A stretch of 64,000 nt of DNA from an uncultured Mesonia sp. GTDB taxonomy: Bacteria; Bacteroidota; Bacteroidia; Flavobacteriales; Flavobacteriaceae. The stretch spans positions 186,001 through 250,000 of the forward strand of contig CANMOY010000003.1 of assembly GCA_947499595.1 (NCBI GenBank). Reading direction: 5' to 3'. The translations under genes were made by a program, and so were the position numbers. Within the stretch, counting starts at the first letter, position 1; the number at the start of each line of letters is the position of its first letter. Positions 1-64,000 of this stretch are shown piece by piece. The notes under the pieces are model-generated. The model ran no database searches. It worked only from the letters and a program-made list of their open reading frames with translations, and was not told the DNA's origin.

Positions 1-458
1 CCTTTACGGATGTAAGTAAGGCCGAAATAAAAATTACGGGTAGAACTAAGTTCTTCCTTAATGTAGTCGGCTCTCAGCTTTCTGTGAATAAAATGAATCA
101 AGCCATCCAGGAGCTAGAAAAACAATTCAGCATAAAACTACCTGAATTTACCGTGAGTGCTATTAAAGAAAACGGTGAATTTTATCATGTTTGGCACCTA
201 GGAGTTAATGAAAAAGGAATAATTGAAAACGAGAAGCTCGCTCAAGCCTTAGATGAGAATTTAAAAGCGGCGAATAAAAACTACCGCGTAGCCAGATCTA
301 AAGCACTCAAGGGAATAAAAGTACATACCATTCCGCTCGACCTATTTTATGAATGGAGTGGTGCCAATAAGAAAAAAGGCGGACAAGTAAAGATGGAGAA
401 AGTGATGGATGAAGAAAAATATACCGCTTTTAGAGATTTTGTAAAAAGTCACTTATAG
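1..458 (+). CDS. GH3 auxin-responsive promoter family protein (3' end only)
   Basis: The reading frame is open from the first bases of the window (codons begin at position 3) and ends at 458, so this is the C-terminal ~150 residues of a longer protein that starts outside the window. The residues read FTDVSKAEIKITGRTKFF, then a globular tail, and resemble the C-terminal domain of bacterial GH3-like proteins, an acyl-adenylate/amide-synthetase fold. These are common in Flavobacteria, where the substrate is generally not known. An ATG at 84 lies inside the domain and is not the true start. The gene converges with the minus-strand gene beyond it and overlaps its 3' end by 6 bp. Family assignment rests on the C-terminal part only. 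Confidence 0.72.
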   Translation, partial: FTDVSKAEIKITGRTKFFLNVVGSQLSVNKMNQAIQELEKQFSIKLPEFTVSAIKENGEFYHVWHLGVNEKGIIENEKLAQALDENLKAANKNYRVARSKALKGIKVHTIPLDLFYEWSGANKKKGGQVKMEKVMDEEKYTAFRDFVKSHL

Positions 459-1064
459 CGCCCGTTTTTGAATTACTTTTTTTGCTACTTCTTGCTCTAG
501 TTTATCAGCCCCTAGCTCATTTACAAGTTCCATGATTTCTTCGGGAGACATGTATAAGTTTTTAATTCGGGCTTTGTAAGCGGGAGAAAGATCTGCATTA
601 TTCAATATGAAATTTTTAGTGGCCAAAATATAGTCTTTCATACCGTGTTTTATGGCATATGTATCCGCTGTACGCTCAACTTCTTTTAAATGTTTCTTAG
701 AAAATAGGTATTTAAATCCTAAAAGAATTAAATCAAAGGCGTTTCGGTTGAGGTAATCCATAATATGTCCTAATTCGTGTCCAATCCAACCAATTAAAAC
801 TTCATCGGGTACGTCTAGAATCGAAAATTTTTCTTTCTCGATATGAAATTTTTCAGAAATTAGAATAAAATAGGCCCGCTCATTCTTAGGTTTAAAAACA
901 CTACCAAAGGCGGGTTGCGCCTGCATAGTCGATTTTTTTATGGATGCCTTAAATTTAAAACAAATGGGTGTGTCTTTCAAAGCAGGAAAATAAGCCAGTG
1001 CTTCTTCAACTTGGGGCTGTATGCTTTTGGGTATTGTTTTTCTGGTATAGTTTTTCACGTGCAA
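453..1064 (-). CDS. Putative zincin-type metalloprotease domain protein
   Basis: This 203-residue cytoplasmic-looking protein has no signal peptide. The sequence shows a zinc-metallopeptidase motif HELGH at residues 96-100. An acidic segment EVERTADTYA follows at about 128-137 and could supply the third zinc ligand, as the glutamate in M48-like zincins does. A hydrophobic stretch between them (about 110-122) may be a buried or membrane-associated helix. I recognise no named family beyond the zincin fold, and the substrate is unknown. It is transcribed toward the GH3-like gene, with stop codons overlapping. An upstream TAATTTG on the minus strand resembles the -7 box imperfectly, so its promoter is uncertain. 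Confidence 0.6.
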   Translation of the reverse strand: MHVKNYTRKTIPKSIQPQVEEALAYFPALKDTPICFKFKASIKKSTMQAQPAFGSVFKPKNERAYFILISEKFHIEKEKFSILDVPDEVLIGWIGHELGHIMDYLNRNAFDLILLGFKYLFSKKHLKEVERTADTYAIKHGMKDYILATKNFILNNADLSPAYKARIKNLYMSPEEIMELVNELGADKLEQEVAKKVIQKRAL

Positions 1065-1365
1065 TTGCTTTTAATTTACAAATTAGGTTTTTTGTTTAAA
1101 AACGGCTGTTAAGCAATTCTAAAAATTCTAGCGCCTTACTACCGCTCTACCGACCTTAAATAACTTTCAGGAACACAGAGCGACCTTATGAATTACAAGA
1201 AATAAAATAATTTGATACGAATTTTTTAAACGTGTAAAATTAGAATTCAATACCTTATTTAACTGGTTCACAATAAATACCACTGTTGCTTGCATCGTTA
1301 AAGTAATTTGTTTTTTTGTCGTTAAAACTTCAAGCGATTTAAATTATAATTCTAACTAAACTGCA

Positions 1366-1373
1366 TATCTTTG
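1366..1373 (+). promoter_or_regulatory. Bacteroidota -7 box (TATCTTTG) for the MATE gene
   Basis: TATCTTTG matches the consensus TAnnTTTG exactly and lies 21 nt before the ATG at 1395. A TTG that could be read as a start codon at 1371 is part of this box, which argues for the downstream ATG. No convincing -33 TTTG was found. The rest of 1065-1365 is AT-rich with no supported gene. Confidence 0.7.
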
Positions 1374-1394
1374 CGCACTATTAAAAGCAGAATC

Positions 1395-2756
1395 ATGCAA
1401 TTAAGCGCTTATACCAAAGAGTTTAAGAAGAACCTTAGCATTGCCTACCCAGTGATGTTGGGTCAATTGGGTCATGTATTAGTCGGTCTTGCCGATAATA
1501 TTATGGTAGGTAAGCTGGGTGCTGCCCCTTTGGCAGCGGTTTCTCTAGGTAATTCATTGGTTTTTATCGCGCTTTCTATTGGGGTAGGATTTAGTTTTGC
1601 CATTACCCCTTTGATTGCCGAGGCCGATGGTGCTAATAATATAGAAAAAGGTCGTTCTTACTTTCAACACGGTATGATCATGTGCTTAACTACAGGTGTT
1701 GCGTTGTTTCTAGCACTTTGGCTTGCCAAACCTGTATTGTTCTATCTCAATCAGCCCGATGAGGTGGTGCAATTAGCAATGCCTTATTTAGATATTGTAG
1801 CGTTCTCAATGATTCCACTAATGATTTTTCAGGGTTTTAAGCAATTTGGTGACGGGTTATCACAAACAAAATACGCTATGTACGCTACCATTGGGGCCAA
1901 TGTGGTTAACGTACTTTTTAATTATTTGCTCATTTATGGAATATGGATTTTTCCGAGATTAGAGCTAGAAGGTGCCGCATTAGGGACCTTGATTTCGCGT
2001 TTCTTTATGCTTTTCTTTTTGTATTATATTTTAAGATCAAAAAAGAAATTTGCTACCTACTTCGTTTGGGCGAAAAAATCATTACAAAAGAAAGTATTTA
2101 AACGCTTGTTTAATTTAGGCTTTCCCACTGCTTTACAAATGCTTTTTGAGGTGGGTGTTTTTACCGGTTCGGTTTTTCTTGCAGGTACCCTGGGTACAGA
2201 TCCTCAAGCGGCAAATCAAGTGGCTTTAAACTTAGCTTCCATGACATTTATGATTGCTGTAGGTTTAGGCGTAACCGCAACTATTCGGGTGGGTAATCAA
2301 AAAGGAAAAAAGGCCTTCAAAGAGCTAAGACGAATTGCTTTATCTACGTTTTTGTTAGTATTTTTAATCGAAGCCGTTTTTGCCGTAGGTTTTATCGTGC
2401 TTAAAGATTGGTTGCCTACTTTTTATATAGACAATTCACAAGTAGTTTATCTAGCCTCTCAATTGCTTATCATAGCCGCTTTATTTCAGTTAAGTGACGG
2501 TTTGCAAGTTGTTATTTTAGGTGCTTTACGCGGATTGCAAGACGTAAAAATACCTACTTTGTTTTGTTTTATTGCCTATTGGGTAATAGGGTTTCCTATT
2601 TGTTTCTATCTCGGTAAGGAGGATGTACTAGGAAGTATGGGAATCTGGATTGGTCTTTTGGTAGGGCTTTCTGCTTCGGCGGTTATGTTATACTTTAGAT
2701 TTAATTACCTTAGCAAAAAATTAATTGAAAAAGGAAGTATTTCTTTACCTTTATAA
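1395..2756 (+). CDS. MATE family multidrug/Na+ antiporter
   Basis: The 453-residue integral membrane protein has about twelve hydrophobic helices and the two-lobed MATE pattern. The N-lobe begins with YPVMLGQLGHVLVGLADNIM and the C-lobe repeat begins near FPTALQMLFEVGVFTG. MATE proteins export cationic drugs and metabolites from the cytoplasm using Na+ or H+ gradients; the substrate cannot be told from sequence. I chose the ATG at 1395 because the in-frame TTG at 1371 overlaps the promoter box. The length is normal for the family. The next small gene begins 12 bp downstream and may be cotranscribed. Confidence 0.92.
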   Translation: MQLSAYTKEFKKNLSIAYPVMLGQLGHVLVGLADNIMVGKLGAAPLAAVSLGNSLVFIALSIGVGFSFAITPLIAEADGANNIEKGRSYFQHGMIMCLTTGVALFLALWLAKPVLFYLNQPDEVVQLAMPYLDIVAFSMIPLMIFQGFKQFGDGLSQTKYAMYATIGANVVNVLFNYLLIYGIWIFPRLELEGAALGTLISRFFMLFFLYYILRSKKKFATYFVWAKKSLQKKVFKRLFNLGFPTALQMLFEVGVFTGSVFLAGTLGTDPQAANQVALNLASMTFMIAVGLGVTATIRVGNQKGKKAFKELRRIALSTFLLVFLIEAVFAVGFIVLKDWLPTFYIDNSQVVYLASQLLIIAALFQLSDGLQVVILGALRGLQDVKIPTLFCFIAYWVIGFPICFYLGKEDVLGSMGIWIGLLVGLSASAVMLYFRFNYLSKKLIEKGSISLPL

Positions 2757-2768
2757 AAAATTCAAACT

Positions 2769-2996
2769 ATGGAATTTCCAAAATTTTTACTCGCCGATAA
2801 TACCGATTTTCCCGAGGCTATATTTATTGTGCATACCGACTACCCAAGGTTTATCATCAATTTGCAAAACGACGAGATTGAGTGGCTGGAGGAGTTTGAT
2901 GCACACGATCAAAAAGAACTGGAAAGTGAAGTAGAAAATTTAATCGAAGAGGCTTCGCAGTTTTACGACCGTGAAGTGGCACGCTACCAAGAATAA
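2769..2996 (+). CDS. Small acidic conserved protein
   Basis: A 75-residue acidic protein starting MEFPKFLLADNTDFPEAIFI, rich in Glu and Asp, with no membrane segment or cysteine. Its compact composition, its own ATG and its tight fit between the MATE gene (12 bp upstream) and the PAP2 gene (4 bp downstream) support it as real. Similar short proteins are common in flavobacterial genomes, but I know no function. It is likely translated from the same transcript as the PAP2 phosphatase. Overlapping frames on either strand here look like shadows. Confidence 0.7.
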   Translation: MEFPKFLLADNTDFPEAIFIVHTDYPRFIINLQNDEIEWLEEFDAHDQKELESEVENLIEEASQFYDREVARYQE

Positions 2997-3000
2997 AACT

Positions 3001-3576
3001 ATGCCCACTATAGAACAATTGTTGCAATGGGACCAAGAACTTTTCTTGTATCTGAATAACTTAGGTACGCCTACTTGGGATTGGTTCTGGATTTTTATAA
3101 CGCATAAGTTTGCTGCTATACCCATGTATGCCTACTTGCTGTATTTACTTTATAAAAACTATAACTTAAAAACACTCGGAATTACGCTGGTTTTTATCGC
3201 GCTTTTAATAACGGCTACAGATCAATTGGCTAATGTATTCAAAGATGCCTTTGCCAGACCCCGACCATGTAAAGAAGATTTTATGGCTCAAGGCCGATTT
3301 TTAATGGATTATTGCGGTAAGTACGGTTATTTTTCTGCACATGCAGCCAGCTCAACAGCTTTAGCCATCTTTCTAGGTAACATTCTAAAAAAATGGTATA
3401 AGCTAGCTTTTCCCTTGTTATTTATTTGGGCCATGTTGGTCAGCTATAGCCGTATTTATGTAGGTAAACATTACCCAGGAGATGTTATAACGGGTATACT
3501 CATTGGGAGTATAATTGGGTTTTTATTTTATAAACTGCATCAAATCAGTATAAATAAGCTAAACGCTAAAGTTTAG
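3001..3576 (+). CDS. PAP2-family membrane phosphatase
   Basis: A 191-residue membrane protein with five to six hydrophobic helices. It carries the three PAP2 phosphatase motifs: KDAFARPRP (residues 81-89), the SAH of motif 2 (112-114, in place of PSGH) and SRIYVGKHYPGD (150-161), which supplies the catalytic His and Asp. Family members dephosphorylate lipid phosphates such as phosphatidic acid, phosphatidylglycerol phosphate or undecaprenyl diphosphate on the outer face of the inner membrane. The exact lipid cannot be assigned. I chose the ATG at 3001 over one at 2971 because the latter would overlap the preceding gene by 26 bp. The 3' end overlaps the convergent meaB by 4 bp. Confidence 0.88.
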   Translation: MPTIEQLLQWDQELFLYLNNLGTPTWDWFWIFITHKFAAIPMYAYLLYLLYKNYNLKTLGITLVFIALLITATDQLANVFKDAFARPRPCKEDFMAQGRFLMDYCGKYGYFSAHAASSTALAIFLGNILKKWYKLAFPLLFIWAMLVSYSRIYVGKHYPGDVITGILIGSIIGFLFYKLHQISINKLNAKV

Positions 3577-4670
3577 CTTATTTCCTTATGCAATTGGAGT
3601 AAATCAAAAGCAGCTTCAAACGGAGAAACTTCTTGTCGCTCTAGAGCCTCTATTTTTTCGGCTAAGGCTTGTTTTATTTTTGGGTTAGCATAAAAGTCGG
3701 CTTTTAATTGGTCTTGTATGGTTTGTAAAAGCCAATGCTTGTTTTGCTCTAACCGCAATTGTTCAAAATACCCGTTGCCTTTGGTTAATTTAAAATAAGT
3801 TTCTAGCATTTCCCATATGCGGTCTATACCTTTTTGATGCAAGCCACTAGCAATTTTCACCAAAGGTTTCCAGGTGCTTTCCTTGGTTGGGTAAAGATGC
3901 AGCGCTTTTTTAAATTCTGCTTGGGCTTGTCGTGCGGGTTTTAGGTTCTCGCCATCAGCTTTATTAATAACAATAGCATCGGCCATTTCCATAATACCAC
4001 GTTTAATACCCTGTAACTCGTCACCCGCACCAGCCAATTTGAGCAACAAAAAAAAGTCGGTCATACTATGCACCAAGGTTTCACTTTGTCCCACCCCCAC
4101 GGTTTCGATTAAAATAACATCAAAGCCTGCCGCTTCGCATAAAATAACCGATTCACGTGTTTTCTGAGCAACCCCACCAAGCGAATCTCCCGATGCCGTT
4201 GGCCGAATAAAAGCATTCTCTTGTTTTACTAATTCTTCCATGCGGGTTTTGTCGCCCAAAATACTTCCGTGCGAGACGCTACTTGTAGGGTCTACAGCCA
4301 AAACGGCAACTTTTTTAGCATGTTGCTCAATAAGATAGTTCCCAAAAGCCTCTATAAAAGTACTTTTACCCACACCTGGCACCCCCGTAATGCCTATGCG
4401 AATAGATTTGCCCGATGCAGGTAAACAGGTGTTGATAATCGTTTTTACCGATTCAAAATGCTTCTGTTGTTTGCTTTCAACTAGGGTTATACCTTGACTC
4501 AAGGCCGTTTTATTGCCCGCTAATATGCGCTCCGCTAAATCGGCGGCATTGATGCGTTTTTTTCGTAAAGCCTTTATGCGTGCCGCACTTTTTGACCCAA
4601 TAGATTGAGAGTGCTGTGATGTCTTTTCGCTTAAAGCGGATTTGTTTTTCTTGGGGGTGGGCATATACAT
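3573..4670 (-). CDS. meaB: MeaB-type G3E GTPase, chaperone of methylmalonyl-CoA mutase
   Basis: This 365-residue protein has the MeaB/ArgK pattern: Walker A GVPGVGKS (96-103), LAVDPTSS, ETVGVGQSE (switch region) and NKADG for guanine specificity. MeaB loads adenosylcobalamin into methylmalonyl-CoA mutase and protects the mutase, using GTP. No mutase gene is in the window, but a cobalamin adenosyltransferase that would make the cofactor is encoded at 13.6 kb. The first ~30 residues are a basic, probably disordered extension. An alternative ATG two codons inside (4664) is equally possible. Near the 5' end, within codons for SALS, sits one copy of the repeated word CGCTTAAAGCGGAT. Confidence 0.93.
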   Translation of the reverse strand: MYMPTPKKNKSALSEKTSQHSQSIGSKSAARIKALRKKRINAADLAERILAGNKTALSQGITLVESKQQKHFESVKTIINTCLPASGKSIRIGITGVPGVGKSTFIEAFGNYLIEQHAKKVAVLAVDPTSSVSHGSILGDKTRMEELVKQENAFIRPTASGDSLGGVAQKTRESVILCEAAGFDVILIETVGVGQSETLVHSMTDFFLLLKLAGAGDELQGIKRGIMEMADAIVINKADGENLKPARQAQAEFKKALHLYPTKESTWKPLVKIASGLHQKGIDRIWEMLETYFKLTKGNGYFEQLRLEQNKHWLLQTIQDQLKADFYANPKIKQALAEKIEALERQEVSPFEAAFDLLQLHKEIS

Positions 4671-4701
4671 TTTTATTTAGCACAAATTTATGAATTCATT
4701 C

Positions 4702-4732
4702 TTGAAAACGGATAAAAAGCTTTTTATCTTCA
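4702..4732 (+). promoter_or_regulatory. Likely promoter of ohr (TTG-N20-TATCTTCA)
   Basis: TTG at 4702-4704 is followed after 20 nt by TATCTTCA (4725-4732), a 6/8 match to TAnnTTTG with normal spacing. The ohr ATG is 32 nt downstream. Confidence 0.5.
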
Positions 4733-4764
4733 AGCCATAAATTAAACCTTAAATTTTAAACAAG

Positions 4765-5190
4765 ATGAAAACTTTTTATACAGAACAAGCCACCGCAAAA
4801 GGAGGTAGAGCCGGACACGTAAAAACCGAAGACGGTAAGATAGATATGAATTTGAGTGTTCCTAAAGCCATGGGCGGAGACGATGGTGATGGAGTAAACC
4901 CAGAGCACTTTTTTGCTTGTGCTTATTCGGCTTGTTATGGGGGTGCGCTTGAGGCTGTGGCTAAGGAAGATAATATAGATTTAGGCGATTATAGCGTTTC
5001 GGCTTCGGTGAGTATTGGGCGCACAGATGAAGGTGACTTTCAATTGGCCGTAATCTTAGATTCTTACCTACCAACAGTTGATGTTGAAACAGGGGAAAAA
5101 TTAGTGAATAAAGCACACGAAATTTGTCCGTTTTCTCGTGCCACACGAGATAATATTGACGTGACTTTAAATCTGTTACTAGACGAGTAA
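4765..5190 (+). CDS. ohr: Organic hydroperoxide resistance protein (Ohr/OsmC family)
   Basis: A 141-residue cytoplasmic thiol peroxidase that reduces organic and fatty-acid hydroperoxides. Both redox cysteines are visible: C57 in ACAYSACYGGAL and C121 in HEICPFSRATR. The conserved Arg (R15) and Glu (E47, in NPEHFFA) that assist peroxide binding are also present. The length is typical of Ohr. It is a single-gene unit, with a likely promoter upstream and a bidirectional terminator after the stop. No OhrR-type repressor gene is next to it. Confidence 0.93.
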   Translation: MKTFYTEQATAKGGRAGHVKTEDGKIDMNLSVPKAMGGDDGDGVNPEHFFACAYSACYGGALEAVAKEDNIDLGDYSVSASVSIGRTDEGDFQLAVILDSYLPTVDVETGEKLVNKAHEICPFSRATRDNIDVTLNLLLDE

Positions 5191-5210
5191 TCTAATAAAT
5201 ATTTATTCAA

Positions 5211-5247
5211 AAAAAAACCTAGGTGCTCTTGCATCTAGGTTTTTTTG
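5211..5247. terminator. Bidirectional terminator between ohr and the DUF2911 gene
   Basis: The hairpin ACCTAGGTGC-tctt-GCATCTAGGT has one G.T pair and is flanked by A7 on the left and T7 on the right. It therefore works on both strands for the two converging genes. The DUF2911 stop codon lies inside the right arm. Confidence 0.85.
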
Positions 5248-5795
5248 TTGAGTTTATCAAAAGCAAAACTCACTTGGGTTTGATCCCAACTTAAAACCAT
5301 ATAATGCAAGTGGTTTTGTTTCTCAAAATGAATACTAAAGCGTTCTACGGTCTCGGGTAATTTTTGGGTTGGTACTTCAATGATTAAAGCATCGTAAGCT
5401 TCGTCTCGAGCGGCTTCTTGTGTACTTAAATCAATACCCCAAGCATACATCTTTTTATTAAAAATAATTTTCCAAGAATCCGGTTGCGGAATGGTCCATA
5501 AACTATAGCGCCCCGCATCTAACAACGAGCCGTCTACTTGAATGGCTTGATTAACCCAGAAAGTAGTAGCCTCGTTTGCCCCTGTTCGCCAAACTTGGTT
5601 GAAAGGTACTAGCTCGCCAAAAATCTCCCTACCTCGTTTTGCGGGCCGGTTGTAAAAAACTTCTACTTTTAAATTTCCTGTACGATAATGTATGGTTTCT
5701 TCTGGACTATGTGATTTGGTTTGGTTTTTGATTAAAAAGAAGCCAATGATGCCTCCGATAAGTAGGATAAGGAAGATGCGAATACTTCTTTTCAT
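5235..5795 (-). CDS. DUF2911 domain protein, membrane-anchored
   Basis: A 186-residue protein with one N-terminal hydrophobic helix (residues 5-23, IRIFLILLIGGIIGFFLI), acting as signal-anchor or uncleaved signal, followed by a DUF2911 domain. Its core reads VWRTGANEATTFWVNQAI and YSLWTIPQPDSWKIIFNKK, the signature of this beta-rich family found mainly in Bacteroidota. The function is unknown; the domain should face the periplasm. It is convergent with ohr. The 5' side faces the sigma-factor gene across a 96-bp divergent intergenic region. Confidence 0.82.
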   Translation of the reverse strand: MKRSIRIFLILLIGGIIGFFLIKNQTKSHSPEETIHYRTGNLKVEVFYNRPAKRGREIFGELVPFNQVWRTGANEATTFWVNQAIQVDGSLLDAGRYSLWTIPQPDSWKIIFNKKMYAWGIDLSTQEAARDEAYDALIIEVPTQKLPETVERFSIHFEKQNHLHYMVLSWDQTQVSFAFDKLNKKT

Positions 5796-5891
5796 ATTTT
5801 TTTAAAGTGAAGATAAAAATTTTTTAGAAACTGCAACAACAAGAGAAGGCAATCGTATTTAAAAATGAATAGAAACTAATTAAGCTTTATT

Positions 5892-6437
5892 TTGTTTCAA
5901 AACGATTTAATCGAACGCTGCCGAAAGCAAGACAGACGCGCACAGTTGAAGATTTACAACAAATACTGTGATGCCATGTATTATGTTGCCTTGAGATTTT
6001 TAAAAAATCAACACGAGGCCGAAGAGGCGATGCAAGAAGGTTTTATTAAAGCCTTTTCAAAACTGCATCAATTTACAGGAGAAGTTACTTTTGGCGCTTG
6101 GTTAAAACGAATCGTGATTAACACTAGCTTAGATATGCTTAAAGCTAAAAAGTTAAATTTAATTGCGATTAACGAGCAAACCTTAGGTAAGGTAGAAGAA
6201 GAAGATAATTGGAGTATTGCAGACGAGATAAGTGTTGAGCAGGTCAAAGAATGTATTGCTCAATTACCCGATAAATATCGCTTTGCATTAATGCTTTTTT
6301 TAATCGAAGGTTATGACCACGAAGAAATTTCGCAAATTTTAAATATAACACAAGTTTCGTCGCGTACCCTTGTGCATCGAGGAAAGAAAAAGTTGCAAGA
6401 ACAATTAAAACATATTTACCATGGCACAGGATCTTAG
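5892..6437 (+). CDS. ECF-type RNA polymerase sigma factor
   Basis: A 181-residue sigma-70 family protein. Region 2 spans residues 10-75 (IYNKYCDAMYYVALRFLKNQ, then EEAMQEGFIKAF) and region 4 about 115-170 (LPDKYRFALMLFLIEGYDHE and a helix-turn-helix ending TLVHRGKKKL). I take the TTG at 5892 as the start: the frame is stopped just upstream at 5877, and the next ATG would delete part of region 2. It overlaps the next gene by 17 bp, so the sigma factor and the membrane protein after it are translationally coupled, as in sigma/anti-sigma pairs. It probably controls this operon or an envelope-stress regulon. Confidence 0.9.
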   Translation: MFQNDLIERCRKQDRRAQLKIYNKYCDAMYYVALRFLKNQHEAEEAMQEGFIKAFSKLHQFTGEVTFGAWLKRIVINTSLDMLKAKKLNLIAINEQTLGKVEEEDNWSIADEISVEQVKECIAQLPDKYRFALMLFLIEGYDHEEISQILNITQVSSRTLVHRGKKKLQEQLKHIYHGTGS

Positions 6438-7023
6438 AGAAATGTTGCAGTTTGAGGCCCAGAAAAAAGCAAATCCGCCCTTGGCAGATGGGCACAAAGA
6501 TAGATTTTTAAGTCGGTTGGAGGCTGAGTTTCCTGAATCTCAAAAGAAAAGAGACTATTTTCTATGGTATAAAATTGCTGCTGTTATAATAGTGGTGTTG
6601 GTAAGCGGAGTGCTGTTTTGGCCCACTTCGCCGCAATTAAATCAAGAGCAGTTGGTTGAAGGTCAGTCTGTGAATCCAGGCAGTCTTCCTGTTGTGCCAG
6701 CTACTATGTTGAGCCAAAGTTCGCCAGAATTTAAAAAGATAGAAGATTTTTATCTGGCCAACTTGCATACAGAGCTCGCCGCTTTAACCATTACCTCAGA
6801 AAATAAAGAATTAATAGATGATTTTATGCTACAATTAGAGCAACTCGATGACGAATACCTAAGGCTTAATGAAGAAATTAAAGAATATGGTGTGAGTGAG
6901 GCCTCTATAGGTACGCTTATTCAAAACTTAGAGTTAAGACTCGATCTATTAAAACGATTAAAAAGTAAATTAAAATCCCTGAAACAAGAGCAGCAGCAAC
7001 AGTTAACGGGAATAAGCATATAG
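6421..7023 (+). CDS. Probable anti-sigma factor, single-pass membrane protein
   Basis: A 200-residue protein with a charged cytoplasmic N-terminus (about 50 residues), one transmembrane helix (about 52-68, KIAAVIIVVLVSGVLFW) and a periplasmic part rich in Leu, Glu and Lys that looks coiled-coil (130-195). There is no zinc-binding HxxxCxxC motif. The assignment rests on topology and on the 17-bp overlap with the ECF sigma gene; this order is common in Flavobacteria. It probably holds the sigma factor at the membrane until an envelope signal arrives. Confidence 0.7.
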   Translation: MAQDLREMLQFEAQKKANPPLADGHKDRFLSRLEAEFPESQKKRDYFLWYKIAAVIIVVLVSGVLFWPTSPQLNQEQLVEGQSVNPGSLPVVPATMLSQSSPEFKKIEDFYLANLHTELAALTITSENKELIDDFMLQLEQLDDEYLRLNEEIKEYGVSEASIGTLIQNLELRLDLLKRLKSKLKSLKQEQQQQLTGISI

Positions 7024-7024
7024 C

Positions 7025-8449
7025 ATGAGAAAATTAGCTATTTATTATTGTAAAGTGTTAATCCTTAGTTTTTTTGGTTTGACTACTACTGCTTTGGTAG
7101 CCCAAAAAACCACATTATTACACGAAAAACTAGAGGTTAATGCCAAACCGAGTTTAGATTTAGAGTCTAGGCACACCCGAGTTATCATTGAAACTTGGGA
7201 CCAAAATAGAACCGAGATTGAAGCCTTTGTTGAAGGTATAGATTTGTCTGAAAAACAGATCGAACAAATCAAAAAACTCTGGGGAGTGAGCTTTAAAGCG
7301 GATAAAGACCGTATTTTTTTGCGTTCTTTTGCTCGGCCTGCACAGCAAATCGCCTACGAATTACAAAAAGCAACATTGACCAGCGAAACAGCAGCAGATT
7401 ATCCTAAGCCAGGCGAAATGAAATTGATGCAGAATTTGCTAGCCGAGTTAAATGCGCTTAATATTACCAGTAGCGCACTTCAAAACATCAGTAAACTCAA
7501 ATTTGATTATAGCGCCTACCAGAAGCAAGGAAAAGAATACTTAAGGGCTTATGAAAATTTGGTGTTATCTTTCTTAGAAGATAAAGAAAATGCCGCAGTG
7601 CTTCAACGTCAATCTGAATTGCAAAAAAATGCAACCAATCAAACATGGCGCCAAGAACTAGAGCGCAAGATGCAGCAAATGGAAGCACAGTTCAATGAAC
7701 GAATTACGGCTTGGTCAACGACCGAAAATACCCCTAATACGCACATAAAAAAAGAGGTTATCGAGCATCCAGACGGCAGGAAAACAACCCAAATTTTTAT
7801 GGTTTCTACGCTGAGTCCTAATGCAAATAAGTCAGCAGAGAAAACCTTAATCGTTCCTACTATAAAGATTAAAATTCCTTCACAATCTAGCCTACAAATC
7901 AGTCAGCGCTATGGCAGTTTAGATTTGCTAAAACCGGTTAGTAACCTTCAGGTGCAATTGGCCTATGCATCGCTTAAAGCGGATTTGATAACAGGAGAAA
8001 ACAATAGGGTAGAGGTAGCTTATGCTCCCATAAATATTAATTTTTGGGAACACGGAGAACTGCATTTAAACTATGTAAAAAAAGCTCAAATAGGTAAGGT
8101 GAATAGTATGGCCTTAAGAGCTAACGCCAGTGATTTAAGTATAAAAGAGTGGAATGGTTTTGGGCGATTAACCAGTGCCTTCGGACAGATAAAAATTTTG
8201 AAAATAGGAGCCGATTTTAATCGTCTTGACATTAATTTAAGCAATACCGATATGAGTATAGCAGTGCCAAATCTGGCCTTTGAGCTCAATTATACGGGTA
8301 GTAAAAGCAATTTGAAACTACCCTCTAGTATTAAAGTTACGCGAGATAACACTTATGGCACAGAATTGGTTACAGGTTTCTTTAAAGATAAGACAACCGA
8401 TAATCGAATCAATATTGATGTGAAATTTAGTAAAGTTGTTTTTAATTAG
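7025..8449 (+). CDS. Secreted protein with coiled and beta-repeat regions, in sigma-factor operon
   Basis: This 474-residue protein has a signal peptide (residues 1-26, ending ALVAQ). A middle section (about 100-240) is predicted helical with many Gln, Glu and Lys. The C-terminal ~180 residues have short repeating beta-strand patterns such as LQISQRYGSLDL and VEVAYAPININ, like putative adhesin/DUF4097-type beta-helices. It starts 1 bp after the anti-sigma gene and forms the third gene of the operon. It may be the envelope sensor partner or a target of the sigma factor; the function is unknown. The word CGCTTAAAGCGGAT occurs inside it at 7971-7984. Confidence 0.6.
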   Translation: MRKLAIYYCKVLILSFFGLTTTALVAQKTTLLHEKLEVNAKPSLDLESRHTRVIIETWDQNRTEIEAFVEGIDLSEKQIEQIKKLWGVSFKADKDRIFLRSFARPAQQIAYELQKATLTSETAADYPKPGEMKLMQNLLAELNALNITSSALQNISKLKFDYSAYQKQGKEYLRAYENLVLSFLEDKENAAVLQRQSELQKNATNQTWRQELERKMQQMEAQFNERITAWSTTENTPNTHIKKEVIEHPDGRKTTQIFMVSTLSPNANKSAEKTLIVPTIKIKIPSQSSLQISQRYGSLDLLKPVSNLQVQLAYASLKADLITGENNRVEVAYAPININFWEHGELHLNYVKKAQIGKVNSMALRANASDLSIKEWNGFGRLTSAFGQIKILKIGADFNRLDINLSNTDMSIAVPNLAFELNYTGSKSNLKLPSSIKVTRDNTYGTELVTGFFKDKTTDNRINIDVKFSKVVFN

Positions 8450-8471
8450 TTTTTTTATTTGGTTTTTGTGT

Positions 8472-8508
8472 AAAAATAGTTTTGCTTTATAAGTGAAACT
8501 ATTTTTTT
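8472..8508 (+). terminator. Intrinsic terminator abutting the M23 start codon
   Basis: AAAAATAGTTT (8472-8482) pairs with AAACTATTTTT (8496-8506) around a 13-nt loop and runs into T8. It ends 1-2 nt before the ATG of the peptidase gene, so it terminates the sigma operon and leaves almost no leader for the next gene. Confidence 0.65.
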
Positions 8509-8509
8509 T

Positions 8510-9202
8510 ATGTCTAATAAACCTTCTTTAGCTTTTTTATCATCACTTACTACAGGTTTTACCCCGGTAATAAAAGGCTTTTCACATCAGACTTATATTC
8601 CTTTAGACCTTTCAATTCATCAAAACTTGTTGAGTACTTCAGTTTTGTTTAACCCTGTACAAATGCAAGAACGTTTGACCCAATGGTTGCAAATAAAAGG
8701 AGCTCAAGTCGCTTTTGGCGGATATATGGAATTGCGTAAAATTTATGATCGGAGTATGCATTTTTTGACAGATGAAGCACAAAAGAGAAATTTACACCTG
8801 GGGGTTGATTTTTGGGCACCTGCAGAAACACCTGTTGTGGCTCCCATAGCCGGTCGTGTGCACAGTTTAGCAAACAATGAAGGATACGGAAATTATGGTC
8901 CAACACTACTATTAGAACATCAAATAAATGGGTATCAATTCTTCAGTTTATACGGTCATTTGAGTTTATCCAGTCTTTCGCTATTACAACAGGGCGACCT
9001 TGTAAAAGCAGGAGATACTATTGGTTTTTTGGGAGATGCAATGGTAAATGGTGATTACGCGCCGCATCTACATTTCCAGTTAATTTTAGATCTTGAAAGT
9101 TATGTAGGCGATTATCCTGGCGTGGCAAGGGCTTTAGAAAAGCCTTATTACTTGAAAAATTGTCCCGACCCTAATTTACTTTTGAAATACAAATCCGCGT
9201 AA
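8510..9202 (+). CDS. M23/LytM-family peptidase domain protein
   Basis: A 230-residue protein with the complete M23 zinc site: HLGVD (H96, D100), YGHL (H150) and HLHFQ (H186, H188). These are lysostaphin-type endopeptidases that cut peptide cross-links in cell walls. Unusually, no signal peptide or membrane helix is visible, so the protein may be cytoplasmic or exported by an unrecognised route. The N-terminal 80 residues form a family-specific lead domain. The ATG directly follows the T-tract of a terminator hairpin. It converges with the DUF4199 gene, with 1 bp between stop codons. Confidence 0.83.
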   Translation: MSNKPSLAFLSSLTTGFTPVIKGFSHQTYIPLDLSIHQNLLSTSVLFNPVQMQERLTQWLQIKGAQVAFGGYMELRKIYDRSMHFLTDEAQKRNLHLGVDFWAPAETPVVAPIAGRVHSLANNEGYGNYGPTLLLEHQINGYQFFSLYGHLSLSSLSLLQQGDLVKAGDTIGFLGDAMVNGDYAPHLHFQLILDLESYVGDYPGVARALEKPYYLKNCPDPNLLLKYKSA

Positions 9203-9203
9203 G

Positions 9204-9680
9204 CTACTTTTTCTTGACAAAAAGCGCCACTAAAGCAGAAGTCACAATACCCATGGCCAAGGCAAAGAATATAGATTGTATGATATAGCTGCGCATACTA
9301 AAATATTGCTTGGCTAAATCTGGATTCATATTACGTTGCTCGATGGCGTATTCGGTGGCATTTTTAAAATAATCGGGAGTTATAAAGGTGGCTCCGATAT
9401 ATTGTACTAGTGGGGATAGAAGCGCAACTATTGCCGATAAGACGGCACCAGATACCACGGCTTGAGACCAAGTGATCTGGCCGTTGTAAAACCATTCTCT
9501 TTTTTGTCGCAAAGCCAAATAATACAACAAAATATAAGGTATAGCGATTAAGTTGGTGTAAATGGGATGTAAATCGATATGCTGGTCGTGAAGCCCTACA
9601 CCTTTTTCTATACTTAACCAGAATAATGTTAGAATACTAAAGTAAATGGCCCATTTAAATTCTATTTTAAAATTTTTCAT
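9204..9680 (-). CDS. DUF4199 integral membrane protein
   Basis: A 158-residue protein with four hydrophobic segments: about 10-27, 40-57, 70-95 and 133-155. The order and the polar loop with TPDYFKNATEYA match the DUF4199 family, which is nearly confined to Bacteroidota. The function is unknown. It is a monocistronic gene converging on the M23 peptidase gene. A long hairpin lies between its 5' end and the end of secA. Confidence 0.78.
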   Translation of the reverse strand: MKNFKIEFKWAIYFSILTLFWLSIEKGVGLHDQHIDLHPIYTNLIAIPYILLYYLALRQKREWFYNGQITWSQAVVSGAVLSAIVALLSPLVQYIGATFITPDYFKNATEYAIEQRNMNPDLAKQYFSMRSYIIQSIFFALAMGIVTSALVALFVKKK

Positions 9681-9721
9681 GCGAGTTGCTCTGTTGACTT
9701 ATTGTATGAAGTAAAAATACA

Positions 9722-9779
9722 AAAAGCGGTCTTATCAAAAAAAGTTATAAAGAAGACTTTTAAGGTATAAGACCGCTTT
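9722..9779. terminator. Hairpin downstream of secA
   Basis: AAAGCGGTCTTAT (9723-9735) and ATAAGACCGCTTT (9767-9779) form a perfect 13-bp stem with a ~31-nt loop. Short T-runs lie beyond both arms. It sits just past the secA stop on the minus strand, so it is the likely secA terminator. The loop is longer than usual. Confidence 0.6.
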
Positions 9780-9800
9780 GTTTTTAAAAGGTATGGTGTT

Positions 9801-12800
9801 TTAGTGTTTAGTTAAAACCCATTGCCCTTTTTCTAATAAGGGGATCGCTTGTTTGTATTTTAAAGTTTTGCTTTCTCCAGTGGCAACATTGCGAATAGTT
9901 ACCTTGTCATTGCGACCGATTTTAGGTTGTTCACGAACAATGGTTTCGGTTACTTGTGGTTGTTGTGAGGCTTGTTGACCCGCGGCTCTGTTTTGAGCAG
10001 CACGCTCATCCATATTAGGGATTTCCTCTTTAGAAGTCTCTAGATTTTCTTTAGGTCTTTGCTCACGAGCTTCTTGTATATTGGTTTCTTGCTGAGGTAT
10101 TTCTCCTTTAAACAAGAAAGAAATCACCTCTTTATTTACCTCGTCTAGCATTGCTTTAAACAATTCAAACGCCTCAAATTTATAAATAAGCAAGGGGTCT
10201 TTTTGTTCGTGAACCGCAAGTTGTACACTTTGCTTTAATTCATCCATTTTACGCAAATGGGTTTTCCAAGCATCATCGATAATAGCCAAAGTGATATTTT
10301 TCTCGAAATCTTGAACCAATTGTTTACCTTCGGTTTCATAAGCCATTTTTAAATTGGTGGCAACCTGTAAGGTTTTTTGACCATCAGAGAAAGGTACTCC
10401 AATACGCTCAAAACGATCACCTTGGGTTTCAAAAATTTGTTTTATTACAGGATAAGCTCTTTCTGCATTAGCCCGCATACGCTCTTCGTAATTGGCATAA
10501 GCAGCTTTATAAACTTTACCCGCTAACTCTTGTGGCTTTAGTTTTTCAAAAGTTTTTTCATCTACAGGAGAATCCATAGAGAAATAACGAATCAACTCAA
10601 ATTCAAAGTTTTTAAAATCAGCAGCATTTTTGTTGGTTTCGGTAATCGATTCCGATAGATCGAAAATCATATTGGCCAAATCAACACGTAAACGCTCCCC
10701 GAATAGAGCGTGGTATCTACGCTTGTAAATTACTTCACGCTGCGCATTCATCACATCATCATATTCTAACAAGCGCTTTCTTACACCAAAATTGTTTTCC
10801 TCTACTTTTTTCTGGGCGCGTTCTATAGATTTAGAAATCATACCATGTTGTATCACCTCACCTTCTTCAAGCCCCATGCGGTCCATTAATTTAGCAATAC
10901 GTTCACTACCAAATAGGCGCATTAAGTTATCTTCTAAAGAAACGTAGAATTGTGAGCTACCTGGATCTCCTTGACGACCAGCACGACCTCTTAACTGTCT
11001 GTCTACTCGTCTCGAATCGTGGCGTTCGGTACCAATAATGGCCAAACCACCAGCTTCTTTCACTTCTTTACTCAGTTTAATATCGGTACCACGACCAGCC
11101 ATATTGGTTGCAATGGTTACCACTCCAGCTTTACCCGCTTCTTCTACAATATCTGCTTCTTTCTTGTGTAATTTTGCATTCAATACATTATGCGGCACAT
11201 TTCTTATTTTAAGCATACGGCTAAGCAGCTCTGAAATATCTACCGAGGTTGTACCTATAAGTACGGGGCGTCCTGCTTGAGATAATTTGGTTACCTCCTC
11301 AATAACTGCATTGTATTTTTCGCGTTTGGTTTTGTATACCAAATCGTCTTTATCTTTACGTGCAATAGGGCGGTTGGTAGGTATCTCAACAACATCTAAT
11401 TCATAAATTTCCCAGAATTCGCCCGCCTCGGTTACCGCTGTACCAGTCATACCCGATAACTTGCCGTACATTCTAAAGTAATTTTGTAAGGTTACGGTAG
11501 CAAAGGTTTGCGTGGCATCTTCAATCTTTACATTCTCCTTGGCCTCAATAGCTTGGTGTAACCCGTCGCTATATCTACGTCCATCCATAATACGCCCTGT
11601 CTGCTCATCTACGATCTTCACCTTATTGTCCATCACCACATACTCGGTATCTTTTTCAAAAAGCGTATAGGCTTTTAAAAGTTGGCGCAGGGTGTGAATT
11701 CTTTCGCTTTTTACACTATAATCTCTAAAGAGTTCTTCTTTTAAAGCAGCTTCTTCTTCTTTAGGTAGGTTTTTTTGCTCAATTTTAGAGATTTCCATAC
11801 CAATCTCGGGCATCACAAAAAAGTTAGGATCTTCTTTACCCGATAAAAACTCAACCCCCTTATCGGTTAAGTCAATTTGGTTGTTTTTTTCTTCAATCAC
11901 AAAATACAACTCAGCGTCTACCTTTGGCATCTCGCGGTTGTTGTCTTGCATATAGTGATTTTCGGTTTTTTGCAGCAATTGCTTAATACCTTCTTCACTT
12001 AAAAATTTGATTAATGCTTTGTTTTTAGGTAATCCGCGGAAAACGCGAAGCAATAAAAATCCACCTTGTTTGGTATCTCCTGCAACGATGAGCTTTTTGG
12101 CTTCTGCCAATACGCCAACTAGATACTTGCGCTGAACTTCAACTATTTTACTGATTTGAGGTTTTAGCGCATCAAATTCGTGCACATCTCCTTTAGGCAC
12201 CGGTCCCGAAATAATAAGTGGAGTTCGAGCATCATCAATCAATACCGAATCGACCTCATCTACAATGGCATAGTTATGCTTACGCTGAACTAAATCATTA
12301 GGCGAGTGACTCATATTATCACGCAGGTAGTCAAAACCAAACTCGTTGTTGGTACCATAGGTAATATCGGCATTATAAGCTTTTCTTCTAGCTTCAGAAT
12401 TAGGTTTATGATAATCGATACAATCTACCGTAAGCCCATGGAATTGGAAAATCGGGGCCATCCAAGCGCTATCTCGTTTGGCCAAGTAATCGTTTACCGT
12501 TACCAAGTGTACACCCTTTCCGGTTAATGCATTAAGGTATACCGGTAGGGTTGCCACTAAGGTTTTCCCTTCACCCGTTTGCATTTCGGCAATTTTACCT
12601 TGGTGCATGGCGATACCACCAATCAACTGCACGTCGTAATGAATCATATCCCACTGCACTTCTTTACCGGCGGCATCCCATCGGTTTAACCAAATGGCTT
12701 TATCTTCACCCTCTAGACTTACATAGTCTTTGCTGGCCGAAAGTTCGCGATCATAGGCGGTGGCAGTTACCTCTAAACGCTCGTTATGGCAAAAGCGTTT

Positions 12801-13160
12801 GGCGGTTTCTTTAACCGTTGCAAAAGCTTCTGGTAATATATCATTTAAAACCTGCTCAGAAACCGTATAAACTTCTTTCTCAAGGCTGTCTATTTTGTTG
12901 TAATGATCTTCTTTGAGGTTGATGTCTTCTTCTTGACTAGCTTTTTCTTTTAAAGCTGCAATTTCTTCGGTTAAATTTTGGGTAGCCGATTTTATTTTAG
13001 CTTTAAAATCGCTTGTTTTCTGCCTTAATTGATCGAGGCTAAGTTGTTCAAAGTCTTTTTCTAAAGCTTTGATTTTTTCTACAATAGGTTTGATGGCTTT
13101 GATGTCTTTTTCAGACTTGTCGCCAATAAATACTTTTAATACCGAGTCTAAAAACCCCAT
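9801..13160 (-). CDS. secA: Preprotein translocase ATPase SecA
   Basis: This 1119-residue motor ATPase drives unfolded preproteins through SecYEG. It shows Walker A MQTGEGKT (193-200), DEVDS (301-305), the preprotein-binding domain, [10 protein letters not shown] and [11 protein letters not shown] of the second RecA fold, and the helical scaffold. An insertion of about 120 residues follows ISGPVPKGD (near 325), as is usual in Bacteroidota. The tail keeps GRND but then lacks the Cys-rich zinc motif found in E. coli SecA, reading [20 protein letters not shown] instead. The gene follows the DUF2795 gene on the same strand, separated by a terminator-like hairpin, so it may also have its own promoter, which I could not identify. 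Confidence 0.98.
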
Positions 13161-13199
13161 AACTTGTAATTGTTTTTATAAGTGTCAAATGTAAGCAAA

Positions 13200-13226
13200 A
13201 AAAAAGCCTCACAGGGAGACTTTTTT
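13200..13226 (-). terminator. Terminator after the DUF2795 gene
   Basis: On the minus strand, AAAAAAGTCTC-cctgt-GAGGCTTTTTT forms an 11-bp stem with one G.U pair, followed by a run of T. It would end or attenuate transcription entering secA. Confidence 0.7.
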
Positions 13227-13245
13227 CTAGTTATTTTGCTGATTT

Positions 13246-13467
13246 TTAATATTCATCTTCGTTCCAAAGGTAATCTTCATCGGTGGGGTAATCTGGCCAA
13301 ATTTCCTCTATTGAATCATAAGAATCACCTTCATCTTCTATAGATTGTAAATTTTCAACCACCTCTAAAGGAGCTCCCGTTCTAATAGCATAATCTATCA
13401 ATTCATCTTTGGTTGCCGGCCAAGGGGCATCACTTAAGTAGGATGCTAATTCTAAAGTCCAATACAT
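13246..13467 (-). CDS. DUF2795 domain protein
   Basis: A 73-residue acidic protein. Residues 1-48 match DUF2795 (MYWTLELASYLSDAPWPATK, then DELIDYAIRTGAPLEVVENL), a small helical domain, followed by a very acidic Tyr/Asp/Glu tail. In flavobacterial genomes this gene is regularly found just upstream of secA, but I know no demonstrated role. It has a near-ideal promoter (TTG-N19-TATTTTTG) 24 nt upstream and a terminator after the stop, so it can be a single-gene unit. Confidence 0.85.
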   Translation of the reverse strand: MYWTLELASYLSDAPWPATKDELIDYAIRTGAPLEVVENLQSIEDEGDSYDSIEEIWPDYPTDEDYLWNEDEY

Positions 13468-13490
13468 CTGATACTCGTGTTTAATTTCTG

Positions 13491-13520
13491 CAAAAATAAA
13501 TTTTTAATTGAATAATCCAA
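13491..13520 (-). promoter_or_regulatory. Promoter of the DUF2795 gene (TTG-N19-TATTTTTG)
   Basis: Read on the minus strand, TTG (13520-13518) is followed after 19 nt by TATTTTTG (13498-13491), an exact TAnnTTTG box at consensus spacing. The gene's ATG is 24 nt downstream. Confidence 0.8.
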
Positions 13521-13591
13521 GAAAAAAATCTATTATTTTATTTTTTTGATTTATAAGAACTTGTGCTTCACAAATAAAGCTGGTTGTAAGC

Positions 13592-14170
13592 TTAATTTTC
13601 ATCCTTCTTTGGAATCCACTTTATTTCGTCTACACCTAGATCATTTGTCAATTTTCGTGCCAGCACAAAAAGATAATCCGATAATCTATTCAAATAACTT
13701 AAAATACTCGGATCAAAAGGTTCGAGTTCGTTTAAAGCGGCAGCCATGCGCTCGGCACGTCGGCAAACACAGCGTGCGATATGACAATATGACACGGTAG
13801 TATGGCCCCCTGGTAAAATGAAATGCGTCATCTGCGGGAGACGCTCATTCATCTGATCGATGCGTTCTTCTAAAAAGCTTATCTCTTGATCGTTGACTTT
13901 TTTGATGGCTAAACGCTCTTTGCCGTTTTTTAACTGGGCTTTTTGCGGATCGGTGGCTAATTCCGCGCCAAGCGTAAATAAATGATGCTGTATGGCAAAT
14001 AGATCTTGTTTTGTATCCTGGTCGATATCTTGATCTTTGATTAAACCAATTTGGGCATTAAGTTCATCTACACTGCCGTAACTTTCTATGCGAATATGAT
14101 GTTTGGGTACACGTGTTCCGCCAAATAGGGCAGTAGTACCTTGATCTCCTGTCTTGGTGTAAATTTTCAT
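13592..14170 (-). CDS. PduO-type cob(I)alamin adenosyltransferase
   Basis: A 192-residue trimeric-type enzyme that transfers the 5'-deoxyadenosyl group of ATP to cob(I)alamin, producing adenosylcobalamin. It shows the N-terminal ATP motif KIYTKTGDQGTTALFGG, the SYGSVDELNAQIGL segment, and the helical substrate motif ARCVCRRAERM near residue 130. The length is typical. Functionally it pairs with the MeaB chaperone encoded 9 kb away. It precedes the DUF2795 gene on the same strand by 124 bp, with an independent promoter between them, so it is probably transcribed alone. Confidence 0.93.
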   Translation of the reverse strand: MKIYTKTGDQGTTALFGGTRVPKHHIRIESYGSVDELNAQIGLIKDQDIDQDTKQDLFAIQHHLFTLGAELATDPQKAQLKNGKERLAIKKVNDQEISFLEERIDQMNERLPQMTHFILPGGHTTVSYCHIARCVCRRAERMAAALNELEPFDPSILSYLNRLSDYLFVLARKLTNDLGVDEIKWIPKKDEN

Positions 14171-14321
14171 TTTCTTTTTTTGCCTACAAAGTAAGAAAGA
14201 AAAAGATAAATGTAGAATTTTTATATAATCAATTTAAATGTATTGAGAGATGAAGCCAAAATTTTAAAGGATGCGAATGACTCGGTTCAAATTTGTAGCC
14301 TAAACCATTTATAGTAATTCC

Positions 14322-14507
14322 TTATGCATTCTCTTTTTCCTTTTCTTCTCTTTTGGCTTTTAAACGCTCTTTAAATGCTCGCGTATTTCTGGGTTTACGC
14401 TTGCTTTTGTTGCGGTTGTTATTAGCGATTACGGCCAGAAATAATACCACTAGACCACCAAAAACAAGTAAGATTTGTGTGAGCGGAGAGAGGTTCTCAA
14501 ATTGCAT
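14322..14507 (-). CDS. Small single-pass membrane protein
   Basis: A 61-residue protein with one helix (about 8-28, [20 protein letters not shown]) and a strongly basic then Glu/Lys-rich cytoplasmic tail ([20 protein letters not shown]). It overlaps the 3' end of the ABC transporter ATPase gene by 11 bp on the same strand, which indicates translational coupling and supports a real gene. It could be an accessory of that transporter, but no family is recognised. The 150 bp between it and the adenosyltransferase gene is AT-rich, with nothing recognisable. Confidence 0.6.
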
Positions 14508-15201
14508 AGCTTTTTGGCTTTTGTTTGATATCGGTTTCTATAAGACCATCGCGCAGACGAATAACCCTATGCGCATGCGCTGCAATATCTTCTTCGTGAG
14601 TAACTAAAATCACGGTATTGCCTGCGGCATGAATTGCATCAAAAAGATGCATGATTTCTACAGAGGTTTTAGAATCGAGGTTTCCCGTAGGTTCATCGGC
14701 TAAGATAATAGAAGGCTTGTTTACCAAAGCACGTCCCACGGCTACTCTTTGGCGCTGTCCACCTGAAAGCTGATTGGGTTTATGGTCCATACGATCGCCC
14801 AAACCAACGTCTTGCAATACCTCGGCCGCTCGCTCGTTGCGTTCTTGTTTTGATTTGCCAGCATAAATCATAGGTAAAGCCACATTGTCTAAAGCTGTGG
14901 TTCGCGGAAGCAAATTAAAGGTTTGAAATACAAAACCGATTTCTTTATTTCTAATCTCTGCTAACTCATCATCGCTGAGCTGCGAAACATCTTGCCCGTT
15001 TAAAATGTACTTTCCGGCGGTAGGGGTATCTAAACAGCCTAACAAATTCATTAAAGTGGATTTTCCTGAACCAGACGGACCCATAATTGCAACGTATTCG
15101 CCTTTTTCAATAACCAGGTCTATGCCTTTTAAAACGTGTACGGTTTCTTGGCCAAGTTTAAAATCTCGGGTAATTTTAGTAATATCAATAACTTTATTCA
15201 T
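14497..15201 (-). CDS. ABC transporter ATP-binding protein, MacB/LolD type
   Basis: A 234-residue ATPase subunit, counted from the conserved start [10 protein letters not shown] at 15201; an in-frame ATG at 15234 would add 11 residues. It has Walker [29 protein letters not shown], Walker [12 protein letters not shown] and the switch His (VTHEED). The subfamily works with MacB/FtsX-like permeases in extruding lipoproteins, peptides or macrolides. No permease gene is adjacent: only a 61-residue membrane protein overlaps its 3' end. It lies downstream of a methyltransferase gene, separated by 43 bp from the chosen start. Confidence 0.9.
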
Positions 15202-15244
15202 ACTTCTGCTTTCTGTTTTATAAGACGTTAGCACGGCAGCTTTG

Positions 15245-16015
15245 TTACATGCGAATGGTAAATTCTTCTCGAGCTTGCTCGGCTCTAAAAAATACCAAGC
15301 CCCAATAAAAACAATCTATACTTACCCTTACCTCGGGATGCTTTTTAATCCGCTCCCAAGCGCGCTGCATACCAGCCGACCAGTAAATGTCGTCTATAAT
15401 AAATACACTGTCGTTGTGTTTATGCGCCAACAAGGTACAAAAATACGCGTAAGTAGCCTGCTCATCATGGTGCCCATCTATAAATGCCAAATCAATTTTA
15501 TCGGGTACTTGCTTTAAAGTATCTTTAAATAAGCCCAAATGCAACTGCCAATTGTTGCGTTGCATTTTTTGCATTTGGTTTTGGGCTAATTTTGCCGTGG
15601 CCTGGCAGGCTTCAAAGCTGTGTACTTGCGTGCCCGAATTAGCGGCCATCCCAATACTTCCCAAACCCAATGAAGTGCCCAATTCAACCGCTTGCTTGAT
15701 ATCAAAATAACGGCAAATTCTATAAAGCAGTTGACTGCGTTTAAGCGTACTACCCGCTTGCTTAGCAATAGCACTTATCTTTCTTTTTTTATTAGGCGAA
15801 AATACCCGTGATCCTGCACCAAAATCTTTTACCTCAATCGAATGGTGATTACTACGCATAGCTTTATGGTATGCCTTGATAAGCCGATAAGCCGCATAGT
15901 CTTTTTTGTCGTATAAACATCGGGTTACCCAATCGTACACAAAGGGAGAGTGTACCCCGTGGGCATTGGTGCTTTTTAACCAAAATCTAGGATATGATTT
16001 TAACAAGTGATTCAT
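15245..16015 (-). CDS. Class I SAM-dependent methyltransferase
   Basis: A 256-residue protein with a Rossmann methyltransferase core. [16 protein letters not shown] (about 114-129) is motif I, followed by [18 protein letters not shown], the acidic ribose-binding strand. [20 protein letters not shown] (about 175-194) resembles the metal/substrate site of O-methyltransferase-like families. No signal peptide is present. The acceptor is unknown. It sits 36 bp after the ABC-F gene and before the ABC ATPase gene on the same strand, likely one transcript. Confidence 0.82.
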
Positions 16016-16051
16016 ATTCTATTTCTTTGTTTCCGCTTAAAGCGGATAGCT

Positions 16052-17911
16052 TTACTCCAGCTCCATACTCAGTTCAAACCAACGTTCGGTTTTTTCTTCC
16101 AATTCTTTTTCGAGCTGCTGCAGTGCAATAGATTTTTCTTTGATTTCTTCTTCGCTCAATTCTGTTAAAAAAGCCTGCTGCAACTGCTCTTTCTTTTTTT
16201 CTAATTGAGTGATTTCTTTTTCTAGACGCTTAAACAGCTTTTGATCGTTGTAAGATAATTTTTTAGCCTGCTTTTGTTCGGCATAAGCTGCTTTGGCGCT
16301 GGAGTCTTTATCTGGCGTTGGTTCTGGGGTGCTACTGCTCTCGTAAGTGCGGTAATCGGAGTAGTTGCCGGGAAAATCTTCGATTTTTCCGCCTCCCTTA
16401 AATACCAATAAATGATCTACAATTTTATCCATAAAGTAACGGTCGTGCGAAACTACAATCAAGCAACCCGGATAATCTAATAAAAAGCTTTCGAGCACAT
16501 TTAAGGTTACAATATCCAAATCATTGGTAGGCTCATCTAAAATCAAGAAATTAGGATTCTGTATGAGTACCGTACATAAATAAAGCCTTTTGCGCTCGCC
16601 TCCGCTTAATTTTTCTACATAGTCATACTGCTTTTTACGGTCGAATAAAAATCGCTCCAGCAATTGCGCTGCCGAAATTTGCCTTCCTTTTTTAAGCGGA
16701 ATGTAATCGCCAAACTCGCGTATCACATCGATTACCTTTTGACCTTCTTTTATGGCAATTCCCTTCTGGGTGTAATAGCCAAATTTTATAGTTTCTCCTA
16801 GTGTGATTTTTCCCGCATCGGGCTTTAAAGCGCCGGTAACGATATTTAAAAAGGTAGATTTTCCTGTTCCGTTTTTACCGATGATGCCTACACGCTCTCC
16901 TGGCTGAAAGTTGTAGCTAAACTGGTCTAGTAAAACTTTATCGTCATAGCTTTTACTCACCTTGTGTAACTCGACAATTTTATTACCCATACGCTCCATA
17001 TTTATTTCGAGCTGTACTTGGTGGTCTTTACGACGTTGATGCGCTCTAGCCTTGATGTCGCTAAAATCGGCGATACGCGATTTCGATTTGGTGGTACGGG
17101 CTTTGGGTTGACGCCGCATCCAATCCAATTCTTTTTTATACAACTGCTTGGCTTTATCGGTATTGGTTTCTTCTAGCGCCACTCGTGCCTCTTTTTTATC
17201 AAGGTAGTAGGAGTAATTGCCTTTGTAGGTATAGAGTTTTCCGTTTTCTAATTCTATGATTTCATTACACACACGTTCTAAGAAATAACGATCGTGGGTA
17301 ACCATAAACAGGGTGAAGTTTTCGCGCTTAAAAAAATCTTCTAACCACTCGATCATTTCTAGATCAAGGTGGTTGGTGGGCTCATCAAGAATCAATAAAT
17401 CGGGACGGTCTAATAGTACCGTCGCTAATGCCAATCGTTTTTTTTGGCCTCCACTCAGGCTAGCAACCGGCTGGTCTAAGCGGTCTAATTTAAGCTGAGA
17501 TAATATTTGCTTGTATTCGGTTTCAAAATCCCAAGCTTGTTGTGCCTCCATTTTTTCAAAGGCCGCTTGGTAAGCTTCGGTGTCTTCGGGGTTTTTTAAT
17601 GCTTTTTCATAAGCGGCGATAATCCGTAAAGTCTCGTTGTCACTGCTAAAAATTGTTTGCTCTACACTCAAGTTGGGGTCGAGTTGAGGTTCTTGAGGCA
17701 AAAATGCGGTTTTGATCGATTTTCTAAAAACCACCTGTCCCTCATCGGGTAGTTCTTGCTGCGATAAAATATTGAGCAAAGAGGTTTTTCCTGTTCCATT
17801 TTTAGCGATTAAGGCTATTTTTTGTCCTTGGTTAATGCCAAAAGAAAGTCCCGTAAACAAGACCCGCTCGCCAAAAGCCTTAGCAATATTTTCTATAGAA
17901 GCGTAATTCAA
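16052..17911 (-). CDS. ABC-F family ATPase (Uup-like)
   Basis: A 619-residue soluble protein with two ABC domains and no membrane segment. Walker A motifs are KNGTGKTS (near 36) and GKNGTGKST (near 345). The signatures are LSGGQKKR and LSGGERKR, and the Walker B motifs LLILDEPTNHLD and FLILDEPTNDLD. A basic linker lies between the domains. The C-terminal ~80 residues are a charged coiled coil, as in Uup. ABC-F proteins act on the ribosome to rescue stalled translation, and Uup also affects transposon precise excision. The gene is divergent from the Wza-like gene across 112 bp. Confidence 0.93.
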   Translation of the reverse strand: MNYASIENIAKAFGERVLFTGLSFGINQGQKIALIAKNGTGKTSLLNILSQQELPDEGQVVFRKSIKTAFLPQEPQLDPNLSVEQTIFSSDNETLRIIAAYEKALKNPEDTEAYQAAFEKMEAQQAWDFETEYKQILSQLKLDRLDQPVASLSGGQKKRLALATVLLDRPDLLILDEPTNHLDLEMIEWLEDFFKRENFTLFMVTHDRYFLERVCNEIIELENGKLYTYKGNYSYYLDKKEARVALEETNTDKAKQLYKKELDWMRRQPKARTTKSKSRIADFSDIKARAHQRRKDHQVQLEINMERMGNKIVELHKVSKSYDDKVLLDQFSYNFQPGERVGIIGKNGTGKSTFLNIVTGALKPDAGKITLGETIKFGYYTQKGIAIKEGQKVIDVIREFGDYIPLKKGRQISAAQLLERFLFDRKKQYDYVEKLSGGERKRLYLCTVLIQNPNFLILDEPTNDLDIVTLNVLESFLLDYPGCLIVVSHDRYFMDKIVDHLLVFKGGGKIEDFPGNYSDYRTYESSSTPEPTPDKDSSAKAAYAEQKQAKKLSYNDQKLFKRLEKEITQLEKKKEQLQQAFLTELSEEEIKEKSIALQQLEKELEEKTERWFELSMELE

Positions 17912-17989
17912 AACGTAAGATTTTTACACAAATAAACGAGAAATATTTGAGTTTACTTCTTTTGGGTTTTATTATTACTTGTTAAAACT

Positions 17990-17997
17990 TATATTTG
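17990..17997 (+). promoter_or_regulatory. -7 box (TATATTTG) for the polysaccharide export operon
   Basis: An exact TAnnTTTG match lies 26 nt before the ATG at 18024. A TTTG at 17961-17964 is 25 nt upstream, slightly far for a -33 element. Confidence 0.7.
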
Positions 17998-18023
17998 TGG
18001 CTTATACAGCCTAATTTACGCCT

Positions 18024-18815
18024 ATGAAATACAGCCAATTAATCGTCTTTATATTGCTAATACTAGGATTGAGTTCGTGTATCAGTACAGAACGATTAAC
18101 CTATTTGCAAGAAGAAAAAAGTCAAATAGACAGTTTGATGGCTGTGCGCAAGTTGCAACCGCCTTATCGCGTGCAAACCAATGATTTGTTGAGTATCCGT
18201 ATCAAGGCACTCGATCAAGAATTGGTGGCGATGTTTAACCCCATTAATGATAGCGAGATTTCGGCCACGGGCGAAGAGCGTTTGTATTACGATGGTTTTC
18301 GTGTAGATGATCACGGGAATATTCGCGTTCCTACTTTAGGTGAAGTAAATGTACTCGGCTATACATTGGCCGAGATTCGAGAGAAAATTGAGAAACGCTT
18401 GCTAGCCGATTATTTTAAAGAGGAGGCCAATATTTTTGTAACCGTAAAATTAGCTGGGGTGCGTTATACAACCATTGGTGAGATTGGTTCGGGTAGCCAG
18501 GTTATTTACAAAGATCAAGTTACCATTATGGAGGCCATTGCCAATGCAGGCGATATCGAAGTTACGGGAGACCGTACCGATGTGGTAATTTTACGTCAAT
18601 ACCCCGAAGGCCAAAAGGTACACCGCATCGACCTTACCAATCTCGATGCTATTCATTCTCCTTATTACTATATACAACCCAACGATTTGATTATTGTAAA
18701 ACCGCTGCCGCAAAAGAGTCTAGGCTTTGGGGCCAACGGTTTAGAAACCTTTAGCGCCATAGCTTCTGTGGTTACTTTGTTTACTTCGATCATTTTATTG
18801 TCAACGCGTTTATAG
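18024..18815 (+). CDS. Wza-like polysaccharide export outer-membrane lipoprotein
   Basis: A 263-residue protein with a lipoprotein signal (lipobox LSSC, Cys19). It has a poly_export domain (PPYRVQTNDLLSIRIKALDQ) and a following soluble ligand-binding-like beta-grasp domain (TIGEIGSGSQVIYKDQVTIM). The C-terminus ends with a hydrophobic helix, FSAIASVVTLFTSIILLST, like the membrane-spanning alpha-barrel helix of Wza. It forms the outer-membrane exit for capsule or exopolysaccharide. The stop is immediately followed by the ATG of the Wzc-like gene, so the two are an operon and the products a complex. Confidence 0.93.
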   Translation: MKYSQLIVFILLILGLSSCISTERLTYLQEEKSQIDSLMAVRKLQPPYRVQTNDLLSIRIKALDQELVAMFNPINDSEISATGEERLYYDGFRVDDHGNIRVPTLGEVNVLGYTLAEIREKIEKRLLADYFKEEANIFVTVKLAGVRYTTIGEIGSGSQVIYKDQVTIMEAIANAGDIEVTGDRTDVVILRQYPEGQKVHRIDLTNLDAIHSPYYYIQPNDLIIVKPLPQKSLGFGANGLETFSAIASVVTLFTSIILLSTRL

Positions 18816-21266
18816 ATGGAAGAAGAATTTGCCCTACAAGAACAAGAACAAAATTTTGACTTTAAAGGCTTTGTCTTTAAAGTCTTTAGCTATTGGTATA
18901 TTTTTGCCATTAGTATTGCTGTGGGTTTGGGAATTGCCTACTACATAAACGTACGCAAATTACCGGTTTATCAACTGAGTTCGCTTATCAGCATCAAAGA
19001 CGATCAAAATCCGTTTTTTACCTCCAACACCAGCCTCACCTTTAATTGGGGCGGAACCTCCGATAAAGTAAGTACCGCCGTAACCACCTTAAAAACACGC
19101 TCGCATAACGAGCAGGTGGTCGAGGAGTTAAACTATTATGTCAATTACCTGCAAGAAGGTAAATACCAGCTCATCGATGCCTACGGTTCGGTGCCTTTTC
19201 AATTTGAAGTGGACACCAGCGCATTCCAAGTGCTGTACACCCCGCTAAAAATTGTCTTTAAAGACGAAAGGCATTTTGAGCTCTCCTATAATTTAGAAGA
19301 AGCCGCTCAGGCTTCGGCTATGCGGTATAGCGATAAGAAATTGGGACAAGTAGAGCTTCCCGCAGGAGCTTTTAAAAAACAATACCAACTTAAGCAGCCC
19401 ATCGAACTGCCTTTTTTAAAAGGCCGACTCTTGCCTAATGATATGCCCTTAACAATAGGTAAGCCTTATTATATCGAGTTACATAATTTTAATCAGGTGG
19501 TTAAAAACTACCAGAACATTCAAATTCGACCAGAAGAAAAAGGTTCTTCGGTATTGAGTCTCGCTTTACGCGGAAACAATAAAGCTAAAATTGTAGATTA
19601 CCTCAATACCACCGCTGCCGTACTAAGCCGTAATATGCTGGATAGAAAAAACCTTTTTGCGACCAAAACCATTCGGTTTATCGATAGCAGTTTGCAAAAA
19701 CGTGCCGAAGAATTACGTGGGGTAGAAGACGAACTCAATGATTTTAGAAAGAACAATTCGATTATAGACATCACTGGCGAAGCGCAGCAGCTTAGAGACC
19801 GCCTCACCGTGCTCGATGAGCAAGAGCAAGAATTAAGCCGCAAGCTTAACTATTTTAATACTTTAAAAGACTATTTGCAGTCGCGTACCGATTATTCTAA
19901 TGTACCTGCACCTAGTGTTTCGGGTATCGAAGAGCCAAGCATTTCAAGCGGAGTGGGGCGCATCGTGCAATTGTCTGAGCAGCGCAGCGCCTATGAATAC
20001 GGCGCCAAAGCCAATAACCCCAAGTTTAAAGATATCGATAGGCAAATCAATGCTACCAAAGAGGTATTGCTAGAGAATATCGCCAGTTCAACCGGCTTGT
20101 TGCAAGACGAGATCAATTCCGTAAAGCGTAACATCAATCAGCTCGAAGCTAAAGTGCGCCAACTGCCGCAAGACGAGCAAGACCTTTTAAATATTCAACG
20201 CCGCTACACCATAAGCGAGCAAACCTATAACCTGTTTTTAAACAAACGCAACGAGGCCGGCTTAGTAAAAGCCGCTAATGTGAGCGACGTGCAGGTAATC
20301 GATGAGGCAAAAGATGTAGGAGGAGGTAAAATAGGACCCAATACTCAGCTTAATTATGTGATGGCCATTTTATTGGGTAGTGCCATACCGCTGGTGTTTG
20401 TTTTTATTCTTGTTTTCTTAGATAACAAGGTGAACAGCGTTAAAGATGTTGAAAAACTATCGCCTATTTCTATTTTGGGTATGGTGGGCAAAAGTCGTTT
20501 ATCTTCCAATTTGGTGGTTTACCACAAATCTAAATCGGCTATAGCAGAGAGCTTTCGCGGATTGCGAACCAGTCTTCAATTTATCTATCGCCAAAGACAA
20601 TTAAAAGGTTGTAAAACCGTTCTGGTGACCTCCTCGATTTCGGGAGAGGGTAAAACTTTTATATCTATGAACTTGGCCTCGGTATTTGCTATAAGCGGAA
20701 AGAAAACCTTATTGATGGGATTGGATTTACGTAAGCCTAAAATTTTTGACGATTTCGAAATCAATAACGATAAAGGGGTGGTCAATTATTTAATCAACCA
20801 AGATGGTATCGATGATATTATACAACAAACACGCTATGATAATTTAGATGTGATTACCTCGGGTGCGGTACCGCCTAACCCCTCTGAGTTATTGATGAAA
20901 GAAGAGATGGAAGACCTGATTCGACAACTCGAAAAGCGTTACGATTACATTATACTGGATACGCCACCTATCGGTTTGGTCTCGGATGCTTTGAATCTGA
21001 CTAAATTCTCAGATGCCAATTTATATATTGTACGTCAAAATTATACCCGTAAGGGGATGTTGAACGTAATCAACGAAAAATACAAATCGGGTGAGGTTAA
21101 GAACATCAGTTTTGTACTGAATTACTTCCAGCAAAAAGCCAAATACGGCTATGGTTATGGCTACGGCTATGGTTATGGATACAGTTATGGCAACTATGGC
21201 AACGGTTACCACGAACCCGAAATCAAACGAAGCTGGTACCGCCGATTATTTAAAAACAAGAAATAA
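18816..21266 (+). CDS. Wzc-like polysaccharide co-polymerase / bacterial tyrosine kinase
   Basis: An 816-residue inner-membrane protein. A TM helix at about 28-47 opens a Wzz-type periplasmic domain with long coiled coils (about 270-470), and a second TM lies near 508-530. The cytoplasmic BY-kinase domain (about 560-770) has Walker A SSISGEGKT, Walker A' LLMGLDLRKPK and Walker B YDYIILDTPP. The tail contains alternating Tyr-Gly residues (from about 775), the cluster that such kinases autophosphorylate. The protein regulates polymer length and export with the Wza-like partner. It is followed after 12 bp by the sugar dehydrogenase gene. Confidence 0.95.
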   Translation: MEEEFALQEQEQNFDFKGFVFKVFSYWYIFAISIAVGLGIAYYINVRKLPVYQLSSLISIKDDQNPFFTSNTSLTFNWGGTSDKVSTAVTTLKTRSHNEQVVEELNYYVNYLQEGKYQLIDAYGSVPFQFEVDTSAFQVLYTPLKIVFKDERHFELSYNLEEAAQASAMRYSDKKLGQVELPAGAFKKQYQLKQPIELPFLKGRLLPNDMPLTIGKPYYIELHNFNQVVKNYQNIQIRPEEKGSSVLSLALRGNNKAKIVDYLNTTAAVLSRNMLDRKNLFATKTIRFIDSSLQKRAEELRGVEDELNDFRKNNSIIDITGEAQQLRDRLTVLDEQEQELSRKLNYFNTLKDYLQSRTDYSNVPAPSVSGIEEPSISSGVGRIVQLSEQRSAYEYGAKANNPKFKDIDRQINATKEVLLENIASSTGLLQDEINSVKRNINQLEAKVRQLPQDEQDLLNIQRRYTISEQTYNLFLNKRNEAGLVKAANVSDVQVIDEAKDVGGGKIGPNTQLNYVMAILLGSAIPLVFVFILVFLDNKVNSVKDVEKLSPISILGMVGKSRLSSNLVVYHKSKSAIAESFRGLRTSLQFIYRQRQLKGCKTVLVTSSISGEGKTFISMNLASVFAISGKKTLLMGLDLRKPKIFDDFEINNDKGVVNYLINQDGIDDIIQQTRYDNLDVITSGAVPPNPSELLMKEEMEDLIRQLEKRYDYIILDTPPIGLVSDALNLTKFSDANLYIVRQNYTRKGMLNVINEKYKSGEVKNISFVLNYFQQKAKYGYGYGYGYGYGYSYGNYGNGYHEPEIKRSWYRRLFKNKK

Positions 21267-21278
21267 GATTATTGCACT

Positions 21279-22565
21279 ATGAATAATTCTCCAAAAATTG
21301 CCATTATAGGCTTAGGATATGTAGGTTTACCCTTAGCGGTTGCCTTTGCTCAAAAATATAAGGTACTGGGGTTTGATATCAATACCCAACGTGTAAATGA
21401 GCTGCAAGGCGGTCACGACCACACCCTAGAAGTAAGTGATGAGTTGCTGCAAGAGGTGCTCCACCTGTCGGGTGATAAGGGGCTTAGCCTTAGTGCGCAA
21501 GCCGATGATTTGCACGACGCCCAAGTGTATATTGTTACGGTACCTACGCCTACCGATAAAAACCACCGCCCGGTACTCACTCCTTTAGAAAAAGCCAGTG
21601 AAACCATAGGCAAATACCTTAAAAAAGACGATGTGGTGATTTACGAATCTACCGTTTACCCAGGGGTAACCGAAGAGGTTTGTGTACCGATTTTAGAGCA
21701 AGTATCCGGGCTGAAGTTCAATAAAGATTTTTATGCGGGCTATTCTCCCGAGCGTATCAATCCGGGCGATAAAAAGCATACGGTAACCCAAATTCTAAAG
21801 GTGACCTCGGGTTCTACACCAGCGATTGCCCAAAGCATCGATCAATTGTATGCTTCGGTAATCACCGCTGGCACGCATCTGGCGCCAAGTATTAAAGTGG
21901 CCGAAGCGGCAAAGGTGATCGAAAATTCGCAGCGCGATATCAATATTGCCTTTGTAAACGAATTGAGTAAAATCTTTAGACTACTCGATATCGATACCGA
22001 TGCGGTTTTAGAAGCTGCCGCTACAAAATGGAATTTTATCAAATTCACTCCCGGTTTAGTAGGCGGGCACTGCATTGGAGTAGACCCTTATTATTTGGCA
22101 CAACGCGCTCAAGAAGCCGGTTATAATCCTGAAATTATTTTGGCGGGAAGGCGTATGAATGATGGGATGGGACGCTATGTGGCCCAAGAAGTGATAAAAC
22201 TAATGGTGAAAAAAGAAGCCCAGATCAAAGGCGGAAACGCTTTGGTTTTAGGAATTACTTTTAAAGAAAATTGTCCCGATGTGCGCAATACCAAGGCCAT
22301 TGATGTGATTGAAGAATTAAAAACATACAACTTAAATGTTGACGTCTGCGACCCTTGGGCAAACCCCGATGAGGTGCAAAGTATTTTTGGTATTAATCTC
22401 ATTGGTGATTGCGATAAGCTCGATAAAAAATACGATACCATAGTATTGTGTGTGAGTCATAACGAGTTTTTAACAATGGATTTAAACCGACTTAAAAAGC
22501 CAGAAACCGTGGTTTTTGATGTAAAGTCTTGCTTACCCCTTGATCATATCGATGCGCGCTTATAA
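21279..22565 (+). CDS. UDP-sugar (HexNAc) 6-dehydrogenase, VipA/TviB-WbpO type
   Basis: A 428-residue enzyme that oxidises C6 of a UDP-hexose or UDP-N-acetylhexosamine to the uronic acid with NAD+. It has the N-terminal dinucleotide motif IIGLGYVGLPLAVAFA, the catalytic Cys segment GGHCIGVDPYY (near residue 265) and a C-terminal UDP-binding domain with GITFKENCPDVRNTK. The sequence type (PVYVT.PTPTD, SPERINPGD) is nearest to Vi-antigen TviB/WbpO enzymes. It is the third gene of the export operon and probably supplies an acidic sugar. A terminator hairpin follows at 22.64 kb. Confidence 0.92.
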   Translation: MNNSPKIAIIGLGYVGLPLAVAFAQKYKVLGFDINTQRVNELQGGHDHTLEVSDELLQEVLHLSGDKGLSLSAQADDLHDAQVYIVTVPTPTDKNHRPVLTPLEKASETIGKYLKKDDVVIYESTVYPGVTEEVCVPILEQVSGLKFNKDFYAGYSPERINPGDKKHTVTQILKVTSGSTPAIAQSIDQLYASVITAGTHLAPSIKVAEAAKVIENSQRDINIAFVNELSKIFRLLDIDTDAVLEAAATKWNFIKFTPGLVGGHCIGVDPYYLAQRAQEAGYNPEIILAGRRMNDGMGRYVAQEVIKLMVKKEAQIKGGNALVLGITFKENCPDVRNTKAIDVIEELKTYNLNVDVCDPWANPDEVQSIFGINLIGDCDKLDKKYDTIVLCVSHNEFLTMDLNRLKKPETVVFDVKSCLPLDHIDARL

Positions 22566-22634
22566 ATTCACGCATGCTTATCGGGTTAAAGTACAAATGA
22601 AAAAGAAAAATTAATATGCCTAATTGGTCAACAA

Positions 22635-22657
22635 TTCCCCCTTTAAGGGGGATTTTT
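22635..22657 (+). terminator. Terminator after the sugar dehydrogenase gene
   Basis: TCCCCCTTTAAGGGGGA followed by TTTTT: a compact G+C stem plus T-tract, 70 bp past the stop. Confidence 0.85.
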
Positions 22658-22806
22658 GTTGGGTTTATTCCGTAAAGCATAGTGTAAAATACCTGCATAG
22701 GTGAGTAGCAGTATTATTATTAAATTGCCACAGCAAAGCAATAGTTTTGGCAAAGTTAAGGAGCAAAGAAAAGACATTGCATCTCTGAGCATTAAACAGA
22801 AAAAAC

Positions 22807-22814
22807 TATATTTG
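22807..22814 (+). promoter_or_regulatory. -7 box (TATATTTG) for the epimerase-permease operon
   Basis: An exact TAnnTTTG match, with the ATG 26 nt downstream. The nearest TTG (22777) is 27 nt upstream, longer than usual. Together with the terminator at 22.64 kb it makes the epimerase gene start a new transcript. Confidence 0.7.
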
Positions 22815-22840
22815 CAAGCAAAGACAAACGCGCAGCACAC

Positions 22841-23827
22841 ATGATGTATTCAGAAGCCTTTCATAAAGGAGATTTAGGAGAGTATTCATTTTTAGTCACA
22901 GGAGGAGCAGGTTTTATAGGTTCTAATTTAGTGGAATACCTACTCACCCACGGAGCTAAAAAAGTTCGGGTTTTAGATAACCTTTCTAATGGTTATTATG
23001 CCAATATTCGGGAATTTGAAGATTTGCCTAACTTTGAATTTATCGAAGGTGATATCAGAGATTTAGCTACCTGTCAAAAAGCCATGCAAGGTATAGACTA
23101 TGTGAGTCACCAAGCAGCTTTAGGCTCGGTTCCGCGTTCAATAGATGACCCGGTGACTTCAAATGAGGTGAATGTAAGTGGTTTTCTTAATATGTTGGTC
23201 GCTCAAAAAGAAAGTACTTCCGTAAAGCGATTGGTATATGCCGCCTCGAGTTCAACTTATGGTGACTCTAAAGCTTTACCCAAAGTAGAGGCTACTATCG
23301 GGAAACCCTTATCGCCTTATGCGGTAACCAAATATGTAAATGAATTGTATGCCGATGTGTTTGCTAAAACTTATGGCACTCAACTTATAGGATTGCGTTA
23401 TTTTAATGTCTTCGGACCCAAACAGAGTCCGAATGGCGCTTATGCAGCAGTGATCCCCCTATTTATGCAAGCCTTAAAAGAAGAAAAAGCGCCCACCATC
23501 AATGGCGATGGAGAACAAACCCGAGATTTTACTTTTGTAGCCAATGCGGTGCAAGCCAATATCAAAGCCATGTTTGCGCCCGATGAGGCGGCCAATGAGG
23601 TATATAATGTAGCGGTAGGCGAACGTATTAGCCTAAATAAGTTATGGGAGAGTTTAAAGGATACTTCTGGGAAAAAGGTGGAAGCTCAATACGGTGCGCC
23701 AAGAAAAGGAGATGTGCGCGACAGTTTAGCCGATATTACCAAAGCTAAAACCCAAATGGGATATAGTCCTAAAGTGCGTGTAGATGAAGGTTTGGCCATT
23801 ACTTGGGAAAAGTTTATAAAGGCATGA
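22841..23827 (+). CDS. NAD-dependent UDP-HexNAc 4-epimerase (WbpP/TviC-like SDR)
   Basis: A 328-residue extended short-chain dehydrogenase. It has the NAD motif [16 protein letters not shown], the active-site segment [17 protein letters not shown], YxxxK as YAVTK, and the C-terminal substrate motif [14 protein letters not shown]. Residues ahead of the Rossmann fold ([15 protein letters not shown]) are a short lead. It is expected to interconvert UDP-GlcNAc/UDP-GalNAc or their uronates; with the upstream dehydrogenase this would give a GalNAcA-type donor (inference). The stop overlaps the permease start in an ATGA, so the two are translationally coupled. Confidence 0.9.
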
Positions 23828-24678
23828 AACAAGAAAACTGGTTGTATGAAATAAGTCCGCGTAAAAAACTCATCGATCTTAATATTCGGGAGATTTGGCG
23901 CTACCGCGATTTGCTCGTTTTGTTTGTAAAACGAGATATTGTAACGCTTTATAAACAAACCATCTTAGGGCCTTTATGGTATATCATACAGCCGCTTTTT
24001 ACCTCGGTAATTTTAACCCTTATTTTTAACAATGTGGCGGGCGTAACTACTGGAGCCATCCCCTCATTTTTATTTAACCTAGCGGGAATTACGGCGTGGA
24101 ATTATTTTAAAGATTGCCTCACAGGAACTTCCAATATTTTTCGTGGTAATGCAGCGATTTTTGGTAAGGTATACTTCCCACGGGCCATTATGCCTTTGAG
24201 TATTACCATTTCTAATTTATTGAAATTTGGGATACAGCTGGGTATTTTCATAGGTTTTTACCTGTATTTTGTACTCACGGGAAAATCGATTGCCCCCAAT
24301 ATTTATCTGCTGCTGTTTCCGGTGTATGTCATGATGATGGCGTTGATGGGGCTCGGTTTGGGAATGACCATTTCGGCCTTTACCACTAAGTACCGCGATT
24401 TAACAGTATTGGTTGGCTTTGCCACCTCTTTACTGATGTACGTTTCGGCCGTACCTTTTCCGTTGGCCAAAGCCAAAGAGAAATTACCAGAGCTAAGCTG
24501 GGCATTTGAGTACAACCCCATTACACAAATCATCGAAGGATTCCGTTTTATCAGTCTTGATTTTGGCGAATTTAGCTGGGGCGGATTGCTATATGCTTTG
24601 GTTTTTTCGGTGCTTATATTTTTTATCGGTCTCATCATCTTTAACCGAACCGAGAAGAATTTTATCGATACGGTTTAA
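23824..24678 (+). CDS. ABC-2 type polysaccharide export permease (Wzm-like)
   Basis: A 284-residue membrane protein with about six helices and the ABC2 hallmark near the N-terminus, [20 protein letters not shown], followed by [10 protein letters not shown]. Such permeases move completed O-antigen or teichoic-type glycans across the inner membrane with a Wzt-type ATPase. The start at 23824 overlaps the epimerase stop; an ATG at 23803 lies in the epimerase coding end and is less likely. The ATPase usually follows directly. Here a repeat block begins after the stop, and the matching ATPase gene is 5 kb away on the other strand. Confidence 0.92.
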
Positions 24679-24699
24679 CCGATTGGTTTTAAGCTAAAT

Positions 24700-25760
24700 C
24701 ATTTGAAGATACAGTTAGTAAACCCACCTTGTTACACTGAGTGCGGGTTTTTGGCGATAGGCAAACACCCGTGTATCGAAGCCCCGAATTCTCGGGACTC
24801 CCTTAAGGTCGTGCCAAGTAGGTAGTAGTTTAATACCTACCTTGTCATGTCGAGTTTCGCATTTTTGGTGGTTAACCAAAAATACGAAGTATCGAGACAC
24901 AGTCGAAAAGTAGCGAGTTTATTTATATTTTCATAACTTACTTTCTTACAATTCATCAATCTTGCTATGTTCTAATTTTCATTTTCTTTACGGTGTATTC
25001 CTCTCGCTGCGCTCGTCGGATACAGGAGAAAACGAAACCCCGAAGATTCGGGGCAGGTTACCGAAGTGTCGGTAAAAAGTACACTTTTTCTGAGGTATTT
25101 TTCAGACAAGCTGAAAACCACTTGTATTTTGCTAAATTGGCTCCAAGGCTTTCCCGAATGCTCGGGACTCCCAAATGGTCGCACTAAGTACTAGTATTTT
25201 AAATCACGCCTTGTCAGTTCGAGTTTCGGATTTTTGGGCGATAGAACAAAAATGCGAAGTATCGAGAACAAGTCGAAAAGTAGTGAATACTTTTATAGTT
25301 TCCATTATTATTTACTGCTAATCGAAAACTAAAAATACTCATTTCTTAATCCTCTACTTTTTTCCATTGCCGAAAAAAGTAGCAAAAAAGTCTAGGCTTA
25401 CGAAACTAGCGCTAAATTGTAAGTTTGCAAGCTGAATTTTAGGAACTCCCCCGATTTCCAATCGGTCTCAAACAGCCTAAAATTTTTAACGCTTACTGCA
25501 CTGCCAATTTTACGTGCTATTTTCGATAGGCCGGGTTAAAAAGGTATTTCTTTTTATGGCTCTTTCGTAAAATAACCTACCTTGTCACACTGAGTGAGGG
25601 TTTTTGACGATAGGCGAAAACCCTTGTATCGAGGTGCAGTCGAAAACTAACGAATAATTTTTTAGTTCTCACTGAAAACCACTTCTCGGTACCACCCAAA
25701 CGTCTATAGGGTAGGGAATGGGCTTAAGGAGAAAAAATCTGGTAGCGGGTAGGAGTGAAG
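24700..25760. repeat. Repeat block R1 (inverted copies of the dispersed repeat family)
   Basis: No credible gene lies in this stretch. It contains, in the orientation opposite to the other blocks, several copies of module B (around 24725-24775, 24830-24915, 25200-25280, 25565-25640), one full module C (24951-25188) and one module D (25347-25533). Short frames on either strand are repeated in other blocks and are by-products of the repeat. It separates the Wzm-like permease gene from the cassette on the opposite strand. Confidence 0.85.
25347..25533 (-). repeat. Module D, copy 1 (reverse orientation)
   Basis: A ~187-bp unit, the reverse complement of copies at 31402-31589, 53409-53616 and 54671-54879. 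Read on the minus strand it starts CGGCCTATCGAAAATAG and includes the small hairpin CCGATTGGAAATCGG. With copy 2 it forms an inverted pair around the Wzt/DegT segment. Confidence 0.85.
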
Positions 25761-25816
25761 CCGCATTTTGACTAGCGATAAAGCATAAAGTATAATGCTG
25801 TATAGCTTAGATAAAA

Positions 25817-25850
25817 AAAAACTGCGTTTCCTTTGGGGAAACGCAGTTTT
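25817..25850 (-). terminator. Terminator of the DUF4382 gene
   Basis: AAAACTGCGTTTCC pairs with GGAAACGCAGTTTT (14-bp stem, 5-6-nt loop). On the minus strand it is followed by a T-run, 26 bp past the gene's stop. Confidence 0.88.
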
Positions 25851-25875
25851 TTATTCCGCGAAAGCGAACTATAAA

Positions 25876-26625
25876 TTAGTCCTCATCATCGTCATACATA
25901 TCATCCATCAACTCGATTTGTGCTTTGATAGCCGATTTAAGCGCAGCAGCCAAGGCTTGGTTGCCGTCTTGATCTTCTGGACTTATAGTAATGGTACCAT
26001 CACCATCTAAATCGGTGGCGATACTTAAATCAACCAAACCGTTGATTCCTACCACAGCATCTAAATCAAAGTTAATTACCAATTCGCTGCTGTTGCCGTC
26101 AATTGCCAAGTTGGTACCTTGATCTTCATAATCTACTTCGATCTCTTCGTCAAAATCATGCCAGAAAACAAAAGGAGTACCGTTGATGCTTCCTTCTAAT
26201 TGCATACTTTTTCCGAAAAGGGCAGAGTTACTGTCTTCGCTTTTGTCAAATTCAAACTCTACTTCTTCGTAAACACCATTAGGAACATTTACGGTCGCTA
26301 AGCTCACGCTGTTTTGCGCTAACAAATCTACTTCAAAAGGTCCGCGTAATTCTACTTCATCTTCGCTATCAAAATAAAGATCTACACCATTGCTGTCTTC
26401 CTCGGCATACTCCAATTCGATTTCTTTGAAGTTTACCATAAAGCTGCTTAACACAACCGCATTGGCATTACGAGCGGTTTCGCCCGAATAGCTGGCAGTT
26501 GATTTTATTTTTAACTGACCCTGATTGGTGTTTTTTGCGCCGTCATCGTCGCTAGAACATGCGGTTAAAATTCCGCCTAAGGCTAAAGCCATACCGGCTA
26601 ATTTTAAATTTCTTACTAATGTCAT
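25876..26625 (-). CDS. DUF4382-type lipoprotein
   Basis: A 249-residue secreted lipoprotein with lipobox LTAC (Cys near 23), followed by SSDDD, an acidic lipoprotein export signal typical of surface lipoproteins in Bacteroidota. The body is acidic and beta-rich and matches the DUF4382 style (LSSFMVNFKEIELEYAEE; a central VDLLAQNSVSLATVNVPNG). The tail is a run of Asp/Glu. The function is unknown; it is probably a surface protein. It has its own terminator and a moderate -7 box (TATATTAG, 26648-26655 on the minus strand). It lies inside the segment bounded by inverted repeats. Confidence 0.8.
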   Translation of the reverse strand: MTLVRNLKLAGMALALGGILTACSSDDDGAKNTNQGQLKIKSTASYSGETARNANAVVLSSFMVNFKEIELEYAEEDSNGVDLYFDSEDEVELRGPFEVDLLAQNSVSLATVNVPNGVYEEVEFEFDKSEDSNSALFGKSMQLEGSINGTPFVFWHDFDEEIEVDYEDQGTNLAIDGNSSELVINFDLDAVVGINGLVDLSIATDLDGDGTITISPEDQDGNQALAAALKSAIKAQIELMDDMYDDDED

Positions 26626-26766
26626 AAGTATGTGTTTTTTGTTCGTGCTAATATAACGCCTGATTCTCGGTTTAGTATAGACGCATTGATAAACATTTCT
26701 TAAAATCCCTGTTAGGCGCTATATTTTAAGTCTTTTTTTACTTGTGGTTAGCAAATATTTAAGATT

Positions 26767-26880
26767 TTAATCTGCTTTTGCATCTTCTAAAAGTGGCTGA
26801 AGTTGTTGGGCTAAAGATTTCAACAGATGCTGCTCGTTAAGCACTTGGTATAAAATTTTACGGTTGTGAAGGATTAAATA
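26767..26880 (-). pseudogene. Possible 3' remnant of a gene
   Basis: Minus-strand translation ending at 26767 reads HNRKILYQVLNEQHLLKSLA, then about 15 more residues to a stop. The composition is protein-like, but no start codon or upstream domain is visible, and its upstream end runs into the end of the glycosyltransferase gene in another frame. It may be the tail of a gene lost by recombination, or chance. The remaining parts of 26626-26873 hold nothing I recognise apart from the promoter of the DUF4382 gene. Confidence 0.35.
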
Positions 26881-27824
26881 ATTGATTTTACTGCTAAATA
26901 ATTTTGTTTTAAAAGTTCTTTAAGCCTATATCTAGAGGTAAATACGGGATTTTGAGTAATATAAAAAATATTGATTGAAAAGTAATCTTTAAAATTGTCG
27001 ATTTCTGCTAATAACCTAAGGAGCTTCCTGCTAACATTACGTTGTTTCTGTTGCCAATAATTAAATACTTCTTTATTATTTTTATGATAAACCATCATTT
27101 CTTTATTGAACACTCGAGAAGCTTTTAACCTTTTTAAGGTTTCTAATGTACTCCAAATTCCCCCTTCATGTATTCTGTAGGCGGCTGGTTGTATGTTTTC
27201 CAAATACTTTCCTTTACCATAAGCTCCTAAAATGCTTATCAAAAAAGTATCCCCGTTTAACACTTTACTAAAATTAGGAGGATAATCTTTAATTACATTT
27301 CTAAACACCATGCCAAGAGTTAATAGGAATGCTCCAGTTTGTAGTTCATAAGGTGAATAATCACGATCTTTCGTAAGTTGAGGTATTTTTTTGTCTTTTA
27401 ACAATACCCCATTAGAATCAATAATTTTAGCGTTATGACTACAAACAACATACTCCGGATTATTTTCAAGAAAATCTACTTGTTTTTGTAGCTTATAGGG
27501 ATCGGTCCAGTAATCATCTCCTTCGCAAATGGCTATGTATTTACCTTGTGCTTCGCTTAAGGACCATTTAAAATTTGGAATGGCGCCAAGATTCTTAGGG
27601 TGATTATAATATTTTATTAGAAAATCTTTTTTTCTTTCTTGGTTGAATTTTTTAAGAAAACAATTTATTTTTTCATTCGTATTATCAGTAGAATTATCAT
27701 TTGAAATAATCAATTCAATTGAACCATCAAACTTTTGGGAAACTATACCATTAAGGGCTTGATTAATAAATTTGGCGTGATTATATGTAATAACTACTAT
27801 TGAAATTGTAACTTTATTTTCCAC
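26874..27824 (-). CDS. Family 2 glycosyltransferase
   Basis: A 316-residue GT-A fold enzyme starting MENKVTISIVVITYNHAKFI. It has the nucleotide-sugar segment SNDNSTDNT and the metal-binding ICEGDDYWTD (the DxD-equivalent near residue 97), typical of GT2 enzymes of the WcaA/SpsA type that add a sugar to a lipid-linked glycan at the cytoplasmic face of the membrane. Donor and acceptor are unknown. Codon use is more AT-rich than the neighbouring export genes, as in many strain-specific glycan genes. It overlaps the acyltransferase gene by 11 bp; last of a four-gene operon. Confidence 0.9.
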   Translation of the reverse strand: MENKVTISIVVITYNHAKFINQALNGIVSQKFDGSIELIISNDNSTDNTNEKINCFLKKFNQERKKDFLIKYYNHPKNLGAIPNFKWSLSEAQGKYIAICEGDDYWTDPYKLQKQVDFLENNPEYVVCSHNAKIIDSNGVLLKDKKIPQLTKDRDYSPYELQTGAFLLTLGMVFRNVIKDYPPNFSKVLNGDTFLISILGAYGKGKYLENIQPAAYRIHEGGIWSTLETLKRLKASRVFNKEMMVYHKNNKEVFNYWQQKQRNVSRKLLRLLAEIDNFKDYFSINIFYITQNPVFTSRYRLKELLKQNYLAVKSII

Positions 27825-28452
27825 CTTTTCGTTGTTTTAAAGGTTTCGCAGGATTACCAACAACTACAGAATTGGCTGCTACATCTTTAGTTACTATGGC
27901 TCCTGCACCAATCACGGCTCCTTCATCAATTTGCACCTTAGGTAAGATAATAGCACCAGCGCCAACACTTACATAGTTACCTATATTTACGTGGCCTAGA
28001 AGTTTGCAGGCAGGAGAAAGCTCTACAAACTCACCAATTTTTACATCGTGTGTTATGACAACATTATAATACACCAAGCAACCTTTACCCAATTCGGCAC
28101 CATTTGAAATATTAACACCACTTAAAATATTAGTTCCACCGCCGATTTTGGCGTATTTGCCGATGTTTGTGGCTTTGTCAATCGTAGAAACCAAAGTTCC
28201 TCCTAATTCATCAAATTTCTTAAATAATTTTAAACGTAATTGAGGGTTACCTAAACCTAAACAGAATTTATCTGAAACATTATGAAAATAATTTAAGACA
28301 TCAGCTTCTTTCTTCAAAACAGGATAGCAACCGTATAATTTTTCGGGAATATCTTTATTTACATCATCGTAAAACGCTAATGGTTCTAACAATTTGTTAT
28401 CTAAGCTTTGTAAAATTTCCTTGGCAAAGCCTTTTGCGCCAATTATTAGCAT
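27814..28452 (-). CDS. NeuD/PglD-like sugar O- or N-acyltransferase
   Basis: A 212-residue protein with an N-terminal Rossmann-like domain (MLIIGAKGFAKEILQSL) and a left-handed beta-helix of hexapeptide repeats (about 95-200, such as IGKYAKIGGGTNILSGV and VSVGAGAIILPKVQIDEG). This is the PglD/NeuD architecture, which acetylates a UDP-linked aminosugar or sialic-acid-like residue using acetyl-CoA. Next to a DegT aminotransferase, an N-acetyl step on a 4-amino sugar is the most natural reading (inference). The gene overlaps both neighbours (11 and 7 bp). Confidence 0.9.
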   Translation of the reverse strand: MLIIGAKGFAKEILQSLDNKLLEPLAFYDDVNKDIPEKLYGCYPVLKKEADVLNYFHNVSDKFCLGLGNPQLRLKLFKKFDELGGTLVSTIDKATNIGKYAKIGGGTNILSGVNISNGAELGKGCLVYYNVVITHDVKIGEFVELSPACKLLGHVNIGNYVSVGAGAIILPKVQIDEGAVIGAGAIVTKDVAANSVVVGNPAKPLKQRKGGK

Positions 28453-29510
28453 AAAAATGAAACTATTTTTTTTAAATCTTCCTTGTTAAGGCCTACATAC
28501 AGGGGTAAACACATTACACGCGAAGCAATACTGTGAGCGATAGGGCAAGTTTTTGTTTGAATATAGGGTAAATTCTCTAAGCTAGGGTAAAAATACCTTC
28601 TGGGATAAATTCCTTCCTGGTTCATCGCTTTTTCTACCTGTAATAAATCTTCTTCGGTCTCAAATATAATGGGATAGTAACTATAGTTCCAGTCTGTTCC
28701 TTCCCTTATCTTTAACTTTTGTATTCTCGAAGACGTTAAGGCTTTATCGTAAAATGCACAAACCTTGGCACGAGCATCTAAAATATCGGGCATATGCGGT
28801 AAAACACTAAGCCCCATAGCCGCTTGTAGCTCACTCATTTTAGCATTGATTCCTAATCCGTGAAAACGCAATGGACCGTCGTGTCCAAAGTTATGACGGT
28901 AATAAATTTCGTGATAGTCTTGTTTATTCTGTACAAATGCTGCACCGCCTTCACCGGTGTGAAAAAGCTTGGTAGCATGGAAACTACAGGTGCTTACATC
29001 ACCAAAGTTAAATATAGACTCTCCTTTGTATTTGACACCAAAACAATGCGCAGCATCGTATATTACTTTTAGATTGTACTTTGATGCCAGCTTCTCTATT
29101 GTTTCTATATGACAAGGATTTCCAAAAACGTGTGTAGCAAGAATAGCCGTGGTTTTGCTTGTGATAGCCGCCTCTATTTTGGTTTCATCAATACAGAGGT
29201 ACTCGGGGTGAATGTCTACAAACACAGGAGTACAATTTTCCCAGACAATACTTGAAGTAGTGGCTACATACGAAAAAGGGGTGGTGATTACTTCTCCGCC
29301 TTGTGCAAAAGTTTTTAAAGCGATTTGCAAGGGTAGGGTGCCATTGGTCATGGGGAGTATGTGATTTACTCCTAAATAATTTTTTAAAGATGAACTTAAT
29401 TCATGAAACAACTCTCCATTGTTGGTTAACCATTGGTTTTGCCAAATACGCTCTAAATATTTTTGGTATTCGGTGATTGGTGGGAAAAAGGTTTTAGTTA
29501 CAGTAATCAT
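28446..29510 (-). CDS. DegT/DnrJ/EryC1/StrS sugar aminotransferase
   Basis: A 354-residue PLP enzyme. The Schiff-base lysine sits in SFHATKLFHTGEGG (near residue 180). The PLP-phosphate loop is MTNGTLPLQIAL, and the Asp contacting the pyridine N is in IYDAAHCFGV. The family converts keto-sugar nucleotides to amino sugars. The paired NeuD-type acyltransferase suggests an N-acylated amino sugar in the glycan. The length is slightly short but complete. It overlaps the Wzt-like gene by 4 bp (ATGA) and the acyltransferase gene by 7 bp, giving tight coupling. Confidence 0.93.
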   Translation of the reverse strand: MITVTKTFFPPITEYQKYLERIWQNQWLTNNGELFHELSSSLKNYLGVNHILPMTNGTLPLQIALKTFAQGGEVITTPFSYVATTSSIVWENCTPVFVDIHPEYLCIDETKIEAAITSKTTAILATHVFGNPCHIETIEKLASKYNLKVIYDAAHCFGVKYKGESIFNFGDVSTCSFHATKLFHTGEGGAAFVQNKQDYHEIYYRHNFGHDGPLRFHGLGINAKMSELQAAMGLSVLPHMPDILDARAKVCAFYDKALTSSRIQKLKIREGTDWNYSYYPIIFETEEDLLQVEKAMNQEGIYPRRYFYPSLENLPYIQTKTCPIAHSIASRVMCLPLYVGLNKEDLKKIVSFLC

Positions 29511-30769
29511 AGTCTATTCCATTCTAGATTAGGTGTAATATAACCAGGCTCTTTACCCATAAAAGTTCCTATTTTTCTTTCGCCGTTGACTATTTTAAAG
29601 TGCAGTATTTTATCTTCTATGAAAATAGCTTTTTTCTTTTTTTCCACCAACATAAATTTCAAAGAGAAACTGCCAGCTTGCAAAAATTTGGCTGGGAAAA
29701 TTGTAACCAATTTATTATTACCTTTTTTAAGCGGTTGTTCTCCGAAATAGCTGGATAAAGAAAATAGAGGCTCTTCCATTTCATTTATGAGATGGTAGGT
29801 AATGTGATAATCTTCAGGATTCTCGTAGATGTCTATATCTGTAAGAAGTTCAATAGCATTGTTTTCATCTATAGGCTGCTGGTAATTGCCTGAGGTATTT
29901 TTTACTCCAACTTTATTTAGTTTAAAAACAGGATGCTTGATGTGATTAATTTCTTTTAAGTTGTTTAGATCTTTTTGATTTCCATTCAAGTAAAATGCTA
30001 CACTCTCTTCGGCGCTTCCTTCAAAAACGCTGGTACCATTTTCAAGCACAATTCCACGGGTACACAAGCTTTTTACCGAAGCCATATTATGACTCACAAA
30101 CAATACGGTGCGGCCTTGACCTTGAGAAATGTCTTGCATCTTACCAATGGCTTTTTTCTGAAATTCGGCATCGCCAACGGCCAAGACTTCATCTACCACC
30201 AATATTTCGGGTTCTAGATGTGCGGCTACGGCAAAAGCTAAACGTACGCGCATACCGCTACTATAGCGTTTTACCGGCGTGTCGATATACATTTCGCAAC
30301 CCGAAAAACTCACAATTTCATCGAGCTTTGCTTTGACCTCGGCTTTGGTCATTCCCAAAATAGCTCCGTTTAAAAATATATTCTCTCTACCGGTAAGTTC
30401 AGGATGAAAGCCTGTACCTACTTCTAGTAAAGAAGCGATGCGTCCTTTGGTTTTAATGCTTCCGGTGGTTGGACCCGTAACCCGGGAAAGGATTTTAAGT
30501 AAAGTCGATTTTCCTGCTCCGTTTTTCCCGATGATGCCTAAGACTTCTCCGCGTTTTACTTGAAAGTTGATATCGCGCAGTGCCCAAACATAGTCTTCTT
30601 TAGCCTTAGCCGAGCGGTCGTTTACCGCACCCACTTTAGCATAGGGATCGTCTTTACCGCGCAGCTGGTGCCACAAGCGGTTCAAGTCATGACTTAAGGT
30701 TCCGGTGCCCACAAGACCTAAACGGTATTGTTTACTGATGTTTTCGGCTTTTAATATGATGTCGCTCAT
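29507..30769 (-). CDS. Polysaccharide ABC exporter ATPase with C-terminal glycan-binding domain (Wzt-like)
   Basis: A 420-residue protein starting MSDIILKAENISKQYRLGLV; an ATG 11 codons upstream at 30802 is possible. The ATPase domain (1-260) has Walker A GKNGAGKST, the signature YSSGMRVRLAFAVA and Walker B ILVVDEVLAVGD. The remaining ~150 residues are beta-rich, as in Wzt proteins whose C-terminal domain recognises the finished O-polysaccharide. The partner permease is almost certainly the Wzm-like protein at 23.8-24.7 kb, which is on the other strand beyond a repeat block. It is first in the operon with the aminotransferase, acyltransferase and glycosyltransferase genes. Confidence 0.93.
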   Translation of the reverse strand: MSDIILKAENISKQYRLGLVGTGTLSHDLNRLWHQLRGKDDPYAKVGAVNDRSAKAKEDYVWALRDINFQVKRGEVLGIIGKNGAGKSTLLKILSRVTGPTTGSIKTKGRIASLLEVGTGFHPELTGRENIFLNGAILGMTKAEVKAKLDEIVSFSGCEMYIDTPVKRYSSGMRVRLAFAVAAHLEPEILVVDEVLAVGDAEFQKKAIGKMQDISQGQGRTVLFVSHNMASVKSLCTRGIVLENGTSVFEGSAEESVAFYLNGNQKDLNNLKEINHIKHPVFKLNKVGVKNTSGNYQQPIDENNAIELLTDIDIYENPEDYHITYHLINEMEEPLFSLSSYFGEQPLKKGNNKLVTIFPAKFLQAGSFSLKFMLVEKKKKAIFIEDKILHFKIVNGERKIGTFMGKEPGYITPNLEWNRL

Positions 30770-30889
30770 GCCTGTTTCGAAAGCTGGATTTACAAAATTC
30801 AATCAAAAAGTAAAAATAGGAAATTCAATAGAAACCCCACCGCTTTTCGAGATATTGTTTTTTCTACTAGAATATAGTGACCACTACTT

Positions 30890-31615
30890 TTCAAAACGCC
30901 CTATCGAAAATAGTGCGTAAAATTGGCGGTGCTGTTCCAATAATTCATATTGCACTAGATAAGAAGAGTGATATTCAGCAGCCCAATTCAAATAGCGATT
31001 CAAAGCAGATTTACTGATGCGTGATTGCATCGCGTTCTTTTTAAACATTTTCAATTCTTAAATCAACTAATAAATAAGCACTTCGTTCCCAATCAAAATC
31101 CAACTTCAAAGAAAAGGCTACAAATTCTTTCTATTCATTTTTGCCTGATCAAAAACGATCCAAACAAAGTAGGTAATAAACGCTCTGTCACTTCGAGTGG
31201 GCCAGCCTAGCCAACAGGCGTTTATGCCGTAGTTGGACTTGTTGGGTTGTATCGAGAAGTGATTTAGTTCGAACTAAAAAAGTATTCACTACTTTTCGTC
31301 CTGTTCTCGATACTTCTCATTTTTGTTCTAGCGCCCAAAAATGAGAAACTCGAACTGACAAGACGTGGTTTTCTACAAAGAAACACAACCACTTTTTAAA
31401 TCGGCCTATCGAAAATAGCACGTAAAATTGGCAGTGCAGTAAGCGTTAAAAATTTTAGGCTGTTTGAGACCGATTGGAAATCGGGTGAGTTCCTAAAATT
31501 TAGCTTGCAAACCTACAATTTAGCACTAGTTTCGTAAGCCTAGACTTTTTTGCTACTTTTTTCGGCGATGGAAAAAAGTAGAGGATTAGATTAAGTAGTA
31601 ATTTATTTTATAGGG
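30890..31615. repeat. Repeat block R2
   Basis: About 0.7 kb with no credible gene. In order: a fragment of module D (30895-30935), module E (about 30975-31165, with GATTGCATCGCG), module A (31188-31262, a long hairpin), module B (31290-31375) and a full module D (31402-31589). The modules are inverted relative to block R1. The 90 bp between this block and the Wzt-like gene must hold the operon promoter; TATTTTTA (30811-30818, minus) is the best but imperfect -7 candidate. Confidence 0.85.
31402..31589 (+). repeat. Module D, copy 2
   Basis: A ~188-bp unit nearly identical to the reverse complement of 25347-25533 and to parts of 53409-53616 and 54671-54879. It is the right-hand partner of the inverted pair flanking the 25.5-31.4 kb segment. 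Confidence 0.85.
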
Positions 31616-31672
31616 TAGTTGGACTTCATTTAAAAAAAAATGTTTCCAATCAAAGTTTCAGGTTAAAATCAT

Positions 31673-31680
31673 TATTTTTG
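31673..31680 (+). promoter_or_regulatory. -7 box (TATTTTTG) of the toxin-antitoxin operon
   Basis: An exact TAnnTTTG match 18 nt before the antitoxin ATG. No clear -33 element. Confidence 0.65.
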
Positions 31681-31698
31681 ATTATAAATAAATGAGAG

Positions 31699-31920
31699 AT
31701 GAATATTCAAGCGGAAAAAATAGAATTGGTAAAAATGATATTGGACACCGAAAATCCTAAAATCATTGAATCAATTAAAAAAATCTTCAAAAAAGCACAA
31801 ACTGCTGACTTTTGGGATGATTTATCTATTGAACAACGTAAAGAAATTGAAACAGCTTCTCGTGAAATAGAAAATGGAGATATAACGGATTACGAATCTT
31901 TTATACAAAAACACAGATAA
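31699..31920 (+). CDS. Putative antitoxin of a type II toxin-antitoxin pair
   Basis: A 73-residue acidic protein (MNIQAEKIELVKMILDTENP) with the tail EIENGDITDYESFIQKH. Small proteins of this layout, with an N-terminal helical segment and a C-terminal toxin-wrapping region containing DIxDYxxF-like residues, precede RelE/ParE toxins in Bacteroidota. It would neutralise the downstream toxin and may repress its own promoter. The toxin gene starts 1 bp after its stop. The pair is enclosed by repeat blocks on both sides, which suggests acquisition as a mobile cassette. Confidence 0.78.
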   Translation: MNIQAEKIELVKMILDTENPKIIESIKKIFKKAQTADFWDDLSIEQRKEIETASREIENGDITDYESFIQKHR

Positions 31921-31921
31921 A

Positions 31922-32224
31922 TTGAGCAGAAAAGTTGTTATTTCAAAAACGGCCGAAAGGAAATTAGAAAAACTTTTCGAGTACTTAACTGAAAAATGGT
32001 CTGTTAAAGTAAAAAAGGACTTTGTTGAAAAGTTAGACGCATCAATTGATATAATTAAAAACCAGCCTGAAATATTTCCAGAATCTAAAAAAGGAAAAAG
32101 TTTAAGAAAATGCGTAATCACAAAGCAAACTACTTTATATTATCGCTATAATTCTAAACGAATAAATATTGTTACGTTTTTTGACACAAGACAAAATCCG
32201 AATAAGCTGGATAAAGAAATATAA
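31922..32224 (+). CDS. RelE/ParE family toxin
   Basis: A 100-residue basic protein with ParE/RelE fold signatures: VISKTAERKLEKLFEYLTEK (helix 1-2), the central KSLRKCVITKQTTLYYRY strand pair and a C-terminal VTFFDTRQNP. RelE members cut mRNA on the ribosome and ParE members poison gyrase; which one applies is not decidable here. The start is a TTG at 31922, 1 bp after the antitoxin stop; there is no ATG in a better place. This gives tight translational coupling in which the antitoxin is made first. Confidence 0.85.
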   Translation: MSRKVVISKTAERKLEKLFEYLTEKWSVKVKKDFVEKLDASIDIIKNQPEIFPESKKGKSLRKCVITKQTTLYYRYNSKRINIVTFFDTRQNPNKLDKEI

Positions 32225-32239
32225 AAAACGAAAGCCTTC

Positions 32240-33125
32240 GCTGGTGCGCGATTGCATCGCGTTCTCTTTACAAATTTTCAATTCCTAAATTAACTAAAAA
32301 ATTAACCTCTCTTTCCTCATCAAAATCCAGCATCATATAAAAAGCTACAAATTCTTTTTATTCATTTTTGCTTGATCAAAAACGAACCAAAAAATAAATT
32401 CGCTACTTTTCGTCCTGTTCTCGATACTTCACATTTTTGTTCTATCGTCCAAAAATCCGAAACTCGAACTGACAGGGCGTGGTTTAGAGTTATTTTATAC
32501 AACAGCAGCCCAATTCAAATAGCGTTTCAAAGCAGGGCTTTGCAATCTTTTTCTTCAGTATAACTTGTGTTTTGCATTAAAATGTTTAGTGTAATAGGCT
32601 TGAGTATATAAAATTAGATATTTTACTTCTATCTACCTAGTGCGACCCTTGGGGAGTCCCGAGCATTCGGGAAAGCCTTGGAGCCAATTTAGCGAAATAC
32701 AAGTGGTTTTCAGCTTGCCTGAAAAATACCTCAGAAAAAGTGTACTTTCTTTTGTTTCGTTTTCTCCTGTATCCGACGAGCGCAGCGAGAGGAATACACC
32801 GTAAAGAAAATGAAAATTAGGACATAGCAAGATTGATGAATTGTTATGATGTAGGTTATGAAAAAGAAAATAAACTCGCTACTTTTCGACCGTGTCTCGA
32901 TACACGTTTTTATGGCTCACGCCATAAAATCGCACTCGACATGACAAGGTAGGTTTTATACCGAATTAGTACGACCTGTTGGGAGTCTCGAGTATTCGGG
33001 ATCTCGATACTTCGCATTTTTGTTCTATCGCCAAAAACCCCCACCCGGTGTGACAAGGCAGGTTTTAGAGTTATTTTACACACCAGCAGCCCAATTCAAA
33101 AGCTTTTCAAAGCAGGGTTTTACCC
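32240..33125. repeat. Repeat block R3
   Basis: About 0.9 kb without a credible gene. It holds module E with the perfect hairpin CGCGATTGCATCGCG (32247-32400), module B (32398-32485), an E-type fragment (32500-32585), module C (32638-32843), module B with the TATGGCTCACGCCATA hairpin (32875-32960), a short C/B chimera (32980-33070) and another E fragment (33075-33125). It fills the space between the toxin and SRAP genes. A 65-codon frame on the minus strand within C recurs at 54 kb but only mirrors the repeat. Confidence 0.85.
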
Positions 33126-33181
33126 ATTCCATAATCCCATAAAATTATGTATCTTCCGCTATCTTCAAAAAAGTAAGCCCT

Positions 33182-33880
33182 ATGTGTTATGAAACCTCTT
33201 TGCATAAAACGCAAAAACAAATTCAAAAGACGTTTTCGGTTGAATTTAAAAATCCCGATTTGTTTACTCCTTACTATCATCGTTCGGGATTTACCCATCC
33301 CAATTTATATGTGATACCCCAAGAAGAGGCACATTTGGTTTATGCTATGCAATGGGGCCTTGTGGCTCCCTTTGGTGAAGCCGATGTAAAGGCTTTCCGA
33401 AAAAAATACAATACCCTAAATGCCAAAAGCGAAAGTGTTTTGCGTTCGCGTATGTATCAATCGGCTGCTCGTGAACGCCGCTGTTTGGTTCTAGCCGATG
33501 GTTTTTTTGAACCTCATCATCAGGCGGGTGGGGCACAACCTTATTATTGTTATTTACCGCAGCAAGCCTTGTTTTGCTTTGCAGGCATCTATACGCAAAT
33601 GGCTTCGGGAGCCTATACCGTAAGTATTTTAACCACGGCAGCCAATCCTTTTTTCGCCGAAATTCATAATACCAAAAAACGTATGCCTTTGGTTTTAGAT
33701 CCGAGTAAGCAGGGAGATTGGCTAGATCCCAATCTTAGCGATGCCGATATTCAAGAGCTCATCAACAACGGATTTATACAGCAGGATTTAAAAGCCCATG
33801 CGGTGAGTAGCGACCTTTATAAAAGACAAATAGATACCAATACACCACAAATCCTAGAGCCTATAGCAACACAAGATTAA
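33182..33880 (+). CDS. SRAP (HMCES/YedK) abasic-site DNA-protein crosslink protein
   Basis: A 232-residue SRAP-domain protein. Its second residue is the conserved catalytic cysteine (MCYETS), which becomes the N-terminus after Met removal and forms a thiazolidine link with abasic sites in single-stranded DNA. NTLNAKSESV (the conserved Asn and Glu), RCLVLADGFFEPHH and the active-site His in EIHNTKKRMPLVL are all present. It protects abasic sites during replication. The stop overlaps the convergent gene by 4 bp. It is a single-gene unit next to repeats. Confidence 0.92.
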   Translation: MCYETSLHKTQKQIQKTFSVEFKNPDLFTPYYHRSGFTHPNLYVIPQEEAHLVYAMQWGLVAPFGEADVKAFRKKYNTLNAKSESVLRSRMYQSAARERRCLVLADGFFEPHHQAGGAQPYYCYLPQQALFCFAGIYTQMASGAYTVSILTTAANPFFAEIHNTKKRMPLVLDPSKQGDWLDPNLSDADIQELINNGFIQQDLKAHAVSSDLYKRQIDTNTPQILEPIATQD

Positions 33881-34560
33881 GCTTTTTGGCTGCGCAGTAA
33901 ACGATCGTGTAGGTTTTGAATATTGGCTTTATGTTCGATAAGCGCTGAGATATCTGCTTCAAAGCTAATGGTTCTGTTCAGTTTAGGAAAAGCAAATTTA
34001 CCCTTGGCAAGTGAATTGGCTATTACAAGGTTAAAGTAGTTGTAGCCCAAAATGAGCAATTGAAGTCCGTCTGTTTTTTGCGGCTTAAAGCCGATTTTTT
34101 CTGCTGTGCGTGCATTTATAATATAGCTGGTGCCGCGTACTTTTAGATGCTTATGTGTTTGATGCGCTTCGATAAAATTCAATAAACCACTTAAAAACTG
34201 CTGCATGATAAAAGCCTTTCGTTGTTGGGGCGTGCTACTGCGATCGAGTACAAAATAGTAATCAAACAAACTACCTGCGTGAATTTTAAGGCACTGATTT
34301 TTGGGTTTTTCGGCGAGAAAAAGAAGGGAATAGTACTTTAAATCACCTTTTTTTTGCAGTGCAGGAATATCAAAAAACGGAGCGATAAGCGATAAACCTA
34401 GGGTGATACTCAGCACCGGTATCAAATACCAGCCGGTAAAGTAACCAAGCGCGCAGGTTAGCAATATAAACCCGGCGAAAAGCAGAGCTAAACGCAATAA
34501 AAAACGCTTTTGTTGGGATTCGCTTTTGCGGAAAAAAGGGTGGGGAGCCAGGTTATTCAT
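33877..34560 (-). CDS. Hypothetical two-helix membrane protein
   Basis: A 227-residue protein taken from the ATG at 34560; a frame extension to 34602 is less plausible. It has two adjacent hydrophobic helices at about 21-37 and 43-62 and a cytoplasmic C-terminal region with YYFVLDRSSTPQQRKAF and GTSYIINARTAEKIGFKP. I recognise no family. The second half looks like a soluble alpha/beta domain, perhaps sensory. A palindromic CGGCTTAAAGCCGAT lies in the coding sequence at 34081-34095. The gene converges with the SRAP gene. Confidence 0.65.
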   Translation of the reverse strand: MNNLAPHPFFRKSESQQKRFLLRLALLFAGFILLTCALGYFTGWYLIPVLSITLGLSLIAPFFDIPALQKKGDLKYYSLLFLAEKPKNQCLKIHAGSLFDYYFVLDRSSTPQQRKAFIMQQFLSGLLNFIEAHQTHKHLKVRGTSYIINARTAEKIGFKPQKTDGLQLLILGYNYFNLVIANSLAKGKFAFPKLNRTISFEADISALIEHKANIQNLHDRLLRSQKA

Positions 34561-34667
34561 AGAGCTATAAAGGTCTTGAGTCGCCAAAAATAGAAAAAAC
34601 AAACAAAACCTACTGCAGCGCCTTTAAAAGTAGCGTTGAACTGACTGATGATAAAAACAGGCTACTT

Positions 34668-35093
34668 TTAGTTAAAATTCAAGGTTTCCGCTACAAGATT
34701 TTCTAGCGCCTTTTGTTTGTGGTCAAACCAAGCTTGCCGATAAGCAGAACCTTCTACTTTAGCTTTAAAATTCCGAAACGGATATTTGTTCTGCAAGAGT
34801 GTTTGCAATTGAGTGCTAAAGCGCGAATCATCAATTTGATCTACAAAAGATTCCATAATACCAAAAGAAGTCTGCGAATCTGGGGCTTCAATAAAAATAA
34901 AATCCTCCTCTTGTTCTTTGACTCTTTCGAGGTCTTCCTCAAAAAACTCCTCCATTTCAAAATCCATACTCATGTCATAACCTTCGCCCGGTACGCTTAT
35001 GAGTTCTTTGGTTGCTACATTATAATAACAATCCATTCCGCAATCCAATTCTTGCGCAATCTTATAAATCAGTTCTTTCTGTTCGGTATTCAC
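34668..35093 (-). CDS. UPF0158-like protein
   Basis: A 141-residue acidic cytoplasmic protein resembling UPF0158: IYKIAQELDCGMDCYYNVAT near the start, an acidic centre (EMEEFFEEDLERVKEQEEDF) and a C-terminal FVDQIDDSRFSTQL...AFRNF-like segment followed by AWFDHKQKAL. The function of the family is unknown. It is a single gene, 107 bp upstream of the hypothetical membrane protein gene on the same strand. Confidence 0.75.
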   Translation of the reverse strand: MNTEQKELIYKIAQELDCGMDCYYNVATKELISVPGEGYDMSMDFEMEEFFEEDLERVKEQEEDFIFIEAPDSQTSFGIMESFVDQIDDSRFSTQLQTLLQNKYPFRNFKAKVEGSAYRQAWFDHKQKALENLVAETLNFN

Positions 35094-35230
35094 AATAATA
35101 AGCTAAAATATTTTGAAGTATAAGTTATAAAATTTATGGTAAGACAAGCATGTTAAGTTAAAAAAAGTTTAATTAGATTTTATTTTCCGCTTAAAGCGGA
35201 TGGCTCTAGCAAAATCATTTACAGCACAGG

Positions 35231-35389
35231 TTAAAACAAAATTGATGCAGGAGGGAGGTGTTTAGCAAAACCTATAGTAGTCATTGCTGCAATAAACACG
35301 GGATAAAAGAACCAGTAGGCTTTAAAAAAAACGGCGGGAAGTACTTTTCGTCTTATTTGTTTAAAAAACAAGACTCCGTTAATAGCCAT
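35231..35389 (-). CDS. Possible 52-residue membrane peptide
   Basis: A short frame after the secreted-protein gene on the same strand (26 bp past its stop), starting MAINGVLFFKQIRRKVLPAV. It has one hydrophobic segment (WFFYPVFIAAMTTIGFA) and basic residues ahead of it, a plausible single-pass topology. No family is recognised, and composition alone does not prove coding. The rest of the 35094-35415 gap contains one copy of CGCTTAAAGCGGAT (35188-35201) and otherwise nothing I can identify. Confidence 0.3.
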   Translation of the reverse strand: MAINGVLFFKQIRRKVLPAVFFKAYWFFYPVFIAAMTTIGFAKHLPPASILF

Positions 35390-35415
35390 AACAGAGCCTT
35401 GATTTATAATTTGGT

Positions 35416-35973
35416 TTAGATTACCCCAAAAGTAGAAACAATGGTTTGTTTTTCGTCTAATGAGTTAGGATTGCTTACCATTACCCCATATTCAGCACCG
35501 CGTTCAAAATTTTCAATCGAAAGCAGGTATGAATTTTTACCAAACTTTTCGGCTTTAAACTTTAGATAATCCAAGTTGTTCGAAGAACCACCAGAAAAAG
35601 TACCTACCGAAGACAATTCAGCCAATCTCTTTTTCTTTTTCTTTTTGAATTTAAAAACCTGAATAATCGATAACGGATCCGTTTCATTATCTACTGCCCG
35701 TACCACCAATTTTATTTCCTTCTTAGGACGATAAGAGGTATCCGAACAACAATTAGGAATATCAATTTTAGTTTTCACTTTACCTATTCCTGCTAAGTAA
35801 ACGCCAGCACCAGCACGGGTTTTTAATTGCACATGTTCTTTTTGTAAATCTAAGGTTTCATTGTTATCTTTTAGAATAAAGGCCTCACCAATAAAAGTTG
35901 GTTCTTTAACTTCTTCTTGGGCGAAACTTGCAAAGGAAGCTAAAAATAGCATTCCAAAAATAAAATTTTTCAT
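35416..35973 (-). CDS. Secreted hypothetical protein
   Basis: A 185-residue protein with a clean signal peptide (1-18, FLASFASFAQ). The mature part is basic and beta-rich, with a run KFKKKKKKR near residue 108 and two adjacent cysteines in IDIPNCCSDTSY. No known domain is recognised. It is probably periplasmic or outer-membrane associated. The gene stands alone. The 374-bp gap upstream (35974-36347) is AT-rich and shows no gene or clear hairpin. Confidence 0.6.
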   Translation of the reverse strand: MKNFIFGMLFLASFASFAQEEVKEPTFIGEAFILKDNNETLDLQKEHVQLKTRAGAGVYLAGIGKVKTKIDIPNCCSDTSYRPKKEIKLVVRAVDNETDPLSIIQVFKFKKKKKKRLAELSSVGTFSGGSSNNLDYLKFKAEKFGKNSYLLSIENFERGAEYGVMVSNPNSLDEKQTIVSTFGVI

Positions 35974-36347
35974 GTTTAGGTGTTTTTGAAATTAGCCTTT
36001 ACCACCATGGAGAAAAGGCAAAGATTAGTTTTGTGTTAATTTAAGCTTAAAATTTGCGTAAATATAAAATCTTTTTGCAAATAAGGTTTATTAATCCTAA
36101 AAATATTTAAAAATTTCTTAAAATTATTTTGTTAGGTTACCTAACGTCTTGGGGTATAGGCAGCGGAACAACTGGTTTAAAATATATTTACGGGTGCAGA
36201 TAAAATCCTTAAAGGAATGGCTTAATCTAGGAAAATAAAGATAAGGTATAGGCCTATCCCGTAGCTTTTAAGTCTTATTGGCCAAGCTTTTATTTTGTAT
36301 CAGCAATTAGTATTTAGCAATTTCAGTTTGATTATCAAGAAAGAGGT

Positions 36348-37655
36348 CTATTGTTTTTTCATTTGTGAACCGATAAAAGGGGTTTTTGGTGCGAGAAAAT
36401 ATCCGGTAAGGCTAGCGAATAAAATGGGAATAAAGTGTCCAAATCCCGTTAAGGTAGCCAGTAAAATAGTAGTACTCATCGGCGTTCGGGTCACGCAAGC
36501 ATTGATCGCCGCCATACAACTTACCACAGCTAGGCTTAAATTAATGCTAGGAAAAAGCTCATGTAAAATCAAACCAGCCGTAGCCCCTACAAAAAATAGA
36601 GGAATGATAAAACCGCCTCGCCAACCCGAAGTAACCGTAATGGAAATCGCTATGATTTTAAAAACTAGAATTCCGCCTAAAAAGGCTAGGGAATAAGAAC
36701 TGGTCAAAAGCGTATTGATTTCGTGGTGACCAAAGTAACGGGTTATCGGATAATAATAGGCAATACTACCAAGTAGCAAGCCTCCAATTAGTGTTTTAAG
36801 GTAAATGGGTAGGGGTTTTCTTTCGAAGGCAACTTTAAAAATTTTGGTACACCCGATAAAAGTCCAACCTAATATTGCGCCAATGCCTGCAAATAAAACC
36901 GCATAGGCAAAATCAAATATCCCGGAATACGCATAAGCCGATAAATCCCAAACCGGACCCAATCCCAGGTGTATGATGAGCGCAAAAACTAAATAACTAA
37001 AACAGCTGGCCACAAAAGCGGGGATAATGGCGCGGTAATATTCTACCGCATACTTATAGTGTAAAATTTCTAAAGAAAAAAGACTGCCGCCTAGCGGAGC
37101 GCCAAAAAGTGCGGTAAAGCCCGATGCCATACCGGCAATACTAAGCGAGCGTAAATCTTCTCCTTTAAGCCGAAACAGCTTACCCAACCAGGTTCCGGTA
37201 GAGCCGGTGATTTGCACTAATGGAGCCTCGGGTCCCAAACTTCCGCCAGAAGCTACGCAAAGTAGCGAAGATAAAATCATCGACGGATTGTTCTTGGGGT
37301 CCAGTTTACCCTTGTTGAAACGGATGTTATTCACCATCAAGTGGATTTCACCCGGATCGCCGATAAAATGAATAATCAATCCGGCTAACAATCCGCCAAG
37401 GGCCATCACTGGAATGACCAACCAACCCTGAAAAAAAGCGATTTGATGGGTTAAAAATTCCAATACAATCCAATACAATCCGGCAATCACACCACCCAGC
37501 AGCCCCAGTAAAGCCCATAATAAAAAAGACCGACTAAAAACAAAGGGGTTAAAACCTAAAGGTTGGTCTAGGCGCTCGCGGTAACGGAGTATTTTTCGGC
37601 CTTGTTTTAATTTCATGAGCTGTTTTTTAAGTGATCTGAGTGCTTTGTGCTGCAA
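36348..37655 (-). CDS. ClC-family chloride channel/transporter
   Basis: A 435-residue protein with about ten hydrophobic helices. The ClC selectivity segments are visible: GGSLGPEAPLVQITG, where GPEAP aligns with the GREGP motif and keeps the gating glutamate; GFTALFGAPLGGSLFSLE; and GWRGGFIIPLFFVGA. It has no C-terminal CBS domains. Family members exchange Cl- for H+ or conduct Cl- or F-. The retained glutamate favours an exchanger, but this is not certain. It is a single gene, flanked by AT-rich gaps. Confidence 0.93.
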   Translation of the reverse strand: MQHKALRSLKKQLMKLKQGRKILRYRERLDQPLGFNPFVFSRSFLLWALLGLLGGVIAGLYWIVLEFLTHQIAFFQGWLVIPVMALGGLLAGLIIHFIGDPGEIHLMVNNIRFNKGKLDPKNNPSMILSSLLCVASGGSLGPEAPLVQITGSTGTWLGKLFRLKGEDLRSLSIAGMASGFTALFGAPLGGSLFSLEILHYKYAVEYYRAIIPAFVASCFSYLVFALIIHLGLGPVWDLSAYAYSGIFDFAYAVLFAGIGAILGWTFIGCTKIFKVAFERKPLPIYLKTLIGGLLLGSIAYYYPITRYFGHHEINTLLTSSYSLAFLGGILVFKIIAISITVTSGWRGGFIIPLFFVGATAGLILHELFPSINLSLAVVSCMAAINACVTRTPMSTTILLATLTGFGHFIPILFASLTGYFLAPKTPFIGSQMKKQ

Positions 37656-37895
37656 ATTATCAGCTAATTGTACGTCAATAGTTTATTTTCAATTCTTTTG
37701 TATTCAGCTATATTTTGTTCGGCGACGAATGTAAGTTTTTATCGGCATAATTAAAAAGTAATGCGTTGTTTTAAGCTATTGAACTGAAAAGTTTTTTTTA
37801 TACTTAAGCGAGCTGAATTTGTACCAATAATATAAAGTGTTTTTATTTAATTAGACGCTTTGGCTGCATGGTACTATTTAAAGTGGACGATCAGA

Positions 37896-38666
37896 TTAAG
37901 CATTACGACTTAAGGTATAGGTACATTCAGGAAAATTGACACACCCATAAAATTTTCCATAGCGGCCTTTTTTCTTTATTAATTTTATTTTACACCTAGG
38001 ACACACCTTTTGCTTTTCATACCTCGCATTTATTTGAATTTTTTTTCGGATTTGAGCGGAGTGTTGTTTCGTTATTTTGGTGTCTGAAATATGTTGAGAT
38101 TGCAGGCTAGTGGCAAGATCTTGCATTTGTTCATACGACAATAATTTTTGATCGTTTAATTTCTTAATGGTTTGATTCAGTTGACTAGAATAAATTACGG
38201 GCAGTTCACTGCTGATATTCTTTAAAGTAGCATTTCCTGTAAAAACAACAATGGGGAAATACTGAACAGGATATGTGGTATTCAGAATTTTTTTTAAAAC
38301 AAAAACGTGAACCCAGTTTTGCTGAATCGGATTTTTAAATCTTGTTTTGTGCTCATAAATAGTTTGAGTCCAATACCTCGCTTTTTCGTACCCGTGAATC
38401 CATCCTTTATAATACTTTGTTTCGATCACAACTATTCCACTCCTACAAATCACTAAATGATCAATTTGTGTAGTGGCATTAGCTGTTTTGAAAAAAAGAT
38501 TGTTTAAAATGATATACTCTTTTTTATTTAAGCGCTTCAATTTGTTCGCTACACGGTATTCACCTACAGCACCTTTAATTTTTGGTGATAGGTTTAATTT
38601 GAAAAGTTGATAAAGAAGAAAAAGAAAAAGTAGGCTAAGTAGTAAGTAAAGTGCCATTCTAATCAA
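37896..38666 (-). CDS. NERD-domain protein with C-terminal zinc ribbon
   Basis: A 256-residue protein with an N-terminal membrane helix (3-22), then a nuclease-related NERD domain (about 33-150). The domain has GEYRVANKLKRL, NATTQIDHLVICRSGIVVIE and ETKYYKGWI, the Asp and Glu/x/Lys being the nuclease-like residues. At the C-terminus a four-cysteine zinc ribbon, CPRCKIKLIKKKGRYGKFYG followed by CVNFPEC, resembles topoisomerase I zinc fingers. A DNA-related role at the membrane is suggested but the function is unknown. It is an isolated gene next to a ~970-bp non-coding region. Confidence 0.88.
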   Translation of the reverse strand: MIRMALYLLLSLLFLFLLYQLFKLNLSPKIKGAVGEYRVANKLKRLNKKEYIILNNLFFKTANATTQIDHLVICRSGIVVIETKYYKGWIHGYEKARYWTQTIYEHKTRFKNPIQQNWVHVFVLKKILNTTYPVQYFPIVVFTGNATLKNISSELPVIYSSQLNQTIKKLNDQKLLSYEQMQDLATSLQSQHISDTKITKQHSAQIRKKIQINARYEKQKVCPRCKIKLIKKKGRYGKFYGCVNFPECTYTLSRNA

Positions 38667-39642
38667 CTAATTAAAAAACCATTGCCAATTGAACCATGAA
38701 AGCAGATGATTTTCTTATTTGCTTTGAAATTTGACAAGATAGGTTTGGTGCTTTATTTAGGGTACGACCAATCGATAGCAACAAAAATAAGCAATAGAAT
38801 TAAATAAACATTGCCCTCAGACCTTTCACTTTCGCCTTGACCTGCGCAATCAAGTCTTTTCATTATGCTCACGAAGGGGTCGCTTTAAGCAGTGGCAACC
38901 GACTCAACACCTGATGACTTTAACCAAAATCAATCAAACATCCCTTTGCTGGTACCGCCTCGCTTAGCATTTCTTGGCGATAGGGAAGCCTATTTAAGCC
39001 ATAAAAATCGCTTAAAATACCCGGGGATACGCCATAGCTACCTCGATGCTAGCTCGATACTCCTTCGATAAAACATCGATAAATCCTTATATTTCGAGGG
39101 ATGAACGAAGAAGTACCGAAGGAGTTACGAAGCAGGTATGCTTTTAGCTTGCATTTTGTAACCCCAATTATCATCCTAAACCATAGGTGAGCGAGCAATA
39201 TTTTATACTCATTCAATTTTGTGGGAGACGGACGTTTAATGCAATTGCCATGGAGATAAAATGCTCTGGACAGTGAAAAGGGTTAAAAATTCCGGTTGCA
39301 ACCGATTAAAATGCCGCTTAAAATTAGCTTTATAACTAACTGATTACTAGCCAGTAGGGAATCTTACGAGTAAACTCGGAAGATTTTCGGGTAGACGCAT
39401 AAAATTCTGTTTGAAACTCAATAAATTCTGCTTTAAACTCGTAAAATTTAAACCGGTATTCTTTGCTTAAGTCTCTAGTTTAGCGCTAGGTAAATAAAAA
39501 AGAACTAGCATGACTTAGCTTTAGAACAACCACCGAGAGACCAAGTAAGAAGCAGTTTCAACCTTTGCTGCTACCACAGCTTACCCAAGGTAAGCGCTCT
39601 CCCGACCGCAAAAGGTGTATTTTAATTAAAACACATTTTATT
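38667..39642. other. Long non-coding region upstream of the HU-like gene
   Basis: No credible frame. Visible structure: nested dyads at 39041-39125 (CCTCGA with TCGAGG; ACTCCTTCG with CGAAGGAGT); degenerate ~21-bp tandem units with ATAAATTCTG and TTTAAACTC between 39368 and 39454; and an AT-rich dyad GTGTATTTTAATTAAAACAC at 39615-39634, just before the HU-like start, that could be an operator. None of the A-E repeat modules is found here. Confidence 0.6.
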
Positions 39643-40038
39643 ATGAGTAAAAATATACTCGCAAAATTAAAAGTTAGAACACGTAAGAACCCTCAAGATC
39701 CAACCGCTGCGCCGCTGTATTATCTACAGGCCGTAAGCACTGGCACCTGTGATCTTGACCGACTTGCGTATTTAATTTCCAATCAGTCAACCGTGCGTGA
39801 ACCCGATTGTTTAGCCGTTTTACACGCTTTTGTACATAATATGCTCGATGAGTTAGAGCAAGGGCGTATTGTAGAATTAGGACGCTTGGGCAATTTTCAA
39901 ATTGGCGTAGGCTCAACCGGTAGTGTTTTAGCCGAAGACGTAAGTTTAAGCAATATCAAGCGTATAGCTTTAAACTACCGTCCCAGCAAACATGTGAAAA
40001 AGCGCATTAACAGTATGGACTTCAGTCTAACCGAATAA
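39643..40038 (+). CDS. HU-like DNA-binding protein (HU-HIG type)
   Basis: A 131-residue protein beginning MSKNILAKLKVRTRKNPQDP, with a HU-HIG/Bacteroidota HU-like layout. A leader with YYLQAV is followed by two helices (RLAYLISNQSTVREPDCLAV) and the beta-arm region with GRIVELGRLGNFQIGVGS. Such proteins bind and bend DNA as nucleoid or element-encoded architectural factors. The ATG at 39643 follows an AT-rich dyad; a longer in-frame start at 39565 is unlikely. A strong terminator lies 34 bp after the stop, followed by an unusual palindrome cluster. Confidence 0.85.
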   Translation: MSKNILAKLKVRTRKNPQDPTAAPLYYLQAVSTGTCDLDRLAYLISNQSTVREPDCLAVLHAFVHNMLDELEQGRIVELGRLGNFQIGVGSTGSVLAEDVSLSNIKRIALNYRPSKHVKKRINSMDFSLTE

Positions 40039-40068
40039 AGCGCTCACCGCAGCAAGCGGAAGTTGAAT

Positions 40069-40107
40069 AAACCGCTTGGTCCAGCTTGGATCAAGCGGTT
40101 TTTTTGG
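40069..40107 (+). terminator. Terminator of the HU-like gene
   Basis: AAACCGCTTG pairs with CAAGCGGTTT around a 12-nt loop, followed by T5. Confidence 0.88.
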
Positions 40108-40123
40108 TCAAAAAAGCCAAATT

Positions 40124-40230
40124 TCATGCGCATGATCCATGTAAATCATGCGCATGATTCATGAAAAACATGCTGAAGAATTAAAAAATCATGCTGATGA
40201 TTTACATGAACCTTCAGCATGATTTTTAAA
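40124..40230. repeat. Cluster of CATG-type palindromes
   Basis: TCATGCGCATGA (40124-40135), the perfect 14-bp palindrome ATCATGCGCATGAT (40145-40158) and ATCATGCTGATGAT (40188-40201) lie within 80 bp. The last also forms a ~14-bp stem with TCAGCATGATTTTT (40214-40227). The cluster is downstream of the HU-like terminator and outside any gene. From there to 40455 the sequence is A- and C-rich and shows nothing further. Confidence 0.75.
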
Positions 40231-40454
40231 AACCACTTCTTTCAATTTTTTTTACATTTTCACCCTCCAAAACAAGCTTTTTCAAGCCCAAAACCATCTC
40301 AAAACCCTAAAAAACCGACTGTTTTTGTTCAAAAAAGCACTAAAACGCTAGCAAACACCCCAAAAAAGCAGGATAAAAAACAAATTCAACCGATGAAATA
40401 CAGTTGTTCTTCTCTCTAAATGTCGGTTTTTATTTCAAAAATCAACAAAACCGT

Positions 40455-40680
40455 AGGTGAAACGGCAGGGTTTAAACCGAATTAGTGCGACCTTTCGGGA
40501 GTCCCGAGAATTCGGGATCACTTCGAGTGGGCTAGCTTAGCCAACAGGCATTTATGCCGTAGTTGGACTTGCTGGGTTGTATCGAGAAGTGAATGAAATA
40601 GAACTGAAAATAAACCCGCTACTTTTCGACTTGTTCTCGATACTTCGCATTTTTGGTTTACCACCAAAAATCCGAAACTC
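40455..40680 (+). repeat. Repeat block R4, interrupted by an IS110-type end
   Basis: It contains a short C fragment (around 40484-40517, with GGGAGTCCCGAGAATTCGGG), module A (40518-40592) and module B (40612-40680). Module B stops abruptly at CCGAAACTC, where other copies continue with GAACTGACAAGG. The break point is the junction with the IS110-like sequence. Confidence 0.85.
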
Positions 40681-40752
40681 CTTTAGACTTGCATAAGAGA
40701 AAATATAAAGATAAATAATTAAATTTATGGATGTTTAATTAGAAAAAGAGAG

Positions 40753-40894
40753 CTGAACTTAAGTACACTAACCGCACTCAGAATTTAAAAAATTCATAGT
40801 TCGATTCAGACTTAAGTTCAGACTTTCATCAACAATCTCTAATAGAAATTCGGGATTTTAAGCCCATTATTAAGGAGTTGAGTTATTGATGAAA
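40753..40894 (+). ncRNA. Candidate IS110 bridge RNA (orphan)
   Basis: Two hairpins with internal loops. The first has outer stem CTGAACTTAAGT/ACTTAAGTTCAG (40753-40764 with 40810-40821) and inner stem GAATTT/AAATTC (40781-40795), leaving loop strands of 16 and 14 nt. The second has outer stem TTTCATCAA/TTGATGAAA (40824-40832 with 40886-40894) and inner pairing that includes TAATA/TATTA and GGG/CCC. This two-loop layout upstream of the transposase is that of a bridge RNA with target- and donor-binding loops. AAGGAGTT (40872-40879) in the second loop complements the element's left junction AACTCCTT (40676-40683). Confidence 0.6.
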
Positions 40895-40925
40895 TCCCTC
40901 TTTTCAATAAAAGTATTACAAAGTT

Positions 40926-40980
40926 ATGAAAAGTATTTATTTTGGTATTGACATTAGTAAAAAGAAATTAGATTTTAAAT
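40926..40980 (+). pseudogene. Truncated IS110-family transposase (N-terminus only)
   Basis: ATG followed by codons for KSIYFGIDISKKKLDFK, the first RuvC-like strand with its catalytic Asp (GIDISK) as in IS110/DEDD transposases. After about 18 residues the similarity ends and the frame runs through the upstream region of the response regulator to a stop at 41025. No other part of a transposase is in the window. Confidence 0.75.
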
Positions 40981-40986
40981 TAAATA

Positions 40987-41003
40987 TTAAGTCAATCTTA
41001 AGA
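40987..41003 (+). promoter_or_regulatory. Operator-like box upstream of the response regulator
   Basis: TTAAGTCAATCTTAAGA matches 15 of 17 bases of the box at 43354-43370 ahead of the efflux pump. It lies 44 bp before the regulator's ATG, which suggests autoregulation. A -7-like TAACTTTTG is at 41034-41042. Confidence 0.6.
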
Positions 41004-41046
41004 AAAACCCAACCTAAACTTAAATGAAAATTGTAACTTTTGTATC

Positions 41047-41715
41047 ATGAGAATTTTAATAGTAGAAGATGAGCCAGGAATATTTAATTTCCTAAAACAA
41101 GGCTTAGAAGAGGAATCTTACGCTGTAGACGTAGCCGAAGAAGGTAAAAAGGGGCTTGAGATGGCACTTTCAGGAGAATATGATTTGCTTTTGCTAGATT
41201 GGATGGTTCCAGGAATTAGCGGCATTGAAATCTGCCGTCAATTCCGTAAAGAATTTCGCGAAACTCCGGTTATTTTTCTAACAGCAAAAGATACATTAGA
41301 CGAAACCGTATTTGGCCTTCAAGTTGGCGCCAATGATTACATTAAAAAGCCTTTTCATTTTGAAGAACTCCTCGAACGCATTAAGGTGCAATTACGTCCA
41401 AAAACTGGGGAACATTCAATATTTAAACTTGGTAATATCACACTTAATACCGCAACTCATCAAGTTTTTAAAAATGATGAAGAGATAGCATTAACCCAAA
41501 AAGAATTTGCCTTATTGGAATATCTCATACGAAACAAAGGTTTGGTTTGTCGGCGATCAAGAATCATTGAAAGTGTTTGGGATATTCATTTTGATTATAA
41601 TACTGGGGTCATCGACGTATTCATCAATGCGCTACGAAAAAAACTGAAACTTGGAAAAGAAGAAAATTATATTCAAACCATTAGAGGTGTTGGCTACATT
41701 GCAAAAGAAATATGA
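41047..41715 (+). CDS. OmpR-family response regulator (CusR/CopR-like)
   Basis: A 222-residue regulator. The receiver domain (1-118) has acidic pocket residues (VEDEP), phospho-acceptor D51 in LLLLDWMVPG, the switch Thr in FLTAKD and the Lys in YIKKPF. The C-terminal winged-helix domain (about 125-222) has ALTQKEFALLEYL and the recognition helix before GVGYIAKEI. The position ahead of a heavy-metal pump and the sensor kinase points to copper, silver or cobalt-zinc-cadmium sensing. It overlaps the kinase gene by 4 bp. The same 17-bp box precedes this gene and the pump gene. Confidence 0.93.
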   Translation: MRILIVEDEPGIFNFLKQGLEEESYAVDVAEEGKKGLEMALSGEYDLLLLDWMVPGISGIEICRQFRKEFRETPVIFLTAKDTLDETVFGLQVGANDYIKKPFHFEELLERIKVQLRPKTGEHSIFKLGNITLNTATHQVFKNDEEIALTQKEFALLEYLIRNKGLVCRRSRIIESVWDIHFDYNTGVIDVFINALRKKLKLGKEENYIQTIRGVGYIAKEI

Positions 41716-43085
41716 ATTTAAGTTTTAGAAACAGAATAGGGCTGTATTATATGGCTGCAACGGCAATCATAATGGCAGTTGCTTTTTTAACGGTATATTT
41801 TGTCGTACGAGGTGTTGTATATCAAAATTTAGATAGAGACTTGTCTTATGAAGCCAAAAAGCACACAAGAGAAATAAAAGTTATAGGCGACAGCATTAAG
41901 ATCAAAAATAAAAGAGAATGGGAAGAAAGAGAGCATAGAGAAGTACAAGTTAATCCTGTTTTTATCCAATTTTGGGATAAAAATGGAGTTTTTATGGATA
42001 AATCACCCAATCTAAAAGAAAACCATTTAAAACTTAATGCGAATTCAAATTATAATGGGCATTATAATGGCCATTTAAATCAAAGACCTATAAGGCAAGT
42101 ACAACTACCCATTGAAGATAAGGGTAAATTGAAAGGTTTTATAGTAGCGGCTATGTCATTGGAAGCCTCTCAAATGGTACTTTACAATCTTAGAAATATT
42201 TTACTAATAGTCTATTTATTACTTCTGGCAAGCCTATATTTTATTTCTAAATTTATTGCAGGAAGAAGTATCATTCCAGTAAAAAATGTAATACAAACCA
42301 CCAATAGAATTACAAGAAATAGCCTAAACGAACGCGTTGAGTTGCCTCAAAATAAAGATGAAATGTTTGATTTAACTTCCAGTATCAACGACTTATTAAA
42401 CCGAATCGAAAATGCATTGGAAAGAGAACGCCAGTTTACTTCAGATGCTTCTCACGAGCTGCGTACCCCTTTAGCAACATTAAAAGGCACATTGGAAGTT
42501 TTGGTGCGTAAACCGAGGGAACGCTCTGAATATGAAGAAAAAATTAAACTTTGCTTAACAGAAATAAATAGAATTACATCCATAATAGAACAACTCTTAC
42601 TATTAGCAAGATTAGATACAGGATCAAAATCTGCTGAAAAACCATTGATTCCTTTAACCTCCATCATCGAAGAAATTCTTTTTAGGCACAATAATGTAGC
42701 CACAGAAAAAAAGTTAACCATAAAAATTAAAAATGATATTGGAGATAAAGTTTTAATCCCTCAATATTTCGGTAACCTAATTTTGGAAAACATAATTGAA
42801 AATGCTTTGAAATATGCTAAAGATGAAACCACAATTCATATTGCTCTAACGAAATCCGAATCTAAAGTTATCTGTAAAATCCGAGATGAAGGAATAGGTA
42901 TTAAAGAAGGGGACCTCCACCGCTTATTTAATAATTTCTTTAGGTCTGATCCGCTTCAACACAAAGATGTTACAGGGAATGGCTTGGGACTTTCAATAGC
43001 CAAAAAAGCTGCTGATGCTATTAATACTAAAATTAGTGTAGAAAGCGAATTCGGCAAGGGTACCATTTTTACTGTAGAATTTTAA
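41712..43085 (+). CDS. HAMP-domain sensor histidine kinase of the metal-efflux system
   Basis: A 457-residue membrane kinase. TM1 (about 10-32) and TM2 (about 157-175) flank a periplasmic sensor domain that contains several Asn/His residues (NYNGHYNGHLN, near 110-122) that could bind metal. A HAMP linker follows, then the phospho-acceptor His in FTSDASHELRTPLATLKG and an ATPase domain with NIIENALKYA, RDEGIGI and GNGLGLSIAKK. It phosphorylates the regulator encoded just upstream. The family resembles CusS. The overlap of the two genes ensures balanced synthesis. Confidence 0.93.
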   Translation: MNLSFRNRIGLYYMAATAIIMAVAFLTVYFVVRGVVYQNLDRDLSYEAKKHTREIKVIGDSIKIKNKREWEEREHREVQVNPVFIQFWDKNGVFMDKSPNLKENHLKLNANSNYNGHYNGHLNQRPIRQVQLPIEDKGKLKGFIVAAMSLEASQMVLYNLRNILLIVYLLLLASLYFISKFIAGRSIIPVKNVIQTTNRITRNSLNERVELPQNKDEMFDLTSSINDLLNRIENALERERQFTSDASHELRTPLATLKGTLEVLVRKPRERSEYEEKIKLCLTEINRITSIIEQLLLLARLDTGSKSAEKPLIPLTSIIEEILFRHNNVATEKKLTIKIKNDIGDKVLIPQYFGNLILENIIENALKYAKDETTIHIALTKSESKVICKIRDEGIGIKEGDLHRLFNNFFRSDPLQHKDVTGNGLGLSIAKKAADAINTKISVESEFGKGTIFTVEF

Positions 43086-43353
43086 TGAAGCTTTAAAAAC
43101 CGCCATATTTAGGTTATGTATTAGCAATATTTCCCAATAGAAAAAGATCTCTTTTTGATACATTAAATTTTGACCTTTACAAAAGGACCGCTAGATGTTA
43201 AAAGTCGGTTGTAAATTTAAATGAAGTTGAATCTTTTTTAAACTTCATAGCGAAAGATTGCTTGTAGTGAAGCTTTGGAATAAACAATTAAATAATTTCA
43301 AAGCTTATAAAATATTCAAATTCTCACCTTTTTATTAAAAACCGAAAATTTTC

Positions 43354-43409
43354 TTAAGCGAATCTTAAGATAGGATTTAGATTAGGCTTAGATACTGCTC
43401 ATATATTTG
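43354..43409 (+). promoter_or_regulatory. Operator box and promoter of the metal-efflux operon
   Basis: TTAAGCGAATCTTAAGA (43354-43370) is the second copy of the box at 40987. An exact -7 element TATATTTG lies at 43402-43409, 31 nt further on, with the pump ATG 28 nt after that. The box covers the expected -33 position or lies just upstream, fitting activation by the OmpR-type regulator. The rest of 43086-43353 shows no gene. Confidence 0.7.
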
Positions 43410-43437
43410 AATAGTTTTAATTTAAATAACCAAGAAA

Positions 43438-46400
43438 ATGCTAGGACGTATAATAGAGTACAGTATTCATCACAAACTTATTGTGCTACTATTTACCGCC
43501 TTAATCATAGGTTTCGGGTTGTACTCTCTTTCTAATATTCCTATTGGTGCGGTACCAGATGTAACCAATAATCAAGTACAAGTTATTACCACCTCAAGGA
43601 ATTTAGCGACCGAAGATGTCGAGAAATTTTTGACTTATCCAGTAGAATTGGAAATGGCAAATTTACCTGGAGTGCAAGAAATACGTTCGGTTTCAAAATT
43701 TGGCTTATCAGTTGTAACTGTTGTTTTTGATAATGATTTAGGCACTTATTTACCACGCCAATTAATTGCCGAAAAGATTAAAAGTGCCGAAGAAAAAATC
43801 CCAGCGGGCTTTGGTAAACCTTTTATGGGCCCTATTTCTACGGGGCTTGGTGAAATTTATCAATATGTAATCGATGTAGATGACAAATATAAAAATCAAT
43901 ACTCGTTATCTGATTTGCGAACCATCCAGGATTGGATTGTAAAACGGCAGCTTTCTGGTATTAACGGGGTGGTAGAAGTAAACACATGGGGCGGCTATTT
44001 AAAGACCTACGAGGTAGCTATAAATCCCGAAAGACTCCGTGCGATGAAGGTTTCTATTTTTGATGTTTTTACCGCTCTTGAAAAAAACAATAGCATTGCA
44101 GGTGGTGGTTATATTGAGAAAATTAATGAAAGTCATTTTATTAGAGGCGAAGGTCTGGTTAATTCTATAGAAGATATAGAAAATATCGTGGTAACCAATA
44201 AAGGAGATGTTCCTGTATATGTTAGCGATGTAGCTACAGTTGGTTTTGGTCACGCTAATCGTTTTGGAGCCATTACCGGAAATGGAGAAGGTGAAAAAGT
44301 ACTTGGTCAAGTGATGATGCTTAAAGACGCCAACTCTAATGCAGTGATTGAAGCCGTAAAAGAACGAGTTTCTTCAATTCAACCCTCTTTACCGCCAGGC
44401 ATTTCCATAAATCCATTTTTAGAGCGAAGTGAACTTATCGGAAAAACCACTTTTACCATTGCCGAAAACTTGATTTTAGGTTGTTTAATTGTGATTTTTG
44501 TAGTGGTACTACTGTTAGGAAATTGGCGTTCTGGTTTAGTGGTTGCCTCTGTGATTCCTTTGAGTTTGCTATTTGCGCTTTCACTAATGTACATTTTTGG
44601 TGTAGACGCTAATTTAATGAGTTTAGGCGCAATTGATTTTGGAATTATCATAGATGGTGCTGTGATTATTGTAGAGTTTATTGCCTTTAAAATTACCCAA
44701 AAACGTTCAAAATTACTGGCGCTTCCCAAAAAAGAAAGGCAAGATGTAGTCGACAGTCTTACTTATCAGGGTGCAACCAAAATGATGAACTCGGCTGTAT
44801 TTGGGCAATTGATTATCATTATAGTTTTTATTCCTATTTTTTCTTTGGTAGGGGTTGAAGGAAAAATGTTTCGCCCTATGGCAATGGTTTTTTGCTTTGC
44901 ACTTATAGGGGCAATGATACTTTGTTTTACCTATATTCCTGTAATGGCGTCACTCTTTATAAAGCCCACCAATACCGAAAAAAAAACCATATCATCTCGT
45001 ATGATTTCCTTCTTAGAACGCAAATACCAGCCAAGCATTATCTGGGCATTGCGTAAAAAAAGATTGGTACTTGGCATAGCTATAAGCTTGTTAATTTTTA
45101 CTGCTTTCTTGTTTTCTAGAATGGGTGCTGAGTTTGTACCTACCTTAGATGAAGGAGATTTTGTAATTCAGCCTGTATTAAAGACCGGAATGTCATTGAG
45201 CAAAACAATAGAAGCTACTACTCAAATGGAAAAAATACTTAAAAAATTCCCAGAAGTGGTACAAGTGGTGAGCAGAATTGGTGCCGCAGAAGTTCCAACC
45301 GACCCCATGTCTATGGAAGAAAGCGACATTATTATTAAATTAAAACCTAAAGGAGAATGGGTGTCTGCACAATCAAAAGATGAACTTGCAGATAAATTCA
45401 AAGAAGCTTTGTCCGATGAAATCGCAGGTGTAGAGTTTGAATTTACCCAACCTATCGAAATGAGATTTAATGAATTGATTACTGGAGTAAGAGCCGATTT
45501 GGCTATTAAAGTTTTTGGTGAAGACCTAAATGTTTTATATCAAAAAGCCCTAGAAATAGAAGAAGCCATTCAAAATGTCGAAGGGGCAGCAGATATTTCA
45601 GTAGAAAAAACAGCAGGTTTGCCGCAGATGTCAGTTAAATATGACCGTAGAAAAATAGCCAAATACGGATTGAATATAGAGGATTTAAACAAAATCATAA
45701 CCATGGGGTTTGCCGGAATTCCTGCAGGAACAGTGTTTGAAGGCGAAAGGCAATTCGACTTGGTGATTCGTTTTGATGACCTTCACAGAAAAGATATTGA
45801 GAATTTAGAAACCGCATCGGTATCACTTCCTAATGGGACTAAATTACCCTTAAGTGAATTTGCAAGTATAAACTATACAAAGGGACCCGCAAAAATCTCT
45901 CGGGATAATACCAAACGTAGAATAGTGGTGGGCGTGAATGTTAGAAATCGTGATTTAGAATCGGTGGTAAGAGATATACAGGCTATTGTTAAAAAAGACA
46001 TTAATATTCCTACAGGATATTCCATAAGCTATGGAGGACAATTTGAAAACCTACGTACCGCAACAGATCGATTAAAAATAGCGGTGCCTTTAGCCTTGAT
46101 TTTGATATTTATACTATTGTACTTTGCTTTCAACTCCGTTAAAGAAGCTTTAATGATTTATAGTGCCATCCCGCTAGCGGCTATAGGTGGTGTAATATTA
46201 TTATATATAAGAGATTTACCCTTCAGCATCTCGGCAGGGGTTGGTTTTATTGCGCTTTTTGGTATTGCGGTACTCAATGGTATAGTATTAATCGAAGAGT
46301 TTAATGAATTGAAGGCAAAAGGCATAAACAACATCAATAAACGTATTTTAATAGGCACAAAAAATAGATTGCGTCCAGTTTTATTAACCGCCGCCGCCGC

Positions 46401-47778
46401 TGCCTTAGGATTTTTACCCATGGCAATCTCAACTTCTGCCGGTGCCGAAGTACAACGTCCTTTGGCAACCGTAGTGGTAGGGGGACTAATTACTGCGACA
46501 ATTTTAACCCTAGTTGTACTACCAATTTTATACGCCCTATTCGACAAAAAGGGGCAAAATTCTAAAAAGAAAACTAAGGTGAATTTAAAGGCAACGAGTG
46601 CTATGCTTTTATTGCTTTTGCCGATTATTGGTCAGGCACAACAAAATCCGTTAAGTGTAAAACAAACGCTACAAATGGCAATCGAGAATAATCATGCCCT
46701 TCAAGCTTCTTCAAAAAGGATCGACCAATCGGAACAACGGGTAGGAGGTGCTCTGAATATTGATAAAACACAGATTTTCTATGGTTACGATCAAAATAAT
46801 ATTGCAGAAAATGGCCTACCCTTAAAAGTTTTTGGTTTAAGCCAGTCGTTTCAATTTCCAACTATTTATGCTGCACAGCGAAAAGTAAGACAACAAGAAA
46901 CCACCCTTGCAGCGCAGGAGTATATACTCAATGAAAGGTTATTAACAAAAGAGGTATACTTGGCTTATTATAAAGTGGTTTACAGCAATAATGTGGTTAA
47001 ACAATATACTTATTTAGATAGTTTGTATGGCCAATTTGCAAAAGCAGCAAAGAAAAGATATGATGTAGGAGCAACCAATTTATTGGAGAAACTCACGGCA
47101 GAAACCAAGCAAAAAGAAATAGCCATTGCTTTGAAACAAGCACGAGAGGAGGTCAAAAAAGCGCATACCATACTCAACCAGTGGGTGCAAAGTGATTCAA
47201 TAATAACGGTAGAGGAAAATGAACTGCCAAGATTGGCACTAAAAAAACTCAACATTGAAGACCACCCTGGATTTTCGTTTTACAATTCAGCTAAAAGTTT
47301 GGCAGAATCTTCACTCTCGTTAGAAAAACAAATGTTATTACCCGACATCCATTTTTCAATTTTTCAAGGAACTAATGATGGCGTTAATTCAACCAATTAC
47401 AATGGTTTTCAAGTAGGTCTAGGCATACCTTTATGGTTTGGTGCAAACAAATCTAAAATCAATGCTGCAAAAACCCAAATCAATATTTTGACCCATGAAT
47501 TTGAAAATTATAAAATTAAACTGCAATCGAGGTATAATGCGTTACTAACAGATTTAAAAAAATACCGAGAAACAGTTGATTACTATGAAACTACCGGTAA
47601 AAATCTCTCAAAAGAATTAACCAAAACCGCATCAAAGGCTTTTAAGAGTGGCGAAATAGACTTCTTGGAATACGTGCAACTTTTAGAGAGTGCAAAAAAT
47701 ATTGAAATCAACTATTTACAGAATTTAATGAAGTATAACAATACCGTTTTAGAGATAAACTATCTAAGCTTTCAATAA
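43438..47778 (+). CDS. CzcA/CusA heavy-metal RND pump fused to a CzcC/TolC-like outer-membrane domain
   Basis: A 1446-residue fusion. Residues 1-1040 form an HME-type RND transporter: N-terminal TM with SIHHKLIVLLFTALI, the porter domain, TM2-6 with DFGIIIDGAVIIVE (near 400, the charged proton-relay motif of Czc/Cus pumps), a second porter half and TM8-12. A basic linker follows, then at ~1052 a signal-peptide-like segment MLLLLLPIIGQAQ. Beyond it is a TolC/CzcC-type outer-membrane factor to the end (LSVKQTLQMAIENNHALQAS, long coiled coils). The two halves must reside in different membranes, so cleavage at GQA is expected. It overlaps the adaptor gene by 1 bp. Confidence 0.93.
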   Translation: MLGRIIEYSIHHKLIVLLFTALIIGFGLYSLSNIPIGAVPDVTNNQVQVITTSRNLATEDVEKFLTYPVELEMANLPGVQEIRSVSKFGLSVVTVVFDNDLGTYLPRQLIAEKIKSAEEKIPAGFGKPFMGPISTGLGEIYQYVIDVDDKYKNQYSLSDLRTIQDWIVKRQLSGINGVVEVNTWGGYLKTYEVAINPERLRAMKVSIFDVFTALEKNNSIAGGGYIEKINESHFIRGEGLVNSIEDIENIVVTNKGDVPVYVSDVATVGFGHANRFGAITGNGEGEKVLGQVMMLKDANSNAVIEAVKERVSSIQPSLPPGISINPFLERSELIGKTTFTIAENLILGCLIVIFVVVLLLGNWRSGLVVASVIPLSLLFALSLMYIFGVDANLMSLGAIDFGIIIDGAVIIVEFIAFKITQKRSKLLALPKKERQDVVDSLTYQGATKMMNSAVFGQLIIIIVFIPIFSLVGVEGKMFRPMAMVFCFALIGAMILCFTYIPVMASLFIKPTNTEKKTISSRMISFLERKYQPSIIWALRKKRLVLGIAISLLIFTAFLFSRMGAEFVPTLDEGDFVIQPVLKTGMSLSKTIEATTQMEKILKKFPEVVQVVSRIGAAEVPTDPMSMEESDIIIKLKPKGEWVSAQSKDELADKFKEALSDEIAGVEFEFTQPIEMRFNELITGVRADLAIKVFGEDLNVLYQKALEIEEAIQNVEGAADISVEKTAGLPQMSVKYDRRKIAKYGLNIEDLNKIITMGFAGIPAGTVFEGERQFDLVIRFDDLHRKDIENLETASVSLPNGTKLPLSEFASINYTKGPAKISRDNTKRRIVVGVNVRNRDLESVVRDIQAIVKKDINIPTGYSISYGGQFENLRTATDRLKIAVPLALILIFILLYFAFNSVKEALMIYSAIPLAAIGGVILLYIRDLPFSISAGVGFIALFGIAVLNGIVLIEEFNELKAKGINNINKRILIGTKNRLRPVLLTAAAAALGFLPMAISTSAGAEVQRPLATVVVGGLITATILTLVVLPILYALFDKKGQNSKKKTKVNLKATSAMLLLLLPIIGQAQQNPLSVKQTLQMAIENNHALQASSKRIDQSEQRVGGALNIDKTQIFYGYDQNNIAENGLPLKVFGLSQSFQFPTIYAAQRKVRQQETTLAAQEYILNERLLTKEVYLAYYKVVYSNNVVKQYTYLDSLYGQFAKAAKKRYDVGATNLLEKLTAETKQKEIAIALKQAREEVKKAHTILNQWVQSDSIITVEENELPRLALKKLNIEDHPGFSFYNSAKSLAESSLSLEKQMLLPDIHFSIFQGTNDGVNSTNYNGFQVGLGIPLWFGANKSKINAAKTQINILTHEFENYKIKLQSRYNALLTDLKKYRETVDYYETTGKNLSKELTKTASKAFKSGEIDFLEYVQLLESAKNIEINYLQNLMKYNNTVLEINYLSFQ

Positions 47779-48944
47779 TGAAAAATTTAAGTAACACAAT
47801 GTCTACTGCTTTATACCTAAAGGGATTTTTAATAATAAGCATCATCATTTTAACTTCCTGCAATTCAAATAAGAAAACTGAAATGGGGAATAAGGAAACA
47901 CCAGATGAAATCGAAAATAGCGATACCATAACCCTAACCGATACTCAATTTAAAGCAGGGGGTATGCAAGTAGGAAAAATTACCCAACAAGCTTTTAGTT
48001 CTATTGTAAAAGCCAATGGTATGTTTAGCGTTCCTCCTGCAAGCCAAGCAGATGTAAACGCTTATTTTGCCGGATATGTTAAAGAGATCGACTTGCTCCC
48101 TGGAGATGCTGTAAAAAAAGGGCAGATCTTATTCACCCTTGAAAATCCTGAATATGTACAAGTTCAACAAGATTTTTTGCAAGCCAAAGGCCGGCTCAAC
48201 TATTTAAAATTAGATTTTGAGCGCCAAAAAGAATTGATAGCAGATAACATAACCTCAAAAAAGAATTTCCTAAAAGCGGAATCAGAATATAAGGTGACCC
48301 TAGCACAATACCAAGCGCTCAAAAAAAAATTAAGCTTAATGAATATTAATCCGAATACCTTAACTGGAGACAATATTCGTTCTGTCATTAAAGTACTCTC
48401 GCCCTTAACAGGTTATACCACTATTGTTAATGCTACAAAAGGAATGTATTTAACCCCTACAGATGTTGCAGTAACTGTAACCAATACAAATGATTTACAT
48501 ATTGAGCTGAAAATTTTCGAAAAAGACTTGCCATTGATTAAAGAAGGTCAACCCATTAACCTAAGAATACAAAACGACCAGAATAACGTATACCAAGGCA
48601 AAGTGCATTTAGTGAACAAAGCAGTACATACCCAAGAAAGAACCGTGGTCATTCACGGAGATTTGGTTAATCCTAGTGAGACGCAATTATTTGCCCCAGG
48701 AATGTATATAGAAGCTGAGATTTTGACCGAAACAACAAAACATCCAGCATTGCCAGTTGAAGCCGTTGTTAATATTGATAAAAACTACTTTGTATTGGTT
48801 AAAAGAAACGACTTAACTTTTAAAAAAGTACCGGTAAATGTGGGGGTTACAAGTAAGGGGTTTATTCAAATTGTAAATGCAGAGGACTTTAAAAAAGATA
48901 CCGAATTTCTAACCAAAGGAACCTTTAATTTAATAACGGAATAG
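47778..48944 (+). CDS. RND efflux periplasmic adaptor (CzcB/CusB-like lipoprotein)
   Basis: A 388-residue membrane-fusion protein. The N-terminal signal contains the lipobox ILTSC (Cys near 28). It then has a barrel-sandwich lipoyl half-motif (GYVKEIDLLPGDAVKKGQIL), an alpha-hairpin (about 125-185), a second lipoyl half (KVLSPLTGYTTIVNATKGM) and a beta-barrel/membrane-proximal domain. It bridges the pump and outer-membrane domain of the tripartite exporter. The ATG overlaps the stop of the fusion gene (TAATG); an internal ATG at 47802 would still leave the lipobox. No His/Met-rich metal-binding tail is present. Confidence 0.92.
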   Translation: MKNLSNTMSTALYLKGFLIISIIILTSCNSNKKTEMGNKETPDEIENSDTITLTDTQFKAGGMQVGKITQQAFSSIVKANGMFSVPPASQADVNAYFAGYVKEIDLLPGDAVKKGQILFTLENPEYVQVQQDFLQAKGRLNYLKLDFERQKELIADNITSKKNFLKAESEYKVTLAQYQALKKKLSLMNINPNTLTGDNIRSVIKVLSPLTGYTTIVNATKGMYLTPTDVAVTVTNTNDLHIELKIFEKDLPLIKEGQPINLRIQNDQNNVYQGKVHLVNKAVHTQERTVVIHGDLVNPSETQLFAPGMYIEAEILTETTKHPALPVEAVVNIDKNYFVLVKRNDLTFKKVPVNVGVTSKGFIQIVNAEDFKKDTEFLTKGTFNLITE

Positions 48945-49170
48945 AAGTAGAAAAAAATGAAAAGCATACTGGCAATTTAAACCGTATAAATATGTAAGGG
49001 AATAATTAGATAAATATACCAGTTAAAAGAAGCTACATTTTAATAAACGATTATATAATCTACAAAAAGCTCGCAAAACTGCAGAAATGAGAACAAGCTT
49101 ATAAATCGATAAATTTCAATACAACTAACAGAAAGACAAGGTTTAATATTTTAAATTACACTAAATTACG

Positions 49171-49608
49171 ATGAAAAAAATTATTTTAATGAGCTTGATG
49201 CTTATCGCTACTTTAAGTAGCTACGCACAAGATTGGCAAACAGATTTTGCCACAGCAAAACAATTAGCCGCTAAAGAAAATAAACCAATAATTTTAGTAT
49301 TTCAAGGCTCCGACTGGTGCGCGCCTTGTATAAAACTAGATAGAGAAATTTGGAGTACAGCAGAATTTAAAAAATATGCGAAGGAGCATTACATTATGCT
49401 TCAGGCAGATTTCCCTCGAAGAAAGAAGAACGCTTTACCAGAAGCTCAAGCAAAAGCCAACGCTAAACTTGCAGAGCAATACAATGAAAATGGATTTTTT
49501 CCTTTTGTGGTGGTACTAGATGCAAAAGGCAAAGTACTAGGAGTAACGAGCTATAAAAAGACTACACCAGAAAAATACATCGAAGAATTAAACGCCTTAG
49601 CTAAATAA
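49171..49608 (+). CDS. Secreted thioredoxin-fold protein
   Basis: A 145-residue periplasmic protein with a signal peptide (1-19, TLSSYAQ) and a thioredoxin fold with redox motif WCAPC (C50, C53) in VFQGSDWCAPCIKLDREIW. The cis-Pro region is GFFPFVVVLD. Such DUF255/TlpA-like proteins act as disulfide reductants or isomerases in the envelope. The stop is 1 bp before the ApbE start, and the operon continues with the DUF4266 and DUF3570 genes, so it likely keeps cysteines of those proteins reduced (inference). The 226 bp before it contains no gene. Confidence 0.9.
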   Translation: MKKIILMSLMLIATLSSYAQDWQTDFATAKQLAAKENKPIILVFQGSDWCAPCIKLDREIWSTAEFKKYAKEHYIMLQADFPRRKKNALPEAQAKANAKLAEQYNENGFFPFVVVLDAKGKVLGVTSYKKTTPEKYIEELNALAK

Positions 49609-49609
49609 A

Positions 49610-50590
49610 GTGAAGTATCTATTTTCTATCATAAGTTTATGTTTAGCATTTGTTTGCACTGCACAACAACCCTATAAGCGCACCCTAAAATTAATGGGAA
49701 GTCGCTTTGATATCACTGTAGTAGCAAAAAACGCTATTGCCGGTAATAGATATATTGATACCGCTGTAGCTGAAATTACCAGGATTGAAAAACTCATATC
49801 TTCCTGGGATCCAACTTCTCAAACTTCAGCAGTCAATAGAAATGCAGGAATTAAACCTGTTAAAGTTGATGAAGAACTTTATCAACTAATAGAACGAGCT
49901 ATGGGCTTATCTAAGCTTACAGATGGAGCTTTTGACATCAGCTATGCCTCTATGGACAGAATTTGGCAATTTGATGGAAGCATGACCAAAATACCTTCAG
50001 CAGAGGAAATCAGATCATCTGTATCAAAAGTAGGGTTTCAAAATATCTTGCTTCATAAGGGAGAAAGTACAGTTTTTCTAAAAGAAAAAGGTATGAAAAT
50101 AGGCTTCGGAGCAATAGGTAAGGGCTATGCTGCAGATAAGGCTAAAGCTTTGCTTATTTCAAAAGGAGTGACATCAGGAATTATAAACGCCTCTGGCGAT
50201 ATGAATACTTGGGGTAAACAAGCCAACGGAAAGGAATGGAAAGTAGCCATTACCAATCCAATGAATAAAAACAAGGTTTTTGCTGTTCTACCTATCAGCA
50301 ACGCTGCTGTGGTTACTTCTGGTGATTATGAAAAGTTTGTAAGCTTTAATGGCACTCGGTATTCCCATATCATTGATCCCCGAACAGGATATCCGTCAAG
50401 TGGAATTGTAAGTGTGACCGTATTTGCCCCAAAGGCAGAACTCGCCGATGCACTTGCTACCTCTGTATTTGTAATGGGAAAAGATGCAGGTTTAGACCGA
50501 ATAAATCAATTGCCAAAAGTAGAATGTATCATCATCGATGATAAAGGAAACATCATTAAATCAAAAAACATAGAAATAAATAAGTTATGA
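49610..50590 (+). CDS. apbE: FAD:protein FMN transferase (ApbE)
   Basis: A 326-residue exported enzyme with a signal peptide (1-18, ending VCTAQQ). It has the ApbE pattern: RTLKLMGSRFDITVVA, EKLISSWDPTSQTSAVNRNA, DGAFDISYASM, KIGFGAIGKGYAADKA, GIINASGDMNTWG and YSHIIDPRTGYP. ApbE moves FMN from FAD to a Thr/Ser of target proteins outside the cytoplasm, using Mg2+. The start is a GTG, 1 bp after the thioredoxin stop; the DUF4266 gene overlaps its end by 4 bp. No protein in the window shows the usual target motif DgxtgAT, so the acceptor is unknown. Confidence 0.95.
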   Translation: MKYLFSIISLCLAFVCTAQQPYKRTLKLMGSRFDITVVAKNAIAGNRYIDTAVAEITRIEKLISSWDPTSQTSAVNRNAGIKPVKVDEELYQLIERAMGLSKLTDGAFDISYASMDRIWQFDGSMTKIPSAEEIRSSVSKVGFQNILLHKGESTVFLKEKGMKIGFGAIGKGYAADKAKALLISKGVTSGIINASGDMNTWGKQANGKEWKVAITNPMNKNKVFAVLPISNAAVVTSGDYEKFVSFNGTRYSHIIDPRTGYPSSGIVSVTVFAPKAELADALATSVFVMGKDAGLDRINQLPKVECIIIDDKGNIIKSKNIEINKL

Positions 50591-50799
50591 TCAAAAAAAT
50601 AACAATTTTCACCTTGCTTAGTTTCTTTTTTAGCAATTGCGTGGTGGTTAAGGAGTATGAAAAAGTCAATATAAATGATCCAGATATGGCACTTTCAGAA
50701 AAGAAATGTGACCGAAATGTAACTACTGCACATTCCTATCGCGAAGCAGCGGTAGGTGCAAACGGAGGAAAAACTGGTGGAGGCTGCGGCTGTAATTAA
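50587..50799 (+). CDS. DUF4266 small lipoprotein with Gly-Cys tail
   Basis: A 70-residue protein with a lipoprotein-type signal (FFFSNC, Cys18), a conserved short body (NINDPDMALSEKKCDRNV) and a tail GGKTGGGCGCN containing Cys67 and Cys69. This matches DUF4266, which occurs beside DUF3570, ApbE and thioredoxin-like genes in several phyla. The function is unknown; the Cys-Gly tail could bind a metal or be modified. It overlaps apbE by 4 bp and is followed by the DUF3570 gene. Confidence 0.85.
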   Translation: MIKKITIFTLLSFFFSNCVVVKEYEKVNINDPDMALSEKKCDRNVTTAHSYREAAVGANGGKTGGGCGCN

Positions 50800-50812
50800 A
50801 ACATATAATCAA

Positions 50813-52126
50813 TTGAAAAATATCATTCTTATTATCTGTGTGTTCGCATTCGTAAAAGCGAATGCACAAAATCGACAAGACTCAACCACAGTCTATAAAA
50901 AACGTGTATTGGAAAGCGTTGAAGTAGATTTCTTGTCCAGCTACTACAGCCAGGACGGGGATAATGCAGCGGTAAGTGGTGGTATTGGCACAGAAGAATT
51001 AACCGATGTGACCAGTGCGTTCATCGTATCTATACCTCTAAATGACGATGATGTATTAACTATAGATGCAGGAGTCTCTGCTTATACCTCAGCATCATCG
51101 AGTAATGTAAATCCTTTTGATGACGGTCCAGCAGACCCCTATCAAGCTTCATCAGGTGCATCAAGTAGCGATCTTTGGGCAAATCTAACAGGAAGTTACA
51201 GCCATAGTTCTAATGATAGAAATACCATTTGGTCGGCCAAATTAGCAGTATCCTCGGAGTATGATTACTTTTCTTTGGGCGTTGGCGGAAGTTATACCAA
51301 ACTCTTCAATGAAAAAAATACTGAAGTGAGTATAAGTGGGAATGTATATATTGATACTTGGAATGCAATTTATCCATCTGAATTAAGACCTTTTGGTAAA
51401 GAGGGTTTTGGTTTAAATAATTCATTTTTTACCCAAAATACAATTACAGGAAATTTAAATTATTCCCCCAGATTTAATGAATTTAACGATGAGGGGCGTA
51501 ATTCATATTCTTTAGGGTTTAGCTTTTCGCAAATACTTCATAAAAATGTGCAAGGTTCTTTAGCATTAGATTTAATACAACAACAAGGTTTATTATCTAC
51601 CCCTTTTCAACGAGTGTACTTTAGCGATGTGGAAGATTCTTTTATTGATAATTTTCAGCTAGCCGATGCCATCGAACGTTTACCAGATTCAAGGTTTAAA
51701 GTTGCGATAGGTGGACGTCTGAATTGGTATTTAAATGAGATTTTAACAATAAGGACTTTTTATCGCTACTATTTTGACGATTGGGGGATTAATTCGCATA
51801 CAGCAAGTATTGCGCTCCCCATTAAAATAACAGGTAAATTTACACTGTATCCTTCGTATCGAATTTATACGCAAACAGCTGCTGATTATTTTAGGCCGCA
51901 TGAGGCTGCTTTATCAACAGATGAATTCTATACCTCAGATTACGACCTGTCTGAATACTCAGCAAACCAATTTGGTTTTGGAGTTTCCTATACCGATATA
52001 TTTGCAAAAGCACATTTATGGAAATTCGGACTAAAAAGTATTGACTTAAAATTTTATCAATACGATAGAGATACAAGCTTTAGCTCTAATATCATAACAG
52101 CAGGCTTTAAGTTTGCCATGGATTAA
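50813..52126 (+). CDS. DUF3570 outer-membrane beta-barrel-like protein
   Basis: A 437-residue protein. I place the start at TTG 50813, which gives the clean signal peptide MKNIILIICVFAFVKANAQ; a GTG at 50756 would prefix 19 residues overlapping DUF4266. The mature part has many alternating strands ending in aromatic residues and a C-terminal strand ITAGFKFAMD, typical of outer-membrane barrels of the DUF3570 family. A low-complexity SSASS/ASSSD loop is exposed. With ApbE, thioredoxin and DUF4266 it forms a conserved unit, probably for extracellular redox or metal handling. It ends the efflux island; a strong hairpin follows. Confidence 0.82.
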   Translation: MKNIILIICVFAFVKANAQNRQDSTTVYKKRVLESVEVDFLSSYYSQDGDNAAVSGGIGTEELTDVTSAFIVSIPLNDDDVLTIDAGVSAYTSASSSNVNPFDDGPADPYQASSGASSSDLWANLTGSYSHSSNDRNTIWSAKLAVSSEYDYFSLGVGGSYTKLFNEKNTEVSISGNVYIDTWNAIYPSELRPFGKEGFGLNNSFFTQNTITGNLNYSPRFNEFNDEGRNSYSLGFSFSQILHKNVQGSLALDLIQQQGLLSTPFQRVYFSDVEDSFIDNFQLADAIERLPDSRFKVAIGGRLNWYLNEILTIRTFYRYYFDDWGINSHTASIALPIKITGKFTLYPSYRIYTQTAADYFRPHEAALSTDEFYTSDYDLSEYSANQFGFGVSYTDIFAKAHLWKFGLKSIDLKFYQYDRDTSFSSNIITAGFKFAMD

Positions 52127-52145
52127 ATCTTTTTTGATTTCTCAC

Positions 52146-52168
52146 AGCACGAGCGTCTCGCTCGTGCT
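52146..52168. terminator. Perfect hairpin after the DUF3570 operon
   Basis: AGCACGAGCG-tct-CGCTCGTGCT is a 10-bp perfect stem, 20 bp past the stop. It lacks a T-tract, so it could be an RNA-stabilising or Rho-type end, or a REP-like palindrome. The rest of 52170-52500 shows no gene. Confidence 0.6.
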
Positions 52169-52499
52169 AATCTAATTGCTAGCTATTTTGTTTCTCAACG
52201 GTGGTTGCATAGATATGCTAACTCAAAAGCTTATTTTAAAAGGAACTATAGAGAAAACCAATACAAAAACAGAAGTTTTATTATGTTTATAAAAACGCGG
52301 TAATAGCTTATTGATTTGCTTAATTTTAGGAATACAATACAGCAATAAAGGAAATTATTCAGAACCTGATACGGCTTTTGAATTTTAGCATAAGGTATCT
52401 CTCGGTTTACCCTGCCATAGTATTTAGTTATTCCAGGGTTATTTTTGATTTAGTCTTATTGTTAAATCTCAAGGAGACACTCGCATTAGCAGTGGCTAG

Positions 52500-55445
52500 T
52501 ATCGAAAAGTGAATTAGGTTCTCACGCTGGTGCGCGATTGCATCGCGATCTCCTTACCCTATTGCAATCAATTGTTTACATTTTCAATCCCTAAATCAAC
52601 TAAAAAATTATCACCTTGTTCCCCAACAAAATCCAACTTCAATCAATATTCTACAAATTAATTCTATTCATTTTTGCTTAGTCAAAAACGAACCAAAAAA
52701 TCAAGAATAGTTGAGAGAATTGCTTTAAGCTGAAGGTGTTCAGCTTAAAGCATAATCGCTGCATGCTCTTTTTCGCTACCGCGAAACGCACTTCCGCTTG
52801 TCACTCGCTATTTCTGAAACTATTCGGGTTTTTAATTGAAAATGAATTCGCTACTTCGCTACGCAGTAGTCCCTAAGCTTCGCTGTCACTTCGAGTGGGC
52901 CAGCCTAGCCAACAGGCATTTTTAATGCCGTAGTTGGACTTGCTGGGTTGTATCGAGAAGTGATTCAATTAGAACTAAAAAAATATTCGCTACTTTTCGA
53001 CTGTGTCTCGATACACGTTTTTATGGCTCACGCCATAAAATCGCACTCGACATGACAAGGTAGGTTTTATACCGAATTAGTGCGACCTTTTGGGAGTCCC
53101 GAGTATTCGGGATCTCGATACTTCGCATTTTTGGTTTACCACCAAAAAACCGAAACTCGACATGACAAGGCGTGGTTTTAAACGCCCTGTCACTTCGAGT
53201 GGGCCAGCCTAGCCAACAGGCATTTATGCCGTAGTTGGACTTGCTGGGTTGTATCGAGAAGTGAGTTTAATTAGAACTAAAAAAGTACTCGCTACTTTTC
53301 GACTGTGTCTCGATACACGTTTTTATGGCTCACGCCATAAAATCGCACTCGACATGACAAGGTAGGTTATTTTACGCAAGAGTCATAAATAGAAATAACA
53401 TTTTAAAACGGCCTATCGAAAATAGGGCGTAAAATTGGCAGTGCAGTAAGCGTTAAAAATTTTAGGCTGTTTGAGACCGATTGGAAATCGGGTGAGTTCC
53501 TAAAATTTAGCTTGCAAACCTACAATTTAGCGTTAGTTTCGTAAGCCTAGACTTTCGTAGTCCCGATACTTCGGGGTTTGCTACTTTTTTCGGCGATGGA
53601 AAAAAGTAGAGGGTTAAATTAAGTAGACTTATTTTCTATGGTAGTTACTTTCTGACAAGGCAGGTTTTAAACGCTCTGTCACTTCGAGTGGGCCAGCCTA
53701 GCCAACAGGCATTTTTAATGCCGTAGTTGGACTCGCTGGGTTGTATCGAGAAGTGAATGAATTGGAACTGAAAAATTATTCGCTACTTTTCGACTAGCTC
53801 TCGATACACGTTCTTATGGTTCTCACCATAAAAACGCACTCGAGCTGACAGGGCGTGTTTTAGAGTTATTTTACACACCAGCAGCCCACGTCAAAAAGCG
53901 TTTCAAAGCAGCGCTTTGCAATCTTTTTCTTCAGTATAACTTGTGTTTTGCGCATAAATTAGGCAGGATAATAGACTTAAAAGTGAATAATATACCGCTA
54001 TCTACTTAGTGCGACCTTTTGGGAGTCCCGAGCATTCGGGAAAGCCTAGGAGCCAATTTAGCAAAATAAAAGTGGTTTTCAGCAAAGCTGAAAAATACCT
54101 CAGAAAAAGTGTACTTTCTTTTGTTTCGTTTTCTCCTGTATCCGACGAGCGCAGCGAGAGGAATACACCGTAAAGAAAATGAAAATTAGGACATAGCAAG
54201 ATTGATGTAATGTTATGATGTAGGTTTTGAAAAAGAAAATAAACTCGCTACTTTTCCACTTGTTCTCGATACTTCGCCTTTTTGGTTTACCACCAAAAAT
54301 CCGAAACTCGAACTGACAAGGCAGGTATTAAACGCCCTGTCACTTCGAGTGGGCCAGCTTAGCCAACAGGCATTTTTAATGCCGTAGTTGGACTCGCTGG
54401 GTTGTATCGAGAAGTGATTCAATTAAAACTAAAAAGTATTCGCTACTTTTCGACTGTGTCTCGATACACGTTTTTATGGCTCACGCCATAAAATCGCACT
54501 CGACATGACAAGGTAGGTTTTATACCGAATTAGTGCGACCTTTTGGGAGTCCCGAGTATTCGGGATCTCGATACTTCGCATTTTTGTTCTATCGTCCAAA
54601 AATCCAAAACTCGACATGACAAGGTAGGTTATTTTACTAAAAAGTGATGATTACTACTACTTTTCAAACCCGGCCTATCGAAAATAGGGCGTAAAATTGG
54701 CAGTGCAGTAAGCGTTAAAAATTTTAGGCTGTTTAAGCCCGATTGGAAATCGGGTGAGTTCCTAAAATTTAGCTTGCAAACCTACAATTTAGCACTAGTT
54801 TCGTAAGCCTAGACTTTCGTAGTCCCGATACTTCGGGGTTTGCTACTTTTTTCGGCGATGGAAAAAAGTAGAGGATTAAGAAATGGGTATTTTTAGTTTT
54901 CGATTAGCAGTAAATATTAATGGAAACTATAAAAGTATTCGCTACTTTTCGACTTGTTCTCGATACTTCGCATTTTTGTTCTACCGTCCATAAATCCGAA
55001 ATTCGAGCTGACAGGGCGTGTTTTAGAGTTATTAATATCCAGCAGCCCACTTCAAAAAGCGTTTCAAAGCAGCGCTTTGTAATCTTTTTCTTCAGTATAA
55101 CTTGTGTTTTGCGTGAAGAATTGGTGAAGCCTTGGAGCCAATTTAGCAAAATACAAGTGGTTTTCAGCAAAGCTGAAAAATACCTCAGAAAAAGTGTACT
55201 TTCTTTTGTTTCGTTTTCTTTATACAAGTAAAGAAAATGAAAATTAGGACATAGCAAGATTGATGAATTGTAAGAAAGTAGGTTTTGAAACAATGAATAA
55301 ATTCGCTACTTTTCGACTTCACTTCGATACACGGGTGTTTGCCTATCGTCAAAAACCCTCACTCGAACTGACAAGGCAGGTTATTTTTCTAATAAGTGAT
55401 AATTATAACTACTTTTTAGAATCGGCTTATCAAAAATAGCCCTCT
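52500..55445. repeat. Repeat block R5: 2.9 kb mosaic of dispersed repeat modules
   Basis: No credible gene. Module E at 52524-52700. Module A copies at 52886-52963, 53190-53264, 53679-53756 and 54340-54416. Module B copies near 52988, 53118, 53291, 53779, 54246, 54439, 54571, 54946 and 55305. Module D copies at 53409-53616 and 54671-54879. Module C at 54005-54210 with a partial copy at 55125-55270. E fragments near 53875 and 55035. Most modules are in the same orientation, opposite to block R1. Frames inside (for example 54002-54199, minus) duplicate those in R3 and are not genes. Confidence 0.88.
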
Positions 55446-55527
55446 CGTGTTGCTCGATTGCATCCCGAAAAAAGTAATTTTAAAAAAATACTATCTTTAT
55501 ACTGTTAACCAACACCTGAACCACCCT

Positions 55528-56622
55528 ATGAGGCTAGCAGACTTATACGATTACAACCCCTTTGAGCGAGAAATAGATGAGGATATTATAAATACGCCCA
55601 AGGACCCTGAGGCCTATCACCAACTGTTTATCAAACGCATGTTGGCCGCATTAGAATTTCAAGATTTTAAAATTAGTGAACAGAAAGAAGTTGAAAATAA
55701 ACGGGATTACCTGTTGCACCGTTATCAAACTGCTAATTTACGGATAAAGGAGGGGAGTAATTACTGGCGTTCATTCATCGCTGAGTTTTGTGAATTGGAG
55801 ATCGAAGGGTTAAAGAATTCTGAGTATCCAGAAATACGCAATTACCTCGCCTATTTAAAAAAGAATATAAAAGCCTATAGACGTATAGATAGCGCGGTTG
55901 ACTACCGACCAGATAGCCCAGAGCTTATCGGAATAGAGCGTTTCATTACCGAGAATATGGGCTCAATAGATTATTTCAATTTTACTGACTTAAGAGATGA
56001 ACTATACTATCTAGAGCAGAATTTTGCCAATTATTACGCGCAACACTTTATTGGCGAATTGGTGTTGCCAGTGGTTTATGACTTTCCGCTTGTTGCCGGT
56101 AGCATAAAAGCAGTGAGCCATCAGGTAAACAATGCTTATTTAACAACTGCTACTCAAAATGATTTGAAACAGCTGCTGTGCCGCTGGGTGAGGCAATTGA
56201 CCAATCATTTGATCTACAAGCTTGATTTAGGTGCTGCAGACTTTGATCAAGAAGATTTTATGCAGCATTTTGGGCAAGCCATTCACTACCAGCCACAGTC
56301 TAGCACAAGCAAGGCCATCAATTATCCCACAGCTATTTTTAGTTGTTCACAGGCTTATTTGCTGTTCCATGCCATTGCGCAAAAGGCCGATAACCAAACC
56401 ACCCTGAGTTACGTTTACCGAAGAATGCAAGAAGAAGACCAGCTGATTATCCCCCGGGATTATGAGTTTAGAAATTGGTTCAACCAGCAAGGTTACCCCC
56501 TTAACCTAGACTATACCACGCAAACCTTAGCCAAAAGCTTCTCAAAAGAACGCCAGTTCTTTCTAGACCTGCTGTATGAGCAATACGGTTTAGCCGTTGA
56601 GCAAACCAAAGCTAAGCCTTAG
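55528..56622 (+). CDS. Hypothetical protein, no recognised domain
   Basis: A 364-residue soluble protein from ATG 55528; the frame is open 27 codons further, but that part is repeat-derived. It is helical, rich in Tyr, Leu and charged residues (RLADLYDYNPFEREIDEDII near the start; KERQFFLDLLYEQYGLAVEQ near the end). There is no signal peptide or membrane segment. I do not recognise the family. Its last 57 codons and 50 bp of downstream sequence are duplicated at 59.0-59.2 kb on the far side of the acyltransferase cassette. It borders the repeat block, so it may belong to an exchanged segment. Confidence 0.7.
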   Translation: MRLADLYDYNPFEREIDEDIINTPKDPEAYHQLFIKRMLAALEFQDFKISEQKEVENKRDYLLHRYQTANLRIKEGSNYWRSFIAEFCELEIEGLKNSEYPEIRNYLAYLKKNIKAYRRIDSAVDYRPDSPELIGIERFITENMGSIDYFNFTDLRDELYYLEQNFANYYAQHFIGELVLPVVYDFPLVAGSIKAVSHQVNNAYLTTATQNDLKQLLCRWVRQLTNHLIYKLDLGAADFDQEDFMQHFGQAIHYQPQSSTSKAINYPTAIFSCSQAYLLFHAIAQKADNQTTLSYVYRRMQEEDQLIIPRDYEFRNWFNQQGYPLNLDYTTQTLAKSFSKERQFFLDLLYEQYGLAVEQTKAKP

Positions 56623-56672
56623 CTTATCTCAACGGAAACCTTAGAAACCAACAAAAATGCGTATACTTGTAG
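56452..56672 (+). repeat. Direct repeat, left copy (flanks acyltransferase cassette)
   Basis: About 221 bp aligned without gaps to 59000-59220. Differences are concentrated in the first third. It covers the 3' end of the hypothetical gene and the promoter-like TATACTTG (56662-56669) used by the following gene. Confidence 0.9.
56662..56669 (+). promoter_or_regulatory. -7-like box (TATACTTG) before the O-acyltransferase gene
   Basis: A 7/8 match to TAnnTTTG, 27 nt before the ATG at 56697. It is present identically in the duplicated copy at 59210-59217 ahead of a glycosyltransferase gene. Confidence 0.55.
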
Positions 56673-56696
56673 CTTTTTTGTCAACCTAGAATTGCT

Positions 56697-58127
56697 ATGC
56701 TATTCAATTCGATAGATTTTGCGGTATTTTTACCCATCGTATTCGCTTTATACTGGCTTTTGCGAAAACATTTACGCGCGCAAAATGTATTGATTGCCCT
56801 AGCCAGTTATGTGTTTTACGGCTGGTGGGATTGGCGATTTTTATTTCTAATTCTGTTCAGTACGCTGGTCGACTTTTTTGTAGGCTTGCAACTGGAGAAA
56901 AGTGAGCATCCTCAGCGGCGTAAGCTGTTTTTATACCTGAGTTTAGGCGTAAATTTAGGGCTACTGGGCTTTTTTAAATACTATAACTTTTTTATCGATA
57001 ATTTTAATCAAGCCTTTAGTTTTTTTGGAAGCGAAGTTAGCTTTCGGGGCTTGGAAATCATTCTGCCTGTAGGCATAAGTTTTTATACTTTTCAGACACT
57101 GAGTTACACCATAGACATCTACCGGCGTAAGCTCCCGGCTACCCGTAATTTTATAGCGTTTGCGGCCTTCGTAAGTTTTTTTCCTCAATTGGTGGCAGGA
57201 CCCATTGAGCGAGCCACTCAACTGTTGCCGCAATTTTTTAAACCTAGAAAATTTGATTTTGACAAAGCAAAAGATGGTGTTATGCTCATCATTTGGGGGC
57301 TTTTTAAAAAAATCGTAATTGCCGACAATGCAGCACAGTATGTGAATGATATTTTTCAAAACCATGAAACATACAGCGGTACTACCTTGTTATTGGGTGG
57401 TGTCTATTTTGCTTTTCAAATTTATGGCGATTTTTCTGGTTACTCCGATATTGCCATTGGCCTTTCAAGACTTTTTGGTTTTGATTTGATGCGCAATTTT
57501 GCTTATCCGTATTTTTCAAGAGATATAGCAGAGTTCTGGCGTCGTTGGCACATTTCGTTATCCACTTGGTTCCGAGATTACTTGTATATACCTTTGGGCG
57601 GTAGCCGCGGTAGCACGGGTATGCAAGTACGCAACACCTTTATTATATTTGTAGTCAGTGGCTTTTGGCATGGCGCCAATTGGACTTTTATAGTTTGGGG
57701 CGCCTTGAATGCTTTGTATTTCTTACCCTTGCTATTGACAAAGCGAAACCGTAAAAATATGGATATAGCAGGCCAACACAATAAAGTTGTTCTTCTCAAG
57801 GAATTAGGTCAAATCTTACTAACTTTTGGGCTCACGGTTATTGCGTGGGTGTTTTTTAGAGCTGATTCAGTTAGTCAGGCTGTAACATTTTTAAATGGAA
57901 TGTTTACACAGGGGTTAGGCATTGATAGGTTAGAAATTGAACGCTTCTCATTTGAGATTTTACCGCTAATCGCTTTGTTACTATTAATTGAATGGTACAA
58001 TAGACATTATGAACATCCATTGAAAACAGGACGTTTTTTATATTTTAAGGCTTTATTTCTTATTTTTATGATTCTTGTTTGGGGAAGTTTTTCGGATATG
58101 CAGGAATTTATTTATTTCCAATTTTAA
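56697..58127 (+). CDS. MBOAT family membrane O-acyltransferase (AlgI-like)
   Basis: A 476-residue membrane protein with about ten or eleven helices. It contains the MBOAT signatures: PVGISFYTFQTLSYTIDIYR, FFPQLVAGPIERA, AEFWRRWHISLSTWFRDYLY (the conserved Asn/His site) and the catalytic His in SGFWHGANWTFI. It is close to AlgI/DltB-type proteins, which move acetyl groups across the inner membrane to acetylate exopolysaccharide. The next gene encodes an SGNH-like protein, immediately adjacent (stop followed by ATG), the usual partner that finishes transfer. The pair is flanked by a 222-bp direct repeat. Confidence 0.94.
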   Translation: MLFNSIDFAVFLPIVFALYWLLRKHLRAQNVLIALASYVFYGWWDWRFLFLILFSTLVDFFVGLQLEKSEHPQRRKLFLYLSLGVNLGLLGFFKYYNFFIDNFNQAFSFFGSEVSFRGLEIILPVGISFYTFQTLSYTIDIYRRKLPATRNFIAFAAFVSFFPQLVAGPIERATQLLPQFFKPRKFDFDKAKDGVMLIIWGLFKKIVIADNAAQYVNDIFQNHETYSGTTLLLGGVYFAFQIYGDFSGYSDIAIGLSRLFGFDLMRNFAYPYFSRDIAEFWRRWHISLSTWFRDYLYIPLGGSRGSTGMQVRNTFIIFVVSGFWHGANWTFIVWGALNALYFLPLLLTKRNRKNMDIAGQHNKVVLLKELGQILLTFGLTVIAWVFFRADSVSQAVTFLNGMFTQGLGIDRLEIERFSFEILPLIALLLLIEWYNRHYEHPLKTGRFLYFKALFLIFMILVWGSFSDMQEFIYFQF

Positions 58128-58994
58128 ATGAAGAAATTTTTAAAAATTATCGGTTTGGCTTTTGTTGCATTCATAGCGCTTTCATATGCATTAGATTGGA
58201 TATATACTTATAGTTATAAAAATCCGGTTTATGCTCGTGACAAGGTTTCTTGGCTACATGATATGAATTCTTCTGCAACCTATGACTATGCTCTATTTGG
58301 TTCAAGTAGGTGTATTTACCATTTAAATCCAGTAACAATCAACCAAAGTACGGGGCTAAAGGGTATCAATTTAGGGTACTCGGGTTCTAATCCATTTGAA
58401 ATTAAATTAATGGTTAAGAAATTTCTAGATAAATATCAACCCAAAATGATATTTGTTCAATTGGATAACCAGTATAACATAGAGCATTTAGACCCTACAG
58501 CAATTACACCTTGGATGCCTTTTATTAAAGAAGATGAGGTGTACCAAGAAATAATTAAGTATGAGGATAAAGCTTGGTATTTTAAAAATATACCTTTTTA
58601 TCGATACACACAATATGAAACTAAATTAGGCGCAAGAAACCTGATTTTAAGTTATTTGAAAAGTAATTCGTTTGCCAACCAATTGGGATTTACCAGTATC
58701 AATAAAACGATTAATCGGGTTAAACCTGGTAACTACAAGTTAAAGGATAAACCGAACATTCACGTCAAGGAAATTGAAGATCTGTGTAGAAGTAAAGGAG
58801 TTGAAGTTTATTTTTTTACTGCACCTTTTTTACAACAAAAGATCAATACTGCCGTCATTGAAAAGCATGTACAGCATTACCAAGACTTTTCACAAATATT
58901 CACACAAAAAGCCTACTTTTCAGACCCAACCCACTTAAATAGAAAAGGAGCAGAAAAGTTCACCGATATATTTATACAAGCCTATTTTGACTAG
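58128..58994 (+). CDS. SGNH-hydrolase-like periplasmic acetylation protein
   Basis: A 288-residue protein with an N-terminal signal-anchor (5-25) and SGNH-like motifs: LFGSSRCIYHLNP (block I serine), LGYSGSNPFE (Gly/Asn region) and DPTHLNRKGAEKF (block V Asp/His). AlgJ/AlgX-like and DUF1574-type relatives act with MBOAT proteins to attach acetyl groups to extracellular polysaccharide. It begins at the base after the MBOAT stop. The right copy of the direct repeat starts 5 bp after its stop. Confidence 0.82.
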   Translation: MKKFLKIIGLAFVAFIALSYALDWIYTYSYKNPVYARDKVSWLHDMNSSATYDYALFGSSRCIYHLNPVTINQSTGLKGINLGYSGSNPFEIKLMVKKFLDKYQPKMIFVQLDNQYNIEHLDPTAITPWMPFIKEDEVYQEIIKYEDKAWYFKNIPFYRYTQYETKLGARNLILSYLKSNSFANQLGFTSINKTINRVKPGNYKLKDKPNIHVKEIEDLCRSKGVEVYFFTAPFLQQKINTAVIEKHVQHYQDFSQIFTQKAYFSDPTHLNRKGAEKFTDIFIQAYFD

Positions 58995-58999
58995 TTGTT

Positions 59000-59170
59000 C
59001 CCCGGGATTATGAGTTTAGAACCTGGTACAACCAGCAAGACTACCCCCGAAGTTTAGATTATACCACGCAAGCCTTAAATAAAAGCTTCGCAAAAGAACG
59101 CCAGTTCTTTCTAGACCTGCTGTATGAGCAATACGGTTTAGCCGTTGAACAAACCAAAGCTAAGCCTTAG
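59000..59170 (+). pseudogene. Detached 3' fragment of the hypothetical gene at 55.5-56.6 kb
   Basis: In frame it reads PRDYEFRTWYNQQDYPRSLD, then the same last ~38 residues as the full gene with few changes, ending at the same stop. It has no start codon of its own. The scar shows that the two-gene acyltransferase cassette was inserted into, or bounded by, a duplicated gene end. Confidence 0.85.
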
Positions 59171-59220
59171 CTTATCTCAACTGAAACCTTAGAAACCAAC
59201 AAAAATGCGTATACTTGTAG
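59000..59220 (+). repeat. Direct repeat, right copy
   Basis: A gap-free duplicate of 56452-56672, offset 2548 bp. It contains the detached 3' gene fragment and the promoter-like TATACTTG at 59210-59217, 24 nt before the next gene's ATG. Confidence 0.9.
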
Positions 59221-59241
59221 TTTAAATAAAAAGTCTATTTT

Positions 59242-60207
59242 ATGACAGAACAGCCTCTTGTTTCTATCATTATTCCCACCTACAACCGTGCCCATTTGAT
59301 TGGGGAAACTTTAGACTCGGTCTTGGCGCAAACCTATACAAATTGGGAGTGCATTGTAGTAGACGATGGTAGTACCGATGCTACCGATGAACTAATGGCC
59401 GAGTACTGCGCCAAAGACTCGCGCATACGCTACTACCACCGACCAGCTGAGCATTTGCCCGGAGGCAACGGAGCAAGGAATTATGGTTTTAAAAAGAGTA
59501 AAGGGGAATACATGCAATGGTTTGATTCGGATGATTTGATGGTGGAAGATAAATTACAAATCCAAATTGCATTAATTCATAAGGAAGATAAAGACTGGTG
59601 TTTGTGTCAAACTCTAGTTTTTGAAGATAAATTTAAAATCATAGGGTTAAGAAAAGAGTTTATTCATTCAGCAGACCCAATAAATGATTATATACAATCT
59701 AAAATATTTTGGCTGACACAAGCACCATTATTTAAAACTAATTTTATTTTAAAAAACAATTTGCATTTTAATGAAAAACTAAAAAGGGGCCAGGAGTATG
59801 AATTTTTTGTGAGGGTATTAATAATTAACTCTGATTTCTGTTATACAAATAAACCGTTAGTTTTATTACGAAGGCATAGTAAGCAAATTTCAAGTCAGGA
59901 TTACTTTAATGGCCCAAAAATCATTTCTATGTTTAATGTTTGTGAAAACATAATAAATATAAAAAGTGCCAGTATTAACTCAGATTCCAAACGTTTTTTG
60001 AGACGTAAGCAATATGGCCAGATTTTGAGTTGTGTTAAATTTAAGAAATATACAACTGGATTCCATTTGTTGTCAAAAATGACGCAAAAACTCAATTCTA
60101 CCTATCATAAAAGTTTAATTTATTTTTATTTTGTGGCTTTAATTGTTTTAAAGCGTGGTAAATTCGCTTTATTAAATACCAGTAAATTTTATCATTTTGA
60201 CACATAA
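59242..60207 (+). CDS. Family 2 glycosyltransferase
   Basis: A 321-residue GT-A enzyme: VSIIIPTYNRAHLIGETLDS, VVDDGSTDATDEL (nucleotide binding), GARNYGFKKSKGEYMQWF and the metal-binding FDSDDLM. It resembles GT2 enzymes adding a hexose or rhamnose during O-polysaccharide assembly; donor unknown. The C-terminal third is AT-rich and basic, with a hydrophobic helix near the end. It is preceded by the duplicated promoter and overlaps the next glycosyltransferase gene by 11 bp. Confidence 0.9.
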   Translation: MTEQPLVSIIIPTYNRAHLIGETLDSVLAQTYTNWECIVVDDGSTDATDELMAEYCAKDSRIRYYHRPAEHLPGGNGARNYGFKKSKGEYMQWFDSDDLMVEDKLQIQIALIHKEDKDWCLCQTLVFEDKFKIIGLRKEFIHSADPINDYIQSKIFWLTQAPLFKTNFILKNNLHFNEKLKRGQEYEFFVRVLIINSDFCYTNKPLVLLRRHSKQISSQDYFNGPKIISMFNVCENIINIKSASINSDSKRFLRRKQYGQILSCVKFKKYTTGFHLLSKMTQKLNSTYHKSLIYFYFVALIVLKRGKFALLNTSKFYHFDT

Positions 60208-61102
60208 GGTATCTATAATTATACCATTTTATAATCGATTTGAGTTATTGTTTAAAACCCTAAAGTCGGTTAAAAATCAAACTTATAAAAATTTTGAAGT
60301 GATTCTAGTCGATGATTGTTCAGAGGAACAATTAAACTTAGAAATCGTAGAAGAAATTTTAGGAAACATTCCTTTGCGATACACACGTTTAAGTTTAAAT
60401 TCCGGTCCTGGTGTTGCTCGAAGCGCAGGACGAGCAATGGCTCAAGGAGACTATATTGCTTATCTTGATTCTGATGATTGGTGGGATGAGAATTTCTTAA
60501 AATCTTGCGTAAAAGAAATAAAGAAAGATAAAGCGTTAGCCATGGTTTATGGTAATACGCAGGCTGTTGTGCATGGAGAAATTGTAAATGAAAGAGTAAA
60601 TAATTACCTGCCCAATAAAATCCTACCGACTCTATTTAAATATAAAAAAAGATTTTGGGCAACTGGTGCTTGCCTATGGCGAGCGGAATATAGTAGGTGT
60701 GAATATTGGCTGCCTTTAAGAAATAATGAAGACTATATTCATGATATAAATGTATCAAAATTTAATAATAATATTAAATTCGTAAGAAACGCCATTCTAT
60801 ATAACAATAGAACCGCAATGCAAAGAACTTCACGCACTAAAGATGATGTATATTGTGCACTGAGAATACTATTAGATTTTGACGATTTGCCAAGTTACCA
60901 ATTTATTAGTGCTTATTTTTTTAGAAGAATTAACGATTATAAATTAAGATTTAATTTCAAACATTTGTTGAAAATTGTAAAAATTTTAAAAAAGGAATTT
61001 TCTTTTTATAATTTAAAGTTTTTTTTGTCTTGTTTTTATTTGGCAATTTTGAATTTTACGGATTTCAAAGCTTATAAGTTAAAACGTTTTTTTAGAGTTT
61101 AA
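60197..61102 (+). CDS. Family 2 glycosyltransferase
   Basis: A 301-residue GT-A enzyme starting MTHKVSIIIPFYNRFELLFK from a TTG at 60197, within the end of the previous gene. It has VDDCSEEQLN, GPGVARSAGRAMAQGDYIAY and LDSDDWWDENF (DxD-type metal site). The C-terminal ~70 residues are Lys/Phe-rich and probably membrane-associated. The 11-bp overlap suggests coupled translation. The sequence is distinctly AT-rich compared with the flanking epimerase gene, as is common for laterally exchanged O-antigen genes. Confidence 0.9.
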   Translation: MTHKVSIIIPFYNRFELLFKTLKSVKNQTYKNFEVILVDDCSEEQLNLEIVEEILGNIPLRYTRLSLNSGPGVARSAGRAMAQGDYIAYLDSDDWWDENFLKSCVKEIKKDKALAMVYGNTQAVVHGEIVNERVNNYLPNKILPTLFKYKKRFWATGACLWRAEYSRCEYWLPLRNNEDYIHDINVSKFNNNIKFVRNAILYNNRTAMQRTSRTKDDVYCALRILLDFDDLPSYQFISAYFFRRINDYKLRFNFKHLLKIVKILKKEFSFYNLKFFLSCFYLAILNFTDFKAYKLKRFFRV

Positions 61103-61118
61103 CCAACCTATAAATATT

Positions 61119-61985
61119 TTGAGTAGTAAATGTAATTTATTAAATAACGTAACGGTTATTATTCGTTCGACGGATGAAGCGACGAAGGATTATTTATTTA
61201 ATCAAGTTAAAAAGGAGGTCAGAATTGAAAATATTTTTATTATTAATGAAAAACCATTTTACAGGGCTTTATTAAAAACATTTGAAAGAGGAATATCAGA
61301 GAATAAAAAATATACCCTTGCTTTGGATGCTGATTTAATTTTAGCACCAAATGCTGTTTCTTTAATGCTTCAAATTGTCCAAAAGGAAACGGAAAATTTT
61401 TATGTGTATCAAGGTTATATTTTAGATAGTTTTCGTTGCTCTATTAAGCAAGGAGGTCCGCACCTTTACAAGACCTCAAACTTAGCAAGAGCAATGGAAT
61501 TTTTTGATTTGAATAAAAAAGAAATCCGGCCAGAATCTTTTTTGTATAATAAAATGCAAGAACTCGGATACAAAATAATAATCGATAGAAAAATTTTTGC
61601 AATACACGATTATAAACAACATTTGGAGGATATTTATCGAAAGGGTTATTTTCATGGCATTAAGCATAGGGGCTGGCGAAAATATCTCAATTTATGGTTA
61701 GATAAAAGTGAAAGAAATGATGCCTACAAGGCAGCTATTATTGGTTTTTTAGATGGATACTTCACTTCAGAAAAAACTTATCCTTGTATAAAGGAAATGA
61801 AAAATCGAGGAATGGAAGTTATTAATCGATATAATTTGAGGCAAAAATTAGATTTCGATTCCGATATCATTTTTGAAACAATAACAAGAGAAAACGAGAT
61901 ATTGTATGATTTTGAATTAAAAATATTGAAGCAGAAAAAACCTTTCTGGATAAGAATAAAGCAGATTTTAAAAAATAAACTCTAG
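61119..61985 (+). CDS. Glycosyltransferase-like protein
   Basis: A 288-residue protein with a GT-A-like N-terminal half: VTVIIRSTDEATKDYLFNQV, then FIINEKPFYRALLKTFERGI and TLALDADLILAPNAV, where DADL is a likely metal-binding DxD. The C-terminal half is helical and basic. It is not a standard GT2 match and I assign it only from fold-like motifs and position. It starts at TTG 61119, 16 bp after the preceding gene, and ends 2 bp before the epimerase gene, in an apparent operon. The gene is strongly AT-rich. Confidence 0.65.
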   Translation: MSSKCNLLNNVTVIIRSTDEATKDYLFNQVKKEVRIENIFIINEKPFYRALLKTFERGISENKKYTLALDADLILAPNAVSLMLQIVQKETENFYVYQGYILDSFRCSIKQGGPHLYKTSNLARAMEFFDLNKKEIRPESFLYNKMQELGYKIIIDRKIFAIHDYKQHLEDIYRKGYFHGIKHRGWRKYLNLWLDKSERNDAYKAAIIGFLDGYFTSEKTYPCIKEMKNRGMEVINRYNLRQKLDFDSDIIFETITRENEILYDFELKILKQKKPFWIRIKQILKNKL

Positions 61986-61987
61986 AG

Positions 61988-63004
61988 ATGAAAAATTACT
62001 TTATTACCGGTATAGCCGGTTTCATCGGCTTTCATCTGGCTAAGCATTTACTGGCACAAGGTCACCAAGTGGTGGGAATTGATAACTTGAATACCTACTA
62101 TGATGTAGATTTAAAATATGCGCGTTTAAAACAATTGGGGATTTCCAAAAATCAAGCGGAGTTTTATAACCGTAAAGCGGTTTCGGCTAGCCAACCTCAT
62201 TTAAATTTCTATCAATTAAAATTAGAAGATCGTGCCAACTTACCCAAGTTGTTTAGGCAATACCAGTTTGATGCAGTTTGTAATTTAGCCGCCCAGGCCG
62301 GAGTGCGGTACAGTATCGAAAATCCGGAAGTATATGCCGATAGCAACATCACCGGTTTTTTAAATGTCTTGCAGTGTATGCGCGAATTTGAGGTGCCTAA
62401 ACTGGTTTATGCCAGTAGTTCGAGCGTGTATGGCAATTCAACCGAAGTGCCTTTTAAAGAAAATCAAAATGTAGATCACCCGATCAGTGTTTATGCTGCG
62501 ACCAAAAAAGCAAATGAATTACTGGCTCATAGCTATGCGCATTTGTTTGGTATTCAATGCATAGGATTACGATTTTTTACCGTGTACGGGCCTTGGGGTC
62601 GACCCGATATGGCGATTTATTTATTTGCCGATGCCATTACAAAAGACCAACCCATACAAGTGTTTAATCAAGGCGAGCTTTCCCGTGATTTCACTTATAT
62701 CGATGACATTATATTGGGCGTTTCGGCTACTCTGGCGAATGATTTACCCGATGGGAAACGCTACGGGGTATATAATATAGGGAATGCACAACCCGTAAAA
62801 TTACTCGACTTTATCGAAGCCTTAGAACAAAGTTTAGGCAAAACCGCCCAAAAACAAATGCAGCCCATGCAACCAGGGGATGTTTACCAAACTTGGGCCG
62901 ATGTATCCGATTTGAAACGGGATTTTGGTTATCAGCCCAGTACCAGTATCCAAGAGGGTATAGCCGCCTTTGTAGATTGGTATAAAGCCTATTACAAAGT
63001 TTAA
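61988..63004 (+). CDS. UDP-glucuronate 4-epimerase-type SDR
   Basis: A 338-residue extended SDR. It has the NAD motif FITGIAGFIGFHLAKHLL, then IDNLNTYYDVDLKYARL, CNLAAQAGVRYSIENPEVY, the Ser-Tyr-Lys site VYASSSSVYGNST with YAATK, and LRFFTVYGPWGRPDMA, which is characteristic of GlcA 4-epimerases (CapI/WbpP-like). It interconverts UDP-GlcA and UDP-GalA or a related pair. It is the fourth gene of the glycosyltransferase operon; its higher-GC codon use differs from the genes just upstream. After it, 150 bp precedes the next gene. Confidence 0.92.
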   Translation: MKNYFITGIAGFIGFHLAKHLLAQGHQVVGIDNLNTYYDVDLKYARLKQLGISKNQAEFYNRKAVSASQPHLNFYQLKLEDRANLPKLFRQYQFDAVCNLAAQAGVRYSIENPEVYADSNITGFLNVLQCMREFEVPKLVYASSSSVYGNSTEVPFKENQNVDHPISVYAATKKANELLAHSYAHLFGIQCIGLRFFTVYGPWGRPDMAIYLFADAITKDQPIQVFNQGELSRDFTYIDDIILGVSATLANDLPDGKRYGVYNIGNAQPVKLLDFIEALEQSLGKTAQKQMQPMQPGDVYQTWADVSDLKRDFGYQPSTSIQEGIAAFVDWYKAYYKV

Positions 63005-63154
63005 CCGGATAGATCAATTGAATTTATGTATAAAACCCATTTATTTAAATAAGAAATTCGATAGTTTTACAACCAATACTTATTAGATGGCTTTCAGCGA
63101 TTATTGTGCTGATTTAAGTTTAACTGGCATTATTAAGTGTATTTTGATAGTTTT

Positions 63155-64000
63155 ATGAAAATCATTCTTTTTGACGGTTCCTATGCGACAACGGCTTTTA
63201 TTCGCCGTTTATTAGCGGGTTTAGTAAAAGCCGGTATAGAGGTGAGCGTGATGGGCTTTAATGAGGCAAATCCGCATCCGGTTGCTGGGGTGAAGTACCG
63301 GCCTTTGGGCAGCAACCAGTCAAAAAGACGCTTGCTGCAAACCAGTTGGTATTATGCTTGGCAAAAGTTTACCTGGGCTAGCTTTAAGCAAACGCTAAAG
63401 CATTCTCTGCGTGGCAACCGCCAAGCCTTACAGCAACAAAACCTAGCTTTTGTATTAGAAAATGATCAACCCGATGTGTTGCATGTACAATGGCCTTCTT
63501 TATTGCCTTGGCTAGAGCCTTATCGCGAGCAACGCCAGTTCAAACTGCTTTTAAGTCAGCGTGGTTTTCATATCAATGTACGTCCCTTTGTTAATCCAGA
63601 AAACTTCGCCTATTTACAAGAATGGTACCCGCAACTCGACGGTATTCATTCGGTCTCTCGAGCAATCCAGCAGGTAGGTGCTCAAATCGGTCGTCCGCAT
63701 ACTGGGGTAGAAGCGGTGGTGTACACGGGTTTGGCTATAAACGAATTTACATTCAGCGAAAAGCGTATAAACTCTGAGACTTTGGAATTGATATCGGTAG
63801 GCCGTAGTCATTGGATCAAAAACTATGCTTTGGCATTACGTGCCTGTAAGCTGTTAAAAGAACGCGGCTTGTCTTTTCACTATCAAATTATCGGAGCAGC
63901 CGGAGACGAGGAATGTCTTTACCTACGTCAGGCTTTCGGCTTGGAAGAACAGGTAAGTTTATTGCCGCGTATACCCATAGAGGAAGTTAAAAGCGCTGTG
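63155..64000 (+). CDS. Family 4-type glycosyltransferase (5' part, runs off the window)
   Basis: ATG at 63155 opens a frame with no stop for 282 codons up to the window edge. It starts MKIILFDGSYATTAFIRRLL and continues with LHVQWPSLLPWLEP, LLSQRGFHIN, LDGIHSVSRAIQQVG and VVYTGLAINEF. The second Rossmann domain follows with ISVGRSHWIKNYALALRACK and YQIIGAAGDEECL. This is the GT-B layout of GT4 enzymes. The C-terminal donor-binding part with the E-x7-E motif is outside the window. It probably extends the polysaccharide cluster. Confidence 0.88.
   Translation, partial: MKIILFDGSYATTAFIRRLLAGLVKAGIEVSVMGFNEANPHPVAGVKYRPLGSNQSKRRLLQTSWYYAWQKFTWASFKQTLKHSLRGNRQALQQQNLAFVLENDQPDVLHVQWPSLLPWLEPYREQRQFKLLLSQRGFHINVRPFVNPENFAYLQEWYPQLDGIHSVSRAIQQVGAQIGRPHTGVEAVVYTGLAINEFTFSEKRINSETLELISVGRSHWIKNYALALRACKLLKERGLSFHYQIIGAAGDEECLYLRQAFGLEEQVSLLPRIPIEEVKSAV

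What the first reader, a model, noticed from the sequence alone, without database searches (positions are those of the whole stretch)
40678..40980. Orphan IS110-type bridge RNA left behind by a truncated element
Seen: an 18-codon IS110 transposase start (MKSIYFGIDISKKKLDF) is preceded by two consecutive hairpins, each with a long outer stem, an internal loop and an inner stem (40753-40821 and 40824-40894). The element begins exactly where repeat module B is broken (40680/40681). AAGGAGTT in the right strand of the second loop (40872-40879) is the reverse complement of AACTCCTT spanning the left junction (40676-40683). That is where the donor-loop guide of a bridge RNA should pair. Known: IS110-family elements encode a bridge RNA with target- and donor-binding loops in the non-coding end next to the transposase. 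Inference: the guide RNA has outlived its transposase and could work in trans with a related transposase elsewhere in the genome.
Basis: partly seen in the sequence, partly recalled or inferred. Interest (0 to 1): 0.85.

Follow-up and report, generated by a model that had tools for sequence, protein, structure and literature searches.

The report
Orphan bridge RNA of truncated IS110
A dead jumping gene in a marine bacterium has lost its enzyme but kept the folded guide RNA that once chose its landing site, and comparison with intact copies shows the guide was re-aimed; it is most likely silent debris, though a related enzyme survives in the same genome.

Summary
Window 40680-40976 is the left end of an IS110-group element (host inferred to be Mesonia) with both bridge-RNA loops and only 17 transposase codons. 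A 1,234-bp copy with an intact 327-aa transposase lies elsewhere in the genome, 98% identical over the shared part. Ten relatives show compensatory changes in the fold. Guides match natural insertion sites across the wider family (right side: 22 of 23 sites at least 5/6; both sides 0 of 20,000 shuffles), but the left guide is not significant within Mesonia-type copies.

Orphan and intact copy differ at 7 sites, 4 of them in the 14 guide bases: the orphan's right guide fits one class of the host's dispersed repeat (CGAACT), the intact copy's fits another (CGACAT) and its own right flank.

Action in trans is not supported. The right end is gone, so neither circle nor junction promoter can form; no promoter-like match precedes the RNA (weak evidence); three related full insertions fit their own right guides better than the orphan's. 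A sister genome shares the truncation. Three further loci without transposase occur in two genomes of another genus. Verdict: a real bridge RNA, most likely a silent relic.

The parts
40672..40679 (+). Left target half (CCGAAACT) with core CT at 40678-40679; end of a dispersed host repeat; intact copies printed continue CGAACTGACA
40680..40976 (+). Truncated IS110-group element: left end, bridge RNA region, 17 codons of transposase; 98% identical to the intact copy at G000:C6:78566-79799; right end and right target half missing
   Evidence: same truncation in sister genome, L015
40684..40691 (+). TAGACTTG: -7-like half of a promoter motif that is complete only at the circle junction (TTG-N20-TAGACTTG); the Bacteroidota consensus TTG..TAnnTTTG is recalled
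40753..40821 (+). Target-binding loop hairpin of the bridge RNA
40771..40778 (+). Left target guide (ACCGCACT), 4/8 identical to the left flank
40798..40803 (+). Right target guide (AGTTCG); reverse complement CGAACT equals one class of intact host repeats (8 of 20 pattern matches in this genome)
40824..40894 (+). Donor-binding loop hairpin; loop nearly invariant among relatives
40841..40851 (+). Left donor guide (AATAGAAATTC); shares ATAGAAAT with the element's right end, which this copy lacks
40872..40879 (+). Right donor guide plus handshake bases (AAGGAGTT), complement of AACT|CCTT at the left junction
40926..41027 (+). Transposase stub reading frame: 17 IS110 codons, 16 unrelated codons, stop

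Best explanation
A bridge-RNA-guided IS110-group element inserted after the core CT of a dispersed host repeat in a Mesonia ancestor. A deletion then removed everything from transposase codon 18 through the right end and the right half of the target. The bridge-RNA sequence stayed because it lies at the surviving left end. Shown by sequence: the fold, the guide/target matches across the family, the intact relative, the shared truncation in a sister genome. Inferred: while alive, the recombinase used this RNA to pair the circle junction with ACT|CGAACT repeats; since the truncation the RNA is probably not made, because its promoter is assembled only at the circle junction, so it drifts as a relic. 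The guides of this copy and of the surviving full copy have been re-aimed relative to each other, at two classes of the same repeat.
For: Intact copy in the same genome, 291 of 298 identical; PF01548 and PF02371 in its protein, solved relatives ISCro4 and IS621. Compensatory changes. Variable target loop, near-invariant donor loop. Guide/target match: right 5.43 of 6 against 3.74 shuffled, left 5.39 of 8 against 3.93, each 0 of 20,000. 4 of 7 differences between the two copies fall in 14 guide bases, p 0.0001 (the guide limits were set after seeing the differences). Uninterrupted homologues of the gene hit by the full copy carry GAACT|CGACATAC (L104, L105, L106), so its right flank is native and fits its guide over 7 bases. 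Truncation shared with G015. Right-end TTG at the -33 place in 21 of 22 copies with a readable right end, absent from the orphan.
Against: The orphan's own right target half is lost, so its right guide is tested only against intact repeats elsewhere. Left-guide matches in the nine Mesonia-type groups are no better than shuffled (4.31 against 4.19, 6,627 of 20,000); right-guide matches without G271 and G037 reach only p 0.017 (5 groups). Between the two orphans the bridge part changed at 1 of 215 sites and the remainder at 4 of 82 (Fisher p 0.02), which could hint at constraint on the RNA; the element as a whole changed more than its right flank (5 of 297 against 5 of 1,500, p 0.015). No expression data were available.
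Confidence: 0.85

Rival explanations
1. A trans-acting orphan guide: the RNA is still made and loads onto the surviving transposase, sending circles to CGAACT repeats that the full copy's own RNA does not match.
For: Intact 327-aa transposase with a 98% identical left end; the donor guides are the same in both copies (the one donor-hairpin difference, 40883, lies outside them); both repeat classes are present (9 CGACAT and 8 CGAACT of 20 pattern matches); the bridge part changed less than the rest between the two orphans. The RNA works in trans in published assays (PMC11208160, PMC11187229; passages).
Against: No -33 half, no promoter-like match at 40400-40900 (weak), terminator-like hairpin upstream. 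The three related full insertions fit their own right guides better than the orphan's. The only full copy found in this genome has a left flank that fits its guide at 3 of 8 bases, and PMC11187229 (passage, an IS1111-type element) reports that replacing target bases on either side stops circle formation.
Confidence: 0.07
2. The hairpins have been taken over as a regulatory leader or attenuator for the response regulator gene that starts at 41047.
For: The remnant sits just upstream of the gene on the same strand and is kept in the sister genome.
Against: The hairpins are ordinary bridge-RNA hairpins with element-type sequence. In four other Mesonia genomes with a 66-67% DNA match to this regulator the donor-loop string ATAGAAATT is absent from the upstream DNA held, though those matches may be paralogues. 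No expression data.
Confidence: 0.05
3. Chance hairpins next to an IS remnant.
For: The donor-loop hairpin alone is not outstanding against shuffles (14 of 200), and Rfam gives no match.
Against: Compensatory changes, model matches beyond the ten training rows in other genera, and guide/target agreement across genomes. The window's own match at E 2.4e-35 is by construction.
Confidence: 0.01

Closest known systems
IS621 (IS110 group) and its bridge RNA (PMC11208160, PMC11208158; passages read)
   Same: RNA at the left end upstream of the recombinase gene; two loops, first variable (target), second conserved (donor); core T constant; insertion in dispersed extragenic repeats; promoter-like sequence formed at the circle junction; recombinase homologous (E 3.8e-20)
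   Different: Different host phylum (IS621 is from E. coli); right target guide reaches about 6 nt past the core; target core mostly CT, also TT or GT, donor core AT; junction motif resembles the recalled Bacteroidota promoter rather than sigma-70; the window copy has no transposase and no right end
seekRNA of ISEc21 / ISEc11 (PMC11187229; passages read)
   Same: Guide RNA in the non-coding region; natural re-direction between relatives through changes in the target-matching segments; RNA usable in trans
   Different: There the compared relatives are different elements (transposases 72% identical); here two copies about 98% identical in one genome, one of them truncated
Mini-element L121 in genome G454 (found here)
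   Same: Bridge RNA without a transposase
   Different: Keeps both ends (307 bp), so it could in principle still be moved in trans; its target-loop stem looks decayed (by eye) and its right end lacks the TTG of the junction promoter

Membership tests
IS110-group element with bridge RNA | DEDD (PF01548) plus Transposase_20 (PF02371) recombinase | tested here: met
   Met by the intact copy; the window copy keeps 17 codons only
IS110-group element with bridge RNA | Long non-coding left end with two looped hairpins before the gene | tested here: met
IS110-group element with bridge RNA | Target-loop guides match the flanks of natural insertions | tested here: met
   Family-wide both sides 0 of 20,000; within Mesonia-type groups the left side is not significant; for the window copy the left guide matches 4/8 and the right side could be tested only on intact repeats
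IS110-group element with bridge RNA | Donor-loop guides match the element's own ends | tested here: met
   ATAGAAAT in the loop and at the right end; AAGG pairs with CCTT at the left end, read by eye without a statistic; the window copy lacks the right end
IS110-group element with bridge RNA | Match to a curated RNA family model | tested here: inconclusive
   No Rfam match over any gathering score in the window; I did not check whether Rfam holds a bridge-RNA family
IS110-group element with bridge RNA | RNA is transcribed and binds the recombinase | not testable with these tools
   No reads or assays available
Functional trans-acting orphan guide | Own promoter or read-through transcription | tested here: inconclusive
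   No promoter-like match, terminator-like hairpin upstream; consensus scans do not prove silence
Functional trans-acting orphan guide | Insertions whose flanks fit the orphan guide better than the element's own | tested here: not met
   0 of the 3 closely related full insertions, right side

The most novel reading that the evidence does not exclude
Bridge RNAs without a transposase recur (here an inherited Mesonia case and three loci in two genomes of another genus), and some act as trans guides or as a reservoir of target guides: the Mesonia orphan would redirect the resident recombinase to CGAACT repeats, and the 307-bp element in G454, with both ends and a guide fitting its right flank 6/6, would be a mobile non-autonomous IS110 that brings its own guide.
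Probability: 0.08. Interest if true: 0.8.

Novelty: new member of a known kind. Interest (0 to 1): 0.42.

Why it matters
It gives a compact natural case of guide re-aiming: two copies about 98% identical in one genome whose differences concentrate in the guides and which fit two classes of the same repeat. It also shows bridge RNAs left without a transposase in two genera, which raises a testable question: can such guides be used in trans? Searches of the held library listed no paper that by its title or abstract start deals with orphan or transposase-less bridge RNAs (search 26 listed 25 of 273 papers; search 51, by phrases, returned only PMC11208160). The library lacks most subscription journals and preprints.

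Tried and rejected
Rfam search: no match. Core first read as TC; rejected, because the base before TCCTTTAG varies with the target and the junctions fit a cut after CT (left) and AT (right). Tested whether CGACAT at the right flank of the G015 copies is element sequence; rejected, since intact ACTCGACATGACAAGG repeats are common (22 of 31 pattern matches in G015, 9 of 20 in G000). Left guide in Mesonia-type copies alone: not significant; counting wobble pairs also weakens the smaller left test (p 0.03). Looked for the missing halves of the two genes flanking the full copy: the N-terminal methylase query matched only a paralogue at C10, and the left-flank DNA was found only at C6 itself (G000 and G015). 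A sigma-70-type scan of window 39500-41100 gave 5 promoter-like sites, all on the minus strand, against 3.6 in shuffles.

Rows left out: G713, G738 and G296 (their donor loop lacks the anchor used to place the guides), copies whose loci were not fetched (2 of 6 in G697, 1 of 5 in G604, 4 of 7 in G713), G011 copies (contigs end before the RNA), and sides cut off by contig ends. Values that the script misread or missed (L021, left guide of G271, left flanks of G454, right guide of G478) were read by eye. The shuffles permute guides among groups and do not correct for relatedness. G681 was entered as three groups because its guides differ. In one search the printed left-end column is unreliable (first match in the locus) and was not used.

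Full report
WHAT IS THERE. Window 40680-40976 is the left end of an IS110-group insertion sequence. The window is C3:186001-250000 of a 2.72-Mb, 70-contig genome, G000. The host is inferred to be Mesonia: relatives in its genus group have the same copies, at matching places, as records titled Mesonia. The element follows directly on a dispersed repeat: a 447-base query gave 34 matches in the own genome (40 of 84 candidates scored), 32 of them to the repeat part only. One other copy of the element was found, at C6, 291 of 298 bases identical, with an intact 327-aa transposase. That protein has PF01548 and PF02371; its solved matches are ISCro4 (4.2e-21) and IS621 (3.8e-20). The full copy is 1,234 bp. 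In the window 17 transposase codons remain.

THE RNA. Ten bridge-RNA regions (window, C6, two from G015, G014, G008, G005, Salegentibacter, G037, G271) were aligned. RNAalifold gives two looped hairpins with 28 pairs. 93.2% of cells pair, 12 pairs change on both sides, and 0 of 500 shuffles reach the covariation score; slid controls pair at 23-50%. The target loop varies while the donor loop (AATAGAAATTCGGGA, CCCATTAT, AAGGA) is nearly constant, as published for IS110 (PMC11208160, passages). A covariance model found 14 matches in 6 of 397 family genomes, 10 in 5 of 16 genus genomes and 40 in 13 of 395 order genomes; these samples overlap, and the large searches used stricter filters.

GUIDES AND TARGETS. 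[quoted passage not shown] the top strand is cut after the core; after exchange each loop pairs with the incoming core and two handshake bases. Here the left junction reads (target)CT|CCTTTAG and the right junction ATAGAAAT|(target). Across 23 sites with a readable right flank, in 14 guide groups, 13 match 6/6 and 22 at least 5/6; mean 5.43 against 3.74 when guides are shuffled among groups, 0 of 20,000; the own guide is best or tied in 12 of 14. On the left, 36 sites in 22 groups, register free: 5.39 of 8 against 3.93, 0 of 20,000, own guide best or tied in 8 of 22. Against the reading: in nine Mesonia-type groups (G314 and Salegentibacter included) the left score is 4.31 against 4.19 (6,627 of 20,000), so there the left guide is not shown. 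The shuffle ignores relatedness. An earlier, smaller test gave 2 of 5,040 on the right; without G271 and G037 it gave p 0.017 on the three variable bases. By eye, target core and donor-loop complement agree: most CT-core elements carry AAGGAGTT, while G037 and G271, with TT-core sites, carry AAGGAATT; G697, with a GT core, carries AAGGAGTT, so the rule is not strict.

RE-AIMED COPIES. The orphan and the C6 copy differ at 7 of 297 sites; 4 lie in the 14 guide bases (p 0.0001; guide limits set after seeing the differences). The orphan's right guide reads CGAACT, C6's CGACAT. Intact repeats ACTCGAnnnGACAAGG in G000 number 20: 9 CGACAT, 8 CGAACT, 1 CGAGCT, 2 CGATAT. C6 lies in an Eco57I-type methylase gene (PF07669). 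Of nine uninterrupted homologues printed, L104 and L105 read GAACT|CGACATACAAG there, L106 GAACT|CGACATACATG, L103 GAACT|CGATATACAAG; the other five are more diverged. So C6's right flank is native and fits its guide over 7 bases; by eye the native left half in L104 (ACCGAACT) fits C6's left guide (TCCGGACT) at 6 of 8. C6's actual left flank (another gene, ending ACATTATT) fits at 3 of 8, and the missing part of the methylase gene was not found apart from a paralogue. The left side of C6 is therefore rearranged or misassembled.

AGE AND CONSTRAINT. G015 carries the same truncation with the same downstream flank (98.2% over 1,963 bp), so it was inherited. Between the two orphans 40680-40894 differs at 1 of 215 sites and 40895-40976 at 4 of 82 (Fisher p 0.02); the regulator gene differs at 2 of 669, and the whole element at 5 of 297 against 5 of 1,500 in the right flank (p 0.015). 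The numbers are small and point both ways.

IS IT MADE? In the circle, TTG in the right end stands 20 nt before TAGACTTG in the left end, resembling the Bacteroidota promoter (recalled TTG..TAnnTTTG). The right-end TTG is at that place in 21 of 22 copies with a readable right end, in 13 of 14 elements, the exception being L121 (23 loci given, L118 has no such right end). Several relatives read TAGATTTG at the left end, a full TAnnTTTG match; G008 has an altered left end. The orphan has CCA at the -33 place and no such match at 40400-40900; at 1.2 per kb per strand that absence is unremarkable, and integrated C6 happens to have TTG 18 nt upstream. A terminator-like hairpin stands at 40069-40101 after the HU-type gene. 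The orphan cannot circularise, since its right end is gone. I therefore think it silent; this is inference.

OTHER ORPHANS. Of 39 loci with model matches examined for transposase by tblastn, five with at least 1.4 kb of downstream DNA have none or a stub: the window, its G015 orthologue, L121 and L130 in G454, and L125 in G528 (truncated inside the donor loop). G454 and G528 belong to one genus of another family of the order. That makes at most four independent events. L127 could not be judged, and seven others have only 104-168 bases after the RNA, all with transposase-like sequence. L118 and L132 have broken transposase frames. L121 is a 307-bp element with both ends; its right guide matches its right flank 6/6. 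Whether G454 holds a transposase elsewhere was not tested.

CONCLUSION. A real bridge RNA of a dead IS110-group copy, probably silent. Most of what it shows is known biology; the orphan state in two genera and the re-aimed pair in one genome are the points worth keeping.

Noticed in passing
L010:2567-3800 (G000:C6): The only full copy found in this genome has a left flank from a different gene (minus-strand frame starting MWYTNKNHAAYIKGW, ArdC-like by recall) and a right flank in an Eco57I-type methylase gene; the left junction falls exactly at the element boundary with a TT core, suggesting a deletion at the element end or a misassembly.
   Followed up: partly
L121:1496-1802 (G454:C1): 307-bp IS110 derivative with both ends and a bridge RNA but no transposase; the right guide fits the right flank 6/6; the target-loop stem looks decayed.
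   Followed up: partly
window 40480-40680 and G000 contigs C3, C5, C13: Dispersed, clustered repeat (REP-like) with two main classes at the IS110 target position; the CGACAT class makes up 9 of 20 pattern matches in G000, 22 of 31 in G015 and 1 of 13 in G011.
   Followed up: partly
L015 and window 40952: Site 40952 reads as in the full copies of each genome (C in G000, T in G015), which could reflect gene conversion between orphan and full copy; a single site only.
   Followed up: no
window 40119-40235: Nested ATGCGCATGAT / CATGCTGATGATT inverted and direct repeats between the HU-type gene and the dispersed repeat.
   Followed up: no
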